A program made the position numbers and the translations under genes. From Candidatus Niyogibacteria bacterium RIFCSPLOWO2_12_FULL_41_13 (lineage in GTDB: Bacteria; Patescibacteriota; Minisyncoccia; 2-12-FULL-41-13), in the NCBI GenBank assembly GCA_001821615.1, contig MHMS01000002.1, forward strand, positions 1,102 to 34,889: a stretch of 33,788 nucleotides of DNA, read 5' to 3'. Numbering within the stretch: the stretch's first letter is position 1; every line of letters starts with the position of its first letter. The notes below the pieces were generated by a model. The model saw only the letters and a program-made list of their open reading frames with translations, was not told the DNA's origin and searched no databases. Of this stretch, positions 1 to 33,788 are shown one piece after another.

Positions 1-15
1 TAGCAAAATCATAAT

Positions 16-246
16 ATGAACAAAAAATTTTTAATTGCGGCGTTTATTTTAGTTGTCGCGGCGCTCGCTATGACGGCGTATTTTATCCTGCGATCAAAGC
101 CCAAAATTCCGCCAAAGCCGGTTGAAAAAGCAAAGCCGATAATTGAAATCAATCCAATTTCAAACCCGCTTGAAAAAAAACCGGAATTAAATCCGATTGA
201 AAAAATAAATCCTTTCAAAGATATTTACAAAAACCCTTTTGAATAA
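16..246 (+). CDS. small hypothetical protein with N-terminal hydrophobic anchor and Pro/Lys-rich tail
   Basis: 76-aa ORF; hydrophobic segment FLIAAFILVVAALAMTAYFIL then low-complexity PKIPPKPVEKAKP. Confidence 0.5.
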   Translation: MNKKFLIAAFILVVAALAMTAYFILRSKPKIPPKPVEKAKPIIEINPISNPLEKKPELNPIEKINPFKDIYKNPFE

Positions 247-1510
247 TACAAATAAAACAATAATTTATTTTTTTATCGTCCTGATGGCAACTTTTTTGGC
301 TTTGGGGATTGTCTTAGCTTCTTCAAAAGAAGATATTGTTTTTCCCGTTGTTGAACTTGGCGGATGCGAAAATAAAGAGCAATGCAAGATGTATTGCGAC
401 AATCCCGATAACATCAAGCAATGCGTCGGTTTTGCCGAAAAACATAATTTACTGGGCAAAGACGAAATTGAAAAAGCGAAAAGATTCATGGAAGCCGGAA
501 ATAAGGGACCGGGCGAATGCAATTCGCAAAAATCCTGCGAAGAATATTGCAATAATATAAATAACATGGACGAATGTCTGGCGTTTGCCGAAACGCACGG
601 AATGATGGATGATGAAGAACTTGAAGAAGCGAAAAAAGTCCAGTCGGCGCTGAAAAGGGGAGCAAAACTTCCGGGAGGATGCGAAAACAAAAATGAATGC
701 GAACAATACTGCGAGAACTCCGAGCATATGGAAGAATGCATCGCTTTTGCGGAAACAGCGGGATTCATTCCGCCGGACGAACTTGAAGACGCCAAAAAAG
801 CGCTCTCGGCGATAAAAAGGGGGATTAAACCGCCGCCTTGCCGGGGCAAAAAAGAATGCGATAATTATTGCGGAGAACCGCAGAATTTTGAATCTTGCCT
901 TGTTTTTGCCGAGGCGGCCGGCTTTATCAGCGAAGAAGAAGCGGAAATGGCGCGAAAAACCGGCGGCAGGGGCCCTGGCGACTGTCGGGGCAAAGACGAG
1001 TGCGATGAATATTGCCAAAGACCGGAAAATGTAAAAGAGTGCGTTGATTTTGTGGAAACCGCACAAACCAGCGGACCGGGCGGCTGTAAATCCAAAAAAG
1101 AATGCGAAGAATTTTGTCAAAAACCGGAAAATACGGAAACCTGCCTGGATTTTGCCGCGAAATCCGGAATGATGAGTCCGGAAGAAAGCGAAAAAATTAA
1201 AAATATGATGAGACAAGCTCAACCAATTAAAAGACCTGACCGAGAACGAGAACATGACCGACAAGGAGAATTTAAACAAATGACACCGCCCGAATTTGAA
1301 TCCGAATTTAAACTTGAAAGAGAAAAAATATTTGAATCTGAAAAAGAAAAAATAATGGAGCAGATTCCGCCCGAATTTCGTGAAATAATTCCGCGAGAAA
1401 TGCCCGACAAAATGCCGCCGCCCCCGTCTTCCGAACCAATGCCGCAAATTCTGCCTTTTAAAAAATCCATTGACAACGCCAAAGCCCTTATTTTGGAAAT
1501 TTTGCGTTAA
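239..1510 (+). CDS. exported Cys-rich repeat protein (six C-x5-C-x3-C-x8-C repeats)
   Basis: N-terminal hydrophobic segment, then six tandem units like PGGCENKNECEQYCENSEHMEECIAFAETAGF. ORF opens with TTG at 239; ATG at 284 is an alternative start. Confidence 0.8.
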   Translation: MNNTNKTIIYFFIVLMATFLALGIVLASSKEDIVFPVVELGGCENKEQCKMYCDNPDNIKQCVGFAEKHNLLGKDEIEKAKRFMEAGNKGPGECNSQKSCEEYCNNINNMDECLAFAETHGMMDDEELEEAKKVQSALKRGAKLPGGCENKNECEQYCENSEHMEECIAFAETAGFIPPDELEDAKKALSAIKRGIKPPPCRGKKECDNYCGEPQNFESCLVFAEAAGFISEEEAEMARKTGGRGPGDCRGKDECDEYCQRPENVKECVDFVETAQTSGPGGCKSKKECEEFCQKPENTETCLDFAAKSGMMSPEESEKIKNMMRQAQPIKRPDREREHDRQGEFKQMTPPEFESEFKLEREKIFESEKEKIMEQIPPEFREIIPREMPDKMPPPPSSEPMPQILPFKKSIDNAKALILEILR

Positions 1511-1533
1511 TTCGCTATTATATCCCAATAATA

Positions 1534-2187
1534 ATGAATAAAATCGTTTATTGGCTATTGATTACCGGCCTTGCCATCGCTGGCGTTGTTATCGGCGTAA
1601 AAAGCTTAAACAACAGCAGGCCGCAGAATAATTCAAGTTATTCTCAAGCGGCGGCTATTTCTCCCAACGATTGGATAAAAGGAAAAAAAGAAGCGAAAAA
1701 CACATTAATTGAATACAGCGATTTCCAATGTCCGGCTTGCGGACTTTATTATCCGCTTTTAAAACAATTAAGCCGGGAGTTTGGCGAAAATATGATGTTT
1801 GTTTACAGGCATTTTCCTTTACAACAGCACAAAAACGCAAAACCCGCGGCTTACGCGAGCGAGGCGGCCGGAAAACAGGACAAATTCTGGGAAATGCACG
1901 ATTTAATTTTTGAAAATCAGGACGAGTGGTCGGCAAAAAGCGACGACAAGGCAAAAGAAATTTTCATAAAATACGCAGGCTCTCTCAATCTTAATATTGA
2001 AAAATTCAAAAACGATTTAAACTTGGAAGAAATAAATAAAAAAGTGGAAAGCGATTTCCAAAGCGGGCTCAAGCTCAAAGTTAACGCCACGCCAACATTC
2101 TTTTTAAACGGCGAAAAACTCCAAAATCCGCGAAGTTATGATGAACTTAAAAACATTATCCAGCAAACAATCCAAACAGCTTCTTGA
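1534..2187 (+). CDS. DsbA-family thiol:disulfide oxidoreductase (thioredoxin fold), membrane anchored
   Basis: N-terminal TM; YSDFQCPACGLYYPLLKQL (CPAC active site); VNATPTFFLNGEKL cis-Pro loop. Confidence 0.88.
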   Translation: MNKIVYWLLITGLAIAGVVIGVKSLNNSRPQNNSSYSQAAAISPNDWIKGKKEAKNTLIEYSDFQCPACGLYYPLLKQLSREFGENMMFVYRHFPLQQHKNAKPAAYASEAAGKQDKFWEMHDLIFENQDEWSAKSDDKAKEIFIKYAGSLNLNIEKFKNDLNLEEINKKVESDFQSGLKLKVNATPTFFLNGEKLQNPRSYDELKNIIQQTIQTAS

Positions 2188-2602
2188 TTGGCTGATTGCC
2201 GCTTTCCTTGGCTTTGGATTTACCGGCTTGATTGACTCCGCGTACCTTACCGCAAAATATTATTCCGGCTCTCCTCTTGAATGCCAGATTTTAATCGGAT
2301 GCGATATTGTCGCCACAAGCCAATACGCGGAAATATTTCATGCGCCGGTCGCTCTCTTGGGAGTGATTTATTATTTATTGATTGTTTCGCTTATCGCCCT
2401 CTATGTCAAAACAAAAAAAGAGAATGTTTTAATCGGCGTTTCTTTTTTAACAATTTTCGGCTTCTTGGCTTCCCTCTGGTTTTTGTATCTCCAATTGTTC
2501 GTCATTAAAGCGCTTTGTTTTTATTGCATCGTCTCGGCCGCCGCTTCAACGGCTTTATTCATTTCAGGAATTATTTTTATCAGAAAATTTAACGCGCGAT
2601 AA
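2138..2602 (+). CDS. VKOR family integral membrane protein
   Basis: Multi-TM protein with paired cysteines (LECQILIGCDIVATSQYAEIFHAPVALLGVIYY; IKALCFYCIVSAAAS) typical of bacterial VKOR; overlaps the DsbA-like gene. Confidence 0.85.
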   Translation: MMNLKTLSSKQSKQLLDWLIAAFLGFGFTGLIDSAYLTAKYYSGSPLECQILIGCDIVATSQYAEIFHAPVALLGVIYYLLIVSLIALYVKTKKENVLIGVSFLTIFGFLASLWFLYLQLFVIKALCFYCIVSAAASTALFISGIIFIRKFNAR

Positions 2603-2629
2603 TCGCAAAATAATGATAATATACCGATT

Positions 2630-3127
2630 ATGAACCCCGAATCAATGCTAAAAGGCCGGATGGCCGAGACATTGTTTGAGGAACTAATGCGCCAATCTGG
2701 CAATATCGTGTACAGATTCGGCTATGAGGCGATAGCGCAGAATTTAACCCAATTGGAAGAAAAATTTGACCGCTACAGCGAAGTGGGGGAACGAATCCGC
2801 GCTATCCCTGATTTTATTGTAATCGATCAAAAGGGTAAACCCGACTTTGTGGAGGTAAAATTTCGCTGGAAGCCGGAATTACACAGAGATGATTTCGAGA
2901 AACTTAAAAAGATTGATAAGTTGTGGAGCCCAAAGTTAATATTTGTTAATTGTTGGAAACAACCATATTTTCGCATATCCGAACCTCCTTATATTGATAA
3001 AGGAAAATTGCGTTTAAAACCGCTTCTTGCGGAAAATAATTGGAGAATCAACAGGGAAATTTACGATGAATACGAAAGATTGGTTTATAAGTATCTCACG
3101 CCTACATTAATTCCGTCTAAACGATAA
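2630..3127 (+). CDS. putative PD-(D/E)XK nuclease-like protein
   Basis: IPDFIVIDQKGKPDFVEVKFRWKP resembles the PD...(D/E)xK core; overall family not recognised. Confidence 0.5.
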   Translation: MNPESMLKGRMAETLFEELMRQSGNIVYRFGYEAIAQNLTQLEEKFDRYSEVGERIRAIPDFIVIDQKGKPDFVEVKFRWKPELHRDDFEKLKKIDKLWSPKLIFVNCWKQPYFRISEPPYIDKGKLRLKPLLAENNWRINREIYDEYERLVYKYLTPTLIPSKR

Positions 3128-3155
3128 TTAAATTATAACTTTTTTAAGTTCATAC

Positions 3156-3185
3156 TATCTCTAATTCGTGCGAATAGTAGAATAA
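3156..3185. promoter_or_regulatory. candidate operator copy A (30-bp repeat with palindrome ATTCGTGCGAAT)
   Basis: tatctctaattcgtgcgaatagtagaataa; 28/30 identical to 3512-3541. Confidence 0.55.
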
Positions 3186-3234
3186 ATAATAATTTTGTTA
3201 TACAATAAATAAAATATAATTATTATAAATTATA

Positions 3235-3507
3235 ATGAACAAATATATGAAAAAAATGGAGAGAATTTTAAAAGCATTGGCTAACCAACGGCGGTTGGCG
3301 ATTCTAAAATACTTAAAAGAAAACAAAGAATCTCCGGTGGCGGAAATCGCGGAAGAAATTGATTTATCGTTTAAGGCCACTTCAAAACATCTTGGCGTTT
3401 TATCGGCGGCAGACATTGTTGAAAAAGAACAGCGAAGTTTACAAATGTTTTATCGTTTATCCGATAATCAACAACTGCCGGCAAAATATATTATCTCCCT
3501 TCTTTAA
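3235..3507 (+). CDS. ArsR-family HTH transcriptional regulator
   Basis: ERILKALANQRRLAILKYLKENKESPVAEIAEEIDLSFKATSKHLGVLSAADIVEKEQRSLQMFYRLS, typical ArsR winged HTH. Confidence 0.85.
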   Translation: MNKYMKKMERILKALANQRRLAILKYLKENKESPVAEIAEEIDLSFKATSKHLGVLSAADIVEKEQRSLQMFYRLSDNQQLPAKYIISLL

Positions 3508-3511
3508 TTTA

Positions 3512-3541
3512 TATCTCTAATTCGTACGAATGGTAGAATAA
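3512..3541. promoter_or_regulatory. candidate operator copy B (30-bp repeat with perfect palindrome ATTCGTACGAAT)
   Basis: tatctctaattcgtacgaatggtagaataa directly after the regulator stop codon. Confidence 0.55.
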
Positions 3542-3554
3542 TGAATATAAAATA

Positions 3555-3588
3555 AAAAACGCCCACACTACTTGTGTTGGGCGGTTTT
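3555..3588. terminator. probable bidirectional intrinsic terminator
   Basis: aaaaaacgcccacactacttgtgttgggcggtttt: stem-loop flanked by A-run and T-run. Confidence 0.7.
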
Positions 3589-3608
3589 CAATGTCCGGTT
3601 TGCGAATT

Positions 3609-3830
3609 TTAGCATGGCCATCCAATTTTTGTTTCAGAATGCTTTCCTATTTGACTCTTGAAATGACATTCGAAACACGGAGTGGGTTTTTTATGACGAA
3701 AACAATATGCGCCAGTTACAAAGCGATATGCTTTCTTTACGCAATCTGGATGTCCATAAATTTCTCCTCCTGCTTCCGAAGACAAAAGAACTAACATCCC
3801 TTCTTCTTGTCCGCAATAAAAACATTTCAT
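3609..3830 (-). CDS. 73-aa Cys-rich small protein (putative zinc-binding)
   Basis: Starts at internal ATG 3830 preceded by AGGAGGT with a 6-nt gap; MKCFYCGQEEG...CFRHKKPTPCFECHFKS has several Cys pairs. Confidence 0.7.
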   Translation of the reverse strand: MKCFYCGQEEGMLVLLSSEAGGEIYGHPDCVKKAYRFVTGAYCFRHKKPTPCFECHFKSQIGKHSETKIGWPC

Positions 3831-3930
3831 CGTAATACCTCCTCTCTCTGATTTTAAGTTTAGAGCTTGAATAAGAACCAAAATCTGCTTAAAGTTTATA
3901 TAATAAATCAAAAAAAGCAAGGCTAATTTT

Positions 3931-5757
3931 ATGGCGTATAAAGATAAAGACGGGGAAATCAACCCTGACGAGATATTTCTTGATTCAAAAAACATTCCCG
4001 GTTTTGACACGGGCCGTCTTGAAGGCAGATTGCCTCTTTTTATCAAACCCGGAATTTCTTACGCGGTTTTTTTCGCGTTTTTTGCCATTATTTCAATAAT
4101 TTTCGCGAAACAATTTTATCTCCAAATAATAAAAGGCGAAGAACTTAAAAATCTTGCCGAGAAAAATTCTTTAAAAAAGCGCGCTGTTGCGGCGGAGAGG
4201 GGAATAATTTACGACCGATTTTCAAAAAAATTGGCTTGGAACACGCCTTCTTTTCGGATTGTTTTAAACGCCGAAAAAATCGGGGATGATGAAAAAATCC
4301 AAAATTACCTGCTGGCAAATTTTGGATTGAAAAAAGAAGAAATGAGCGCCGAGAATAAAACAATTCTTGGCGAATTCACCGACTGGGGAGAAATAGAAAA
4401 AATTCTGCGGGAATTCAAAGATTTTGAAGGCGCGATTGAAATAGAAAATTCGGCTTCCCGGCAATACTCTGATATTAAGGGTTTGTCGCATATTGTCGGA
4501 TACATCGGCTATTCTGATAAGTCGGATGCAAAATCCGGAATGGACGGCGCGGAAAAAATTTTTGAGGACAAGTTAAAGGGAGAGAGCGGAATAAAACTCA
4601 TGGAAACAAACGCTCAGGGCAAGATAATTTCGGAAAATATGATTTCAAAACCAAAAAAAGGCGAAAATATCCAACTGACGATTGACGCGGAGCTCCAGAA
4701 CGCTTTACATAAAAGCATTGAAAACACGGCCCTGATTTCCAACTTTAAAGGAGGCGCGGGAATAATTATTGATGTTGAAAACGGCGAAATAGCGGCAATA
4801 ACAAGTTATCCGGAATACGACCTTGGCGTTTTAAACGCCGGCCGGCCGGCAGGGGAGATTAAAAAATTTTTAAACGACCCGAACCACCCTTTCTTTTTTC
4901 GGCCCTCGGAAGGCTTATATTCGCCCGGCTCCACTTTCAAGCCCTTAATCGCTCTCGGAGCGTTAAACGAAAAAATTATTGATTCTCAGAAAAAAATTTT
5001 GTCAACCGGTTCAATTTCTCTTCCTAATCCTTATAATCCCAAAGCTAAAAACATATTTTACGATTGGAAGGCGCACGGCTGGGTTGATATGAACGACGCG
5101 CTCGCTTATTCTTCCAATGTTTATTTTTACGAAATCGGCGGAGGATTTGAAAATCAGCCGGGGCTCGGCATAAACAGAATTAAAAAATACGCGGAAATTT
5201 TTGAATTGACCAAAAAAACCGGCTTTGAATTTAACGAGGCCGAAGGATTGATGCCGGACCCTGAATGGAAAAAGAACAATGATAAAAACGACCCCGTCTG
5301 GCGGATTGGCGACACTTATAACGCAAGCATCGGTCAGGGGGCGGTGAAAGTCACTCCTTTGCAAATGGCAAAATTTATTTCAATAATCGCCTCGGAGGGA
5401 GAATCAATCGCGCCGCATATAATAAAAAAACAAATCGCTCCCAAAAAAATAGAGTTTAACAAAGAATATTTTAAAATAGTAAAAAAGGGGCTTGAATCGG
5501 CGGTGAATTACGGAACCGCTTCGGCTCTAAGCGGCCTTCCGATAAAAGTTGCCGGCAAAACAGGAACCGCCGAGCTCGGCCCGGCAAATCTTATTGATTC
5601 GTGGTTTATCGGTTATTTTCCGGCGGAAAAACCGAAATTCGCCATCGTCATAGTTCTTGAAAAAAGACAAAGCAACAACTTAACCGGCGCTGTTTATGCG
5701 GCAAAACAAACTCTGGAATGGTTTTTGGAAAACCGAACAGCAGAATATAATTTATAA
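3931..5757 (+). CDS. mrdA: penicillin-binding protein 2 (transpeptidase)
   Basis: N-terminal TM, dimerisation domain, SPGSTFKP (SxxK), YSSNVYFYEIG (SxN), AGKTGTAE (KTG). Confidence 0.9.
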   Translation: MAYKDKDGEINPDEIFLDSKNIPGFDTGRLEGRLPLFIKPGISYAVFFAFFAIISIIFAKQFYLQIIKGEELKNLAEKNSLKKRAVAAERGIIYDRFSKKLAWNTPSFRIVLNAEKIGDDEKIQNYLLANFGLKKEEMSAENKTILGEFTDWGEIEKILREFKDFEGAIEIENSASRQYSDIKGLSHIVGYIGYSDKSDAKSGMDGAEKIFEDKLKGESGIKLMETNAQGKIISENMISKPKKGENIQLTIDAELQNALHKSIENTALISNFKGGAGIIIDVENGEIAAITSYPEYDLGVLNAGRPAGEIKKFLNDPNHPFFFRPSEGLYSPGSTFKPLIALGALNEKIIDSQKKILSTGSISLPNPYNPKAKNIFYDWKAHGWVDMNDALAYSSNVYFYEIGGGFENQPGLGINRIKKYAEIFELTKKTGFEFNEAEGLMPDPEWKKNNDKNDPVWRIGDTYNASIGQGAVKVTPLQMAKFISIIASEGESIAPHIIKKQIAPKKIEFNKEYFKIVKKGLESAVNYGTASALSGLPIKVAGKTGTAELGPANLIDSWFIGYFPAEKPKFAIVIVLEKRQSNNLTGAVYAAKQTLEWFLENRTAEYNL

Positions 5758-5796
5758 TATTGATTTTACGGATATTATTCGCTATTTTTAAATAAT

Positions 5797-7263
5797 ATGA
5801 GCCCAATTGACGATATACGGAAAAACCGCCTTGAAAAATTAAATATTCTCAAATCAAAAAACATTGAGCCCTATCCAGTCAAAACGGGGAAAATTTCATC
5901 TCTTGCCGAAGTTCTTGGAAAATTCAAAACTTTGGAAAAAAAGAAAGCGAAAACGGCGATTGCCGGAAGAATTATAGCCAAAAGAGAACATGGTAGCTCA
6001 ATTTTTGCCGATATTTATGACGGCGAAGCGAAATTGCAGGCGTATTTCAAAAAAGATTCGCTGGGAAACGAATCTTTTGACGCGTTTCAAGAAACGATTG
6101 ACATCGGCGACTTTGTTTATTTAAAAGGCAGGGTTTTTACGACTAAAAAAGGAGAAAAAACTCTTGAAGCGGGGGAATGGAAAATTTTATCAAAAAGTTT
6201 GTTGCCTCTTCCGGAAAAATGGCACGGACTGCAAGATATTGAAGAAAGGTTCAGAAAAAGACATTTGGATTTATTGATGAACGAAAATGTCCGGGAAGTT
6301 TTTTCAATCAGGCATAAACTTATTAAATTTTTGCGCGACTTTCTTGATAAAGAAAATTTTATTGAGGTAGAAACGCCCATACTCCAATCCCAAGCAGGCG
6401 GAGCTTTGGCAAAACCATTTGTCTCTCATCATAACGCCCTAAATATTGATTTATATTTGAGAATCGCGCCAGAGCTTTATCTTAAACGCCTACTGGTCGC
6501 CGGCTATAAAAAAATCTACGAAATCGGAAGAAATTTCAGGAACGAAGGAATTGACGCCACCCACAATCCCGAATTCACAATGCTTGAATTATACGAAGCG
6601 TACGCCAACGCGGATTCACACATTGAATTCGTTGAAAAAATGATAAAGCATCTGGCAAAAAATCTTTTCGGAAAGCCGCTCATTCAATATAAGGACCAGA
6701 CAATTGACCTTAGTAAAAAATTCAAAAAAATCACTTTTGACGAAGCATTGTCGCGCTACGCCTTGATTCGCGATTTTGAAAAACTTTCCGACAAAGAACT
6801 CGCGCTCAAAGCGAAACAACTCGGACTTGAGCCGGAAAAAATCGCTTATCGGGGCAAATTAGCCGATGAAATTTTCAAAAAAATCTGCCGGCCAAAAATG
6901 ATAGAGCCGACTTTTATCGTAAATCATCCGCAGGAAATTTCACCTTTGGCAAAACCGAGTTCAATTGAAGGAAAAGCCGACCGTTATCAGCTGATAATCA
7001 GAGGCCTTGAAATCGTAAACGGATTTTCAGAGCTTAACGACCCCCTTAAGCAAAGAGACTTTTTTGAAAACCAGCAAAAATTAAAAGCAAAAGGAGAAGA
7101 AGAAATTATGCCGCTTGACGAAGAATTTTTGGAAGCTCTTGAGTACGGAATGCCTCCAGCCGGAGGGCTCGGCATAGGCATAGACCGTTTAATTATGCTT
7201 TTTACAAATACCACCAATATTAAAGAGGTTATTTTATTCCCAACTCTAAAACCGCGCGAATAA
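5797..7263 (+). CDS. lysS: lysyl-tRNA synthetase, class II
   Basis: RFRKRHLDLLMN, YEIGRNFRNEGIDATHNPEFTMLELYEAY, PPAGGLGIGIDRLIML. Confidence 0.95.
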   Translation: MSPIDDIRKNRLEKLNILKSKNIEPYPVKTGKISSLAEVLGKFKTLEKKKAKTAIAGRIIAKREHGSSIFADIYDGEAKLQAYFKKDSLGNESFDAFQETIDIGDFVYLKGRVFTTKKGEKTLEAGEWKILSKSLLPLPEKWHGLQDIEERFRKRHLDLLMNENVREVFSIRHKLIKFLRDFLDKENFIEVETPILQSQAGGALAKPFVSHHNALNIDLYLRIAPELYLKRLLVAGYKKIYEIGRNFRNEGIDATHNPEFTMLELYEAYANADSHIEFVEKMIKHLAKNLFGKPLIQYKDQTIDLSKKFKKITFDEALSRYALIRDFEKLSDKELALKAKQLGLEPEKIAYRGKLADEIFKKICRPKMIEPTFIVNHPQEISPLAKPSSIEGKADRYQLIIRGLEIVNGFSELNDPLKQRDFFENQQKLKAKGEEEIMPLDEEFLEALEYGMPPAGGLGIGIDRLIMLFTNTTNIKEVILFPTLKPRE

Positions 7264-7342
7264 AAAATGGGTTATCCACAATAGAATTGCGGATTTAAAA
7301 ACTTTTATAATAAGTAAAAGCTCTTAAAAAAGGAGGTGGCGG

Positions 7343-7549
7343 ATGCCAGTAATAACGGTAAAAATAAGGAAAGGGGAGATTTGCGGACTGATTAGAAGAC
7401 CGGTAATTGATGATTTTAGAAACAGATGTATATCACCATCTTATCTGCTTGAACTCATTGGAAAAGAAGTTGAAGTTAACATATTGCCCTGTCTGGAACA
7501 AAACACTTGTTGTCATAATCAGCATCCTCTTTCCAGAGGAGACCCATAA
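7343..7549 (+). CDS. small hypothetical protein
   Basis: 68-aa ORF with near-consensus SD (AAGGAGGTGG at 7330-7339) and a downstream terminator. Confidence 0.6.
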   Translation: MPVITVKIRKGEICGLIRRPVIDDFRNRCISPSYLLELIGKEVEVNILPCLEQNTCCHNQHPLSRGDP

Positions 7550-7566
7550 AGTCTCCTTATTTTTTA
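7537..7566 (+). terminator. intrinsic terminator
   Basis: AGGAGAC-CCATAAA-GTCTCCT then T-rich tract. Confidence 0.75.
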
Positions 7567-7568
7567 TC

Positions 7569-7597
7569 TTTGAATAGCGTGTTTTCCCTGCTATAAT
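7569..7597 (+). promoter_or_regulatory. sigma70-type promoter of P-type ATPase gene, apparently leaderless
   Basis: TTGAAT, about 16-nt spacer, extended -10 TGCTATAAT; ATG begins 8 nt after TATAAT. Confidence 0.6.
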
Positions 7598-7605
7598 GTC
7601 AGATT

Positions 7606-10281
7606 ATGAATTTTGATTTATTCTGGCACGGCGAAAGCGCGGAAAAAGTTTTATCAGAGTTTGAAACAAACGCCGAATACGGGCTTAGCGAAAAAGAAGC
7701 GAAAACGCGTCTTCTGAAATTCGGGAAAAATATTTTTAAACATAAAGAAAAATTCAGATTTTTAAAACTGCTTTTTCGCCAGATTGAAAGCCCTCTCATT
7801 TTAATCTTGATTATCGCCGGGTTGATTTCCGTTTTTTTATTTAGGGATTATTCCGACGCCGCCATTATCTTTGCCGCGGTTTTTTTAAACACCGTTATCG
7901 GAATAATTCAGGAAGGAAAAGCCGGGAAAATTTTTGAAAAATTAAAAACTTACCTTTCCCTGAAATCAAACGTCCTTCGCGAAGGAAAAATAAAAAAAAT
8001 AGATTCTTCAGAGATTGTTCCCGGAGATATTTTGGTTTTATTTCAGGGAGAAAAAGTGGGGGCGGACGGCCGGCTCTTAGAATCAAGAAATCTTGAAATA
8101 AACGAATCGGCTCTTACCGGCGAATGGCTGGCAAACACGAAAGAGAACAAAATTTTGCCGGAAAACACTCCTTTGGCCGACAGAGTTAATATGATTTACG
8201 CCGGAACAACCGTTGAATCCGGATTCGGAAAAGCGATAATTACGGCGACGGACGAACGCACCGAAATTGGCAAAATTTCGGAAATACTGGCGAAAGAAAA
8301 AAAGGAAATTTCTCCCTTTCAAAAGGGAATGAAAAATTTGGCAAGAACAATCGCCATCGCGATTGTTCTCTTCACTTTTTTGATTTTCGGCGTCGGCATT
8401 TTAAGGGGTTTTGGCTTTGAAGAAATGTTCTTAACCGCCATCGCGGTGGCGGTCTCCGGCATACCCGAGGGGCTTCCCGTGGCAATAACCGTTATTTTGG
8501 CCCTGGGAATGGAAAAAATACTTTATAAAGGCGGGCTTGCGAGACGGCTTTCGGCCGCTGAAACGCTTGGCTCAACCGATGTTATTATCGTTGACAAAAC
8601 TGGGACTTTAACCCAAGCAAAAATGACATTAAGCGCCTTAATCACCAAAAACCATAAAATCGGCTCTTACGAAGAAATCAAAAACATAAACGAGCAGGAA
8701 ATTCTAACCGGCTTTAAATCCGCTTTTTTCGCAACAAGCGCTTTTATAGAAAATCCCGGCGCTCCGATAAATGAACTTATCATTCAGGGAGAACCGACTG
8801 AAAAAGCGATGCTTGAATCGGCGATTAGAGGCGGCTTGGATTACGAGGAGGTTTTGAAAAACGAACCGAGAGTGGATTTTCTTGATTTCCATCCGGAGCG
8901 GCGATGGTCGGCGTCTTTGCATAAAAGCGGAGAGAAAAGAATAATTTATTTGGCTGGCGCGCCTGAAACTGTTTTGCGCCTTTCCGACAAAATTTTAGAC
9001 GGCTCAAAGCCGGCCGACTTCAACGAAACGGATAAAAAAAGATTCCACAGGCAATTTGAAAATTTGGCCGATAAAGGTTCAAGAGTGGTCGCGCTCGCCT
9101 ATAAAGAAAACCATTATAAAGCTCTTGAACTTTTCGAATCGCCGAAAATTTTCACCGGTTTTGTTTTTTTGGGGCTTTTGGCTTTTGAAGACCCGATTCG
9201 CGAAGATGTTTTTGAAGCCGTAAAAACAATAAAAGAAGCCAATATTAAAATAGTGATGGCGACCGGCGACCATAAGGGCACGGCAAAAGCAGTGGCGGAA
9301 AAACTTAATATCGCCGGCTCGCCCAAAGAATTAAAAATTATGGAAGGGGAAGAATTGGAAAAAATTTCGGAAAAAGCGCTTTCTTTCGCGATTGATAAAA
9401 TTGACGTTTTCGCCAGAACCACTCCTCAGCAAAAACTGAAAATCCTTGAAGCGTTTCTGAAAAGGGGATATACGGCGGCAATGACCGGCGACGGGGTGAA
9501 CGACGCCCCTTCATTAAGGCGCGCCAATATCGGGATAAGCCTTGGTTCGGGCACGGAAGTGGCGAAAGAAGCGTCGGATTTAATCCTGATAAACGACGGC
9601 TTTGCTGTTCTCGGCCGGGCGATTGAAGAGGGGAGGATAATAATTGATAATTTAAAAAAGGTCATTGTTTATCTCCTTTCCACCGGTTTTATGGAAACAT
9701 TTTTGATTGGATTGGCGCTTTTCGGAGGTTTTCCATTGCCGCTTCTTCCCGGCCAAATCCTTTGGGCGAATTTAGTGGGAGAGGGCTTTATGAATTTCGC
9801 TTTCGCTTTTGAAAAAAAAGAAGACGGAATAATGCGCAATCAGCCCAAGGATTATTCTTTAAAAAAAATACTGAGTTCGGAAACTATTAAAATGATTTCA
9901 ACTATTGGAATTATAACGAGCTTTATTCTTTTTGGATTATTTTTGTATCTTTTTTACTCCGGCGTTTCTCTGGAAAAAATAAGAACGATTATTTTTGCCG
10001 GAATAAACGCGGCTTCTTTGTTTTTCGCTTTTTCAATAAAAAATCTCAATAAACCGATTTGGAAAATAAAATTTTTCTCAAACTGGTATTTGGTCGGCGC
10101 GTGGTTTTTAAGCATGGGATTGCTTTTTTCAGCCCTATTTCTCCCCCCGCTTCAAAAACTTTTAAAATTAGTCCCGCTCAACTCCTATGAATTGCTGCTT
10201 GTTTTATCTCTGGGCTTTGCCAACCTTTTCGTGATAGAAACGGTAAAATTGTTTAATAACCGCAAATCAAACGCCAAATAG
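7606..10281 (+). CDS. cation-transporting P-type ATPase (Ca2+-type P2 family-like)
   Basis: DKTGTLTQ phosphorylation motif, TGDGVNDAPSL hinge, SGIPEGLPVAIT in TM4. Confidence 0.92.
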   Translation: MNFDLFWHGESAEKVLSEFETNAEYGLSEKEAKTRLLKFGKNIFKHKEKFRFLKLLFRQIESPLILILIIAGLISVFLFRDYSDAAIIFAAVFLNTVIGIIQEGKAGKIFEKLKTYLSLKSNVLREGKIKKIDSSEIVPGDILVLFQGEKVGADGRLLESRNLEINESALTGEWLANTKENKILPENTPLADRVNMIYAGTTVESGFGKAIITATDERTEIGKISEILAKEKKEISPFQKGMKNLARTIAIAIVLFTFLIFGVGILRGFGFEEMFLTAIAVAVSGIPEGLPVAITVILALGMEKILYKGGLARRLSAAETLGSTDVIIVDKTGTLTQAKMTLSALITKNHKIGSYEEIKNINEQEILTGFKSAFFATSAFIENPGAPINELIIQGEPTEKAMLESAIRGGLDYEEVLKNEPRVDFLDFHPERRWSASLHKSGEKRIIYLAGAPETVLRLSDKILDGSKPADFNETDKKRFHRQFENLADKGSRVVALAYKENHYKALELFESPKIFTGFVFLGLLAFEDPIREDVFEAVKTIKEANIKIVMATGDHKGTAKAVAEKLNIAGSPKELKIMEGEELEKISEKALSFAIDKIDVFARTTPQQKLKILEAFLKRGYTAAMTGDGVNDAPSLRRANIGISLGSGTEVAKEASDLILINDGFAVLGRAIEEGRIIIDNLKKVIVYLLSTGFMETFLIGLALFGGFPLPLLPGQILWANLVGEGFMNFAFAFEKKEDGIMRNQPKDYSLKKILSSETIKMISTIGIITSFILFGLFLYLFYSGVSLEKIRTIIFAGINAASLFFAFSIKNLNKPIWKIKFFSNWYLVGAWFLSMGLLFSALFLPPLQKLLKLVPLNSYELLLVLSLGFANLFVIETVKLFNNRKSNAK

Positions 10282-10285
10282 ATTT

Positions 10286-11224
10286 ATGTTTTTTTCCATT
10301 TTATTTTTCTTTATCGGGTTTTATATCCTTATTAAAGGCGCCAATTTTTTGATAGACGGCGCCTCTTCGCTTTCAAGGCGTTTCAATGTTTCGCCTTTTG
10401 TCATCGGCCTCGTGATTGTCGGCATTGGAACTTCAATACCGGAATTTGCCATTTCAACGATTGCCAATATCGCCGGCAAAAACGAAATCGCTCTGGGAAC
10501 GATTATCGGCTCAAACACATTCAACATCCTTTTTATTTTGGGACTGACGGCTTTATTTTTTCCTTTAACAATGAAGCAAGAGTGGGTTTCACGCGATATG
10601 GTCTGGAATGTCATCGCCGTGCTTGGCGCGATTCTGCTCGTCATACCTTTTAACGGAGGAATGATTTCAAGGCCAGAGGGTATTTTAATGCTTCTTCTGT
10701 TTTTTTATTGGCTTTATCAAACAGTTGAAAAATCAGACGGACAAGAAGAAGGACGATTTCAGATAAAAGAATTTGCTTTTCCGATTGCGGCCGGGCTTAT
10801 TATAGCCGGTTTTGCCGGAATATTTTTAGGAGGAAAATGGGTTGTTGACGGAGCAACGGCGATAGCCCGCGAATTGGGAATGGGGGAAGCTCTTATCGGG
10901 CTTACCATAGTGGGTATCGGCACATCTCTTCCGGAGCTCGTTGCTTCGTTCGCCGCCGCCCGCAAAAAACAAACGGGTATTGTCGTCGGGAACATCATCG
11001 GCTCAAACATTTTTGACTTTTTAATGATTCTGGGAATAAACGCCGTTATTAAACCGATTAAATTTCCGTTTCATCTTTCTTTTGACATAATTATAACCCT
11101 GATAACCACTTTACTGTTGTATCAAGCGATGTTTATCGGAGAAAAATATGTTTTTAAAAGATGGCAGGGTTTGATTTTCGTTTCTTTGTATATTCTTTAC
11201 ATAATTTATATAATGTCGGCATGA
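10286..11224 (+). CDS. CaCA family Na+/Ca2+ antiporter-like membrane protein
   Basis: Duplicated alpha repeats: GIGTSIPEFAISTIANI...GTIIGSNTFNILFILG and GIGTSLPELVASFAAARK...GNIIGSNIFDFLMILG. Confidence 0.92.
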   Translation: MFFSILFFFIGFYILIKGANFLIDGASSLSRRFNVSPFVIGLVIVGIGTSIPEFAISTIANIAGKNEIALGTIIGSNTFNILFILGLTALFFPLTMKQEWVSRDMVWNVIAVLGAILLVIPFNGGMISRPEGILMLLLFFYWLYQTVEKSDGQEEGRFQIKEFAFPIAAGLIIAGFAGIFLGGKWVVDGATAIARELGMGEALIGLTIVGIGTSLPELVASFAAARKKQTGIVVGNIIGSNIFDFLMILGINAVIKPIKFPFHLSFDIIITLITTLLLYQAMFIGEKYVFKRWQGLIFVSLYILYIIYIMSA

Positions 11225-12270
11225 GCTTGATTTTATTTTTAATTATTATTGCCGTATTTTTCGCCGGAATCATCGCGGCGATTTATCTCCTGCTTAAAAA
11301 ATTTTCCAGAGAGCCGAAAAACAACGACCAGGCGATGTTGATGCTCCAAAATCAGATTCAAGACCTTCGCAAAAATCTTGATATACGGCTGGGCGAATCA
11401 ACGAAAATGATTCAATACCATTCAACCGAAAGTCAAAAAGTCATCCGCGACATTACCGAAAAAGTCACGAGGAAACTCGCCGAAGTAGGGGAGGGGCAAA
11501 AACAGGTTTTTGACATCGCCAAACAGCTGGACAATCTTCAGGATATTTTAAAAAATCCGAAACAAAGAGGGGTGCTTGGCGAGTATTATTTAAAAACGGT
11601 TTTGGAAAATGTCCTTCCGCCGAATGTTTTTCAAATGCAGTATAAATTCAAAGACGGCGCGACTGTGGACGCCGCGATTTTCATTAAAGATTATATCATT
11701 CCGATTGATTCCAAATTCAGCTTGGAAAACTACAATCGGCTCATTTCTTCAAAAAACGAAGAAGAAAAGAAAAAGCTTGAAAATGCGCTCGGCGAAGATT
11801 TAAAACAAAGAATTGACGAAACGGCAAAGTACATAAGACCGGACGAGGAAACAATGGATTTCGCTTTTATGTTTATTCCGTCAGAAGCCCTTTATTACGA
11901 TTTATTGATTCACAAAGTCGGTTCAATAAATTCCCGCGATTTGATTGAATACGCGACTCGCGAAAAAAAAGTCATCATTGTTTCGCCGACCTCGTTTTTC
12001 GCTTATTTGCAGACAGTTTTGCAGGGCTTGCGGGCTTTTCAAATTGAGAAATCAGCCAAAGAAATCATAAAAGATGTGGAAAAATTGGGAAAACACCTCA
12101 TAAGTTTTGACGGCTATATGAAAAAAGTCGGTGTTCATCTCGCCACCACCGTAAACACTTATAACACCGCTTCCAGGGAACTGGGCAAAATAGACAAAGA
12201 TGTCCTCAAAATCACCGGCGAAGCGTTGGATATTGAACCAGTGGCGATAGATAAACCAAAAGAGGAATAA
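11221..12270 (+). CDS. rmuC: DNA recombination protein RmuC homolog
   Basis: N-terminal TM, coiled coil, KNPKQRGVLGEYYLKTVLENVLPPNVFQMQY and VDAAIFIKDYIIPIDSKFSLENY. ATG 11221 lies 6 nt after TATAAT and is preferred over 11161. Confidence 0.9.
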   Translation: MSLILFLIIIAVFFAGIIAAIYLLLKKFSREPKNNDQAMLMLQNQIQDLRKNLDIRLGESTKMIQYHSTESQKVIRDITEKVTRKLAEVGEGQKQVFDIAKQLDNLQDILKNPKQRGVLGEYYLKTVLENVLPPNVFQMQYKFKDGATVDAAIFIKDYIIPIDSKFSLENYNRLISSKNEEEKKKLENALGEDLKQRIDETAKYIRPDEETMDFAFMFIPSEALYYDLLIHKVGSINSRDLIEYATREKKVIIVSPTSFFAYLQTVLQGLRAFQIEKSAKEIIKDVEKLGKHLISFDGYMKKVGVHLATTVNTYNTASRELGKIDKDVLKITGEALDIEPVAIDKPKEE

Positions 12271-12332
12271 CACCACTAAATCACTTCATGATGACAAAAG
12301 AATTATTTCCAAAAATTGAAAGAGGAAAGGAT

Positions 12333-12899
12333 ATGGAAACAGGCAATATCAAAGAATTTCGATTGCTGGAGAAGTTAATTAAAAAAAATTTTGAGACAGA
12401 AGACATTGAAAAAATTAAACAAGCATTAGATCTTGCGGAAATACAGCATAAGGGGCAGGAAAGAAAATACGAAAATGCTCCGTATATTGTTCATCCCGCG
12501 AGAGTGGCGAATATTTTAATCGAGGAACTTAAAATTAAAAATGTTGATTCCGTGGTGGCTGGACTTTTGCATGATGTGGTTGAAGATTGCGATTATTCAT
12601 TGGAAAAAATAGGCGAGGAATTTGGGCAAAATACTCAAAAACTTGTTGATTATTTGTCGCATAGAAAAAGCGAAAGCGATAATGAATATCTCGATAGAAT
12701 TTTTAACTCTGGTAATTCAGGGGTAAAAATTTTAAAGATGTCTGATAGATTAGATAATCTCAGATCTTTAAAATACGCCAGTGAAGAATTTAAAATTAGA
12801 TATTTAAAAGAATCTCAGAAGGATTTTCTTCCGCGCGCAAAAGGTGTTAATGAGTATTTATATAGCGAGATAAAAAAAGAGATTAATAGATATTTGTAG
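12333..12899 (+). CDS. HD-domain protein, SpoT/RelA-like (p)ppGpp hydrolase domain
   Basis: YIVHPARVANILIEELKIKNVDSVVAGLLHDVVEDCDYSLEKIGEEFG; start at 12333 has upstream AGAGGAAAGG; alternative start 12288. Confidence 0.75.
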   Translation: METGNIKEFRLLEKLIKKNFETEDIEKIKQALDLAEIQHKGQERKYENAPYIVHPARVANILIEELKIKNVDSVVAGLLHDVVEDCDYSLEKIGEEFGQNTQKLVDYLSHRKSESDNEYLDRIFNSGNSGVKILKMSDRLDNLRSLKYASEEFKIRYLKESQKDFLPRAKGVNEYLYSEIKKEINRYL

Positions 12900-12994
12900 G
12901 TGTTGAGCTTCACTGCCCTCTTTTAATTTGGGAGCTAAATTTCGAAAAATTAATAACTTGAATAATTTTCAGGAATCATATAATATAAATTGAT

Positions 12995-13312
12995 ATGACT
13001 TACGCGGTAATTGAAACCGGGGGGAAACAATATCTGATAAAAGCCGGCGACAAACTAAAAATTGAAAAATTGGCTGGCGAACGGCCATTGGCAAATGTTG
13101 AATTCGACAAGGTTCTTTTGGCTTTTGACGAAAAAGAAACAAAAATCGGCTCTCCGCACTTGGAAAAAACAAAAGTAATAGGGGAGTGGCTGGGCGACAA
13201 ACTTGCCAAAAAAGTCATTGTTTTTAAATACCACTCAAAAACTCGTTATCAAAAGAAAAAAGGCCATCGCCAGCCGTTTAGTGAGATATTGATTAAAGAA
13301 ATTAAATACTAG
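12995..13312 (+). CDS. rplU: 50S ribosomal protein L21
   Basis: MTYAVIETGGKQYLIKAGDKLKIEKL...VFKYHSKTRYQKKKGHRQPF. Confidence 0.95.
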   Translation: MTYAVIETGGKQYLIKAGDKLKIEKLAGERPLANVEFDKVLLAFDEKETKIGSPHLEKTKVIGEWLGDKLAKKVIVFKYHSKTRYQKKKGHRQPFSEILIKEIKY

Positions 13313-13344
13313 TATCTAGTATCTAGTATTTAGTATTTAGTATT
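13310..13344. repeat. five tandem heptamers TAGTAT(C/T)
   Basis: tagtatc x2 then tagtatt x3 between the L21 stop and the CutA start. Confidence 0.9.
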
Positions 13345-13351
13345 TAACAAA

Positions 13352-13678
13352 ATGATATTTATTTACACAACCTGTAAAGACGCCGCGGAAGCGAAAAAAC
13401 TCGGCAAATTGATTGTGGAAAAGCGTTTGGCTGGCTGTGTGAATGTCTGGCCCATAGAATCAATGTACTGGTGGCAGGAAAAATCCGAAAAACAAGAAAA
13501 AATCGTAGAAGACAAAGAGGTCGTTCTTCTTATTAAAACCCTTCAGCAGAAAGTAAGCCAAATAGAAGAATTAATTCTCAAAAACCATAGTTACGCTGTG
13601 CCTTGCATCGCCACTATATTTGTTGACCGCGTAAATCAGAATTACAAAGAATGGCTTAATAAGTGCGTGGAGTTGTAG
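13352..13678 (+). CDS. cutA: CutA1-family divalent ion tolerance protein
   Basis: IYTTCKDAAEAKKLGKLIVEKRLAGCVNVWPIESMYWWQ...HSYAVPCI. Confidence 0.93.
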   Translation: MIFIYTTCKDAAEAKKLGKLIVEKRLAGCVNVWPIESMYWWQEKSEKQEKIVEDKEVVLLIKTLQQKVSQIEELILKNHSYAVPCIATIFVDRVNQNYKEWLNKCVEL

Positions 13679-13760
13679 GTAAAGCGGATTTTGCGATGCT
13701 TTAGCGTTGCAAAATCCGCGCTTACATTTTAAGACCTTTTAATACAAGGTCTTAAAATGT
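13679..13760. repeat. two adjacent long hairpins
   Basis: GTAAAGCGGATTTTGC/GCAAAATCCGCGCTTAC (13679-13725) and perfect 15-bp ACATTTTAAGACCTT/AAGGTCTTAAAATGT (13724-13760). Confidence 0.85.
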
Positions 13761-13930
13761 AGATTGTGCGACGCACTATATCCTTCCCCTCTTTCTCGAA
13801 TCAATGCTAATTTTAGTATCGCTATATATTAAGGAACGCAATAAAGGGAACTTGACAGCACAATGAATATTTGATAAACTTACGGAGGTAAGATAAAATC
13901 AAAAGTTCTTTTTAAGAAAGGAGTAGTAGT

Positions 13931-14308
13931 ATGGTAAAATATAACTCTACCAAGGAAATAGTGGAAAAATTAAAGACGCTGATACGCGCTAACTTTAAAC
14001 CTGAATATCAAGAAGAGAAAGAAGAAGGAGGAACTAAGAGGTTTATTGAGGAAGAGATAATACCACTACTAGAGCAAGGTAATAAAAAAATCGTTTTTTC
14101 TCTTACTGCTGATAAGACGTATACAGTAGGTCCTGGCGGTCTATATTCAACCACCAGAGGTCTACATGTACCAAGTGGGACAAATGGATTTCGTGTAGAA
14201 GAATACCTTAAAGAAAGTGGGTTTACGCTTAAACACGAAGGGTATTACGGAAGTATTTGTTTGGCATCGGTTCCGCGTATAAAGGAAAAAATAACATCCT
14301 TTAAGTAA
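13931..14308 (+). CDS. hypothetical protein (125 aa)
   Basis: Strong SD AAAGGAG 7 nt before ATG; followed by an intrinsic terminator. Confidence 0.7.
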   Translation: MVKYNSTKEIVEKLKTLIRANFKPEYQEEKEEGGTKRFIEEEIIPLLEQGNKKIVFSLTADKTYTVGPGGLYSTTRGLHVPSGTNGFRVEEYLKESGFTLKHEGYYGSICLASVPRIKEKITSFK

Positions 14309-14339
14309 GTAAGCAGAGTAAAAAGTAAACAAAGTAAGT

Positions 14340-14370
14340 AAATGAGTAGATAAAACCTACTCATTTTTTT
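14340..14370 (+). terminator. intrinsic terminator
   Basis: AAATGAGTAG-ATAAAAC-CTACTCATTTTTTT. Confidence 0.85.
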
Positions 14371-14381
14371 ATTTGCTTTTA

Positions 14382-14456
14382 CGCTCCCATCGGGATTTGA
14401 ACCCGAGTTTCGGCCTTGAGAGGGCCGCGTCCTGGACCGGACTAGACGATAAGAGC
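14382..14456 (-). tRNA. tRNA-Glu(CTC)
   Basis: Reverse complement folds as a cloverleaf: acceptor GCTCTTA/TGGGAGC, anticodon stem CGGCC/GGCCG with loop CTCTCAA, T-arm TCGGG-TTCAAAT-CCCGA; CCA not encoded. Confidence 0.9.
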
Positions 14457-14466
14457 TTTTTTTTAT

Positions 14467-15759
14467 TTACGTGTCCTCCCAATCCTGCCTGACTAGTAAT
14501 TCTTTCGCCTGCTCCGGATGAGCCATTATATTCTTTACTATTCTTTCCATCCGCATTAATTGAGAACCTTTAACCAATATCAAGTCGCCTTCTTGCGTTT
14601 GATATTTTAACTCTTTTATTAAATCTTCTTGAACAAGATAACTGAAAATCTTGTTTTTTTCAAATCCCCTCTCCCCTGCTTCGTCCGCTATAAATTTCGC
14701 GCGGCCGCCAAAAGTAAAAATCAAATCAGCGATTTTTGCCGTTTTCTCGCCCACCGCCCGATGGGCTTGCTCGGTAAATCTTCCTAATTCCAGCATATCG
14801 CCCAAAACAGCGATCTTTCTTTTCGCGGGCAAATCTTTCAACAAATCAAGCGCTTCATGCGTTGCCATCGGCGAAGCGTTGTAAGTATCGTCTATAATAT
14901 AACTTTGCTTGATTCCTTCAATCAATTTTAATCTTCCGGCTGGCGGCGCGTATTGAGCCAATTGGCCAACGAGCTCTATTAAGTTTAAATCCATTGCCAC
15001 GCCGACCGCCAATCCTGCCAAAATCGCGTAAACCTGCGATTTGCCAAATCCGCCAAAAATTCTTAGCGGCACATTTGACCCATTGTAATCAACTTTAAAA
15101 GAAATGCCTTCGGGAATAATTTTTTCTTCCGCTTCTTTTAATATTAACCGATAGTTGGAAGCTTTAATATTCGCTCCTTCGCCAAAACCATAGGTAATAA
15201 CTTTTGCTCTGGTCTTTTCGCGATAATCAAGAACCGTCATATCGTCATAATTTAAAATCGCGAATCCGTCAGCCGGCAAATTTTCAATTAATTTTCCTTT
15301 TTCTTTCGCTATTTCTTCCGAACCGGCGAAAAACTCAACATGAACCGGAATTTTGCCAACAGCGGTAAAAATTCCGATTTTCGGCGGAGCCAGTTTTATT
15401 AACTTTCCGATGTCTCCGGGACGGTCTAATCCGTATTCCAAAATTAAAATTTCGGGATAGCTAAAAGAAAACAAACACTTCCTTGCTCCCAAAAACATGT
15501 TTTTAAACCAGTAGAAAAAAGATTTTCCGGCATTTTCCAATCCCAAAATCGTCAAGGGAACGCCGATTTCGCTGTTATAGCTTTTCTCGCTTTTACGAAC
15601 ATCAAAATACGGCTTTAAAACCGCGCAAACCGCTTCTTTGGTTGAAGTTTTGCCGACTGTGCCGGTAATGGCGATAATTAACGGCTTAAATCTGAACAAA
15701 ATTATCCTGGATTCAAAATTTAAAACGCGGATAATTATTTTTTTAAAAAAATTTTTCAT
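14467..15759 (-). CDS. murF: UDP-N-acetylmuramoyl-tripeptide--D-alanyl-D-alanine ligase
   Basis: AITGTVGKTSTKEAV P-loop, IDDTYNASPMATHEALDLL, VLGDMLELG. Confidence 0.93.
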   Translation of the reverse strand: MKNFFKKIIIRVLNFESRIILFRFKPLIIAITGTVGKTSTKEAVCAVLKPYFDVRKSEKSYNSEIGVPLTILGLENAGKSFFYWFKNMFLGARKCLFSFSYPEILILEYGLDRPGDIGKLIKLAPPKIGIFTAVGKIPVHVEFFAGSEEIAKEKGKLIENLPADGFAILNYDDMTVLDYREKTRAKVITYGFGEGANIKASNYRLILKEAEEKIIPEGISFKVDYNGSNVPLRIFGGFGKSQVYAILAGLAVGVAMDLNLIELVGQLAQYAPPAGRLKLIEGIKQSYIIDDTYNASPMATHEALDLLKDLPAKRKIAVLGDMLELGRFTEQAHRAVGEKTAKIADLIFTFGGRAKFIADEAGERGFEKNKIFSYLVQEDLIKELKYQTQEGDLILVKGSQLMRMERIVKNIMAHPEQAKELLVRQDWEDT

Positions 15760-15765
15760 AATTCA

Positions 15766-17502
15766 TTAGCGGTCGGGCGGCGTTTCGTAATAATTCAGCA
15801 AGAATTTCATTATTTCGCCAAACGGCTCGCCCAATGATTGAGAAGCATAGCGCACTCCTTTTGGTTTTTCAAGAAAAATGACGATTAAAAATTGGGGGTC
15901 AAAAGCCGGAGCGTAACCAAAAAACGAATGCAAGTATTCATCGGAATATCCCCGACCGTCTTTTTTTGATATTTGAGCCGTGCCGGTTTTCGCCGCCACT
16001 GTGTAATTTGCGAGTTTTATTTTTCCGCCCAACAATGCTTCATCAACCACCCTTACCAGCATCTTTGTGATTTCCTCGGAGGTTTCTTTTTTTATAACCC
16101 TATTTTCTTCAACATTGATAGCCGGCTTTAAATCTTTGTCCGGAAGGCCGCTTTTGACTATTTTTTCCGCTATATACGGCTTAATCAAATAACCGCCGTT
16201 TGCCAGACTGGAAAGAGCTCTTGCGAGAGCCAGGGGAGTAAAAGCGATGCCCTGTCCAAAAGAAGCGGTGGCATACTCAATTTCTTTTCCTTTGGCAAGA
16301 TTGCCCAAATCCCCTTCTCTTTCGTATTTTAAATTCACGCCCGTTTTTTCTCCCAATCCGTAATTTTTAAAATATTGGTAAAATTTTTCCTGCCCTAATT
16401 TTTGCTGGATGAAAACCGCGCCGGTGTTAAGCGACTCATTGAGTATTTTCTGAATATCGGCTTTTCCTCTTCCTTTTTCGTCAAAATTTTTAATTTCATA
16501 AGACCCGATTTTTACGAAACCGCGGTCAAAATAGGTCGTATTGCGAGTTATCGCTCCCGCGTCCAAACCGGCGGCAACGGTCAAAGGTTTGATAACCGAA
16601 CCAAATTCGTAAATATTTTGAATTGAAGGATTTTTGAATTTTTCAAAATTCTTTATTTCATAATACCGATTCGGGTCAAAATCCGGCCTTGAAGCCATCG
16701 CTAAAATTTTGCCGGTTTTTGGATTTAAAATGATTCCACCCGCTTTTTCCGCTCCGTATTTTTCCAGCGCTTCGCCCAGTTTTTTTTCAAAAAAAATCTG
16801 GACGGCGGGCTCAATCGTTAAAATCAGATCATTGCCTTCGCTTGGAGGCAAGAAAAATTTTTTGCCGAAACCTAAAAAATTTTCCACGAATCCGTCATTC
16901 TTTAAATAATCGCTTCTCCCGCTTAAAACATCTTCATAGGTTTCTTCCGCTCCGTATCTCCCCTGCAACTTATCCCCATTATAACCGACAAATCCCAAAA
17001 TCTGGCTCGCCAAGCTACTCGCCGGATAATAACGCCAGCTTTCAGGAGCGGCGCCGATTCCTTTTATTGATAATTTATTTATCTTATCGGCAATATCTTT
17101 TTCAACTTTATGGGCGAAAACCTCAAAAGGGTCGTTTTTCTTGCCGGCGAGGGCCAAAAATTCGTCTTTCGTCAAAATTTCGTTTTTTCCATTCATAATT
17201 TCAGAAATTCTCAAATAGACTTTCTCGTAATCGGACTTGCTCTTCTCCAGCTCTTTTGGATTGATGTAAATCAAATAGCCGTTTTTTGTCGCGGCGGCTA
17301 AACGCGGTTTTCCGGATTTGTCCTGAAAAAATATTTCGCCCCTTTTAGGAGGGAAATTCTTGGAGGATGAGTGCTGTTTTTCCGACAAAGACGAATAATA
17401 CGAATGGCTGACTATTTGAAGCAAGTACAATTTAAATAAAATCGCTCCGCCGACAAGCAATAAAGCGGCAAAGATAAAAGTTAGCCGCCATTTTTCATCC
17501 AT
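15766..17502 (-). CDS. ftsI: FtsI/PBP3-type transpeptidase
   Basis: Single TM, EFGSVIKPLT (SxxK), AAKTGTAQ (KTG), position in dcw cluster. Confidence 0.9.
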   Translation of the reverse strand: MDEKWRLTFIFAALLLVGGAILFKLYLLQIVSHSYYSSLSEKQHSSSKNFPPKRGEIFFQDKSGKPRLAAATKNGYLIYINPKELEKSKSDYEKVYLRISEIMNGKNEILTKDEFLALAGKKNDPFEVFAHKVEKDIADKINKLSIKGIGAAPESWRYYPASSLASQILGFVGYNGDKLQGRYGAEETYEDVLSGRSDYLKNDGFVENFLGFGKKFFLPPSEGNDLILTIEPAVQIFFEKKLGEALEKYGAEKAGGIILNPKTGKILAMASRPDFDPNRYYEIKNFEKFKNPSIQNIYEFGSVIKPLTVAAGLDAGAITRNTTYFDRGFVKIGSYEIKNFDEKGRGKADIQKILNESLNTGAVFIQQKLGQEKFYQYFKNYGLGEKTGVNLKYEREGDLGNLAKGKEIEYATASFGQGIAFTPLALARALSSLANGGYLIKPYIAEKIVKSGLPDKDLKPAINVEENRVIKKETSEEITKMLVRVVDEALLGGKIKLANYTVAAKTGTAQISKKDGRGYSDEYLHSFFGYAPAFDPQFLIVIFLEKPKGVRYASQSLGEPFGEIMKFLLNYYETPPDR

Positions 17503-17506
17503 AAAA

Positions 17507-17848
17507 CTATCTCATCTTTGAAAAAACTTCAGCTACGAATATCTGGGCTTTAACGAATTTTGGATTTTTCGCTTCAATTAAACCAAGATTTTTAAAAACA
17601 TCTTCGTTTAGACCCGATAATTTATTAAGTCGCTCTGAATCCAGCTGTTGATAAGACACTAGAATGTTTTGGATTTCTCTTTGAAGATATTTTTGATTAT
17701 AGCCGTATTCAATTCCCTGCCAGATGAAATAAAGATAGGCGAAACTTAACGCGAAAATGCCGAAAATTAAAATCAAAAAAATCGCTTTTTTTGAAGAAAA
17801 ACTTTTTGCTTGAGATTCAACCGGGTAATAAGTGGTAAAACACAACAT
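17507..17848 (-). CDS. small single-TM protein in the FtsL position
   Basis: One TM then short coiled region; lies between rsmH and ftsI. Confidence 0.5.
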   Translation of the reverse strand: MLCFTTYYPVESQAKSFSSKKAIFLILIFGIFALSFAYLYFIWQGIEYGYNQKYLQREIQNILVSYQQLDSERLNKLSGLNEDVFKNLGLIEAKNPKFVKAQIFVAEVFSKMR

Positions 17849-17889
17849 AATGATAAAATTTCTAATTTCTAATGTCTGATTTTTAATTT

Positions 17890-18786
17890 TTAACGCTTAA
17901 CAAATCCTCTTAATTTTGCCGACCGGCTTCTTGGATTCTGGCGAATTTCCTCAATTGACGGCTGAATCGGCTTTTTTGTTAAAATTTGCCCTTGATTTTC
18001 TTGCTTTTTTTGGCGAAAAAAGTTTTTGACAATCCGGTCTTCCAACGAATGAAAACTTATGACGACCATTCTTCCTCCTTTGTTTAAAATTTCAAAACCT
18101 TGTTCCAAGCCGTCTTTCAAGGCGTTTAGTTCGTCGTTAACCGCGATTCTTAACGCCTGAAAAGTTTTAGTGGCGGGATGAATTTTTTTCATCCTTGGGA
18201 CGGTTTTAAAAAGGACATCAACCAGTTCTTTCGTTGTTTCAAATTTTTTTATTTTCCTTCTCTCGGCAATCGCTTGGGAAATTTTTCTCGCGTATCTCTC
18301 TTCTCCGTATTCTCTTAAAATTTCTTCCAACTCTTCCCTGCTCCATTGATTCAAAATTTCTCTCGCAGTCAATTTATCCTGAAACTCCGCGCTGTAAGTC
18401 ATAATCAGCGGTTCGTCTTTCTGAAAACTAAATCCCCTTCCCGATTTTTCAAGATGATAACTGCTCATTCCCAAGTCAAAAATTATTCCGTTCACCCTGA
18501 GCTTTGCCGAAGGGTCGATTTCTTTTAATAAATTTTTAAGGTTTCTAAAATTCCCCTTTTTCAAAATCAATCTTTTTTCTCCTATTTCTTTTTGAAATTT
18601 ATTTTTTAATGAATTTATCAAATCCCCATCCTGCTCAATTCCTATTAAAACCACCCTTCGCTTCATTCTTTTTAAAATCTCCCGACTATGCCCTCCGCCG
18701 TTGATTGTCGCGTCAATAAACATTTTCCCTTTTTCCGATTTCAATAAATCCATGCTTTCTTTTAAAAGGACGGGGATGTGAACCAT
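17890..18786 (-). CDS. rsmH: 16S rRNA m4C1402 methyltransferase RsmH
   Basis: HIPVLLKESMDLL, FIDATINGGGHSREIL, GIIFDLGMSSYHLE, VVISFHSLEDRIVK. Confidence 0.95.
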   Translation of the reverse strand: MVHIPVLLKESMDLLKSEKGKMFIDATINGGGHSREILKRMKRRVVLIGIEQDGDLINSLKNKFQKEIGEKRLILKKGNFRNLKNLLKEIDPSAKLRVNGIIFDLGMSSYHLEKSGRGFSFQKDEPLIMTYSAEFQDKLTAREILNQWSREELEEILREYGEERYARKISQAIAERRKIKKFETTKELVDVLFKTVPRMKKIHPATKTFQALRIAVNDELNALKDGLEQGFEILNKGGRMVVISFHSLEDRIVKNFFRQKKQENQGQILTKKPIQPSIEEIRQNPRSRSAKLRGFVKR

Positions 18787-18789
18787 TTT

Positions 18790-19224
18790 TTAATACGCGC
18801 CGATTTCTCCCAGCTTCTCCGCCAAAATTTCCGACTCTCCCTCTGTTTTCTTTTTATACTCCTCCCAATTTTTCTCATTCCAAATTTCAATTCTCTTGTA
18901 AATTCCTATAATTATCACATCTTGAGAAAGTCCGGCGTATTGTTTTAATTTGTCCGGGATTAAAATTCTTCCCAAATTATCAATTTCAACATTCCTTGCT
19001 CCGGCTAAAAATGAACGCGTAAACGATCTGTTGACTGCTTGACCCACGGGCAACTTGCTTAAATTCTCCGCCACCTTTTCCCATTCTTTCAGAGGATACA
19101 AAGATAAACATTTATCCTGACTTTCCGTTATAACCGCTTCTTTCCCTATTTCCTTTCTGAATTTAGCCGGCAAAGCCACTCTGTTTTTATTGTCTAATGT
19201 ATGTTTAAATTCTCCAATTAACAT
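18790..19224 (-). CDS. mraZ: transcriptional regulator MraZ
   Basis: GEFKHTLDNKNRVALPAKFRKE and NLGRILIPDKLKQYAGL (two SpoVT/AbrB-like halves). Confidence 0.95.
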   Translation of the reverse strand: MLIGEFKHTLDNKNRVALPAKFRKEIGKEAVITESQDKCLSLYPLKEWEKVAENLSKLPVGQAVNRSFTRSFLAGARNVEIDNLGRILIPDKLKQYAGLSQDVIIIGIYKRIEIWNEKNWEEYKKKTEGESEILAEKLGEIGAY

Positions 19225-19286
19225 AAAGGTAAATTAAGTTATCAACACTCTCCACATGTTTTTCCACAATATACCACTTTTCTATT

Positions 19287-19315
19287 AGTATATTCCACAA
19301 TAACTCACTTGTCAA
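19287..19315 (-). promoter_or_regulatory. sigma70 promoter of the mraZ/dcw cluster with nearby GTGG boxes
   Basis: Minus strand TTGACA-17 nt-TATACT; GTGG motifs in the spacer and downstream (AAAGTGGTATATTGTGGAAAAACATGTGGAG). Confidence 0.7.
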
Positions 19316-19404
19316 AATTTTTTAAAAAAATTCAAAATTCTTTATAACAAAAGGGTTTTTAGCCAAAGATTAAAAATTATCCACAAATGTGATAAATTAT
19401 AAAA

Positions 19405-20058
19405 ATGAATTGGAGAAAAATCGTCTGGATGTTCTTTTGGCCGCTTTACAGATTATTCGCGGAATTATTTTTTCAATTTGAAATTAAAGGCGGGGAAAAT
19501 CTTAAAAATTTAAAAAAACCGTTTATCCTGGCGGCAAATCACGCCAGTTATCTTGATGGAGAATTTATTGTGGTTGCTTTTCCCTGGAATTCGGAATTTT
19601 TTCCAATCAGATATATGGCCGCTGAATATTATTATAAAAAATTATTTCTGGGTTCTATTCTATGGCTCTTGGGGGGATTTCAAGTGGTTCAGGGAATCGG
19701 GCTTGACGAATCGCTCGCCCCGGCAGTTTCTTTATTATTAAAAAATAGCGATGTTGTCGGCGTATTTCCCGAAGGCAAAATAACAAAAGACGGAAATTTT
19801 GGCGAAGGAAAACCGGGAGTGGCTTATTTGGCGTTAAAAACCAATCTTCCGGTTCTGCCGGTGAATATCTCCGGAAGCTTTGGCTTAAACAATATTAAAA
19901 CCGTTGTTTTCGGCCGAAAAAAAGTAGGAATAACTTTTGGCAAGCCGTTTTATTTAAAAGATTATGTCGGCGAACATAATCCCGACCCGGAAAAAGACAA
20001 AGAAATTTTAATCAAAGGAACTAAGATTGTGATGGAGAAGATAAAAGATACTCTTTGA
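19405..20058 (+). CDS. plsC: 1-acyl-sn-glycerol-3-phosphate acyltransferase (PlsC family)
   Basis: NHASYLDGEF (HxxxxD), FPEGKITKDGNFGEGKPGVAYLAL. Confidence 0.88.
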   Translation: MNWRKIVWMFFWPLYRLFAELFFQFEIKGGENLKNLKKPFILAANHASYLDGEFIVVAFPWNSEFFPIRYMAAEYYYKKLFLGSILWLLGGFQVVQGIGLDESLAPAVSLLLKNSDVVGVFPEGKITKDGNFGEGKPGVAYLALKTNLPVLPVNISGSFGLNNIKTVVFGRKKVGITFGKPFYLKDYVGEHNPDPEKDKEILIKGTKIVMEKIKDTL

Positions 20059-21337
20059 TTTTCTCGGCAATTGTTTCAATAATCCATTTGAATTTCTCTT
20101 CGTCGGATTCAAGAAGAGTCAGCCGAAAACCCAATAAATCGGAATTAAAACTGGAAAGCGGCACCAAACAAATGCCGGTCGCTCCCAACAAATAATAAAC
20201 AAAGCGTTTGTCCGGCAGGGCATTTTTAATGATTTTTTCCACAAATTTTTTCGCTTCCTTATTCTCTATTTTCAGTTTTTGCCGTACATTCAATGTTCCG
20301 TTTTTGAAAACAATTGACATGTAAAAAGCGCCTTCGGTTTTTGGAACAATGATACCCTCTGTGTTTTTTAAAATGATAGAAACGATTTCCGCTTTTCTCC
20401 CATACCTCTCGTTTTTTTCGTTAAGATGAATTTCATAGCGAGGGTCGGTTGTAATTTTTGGAATTACGAGTTGAGGAAGAGTGGTGGAGCAAACTTCAAG
20501 CATTTTTGCGTCAATGATTGATTTGATGTAGCGGCTGAACAACGGGTCCTTATCCCGATTATAAACTTCAATCCAGCCGCAACGCGCTCCGGGCCAGGGA
20601 AATTCTTTTGAAATTCCTTTCATCGCGATTCCGGGCGTCTCGCCGATTACTTCGGCAAGCGACGCCACTTCTTTGCTTCCGTCATAAACAATCCGCGAAT
20701 AAATTTCGTCGGAAACAATAAAAAGGTCGTATTTTTTCGCTATCTCAACTATTTTTCCAACCGTTTCTCTTGAATAAACCGTTCCCGTGGGATTGTTGGG
20801 ATTAATGATTAAAATTCCGGAAATCGCGGGATTGGAGCGGATTTTATCTTCCAATTCGTCCAAATCAAGAAGCCAGCCGTTTTCCGGCATAAGCCGATAG
20901 GTAATATGATGAGAACCGCTGTGGCTCGCCTCTGCCGATGAATGAGTCGGATAAGCCGGCGAAGGCCCGATTACGCGGCTGGAACGGTTAAGATAAGTGT
21001 AAATTTTGGAGATGGCATCTCCAAGGCCGTTGAAAAAAACAATATCATCGGGAGTGATTTTCACTCCCCCTTTATTATTGCAAATTTCCGCCAAAAATTT
21101 TCTTGTCTCAAGAATCCCTTTGGTTGGCGAATAAGCGAAACTCCTATCCGATTCTATTTCTTTTTTGACAATATCTTTTATCCAATCGGGAATTTTTTCG
21201 CCTTTTGCAACCGGGTCTCCGATATTTTCCCAAAAAATTTTCACGCCGAGTTCTTGAAGCTTCTCGGCTTTTTCAACAATGCCCCTTATCTCATAGCTTA
21301 ACTCCCCCGCTCCTTGATGAACAATGTTATTTCGCAT
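20021..21337 (-). CDS. class I/II pyridoxal-phosphate aminotransferase
   Basis: IINPNNPTGTVYSRETV, SDEIYSRIVYDG, GISKEFPWPGARCGWIE; convergent 38-nt overlap with plsC. Confidence 0.9.
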   Translation of the reverse strand: MRNNIVHQGAGELSYEIRGIVEKAEKLQELGVKIFWENIGDPVAKGEKIPDWIKDIVKKEIESDRSFAYSPTKGILETRKFLAEICNNKGGVKITPDDIVFFNGLGDAISKIYTYLNRSSRVIGPSPAYPTHSSAEASHSGSHHITYRLMPENGWLLDLDELEDKIRSNPAISGILIINPNNPTGTVYSRETVGKIVEIAKKYDLFIVSDEIYSRIVYDGSKEVASLAEVIGETPGIAMKGISKEFPWPGARCGWIEVYNRDKDPLFSRYIKSIIDAKMLEVCSTTLPQLVIPKITTDPRYEIHLNEKNERYGRKAEIVSIILKNTEGIIVPKTEGAFYMSIVFKNGTLNVRQKLKIENKEAKKFVEKIIKNALPDKRFVYYLLGATGICLVPLSSFNSDLLGFRLTLLESDEEKFKWIIETIAEKIKEYLLSSPSQS

Positions 21338-21400
21338 TTTTCAATATTATCATATTAAATGTTTTTTGACTCTATTTTCAAAACTGCTATTATTTTTAAT

Positions 21401-21529
21401 ATGTTAAGCTTAAGCGAATTAAAAATCTTGGCAAGAGCATCACAATCAAGAAAAAAAGGTCAATTTTTCAATTTTATAATATTTCCAAAAGCGCCGTTTT
21501 GCGGCGTTTTTGGGTTTAGAATGATATGA
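21401..21529 (+). CDS. possible 42-aa leader/small ORF (not in supplied track)
   Basis: TTGACT-16 nt-TATTAT (extended TG) with ATG 7 nt after the -10; MLSLSELKILARASQSRKKGQFFNFIIFPKAPFCGVFGFRMI. Confidence 0.35.
   Translation: MLSLSELKILARASQSRKKGQFFNFIIFPKAPFCGVFGFRMI
21487..21511 (+). terminator. terminator-like hairpin within the small ORF
   Basis: AAAAGCGCCG-TTTT-GCGGCGTTTTT. Confidence 0.55.
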
Positions 21530-21533
21530 ATTT

Positions 21534-23189
21534 ATGATAAGTTTAGAGGCAACCCAAAAAATATTGGGTATCAATGAAAAAGTCCATATATTGCCCGAAG
21601 AAATGATAAAAAATGTCAAAATTACTTTTTTCCCTTATTCCCCGGAAAAAATAAGCAGAGAAGTTGAATTATTCAGCGATGAACTTAAACAATCTTTTAT
21701 AAAATTAGGAGTTCAGATAATCCCTTTTGAAAAATCTTTAGTCCCAACACCGTTGCGTAGAATTTTAAAATGGTATTTATACGCATTGATTAATAGCGCG
21801 CTTGCGTTTCTAAAAAAAATTATGGGGTTAAAACACGATAGCGCAAGGCCGGGTTTAAAAACCTTATCGCAGATAAGGAAGGGAAAAAGAGTGCGGGAAG
21901 ATATTTCAATTATTGCTCTTGGTGAAAATAAGGAAGGAAACCTCCCGATGGATTATTTGACGAGTTTAAAAAATAGTTTGGTGGTTACAGTTATAGACAT
22001 GCCGCCAGGCATTCATAATGAAACCGACTTTGTTACCCATTTTAATACAGCGATGAATCTTTTCGCTCATCATATGACCCATATTGTTATAGGTGTAGAT
22101 AAAGAAAAATGGATTCTCTATAATATGAATGCCGCTCATCCTATCCACCTTAGAGAAAAAGATTCTAAAAATTACATTTTAAAAACCCTTATTCCAAAAC
22201 TATCCTCGCCGATAAAACCGCCCAGACTCTCTGAATTTATCATTAAAGAGGAAGATTTTGACCCTTATGACGATTTTCACAAAAAATTTACTCAGGACAT
22301 AATTGAAGGCGCGAATCTTTTCAATAAAACTAATCTCTATCCTCCCGGAAAATCATTAAATGATCTTCCCTTTAGAAACGAATTTTACCGCTGGGTGGGG
22401 AAAAGGCACTTAGACGACAGATCGGGCATGAGCTACGGATTCCTTGCCAGACAGTTGCCTGTAAAATTGCCCAAAATATTCAACATTCAAGAAGCTGAAA
22501 ATATTTTTGGAAATGACGCAATAAAAGAAAATAAAGATTATTTTATTAAAGACGATAAAATTTACATCATAATAAAATCTTTTCAAGAAAAAATATGTTT
22601 TGAAGTCCCTGAAGTTTGGATTCTTACTCAGCGTTCAGGATGCGACAAAACTCATTTTATTCCTTCCGAGGATTTGATAAAAATCGGCTTGTCCCGCGGA
22701 AAAATGATTCTCGCCACGCCAAAGGGATTAAAACTTCAGGATGGATACCGGCCATCATATGACACAAAAGTTATTTTAGCGCATGCGGTTGGAAATGCCA
22801 TCGTAGCTAATATAATACGCCATTTTTGTCCGACTTGTCCTTTCCCGAATATAATTGAGAACAACGGCGTATCAATAAATCATTGGCATGGCTATTTCAA
22901 AAAAGATTTCATTCCAGCCGGGTGGCATACTCACGGCGCAAAAAGACCTCATGTATCTTGCTCAACGCCGCAAGCGGCTATTTACGCTTTAGACGGAAAA
23001 ATAAACGCGGCTCTGGAAAGCCTGCGTTTTAAAAAAGATTATTTGGGAGACATCCATATAGAACCTCATCACGGCACCAATATGACTTATTCTTCTTTGG
23101 TTGATTTAGCTAATTTTTTGTCCGGCAACGCCGCTACCCGTATAACGGAATTGGGAAATAAACATTTAAACGATTATGAAATATATTAA
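21534..23189 (+). CDS. uncharacterised 551-aa protein with His/Cys-rich C-terminal motifs
   Basis: Long ORF; HFCPTCPFPNIIENNGVSINHWHGYF, GWHTHGAKRPHVSCSTPQAA, HIEPHHGTN; no family recognised. Confidence 0.85.
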   Translation: MISLEATQKILGINEKVHILPEEMIKNVKITFFPYSPEKISREVELFSDELKQSFIKLGVQIIPFEKSLVPTPLRRILKWYLYALINSALAFLKKIMGLKHDSARPGLKTLSQIRKGKRVREDISIIALGENKEGNLPMDYLTSLKNSLVVTVIDMPPGIHNETDFVTHFNTAMNLFAHHMTHIVIGVDKEKWILYNMNAAHPIHLREKDSKNYILKTLIPKLSSPIKPPRLSEFIIKEEDFDPYDDFHKKFTQDIIEGANLFNKTNLYPPGKSLNDLPFRNEFYRWVGKRHLDDRSGMSYGFLARQLPVKLPKIFNIQEAENIFGNDAIKENKDYFIKDDKIYIIIKSFQEKICFEVPEVWILTQRSGCDKTHFIPSEDLIKIGLSRGKMILATPKGLKLQDGYRPSYDTKVILAHAVGNAIVANIIRHFCPTCPFPNIIENNGVSINHWHGYFKKDFIPAGWHTHGAKRPHVSCSTPQAAIYALDGKINAALESLRFKKDYLGDIHIEPHHGTNMTYSSLVDLANFLSGNAATRITELGNKHLNDYEIY

Positions 23190-23197
23190 ATAACAAT

Positions 23198-24802
23198 ATG
23201 CTCGTTGAATCAATAACAGTCTTTATCGGTTCTATAATTATGGGGATTGTCATCCTCCTTTTGGGAGGACTTATTTATTCAGCCAATCGCAAAGATGAAA
23301 TAAATAAAATCTTTTTTCTCCTTACTATTTCAGTATTCATCTGGATATTATCGATATCAGTTAGATTCATCGGGACGATAGAATATCCAATACTTCTAAG
23401 CGCCAAAATTTCCTATGCCTCAATGTCTATAGTTGTCTTTTTCTTTGCCTATTTTTCTTATATCTTTCCGGTTAAAAACAAATATAAATTTCCGGTGTTA
23501 GCGTCGCTTTTAGTAAGTTTTATAGTTGCTATTATTAGTTTATTTACATCATATATAATTCAAGATGTTGTTGCTGTTGATGAAAGACAAATTAATATTT
23601 TTGGCTCTTATTTTTATATATTTGGCATTTATTTTATTTCATACATTGGCTGGGGAACTTATAATCTTCTTTCCAAGCGCCATTATTTGGACGCAACCGG
23701 CAAGGCTCAGATTAATTTTATGATTACTGGAACGGTTTTTTCCGCCACATTTGGTTTTTCCAGCAATTTTATAATTCCGGCGATTGCCAAAACAACGACT
23801 ACGGAACAATACGGACCGTTTGCCGTTATATTTCTAATTTTATTCACCGCTTACGCCATACTTAAACATCATCTTTTTAACATCAAAGTAATTGCGACTG
23901 AACTTTTAACTTTCGCTATTTGGAGTTTTATCTTGATAAGAATTATGCTGTCAAATTCCGCAAGAGATTACATTATTAACGGAATATTTTTTGCATTCGT
24001 CCTTGCTTTTGGGCTTTTACTTATTCGCTCGGTTAGAAAAGAAGTAAAACAAAGGGAAGAGTTGGAATCATTAACCAAGGAATTAGAAAACAAAAACATC
24101 AAGCTTCAGGAATTGGACAAAGTGCGTTCAGAATTTCTTTCTTTTGCTTCTCATCAGGTAAAAGCGCCGATGACGGTGGTAAAGGGTTTTGCTTCAATGA
24201 TTTATGACGGAACGCTGGGGCAAGCAACGGATAAAATCAAGGAAGCGGCGCAAAAAATCCAGATTTCCGCCGAACGACTGATTGCCCTTGTAAATAATCT
24301 TCTTGATTTACGAAGAATTGAAGAGGGAAAAATGGAATTTAATTTTGAAAAAGTTGAATTAAACGAATTGATTGCGAGTTTAACGGAGGAATTCGGGATG
24401 CTTGCAAAAAATAAAAATCTGGAATTGATTTTTAAGCCGCTCCGAGAAAAAATTTACATCAACGCCGATTATCAAAAATTCCGCCAAGTCGTTCAAAATT
24501 TAACGGAAAACGCCATTAAGTACACAGAAAGGGGCTGGGTTAAGGTCGCTATAAAAAAAGATGCTGGAGAAAGCGTTTTAATCGGCGTTTCAGATTCCGG
24601 CCGGGGAATTTCAAAAGAACTTTTGCCGAACCTATTCAAGCAATTCAGCCGCGACCGCGAACTCGCCAAAGAACTCCAGGGAACTGGCTTAGGGCTCTAC
24701 ATCGCCAAACAAATTATTGACGGACACAAAGGTAAAATCTGGGCAGAATCAGCCGGTCAAAATCAAGGAAGCGTTTTTTACGTGAAAATGCCGATTGGTT
24801 AA
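23198..24802 (+). CDS. membrane sensor histidine kinase with N-terminal multi-TM (7TM-like) region
   Basis: Multi-TM N-terminus; H-box FLSFASHQVKAPMTVVKGFA; N-box QVVQNLTENAIKYTE; G-boxes VSDSGRGIS and GTGLGLYIAKQII. Confidence 0.93.
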   Translation: MLVESITVFIGSIIMGIVILLLGGLIYSANRKDEINKIFFLLTISVFIWILSISVRFIGTIEYPILLSAKISYASMSIVVFFFAYFSYIFPVKNKYKFPVLASLLVSFIVAIISLFTSYIIQDVVAVDERQINIFGSYFYIFGIYFISYIGWGTYNLLSKRHYLDATGKAQINFMITGTVFSATFGFSSNFIIPAIAKTTTTEQYGPFAVIFLILFTAYAILKHHLFNIKVIATELLTFAIWSFILIRIMLSNSARDYIINGIFFAFVLAFGLLLIRSVRKEVKQREELESLTKELENKNIKLQELDKVRSEFLSFASHQVKAPMTVVKGFASMIYDGTLGQATDKIKEAAQKIQISAERLIALVNNLLDLRRIEEGKMEFNFEKVELNELIASLTEEFGMLAKNKNLELIFKPLREKIYINADYQKFRQVVQNLTENAIKYTERGWVKVAIKKDAGESVLIGVSDSGRGISKELLPNLFKQFSRDRELAKELQGTGLGLYIAKQIIDGHKGKIWAESAGQNQGSVFYVKMPIG

Positions 24803-25350
24803 AATTTCACCTCCGGAGTTTTTTTCTCGCCCTCGTTTTCAAGTTCAAAAAATTTTTCGCGAGAGAAGCTGAAAATTTTCGCGACAACGCTTGAAGGAAA
24901 AGAATCAATATAAGTGTTTAAATCGCGGACGGTTGCGTTGTAAAATCTGCGGCTGGATTGAATTTTATTCTCGGTGTCGGAAAGTTCTCTTTGAAGCTCC
25001 AAAAAATTAACATTTGCTTTCAAATCGGGATAATTTTCCGCCACGGCAAAAAGGGTTTTGAGAGTTTGCGAAAGAAAATTTTCTTTTGCGTCGCGTTCAA
25101 GCGGACTTCCCGCGGCTGATAAAACTTCGGCTCTGGCTTTCGTGACATTCTCCAAAACTCCTCTTTCATGCGCCATATAACCCTTAACTGCTTCCACTAA
25201 ATTAGGAATCAGGTTCGCTCTGCGTTTTAACTGAACATCAATATCAGAGATTGCTTCTTTCGCGCGAAAAGAAAAAGAAACCAATCTGTTATACATCCAG
25301 ATTAGCCAAAAAATAATTACGCCCAAAATTATCCAAAAATATATTGGCAT
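24799..25350 (-). CDS. lemA: LemA family protein
   Basis: N-terminal TM, YNRLVSFSFRAKEAISDIDVQLKRRANLIPNLVEAVKGYMAHE, YPDLKANVNFLELQRELSDTENKI, RRFYNATVRDLNTYI. Confidence 0.93.
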   Translation of the reverse strand: MPIYFWIILGVIIFWLIWMYNRLVSFSFRAKEAISDIDVQLKRRANLIPNLVEAVKGYMAHERGVLENVTKARAEVLSAAGSPLERDAKENFLSQTLKTLFAVAENYPDLKANVNFLELQRELSDTENKIQSSRRFYNATVRDLNTYIDSFPSSVVAKIFSFSREKFFELENEGEKKTPEVKF

Positions 25351-25398
25351 GAGTTAATCCTATTTGTTAAATGTCAAATGTCAATTGTTTATTATTTA

Positions 25399-25426
25399 TT
25401 CATTCACTTTATTCTGTTCTGCTCCG
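25399..25426 (-). promoter_or_regulatory. 16S processing stem, 3' (trailer) arm
   Basis: CGGAGCAGAACAGAATAAAGTGAATGAA on minus is complementary to the leader arm 29176-29207. Confidence 0.75.
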
Positions 25427-25658
25427 GGTCAGACTTTTAAAGCGGCCTGACCAACGCTTTTCCGATATAAATCGGAAATCGCCTCTCAACCCGCAAAAAT
25501 TTTCAAAGAAAATTTATGCGAGCGAATAGTTTAGTATAATCCACGCGCAGGTTCCCCTACACGTGCCTTGTTACGACTTATGCCTTGTCACCGAGCTTAG
25601 TTTAGAACCGCTTGCGCGGCGCTTCGACTATTCCCGGCTTCCCTGCATTGACGGGCGG

Positions 25659-26490
25659 ATTGCGATAGTTGGCTGACTTCGCGTTCCCACATAGCAAGCG
25701 GATTTCCCGCACTACGCGATCCCGACAGTTCTTTGATTTATTTGCGGCTTCAATTTGCGAATTTGTTTTATACCTTCTTTTGTAAGATGTTTTTTATTTC
25801 TTACGATTCCAGCAATCTTACAAAATAAATGAAAACTTTTTTGTTTTGAAGCGCTTTGCAACGAATATCGTTGAAAAAATGGAATAATCCTACCAATAAT
25901 ATCTTTATGCGAATTAACGGTATAACGATAGCATTGAACATGATTCTTGCGTTTTTCTTTCTGGAAATATACATTACCGCATCCTAACTTATCTTTTACT
26001 TTACCAAGTAAATCTTTGTCTTTTTCTTGCATCTTAATATGGAAATTAAGATCTATTCTCGCTCCGGCAATATACCTTAAAGAATTCACCACATTAACAT
26101 AAAAACATCCTTCGCCGTCTGTTAAGCCAACGATATAATTTGCAGAAACCATCGGTTTTGTCCTTCCCGAGCGCATAAGTTTTTTATGCGCTTCGGTACT
26201 ATGACGCAGCTGACTTCTTGTGATTGCTTTCATTGCCTCTATTATATCACAAGATCTCCTGGGGTCGCGTTATTTACGATTCCTGACATCCTTTCTGTGT
26301 TTTTAAGTAACCTTCTCTTTGACTCACCGCAAAGATCGGCTACAACAGTTGCAATAAAGGCTGCCATTTGTCACTTCGAACCCTTCGGTCCACGGATCGC
26401 TCCAGAGGACCTGTTCTTCGACTATATTGCTTGCGCAATAAGAGGATTTAAACCTCTTCGCGAATAATACTGCCCAGCGCATTTAATTTT
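25659..26490 (-). mobile_element. 16S insertion 3 (near E. coli 1395) with LAGLIDADG ORF; intron class unresolved
   Basis: About 830 nt between CTTGTAC(TCA) and CCGCCCGTC; boundaries approximate; no clear group I P7 seen. Confidence 0.75.
25712..26233 (-). CDS. LAGLIDADG homing endonuclease (single motif)
   Basis: ANYIVGLTDGEGCFYVNVVN motif; extended -10 (TGATATAAT) shortly upstream of the ATG. Confidence 0.9.
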   Translation of the reverse strand: MKAITRSQLRHSTEAHKKLMRSGRTKPMVSANYIVGLTDGEGCFYVNVVNSLRYIAGARIDLNFHIKMQEKDKDLLGKVKDKLGCGNVYFQKEKRKNHVQCYRYTVNSHKDIIGRIIPFFQRYSLQSASKQKSFHLFCKIAGIVRNKKHLTKEGIKQIRKLKPQINQRTVGIA

Positions 26491-26526
26491 GAGTACAAGA
26501 CTCGAGAACGTATTCACCGCGGCGTT

Positions 26527-26560
<34 letters not shown>

Positions 26561-26566
26561 GAGTCA

Positions 26567-26597
<31 letters not shown>

Positions 26598-26847
26598 TTT
26601 TGATGGGATTTGCTCCGCCTCGCGGCTTAGCGCCCCATTGTGCCGGCCATTGTAACATGCGTGTAGCCCAGGACATCAGAGGGCCATGCGGATTTGGCGT
26701 CATCCCCTCCTTCCTCCCAGCACTATTTTCCCGAACCGATGCTCCGGAAAATAATGCTGGGCGGTCTGCTGTGACAAATATAACACAGCACGGGGGTTGC
26801 GCTCGTTTCCCCACTGAAGGGAACAATTCAAACCACGAGCTGACGAC

Positions 26848-27755
26848 CATATATAATCTGACAATTGACATTTAACTTTAACTAATGACAATTGACTAAG
26901 ATTCTGTCCGTTATTACTAACGGTATGGACTATACCTTCACCGAAACACATAAATTATTTATGTGCTCGGGTCGGCATTTTACCAAGCGCATAAAATAAA
27001 TTATGTGCTCGGTCTGATCTAAAAATATTTAGATCAAGTCTCTACGGGGTACAAATACTGATTTTTGTAATCTTAATGAATATGGATAAATTAAAGAAAG
27101 AAATTTATGTGTTTCTAATCTAGAAAAATACAGACAAAAAGTTTTTGCGCTCCGATAATTGTAGATTTTCATTTTCTTAAAACCTAGCGAATTCATTAAC
27201 ATTAAATCTTTTTGCGCTTCCTTTAAATTGCTATAAACAATGCGGCAGTCGCGATAAAAGTCCTTCGCGACTGAACCGTCTCCGTCAAATCTTCCAGCCA
27301 TATAAGGAAAAATCATATCTTTGCTGATGAATTTCAGTATATTATTTTTGAACTCCCTAAACTTTCTTAACAATGGACGGCTATTTACATAGAGATGATA
27401 TGCTTTTGTGCGCCTTTTAAATTTATCTGGGAGATAAATTCGCAATTTTAACCTTTCTGTTGGCAAAAATTTCAAGAAAAATTCTTCAAATTTTTTTATT
27501 AAATCAACTTTGGTATTGCTAATCCCAATACTGCTTGTCCGATGATAACCATCAGCGCACCATAATCCTACAATGTAAGCGTCGTCTTTTGTTTTAAGAT
27601 TCCAAAAATCAGTATTTATACTTCCCACGGTATTACCCATACATAAATTTTAACATAAATGTATTAGGGTTCCACCGTTATGAGCCGATTTCTCCGTCCA
27701 CCAACTGGCGGATCAGAGGGTGCCACTCTGCCTCTGGCAGAGAGTCGATAAAATC
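26848..27755 (-). mobile_element. 16S intron 2 (near E. coli 1060), group I-like, with LAGLIDADG ORF
   Basis: CATGGTT|GATTTT...ATATATG|GTCGTCAGC: exon ends in U, intron ends in G; GTAGAGACU and GGUAUAGUCC core-like segments. Confidence 0.85.
27029..27640 (-). CDS. LAGLIDADG homing endonuclease (two motifs)
   Basis: AYIVGLWCADGYH and PYMAGRFDGDGSV. Confidence 0.88.
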   Translation of the reverse strand: MGNTVGSINTDFWNLKTKDDAYIVGLWCADGYHRTSSIGISNTKVDLIKKFEEFFLKFLPTERLKLRIYLPDKFKRRTKAYHLYVNSRPLLRKFREFKNNILKFISKDMIFPYMAGRFDGDGSVAKDFYRDCRIVYSNLKEAQKDLMLMNSLGFKKMKIYNYRSAKTFCLYFSRLETHKFLSLIYPYSLRLQKSVFVPRRDLI

Positions 27756-27895
27756 AACCATGCAGCACCTGTGCCGGCGTCCTTGTGAGACATCCGCCTT
27801 TCAGCGGACTTCACCGGCATTTCAAGTCCTGGTAAGGTTCTTCGTTCGTCATCGAATTAAACCGCATGTTCCACCGCTTGTGCGAGTCCCCGTCT

Positions 27896-27927
<32 letters not shown>

Positions 27928-28028
27928 TCCCAGGCGGCAGACTTAACGCGTTAGCTTCGCCACTCGAAGGGTCGATACTTCAAATAGCTAGTCTGCATCG
28001 TTTAGGGCGTGGAATACAAGGGTATCTA

Positions 28029-28392
28029 CATTTTGTTGCTTATTATTGTTCTCAATAATGGTTAGAACATTTCTGTCTAACTCTTCACATTACTATGAAG
28101 ATCGGACTATATCATATACCAATAAATGGTATCTCGGCGTATAGTCTCTACGGGGTCATATAAAATTAAAAATCAAATATTAAAATGTAAAATTTTAGTA
28201 TCGCTTTCGCAATAATTTTAAATTTTAATTTATCATTTTAATTTTTTATTTTTGATTTTTAAATTTTTGTAGACTTCCCTCGGTATCGTCCTTTAAATAA
28301 AAGGGTTTTTACCGATATAGCCAAGTTTGCTTAGTGAATTTATTCACTAAGGGACTAGTTGTTTTATTATACCCTAATGGGTATCTAAACCA
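28029..28392 (-). mobile_element. 16S intron 1 (near E. coli 788), group I-like, ORF-less, 364 nt
   Basis: AAGGAT|TGGTTT...CAAAATG|TAGATACCC: exon ends in U, intron ends in G; GUAGAGACUAUA and GAUAUAGUCC P7-like segments. Confidence 0.85.
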
Positions 28393-28782
28393 ATCCTTTT
28401 TTATGCCCACGCTTTCGCTGGTCAGAGTCTGGAAGCGCGCCAGTTGATTGCTTTCGCTTTCGGCGTTCCCCTAGATATCAATGGATTTCACCCCTACACC
28501 TAGAGTTCCATCAACCTCTCGCGTCCTCAAAGTTTTGCCGTATCCTGTCCAGCCCCTCCGTTGAGCGGAAGGATTTAAAACAAGACTAACAAAACCTCCT
28601 AACAGCGCTTTACGCCCAGTGATTCCGGATAACGCTCGGGCCCCTCGTATTACCGCTGCTGCTGGCACGAGGTTAGCAGGCCCTTATTCCTCCAGTACTA
28701 TCAATCCGGCCCTTGCGGACCAGACTTTATCCCGGAGAAAAGGAGTTTACATCCCGAGGGATTTCATCCTCCACGCGGCGTC

Positions 28783-28816
<34 letters not shown>

Positions 28817-29122
28817 TCGGCTGCTGCCACCCGTAGGTGTGGGACCCGTGTCGCAGTGTCCCTGGTGGGGAACAAGCTCTCACTCCCCCTAGCCGTCATC
28901 GCCTTGGTAGGCCGTTACCCTGCCAACTAGCTGATAGCGAGCAGGCGAATCTCCAAGCGGATTGCTCCGTTTACCCTTGCGGGAACTATCGGGAATTAGT
29001 CCGCCTTTCGGCGAATTATACCCGTCTTAGAGGAATCTACCTGCCTATTACTACCCCGTTTGCCGCTAACGCAATTATTGATGTAATCTCAAATCGTGTC
29101 CGCGCGACTTGCATGCCTTATC

Positions 29123-29162
<40 letters not shown>

Positions 29163-29175
29163 AATAATGATTTCA

Positions 29176-29207
29176 CGGAACAGAACAGAATAAAATGACT
29201 GAATGAA
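29176..29207 (-). promoter_or_regulatory. 16S processing stem, 5' (leader) arm
   Basis: Complementary to 25399-25426 with a 4-nt bulge. Confidence 0.75.
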
Positions 29208-29264
29208 CGTATTTTGTGTTTGATTAAGTTTTTAAAGTACTTAACCATATAAGTTATAATATAT

Positions 29265-29292
29265 TGTATAAAAATTCAAATTGATTTGTCAA
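29265..29292 (-). promoter_or_regulatory. candidate 16S rRNA promoter
   Basis: Minus strand TTGACA-16 nt-TATACA about 100 nt upstream of the 16S 5' end. Confidence 0.6.
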
Positions 29293-29312
29293 ATCTATAA
29301 AGCCGTTATTTT

Positions 29313-29777
29313 TCAATACATTATCCTTTTTCTTTCTGATTTTAAAAATTCAAGATATTTTTTAAAGCCGTCTAATTGGCCGTCATTTAATAAATTTAAC
29401 GCCTCGTTAAAATTGACCCAGCGATGTTCCGTATGTTCATCGGACAACACTATGTTTCCGCCGGTATATTCAATTTCAAACCCCAGCATTAAAATTCTTT
29501 TTTCCGGTTTGCCTTTTTCTGTTACTTCGGGCCGACGATGACGAAAAATGCAAACAATACCGTTATTACGATATTTTACATTCGCGCCAAGTTCTTCTTT
29601 TAATTCTCGCGCAAGAATTTTTTCAAATGGCGTAAAAAATTCGTCGGGAGAAACACTCCCTCCGGGCAAATCCCATTTACCGGCAACATCCTTGCATAAC
29701 AATATTCTATCTTCCTTAACCACAAAAGCTTTAGCCGCCACATTGTAGGTATCGCGAATCTCGTTATTCAAATCCAT
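29313..29777 (-). CDS. NUDIX hydrolase
   Basis: Nudix box GGSVSPDEFFTPFEKILARELKEELGANV. Confidence 0.92.
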   Translation of the reverse strand: MDLNNEIRDTYNVAAKAFVVKEDRILLCKDVAGKWDLPGGSVSPDEFFTPFEKILARELKEELGANVKYRNNGIVCIFRHRRPEVTEKGKPEKRILMLGFEIEYTGGNIVLSDEHTEHRWVNFNEALNLLNDGQLDGFKKYLEFLKSERKRIMY

Positions 29778-29855
29778 ATTTTTATTTATATCAAAATTAA
29801 AAGGGAGCGCGCAAACGCAAAATATTTTAGAAATTAAACATTAGAAATTAGAAAT

Positions 29856-30998
29856 TTATTTATACGCCTCTCTCGTATATTTATTAGACGGGTCCCAAGC
29901 CATCCAACTTCGCAAACCTGCGTCATAAATCGCCTGTTTTTCTTTTTTAATCATTTCGGCGTTATATGTCGCGCCCAAATCAAAATCCTGAATCCAGGGA
30001 CGGAGCTTGGCCGGCGTGCTTGAAGCTTTGATCAATCTATCCGCAGCCGTGGTCATCGCTTCAAAAATTATTTCATAAGGATGCTCCGCCGGATTTTTGA
30101 AATTATTATAATTTTTCGGATAGTGCGACGGATAAACCATTGGCGCGATATAATCAAAATACGGCTCGGCTTTTTCTAAAACCTGGCCAATATTCAAGTC
30201 GTTGGTTTCGGTCGCGATAAATCCGAATAAATCGACGGAAAGCGGAATTTTTAAACCCGCAAGCTCTGTTTTTAAATATTTAAAAAACGATTCAAGAGCC
30301 GCGACTCTTCCCTCTTGAGTATTTGGTTTTATGGGATACTCCATATTTTCCATTTTTCCGTCCGATGGAAAACGGACATAATCAAAATTCAATTCGTCAA
30401 AGCCGGCTTTTTCGGCTTGTCTCGCGATTTTTATGTGATAATCCCAAACATCTTTTTTGGTCGGGTCAAGCCAGGCAATGCCTTTATGGTCCAGCCAAAC
30501 TCCTCCTTTTTTGTTTTTAACGGCTAAATCCGGCCTGATTTTCGCCAAATAAGGGTCTTGAAAAACAACAATTCTTCCGATTGCGTAAATATTTTTCTTA
30601 TGAAGTTCGCCTATAAATTCCTTTATGTCGAGAATTCTTTTTTCAATTGAGCCGAGATTTATAATTTCCGAGTCATCCATTTCAAAGGCGATGCGGCCGG
30701 AATAGTCCTTGATATCAATGACCATGGAATTTATTTCCGATTCTTCCGCGAATTTAATCAACTCGTCTCTTCTTTGGATAAAACCGGCGGTGTAGCTCGT
30801 CAAATAAATCGCCCTGACCGCGTCCGGAGTTTTCAGATGCGTAGGCCCCTTTTCTTTAATCATTACGACTTTCGCTTCTTTGTCGCCGGAAAAATAATAA
30901 ACAGGCAAAAAAACAAACTTGCTTAAAAACAAATTCAGTCCGAAAAAAACCGCGAAAATAAAACTGAACCAAATAAAATATTTCCTGTAGCCGGCCAT
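29856..30998 (-). CDS. membrane-anchored putative glycoside hydrolase (DUF4015-like)
   Basis: N-terminal TM; VRAIYLTSYTAGF, VIDIKDYSGRIAFEM, GFDELNFDYVRFPSDG, IAPMVYPSHYP. Confidence 0.85.
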   Translation of the reverse strand: MAGYRKYFIWFSFIFAVFFGLNLFLSKFVFLPVYYFSGDKEAKVVMIKEKGPTHLKTPDAVRAIYLTSYTAGFIQRRDELIKFAEESEINSMVIDIKDYSGRIAFEMDDSEIINLGSIEKRILDIKEFIGELHKKNIYAIGRIVVFQDPYLAKIRPDLAVKNKKGGVWLDHKGIAWLDPTKKDVWDYHIKIARQAEKAGFDELNFDYVRFPSDGKMENMEYPIKPNTQEGRVAALESFFKYLKTELAGLKIPLSVDLFGFIATETNDLNIGQVLEKAEPYFDYIAPMVYPSHYPKNYNNFKNPAEHPYEIIFEAMTTAADRLIKASSTPAKLRPWIQDFDLGATYNAEMIKKEKQAIYDAGLRSWMAWDPSNKYTREAYK

Positions 30999-31007
30999 TT
31001 TTTTAAA

Positions 31008-31050
31008 AAAAGACGCCCCGCCTTTTTTGCGGGCGAGGTGTCTTTTTTTA
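31008..31050. terminator. strong bidirectional intrinsic terminator
   Basis: aaaaaagacgccccgccttttttgcgggcgaggtgtctttttt. Confidence 0.8.
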
Positions 31051-31075
31051 AAAAACTCTTATATTAATTTAGACA

Positions 31076-31243
31076 CTACATCTGCGAACCGCCTTCCCCT
31101 CCTCCGAGCGCGCTCTTGAAGCCCAAAACGGCGATTATCAAACCGACAACGATCAAAACTATTTTCCAAATCCCGGCGGGAATGCCGATGATACCGGCAA
31201 CTATGACAATTATTCCGAGAATTCCATTAAGCCAATTTAACAT
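31076..31243 (-). CDS. 55-aa hydrophobic small membrane protein (not in supplied track)
   Basis: MLNWLNGILGIIVIVAGIIGIPAGIWKIVLIVVGLIIAVLGFKSALGGGEGGSQM, uninterrupted ATG-TAG frame. Confidence 0.6.
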   Translation of the reverse strand: MLNWLNGILGIIVIVAGIIGIPAGIWKIVLIVVGLIIAVLGFKSALGGGEGGSQM

Positions 31244-31389
31244 ATTAAATATCGGATTTTAATAAAATTTATAATCGTAATCGACCAATTCTTGCCCGCA
31301 AAAGGCAAGCTAATAAATTCTTGATTGCAGAAGTTATTGTTTATTCTATTAAATCTAATCCGGCATAGTCAATAAAGTTTTCCACATTT

Positions 31390-31480
31390 ACCCCGTTAGA
31401 GAATGCCAAGCGGCTTGCCGCCGGGTCTGGCTCAATACGAGCGCGGGGTCCAGTGCCCCGCGCTCGTTCTCTAACGGGGT
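31390..31480. repeat. 91-bp palindromic element, 14-bp terminal inverted repeats with internal hairpins
   Basis: ACCCCGTTAGAGAA...TTCTCTAACGGGGT; inner CGAGCGCGGGG/CCCCGCGCTCG and GCGGC-TT-GCCGC. Confidence 0.85.
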
Positions 31481-32071
31481 TTACTTGAATTTGGAAACGA
31501 ATTCGCTGTTTTTGAGCCAAAATCGCCAATGAATTTTTGACCAACGCGGGCCGGCGTAATCAATGCCGATTCTCGGCCCTTTTGCGATTTGAGAAGGTTT
31601 AATTTTCTCTCCCCCGTCTTCCAGCCAAATTCTGCTTGATTTAACCGTATCTTCGCCGTAAAAAGATTTGTCAAACTTGAAATATCCGCACAATTTCCCC
31701 GGCCCATTCGCTTTGTTTAAGTATCTTGTATTTAGTATCTTGTATTTAGTATTTACAACTGGCTCAACAGCGCGGATTAACACGCACTCTGGTTTGCCTT
31801 CTTTATAAGTTGAGATATTAAATTGCCAGTGCATTCCGTAAACCAAATAAATATAAATATGGCCGCCTTTTAAAAATTCAGCGCGGTTTCGCGCCGTTTG
31901 CTTTCCGCCGTAAGCGTGGCTCGCTTTATCTTTTGGTCCGACATACGCTTCGGTTTCAACAATCTTGCCGACGATTTTTCCGCCGCGGTATTTCCTAACC
32001 AAATATTTTCCCAATAAATTTTTCGCAACTTTTAGTGTCGACTGGAGAAAAAAATCTCTTTTAAGCTTCAT
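31481..32071 (-). CDS. mpg: 3-methyladenine DNA glycosylase (AAG/MPG family)
   Basis: VARNLLGK-like VAKNLLGKYLVRK, IVETEAYVGPKDKASHAYGG, YIYLVYGMHWQFNI, NGPGKLCGYF. Confidence 0.93.
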   Translation of the reverse strand: MKLKRDFFLQSTLKVAKNLLGKYLVRKYRGGKIVGKIVETEAYVGPKDKASHAYGGKQTARNRAEFLKGGHIYIYLVYGMHWQFNISTYKEGKPECVLIRAVEPVVNTKYKILNTRYLNKANGPGKLCGYFKFDKSFYGEDTVKSSRIWLEDGGEKIKPSQIAKGPRIGIDYAGPRWSKIHWRFWLKNSEFVSKFK

Positions 32072-32118
32072 AATTTTGTTATTTTAACACAAATTAACAT
32101 TGATTAATAAAATTAAAA

Positions 32119-32151
32119 GGGACCAAAACGATATGTCACCGTCTTGGTCCC
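32119..32151 (-). terminator. intrinsic terminator of the 189-aa gene
   Basis: GGGACCAA...TTGGTCCC, followed on minus by TTTTAATTTTA. Confidence 0.75.
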
Positions 32152-32182
32152 CTAAATTTAAAAAGGAGGGTGAAGGTATGCG

Positions 32183-32752
32183 CTAAGCGCGCGCATATTC
32201 AGCTTCCTCGTTCTTTTCTTTCGCCTTCTTTGTAAGATGTTCTTGATCAATTATCTTCCAGGCAGATCTCATGCCGATGTTGGCGATAAGAATCAAAACA
32301 ACGAGGAAACAAAAAGCAAGGAAATACGACAACCGATCCTTTTCTAGCTGGATGAAAGCCCTTCCATCCTTTATCACCATAGATACAGGTTTTAATCCAG
32401 CTTTCTCAATACTTGGCCCTATAACCGCATATGAAAAAAAGGTGTCTTGAAACTCAATGAAATAGCAAAGAGTCTTCCCATCATAAAAAATATTAATTTG
32501 TTTATCTCCTCTTATTTTTTCAAGAGAAGCTAAACTGGGAACATCCGCTCTTTTCTTGTTATTATTCCAAAAAAAAGAGAAAGGTTTGATCGGATTGAGC
32601 TTCGAATTTGGCGGAATATAAATTCCCTCCACTTTGATTGGCTCCGGAAGGGGCGATACATAACCTTCTATAAGCCAGCCTATCGCTATAAAGCAAAGGC
32701 CAAGAAAAAAATTAAAAAATACCAAACCCATGATGGGTAAAGGTTTCTTCAT
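32183..32752 (-). CDS. hypothetical membrane protein with two TM segments
   Basis: GGAGGG SD 7 nt before ATG; TM near N-terminus and YFLAFCFLVVLILIANIGM near C-terminus. Confidence 0.75.
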   Translation of the reverse strand: MKKPLPIMGLVFFNFFLGLCFIAIGWLIEGYVSPLPEPIKVEGIYIPPNSKLNPIKPFSFFWNNNKKRADVPSLASLEKIRGDKQINIFYDGKTLCYFIEFQDTFFSYAVIGPSIEKAGLKPVSMVIKDGRAFIQLEKDRLSYFLAFCFLVVLILIANIGMRSAWKIIDQEHLTKKAKEKNEEAEYARA

Positions 32753-32884
32753 TGCCTTGCCCTCCGTTGCGGTTAAAGTTTAAAAAAAGAACTATCCATT
32801 TATGCCTGTTTTAAGATAACAAAATACAATAAAAAAGTCAATATAATAAAAGGGGGCGATCATATCTATAATCAATGTATATTT

Positions 32885-33788
32885 ATGCTTCGCCTATATA
32901 ATACGCTTAGCAAAAAAATTGAGGTTTTTAAGCCACTCAATAAAAAAGAAGTCCGGATGTATAACTGCGGGCCGACTGTTTATGATTACGCCCATATCGG
33001 AAATTTAAGGTCCTATGTTTTTGTTGACCTTTTGAAAAGATACCTCCGCTATTCCGGCTACAAAGTAAAACATATTACGAATATCACCGATGTGGACGAC
33101 AAAACAATAAAAGGAAGCCGGCAGAGTCGCCAATCTTTGAAAGAATACACGGATTTTTATTTAAAAGAATTTATCAAAGATATTAAAACGCTCAATGTGG
33201 AATTTCCGGAAAAAATGCCAAGAGCCGCAAAACACATCAACGAGATGACAGATTTAATAAAAATTCTGTTAAAAAAGGGCTATGCCTATGAGTCCGACCA
33301 TTCAATTTATTTTAAAATTTCAAAAGCGAAAGATTACGGAAAATTGGCGGGCGTTAAAAAACAGGATTTGAATCGCGCCGCAAAAATATCCGTAATTGAA
33401 GACGAATACAAAAAAGAAAATATGAGCGACTTCGCCCTTTGGAAAGGCTGGAAACCGCAAGACAGGAATGTTTTTTGGAAAACCAAAATCGGCAAAGGAA
33501 GGCCGGGTTGGCATATAGAATGCTCGGCGATGAGCATAAAATATCTGGGAAAAAGTTTTGACATTCATCTCGGCGGAATTGATTTGATTTTTCCCCACCA
33601 TACCAATGAAATAGCCCAGTCAGAATCGGCGACCAATAAAAAATTCGTCAATTACTGGCTCCATAACGCTCATTTGCTGGTAAATGGCGAAAAAATGTCC
33701 AAATCACTCGGAAATTTTTACACTCTAAAAGACATCGCAAAAAAGGGATACAATCCCCTGCTTTTAAGATTGATTCTGCTTAAAACCC
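32885..33788 (+). CDS. cysS: cysteinyl-tRNA synthetase, 5' portion (runs off window)
   Basis: Uninterrupted frame from ATG 32885; MYNCGPTVYDYAHIGNLR, GWHIECSAMS, FPHHTNEIAQSE, GEKMSKSLGNF; no stop inside the window. Confidence 0.95.
   Translation, partial: MLRLYNTLSKKIEVFKPLNKKEVRMYNCGPTVYDYAHIGNLRSYVFVDLLKRYLRYSGYKVKHITNITDVDDKTIKGSRQSRQSLKEYTDFYLKEFIKDIKTLNVEFPEKMPRAAKHINEMTDLIKILLKKGYAYESDHSIYFKISKAKDYGKLAGVKKQDLNRAAKISVIEDEYKKENMSDFALWKGWKPQDRNVFWKTKIGKGRPGWHIECSAMSIKYLGKSFDIHLGGIDLIFPHHTNEIAQSESATNKKFVNYWLHNAHLLVNGEKMSKSLGNFYTLKDIAKKGYNPLLLRLILLKT

Follow-up and report, generated by a model that had tools for sequence, protein, structure and literature searches.

The cysteine-repeat protein encoded in the window (the whole 33,788-nucleotide stretch of DNA that was analysed) is encoded directly behind a small membrane protein whose tail carries Asn-Pro-Phe (NPF) motifs. 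The unit conserved across gene neighbourhoods is the NPF gene plus the repeat gene, rather than the neighbouring disulfide enzymes, and is best explained, with a probability of about 0.6, as a two-gene, disulfide-stabilised surface or adhesion module. This module is probably a surface structure of host-dependent Patescibacteria. Searches of curated family libraries do not recognise the NPF–Cys4 pair; no earlier description was found in the open literature, which is not proof of absence. DsbA–VKOR pairs in CPR bacteria, on the other hand, have been published before (PMC6744442).

In the source genome (562 kb, 95.7% complete, 26 contigs), the NPF and repeat genes share 8 nt, 23 nt separate the repeat gene from the DsbA-like gene, and the VKOR gene overlaps the DsbA-like gene by 50 nt (Table 1). 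The preliminary description spanned 239–2602 and left out the first gene, the conserved partner. Upstream of the module lie a DoxX-family membrane protein gene (window 1–14; contig C2 690–1115, L031; Pfam E 1.4e-7, partly N-masked), which ends one base 5′ of the NPF gene, and a TrkA_N gene. With DoxX upstream and DsbA and VKOR downstream, several redox-type membrane genes surround the module in this genome. On the 3′ side of VKOR, a 165-aa ORF (2630–3127) has sub-threshold VRR_NUC and Bax1 nuclease likeness. Farther on, the palindrome-like sites ATTCGTGCGAAT (3164–3175) and ATTCGTACGAAT (3520–3531), each within near-identical stretches of ~28 bases, stand either side of a small ArsR-type regulator gene (3235–3507) and look like operators of that gene.

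Table 1. Features of the module and of the adjoining disulfide enzymes (window positions).
Feature	Position	Strand	Basis
Small membrane protein gene, 76 aa; conserved partner	16..246	+	Homologue upstream in 78/86 distinct repeat genes; alignment
NPI/NPL/NPI/NPF/NPF motifs, C-terminus of small protein	151..240	+	76/78 homologues end ≤3 residues from NPF or NPL
Exported Cys-repeat protein gene, 423 aa, TTG start	239..1510	+	Sequence; homologues in 71/238 class genomes
Signal-peptide-like hydrophobic N-terminus of repeat protein	239..319	+	Sequence; equivalent in homologues, many with AxA-like ends
Cys4 unit 1 (C1–C4)	365..424	+	Exact pattern
Cys4 unit 2	518..577	+	Exact pattern
Cys4 unit 3; three helices by AlphaFold	680..739	+	Exact pattern, model
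Cys4 unit 4	839..898	+	Exact pattern
Cys4 unit 5	983..1042	+	Exact pattern
Cys4 unit 6	1085..1144	+	Exact pattern
Low-complexity charged/Pro-rich tail, short hydrophobic segment at end	1222..1507	+	pLDDT, homologue C-termini
Membrane-anchored DsbA-like oxidoreductase, CPAC; adjacency to repeat gene not conserved	1534..2187	+	Pfam Thioredoxin_4, DSBA
VKOR membrane protein, two Cys pairs (C-x6-C loop, CFYC); adjacency rare elsewhere	2138..2602	+	Pfam VKOR, adjacency survey

The six C-x5-C-x3-C-x8-C units that had been reported behind a hydrophobic N-terminus are all exact, with C1 at residues 43, 94, 148, 201, 249, and 283. The hydrophobic segment precedes the first unit, and all 24 cysteines of the protein fall inside the six units, whereas shuffled versions contain a mean of 0.002 such units and a maximum of one. 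AlphaFold models a single unit (unit 3) as three helices at a pLDDT of 82. The full-length model, built with two sequences in the alignment, is weak (pLDDT 61), and the pLDDT is mostly below 50 from residue 328 on, in the low-complexity tail. Foldseek finds no PDB fold match below E 1 for either the single unit or the full-length model, and a profile search of the PDB with the repeat family returns no significant match. No Pfam or NCBIfam family scores above its cut-off, the best Pfam match being AtDEF-like (23.9 bits against a cut-off of 25). PHROGs yield weak matches, none convincing, and plasmid and phage collections and viral contigs gave no match.

The unit resembles CHCH (twin CX9C) hairpins, such as complex I NDUFB7/B18, in being composed of small helices braced by cysteines, with nine-residue C1–C3 spacing. 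However, it lacks the twin CX9C pattern, has a third helix, and is tandemly repeated. CHCH chains in the PDB give the repeat profile only a non-significant match of E 0.04 and no fold match; identity with the CHCH twin CX9C motif was therefore rejected for a unit that reads C-x5-C-x3-C-x8-C.

Homologues of the repeat protein occur in 30 of 93 genomes of the class, in 71 of 238 in a larger draw, and in a few genomes outside it; sampling the phylum evenly gave 9 of 287, source genome included. Most are 430–1040 aa long and share a signal-like N-terminus, a [FY]P[IV]xEL-GNC-like segment, tandem units, and a low-complexity tail. The unit consensus is GPGGC-x5-C-x2-[YF]C-x8-C-x2-FA-x3-G-[LF]-[IM]-S-x-EE, and all four cysteines are kept in 535 of the 537 units found by profile, with one of the two exceptions lying in a masked stretch. 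Many homologues have short hydrophobic C-termini like that of the window protein. A second cysteine motif, approximately CSYVGSPGSQNYDLCKQCFPDK, replaces this C-terminus in L047, L064, L177, L186, L190, L194, and L210.

Five homologues of 895–1040 aa (L035, L038, L041, L045, and L062) carry a Laminin_G_3 domain, and Kazal-type protease-inhibitor matches are found in L035 (at the curated cut-off) and L041 (below it). Because homologues carry these domains, an extracellular, adhesive protein fits, and the earlier proposal of an exported or surface protein is borne out at the level of prediction by these domains and the signal-peptide-like N-termini. The likeness to LamG-domain adhesion and lectin proteins extends to these five homologues; in the window protein itself, unlike in LamG adhesins, Pfam finds no LamG domain. 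Large Cys-rich extracellular proteins with a proposed attachment role have been described in Peribacteria, where they average ~1,655 aa and have weak similarity to Myxococcus Cys-rich repeats (PMC4736985). The window protein is likewise exported, Cys-rich, and from a CPR lineage. The Peribacteria proteins are set apart by their description, as they are larger and the available portion of that report describes no NPF partner for them. If the library copy includes the NCBIfam model myxo_disulf_rpt, that model matches none of 32 repeat-family members.

The partner emerged from clustering the neighbours of repeat genes, which gave one recurrent family, encoded immediately 5′ of the repeat gene in the same orientation. 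Its member in the window is a protein with one N-terminal transmembrane helix and a Pro-rich tail bearing five NP[FIL] motifs, ending ...INPFKDIYKNPFE. With a profile built from 30 of these sequences, 79 of the 87 repeat genes listed have the partner directly upstream, or 78 of 86 distinct ones, since L073 and L198 are one locus listed twice. At loci outside profile building the count is 38 of 41. Of the remainder without a profile match, some are fragments, adjoin masked sequence, or fall at the edge of a contig, and in L077 a partner can be recognised by eye. The median gap between the two genes is 3 nt, and most partners are 75–110 aa long. In a rule-based test, such an ORF lies upstream of 73 of 84 repeat genes versus 2 of 685 other genes at the loci, both exceptions belonging to repeat-gene clusters. 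Strong genome-wide matches of the partner profile nearly always adjoin a repeat gene. The family has no Pfam match and no convincing match in NCBIfam or the PDB.

The pair also occurs outside the class within the same phylum (L074, L075, L076, L077, and L081). A MAG labelled Woesearchaeota has a full pair on a contig of 6.2 kb (L032), which could reflect transfer or a contamination or binning error. A draw over the phylum of that genome gave short Cys4 variants (L083 and L084) with no NPF gene upstream. The 273 genes that lie no more than two positions from the module include just three frequent Pfam families, formyltransferase (fmt), deformylase (def), and PCMT. These were rejected as conserved neighbours because their recurrence is confined to a single clade, and nearly all remaining families are seen once to three times. 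The flanking genes otherwise look random, and the module thus travels as two genes.

NPF density is 25.0 per 1000 aa in partners versus 0.098 in other ORFs, and in 76 of 78 distinct homologues the last NPF or NPL motif lies at or very near the C-terminus (Table 1). The number of NP motifs correlates weakly with that of Cys units (rho 0.32, p 0.005), which is not taken as evidence of stoichiometry. In eukaryotes, NPF is a ligand of EH-domain-type domains. From its membrane anchor and conserved short motif, the partner may dock the exported protein, or else a receptor that both share.

Instead of a surface anchor, the partner could be a cytosolic-facing or regulatory protein that acts in export or quality control. 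This would accord with the ambiguous charge around the helix (+0.90 on one side, +0.92 on the other) and with the C-terminal motif, which is very short and strongly conserved, as is typical of peptides that dock onto another protein. However, an N-in, C-out topology is what the short N-terminus and the acidic, Pro-rich tail fit. In addition, NPF or SPF stands just before the first cysteine in 13 of 78 repeat proteins, so that the motif is present in an exported chain too. The cytosolic-facing reading is rather unlikely.

The downstream genes had been described as a CPAC thioredoxin-fold protein followed by an overlapping VKOR, and Pfam agrees. The former (Thioredoxin_4 E 2.8e-29, DSBA E 5.4e-14) is a predicted DsbA/MdbA-like oxidoreductase, and the latter (VKOR E 1.3e-24; 87.2 bits versus a cut-off of 27.5) has both of its cysteine pairs in the sequence. 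MdbA/DsbA-like and VKOR genes (fam000318 and fam000898) are adjacent in 88 of 750 CPR genomes, and pilins have been proposed as substrates of the pair (PMC6744442). The window likewise sets a CxxC thioredoxin-fold protein beside VKOR. The NPF gene and the repeat protein, which the window has in addition, are not mentioned in the available portion of that report.

The preliminary description went further and proposed DsbA and VKOR as a candidate cassette dedicated to folding the repeat protein. As a conserved arrangement, this is not supported. Adjacency was surveyed at 76 class loci with 78 repeat genes and flanks of ~6 kb where the contig allows. VKOR is in range of the repeat gene at three loci, namely the window (L031), L206, and L208, the last two being from one family with VKOR divergently oriented, and a DsbA-like gene is in range in the window only. 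The cassette was accordingly rejected as a conserved arrangement, since the flanks lack VKOR at 73 of the 76 loci and a DsbA-like gene at 75. Some observations do speak for a dedicated role, including the tight array in the window, the divergently adjacent VKOR in G544 and G578, and, in G091, DsbB together with a gene for a CPHC thioredoxin-like protein at a distance of ~1.6 kb from the module. The three VKOR adjacencies within 1.5 kb also exceed the 0.4 expected (p 0.008, or 0.06 if two related genomes are counted once).

Genome-level co-occurrence of repeat and VKOR, which also speaks for a redox link, is positive in the larger sample. With no correction for shared ancestry throughout, VKOR is present in 38 of 71 repeat-positive genomes (54%) versus 47 of 167 repeat-negative ones (28%; odds ratio 2.9, p 3e-4), and VKOR or DsbB in 45 of 71 versus 62 of 167 (p 2e-4), whereas VKOR shows no such effect in the 93-genome sample (14/30 vs 24/63, p 0.5). 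Against dedication, VKOR is absent from 33 of the 71 repeat-positive genomes, and both VKOR and DsbB from 26, so that another oxidant would be needed there for disulfides. DsbA–VKOR pairs also occur without the repeat (8 of 18 genomes with the pair). Nearly every genome has a DsbA-like gene (83 of 93), and the co-occurrence of these genes therefore carries no signal. A fair statement is that relay and repeat have a mild functional association and form no dedicated conserved cassette; that these enzymes exist specifically for the repeat protein is improbable. Because the genome-level association with VKOR is positive, it is plausible that the relay helps in a general way.

Relatives with few intact units bear on the pairing of the cysteines. 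In three genomes (G015, G035, and G081, corresponding to L061, L060, and L068), the NPF gene is followed by a gene for a divergent Cys-containing protein of ~1,220 aa with one canonical Cys4 unit, the protein being incomplete in L060. On their sequences, these form a putative sister lineage of the module. The partner thus precedes even single-unit divergent proteins, and the pairing persists where most of the repeat is gone. Their degenerate units keep C3–C4 alone (L060 and L068) or C1–C2 alone (L061), and partial units are otherwise almost absent. This pairwise loss in three sequences hints at C1–C2 and C3–C4 pairing.

As the repeat protein is exported and its cysteines are conserved, disulfides are the best reading, and the earlier preference for disulfides over metal binding is favoured on the evidence to date, although the bonds themselves are inferred. 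Four near-invariant cysteines per unit would be compatible with a tetrahedral metal site as well, yet a zinc or iron-sulfur centre or metal buffer in each unit is improbable, given the oxidising setting implied by export and by LamG and Kazal relatives, the absence of a match to any metal-site family, and the loss of cysteines in pairs, as expected of disulfides, in a small sample.

The surface module may then be pictured as follows. The first gene would encode a small single-pass membrane protein with an outward-facing tail of repeated Asn-Pro-Phe/Leu motifs, and the second an exported protein in which six three-helix units, with two disulfides each, follow one another in tandem ahead of a disordered stalk. 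The repeat protein would be secreted and then oxidised outside the membrane to give a rigid, disulfide-rich rod, with DsbA–VKOR supplying disulfides as the general oxidative-folding pair of the cell. Through direct contact, the NPF-tailed partner may hold or assemble the repeat protein at the cell surface, where the module would serve adhesive contact with other cells or surfaces. Tentatively, and with less confidence than the module itself, NPF tails and Cys4 units could make up a lineage-wide, sortase-independent docking and assembly system of Patescibacteria, in which Asn-Pro-Phe hooks outside the cell bind Cys4 units or a shared receptor to yield a disulfide-hardened filament for host-cell attachment.

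An operon-like array in a single genome, here repeat–DsbA–VKOR, can mislead about partnership, the recurring neighbour being the omitted NPF gene. Little is known about the surface proteins behind the attachment of Patescibacteria to other cells and their dependence on them. A two-gene unit that is compact, easy to recognise, and present in ~30% of sampled class genomes and in other classes too is a concrete candidate for such a protein system.
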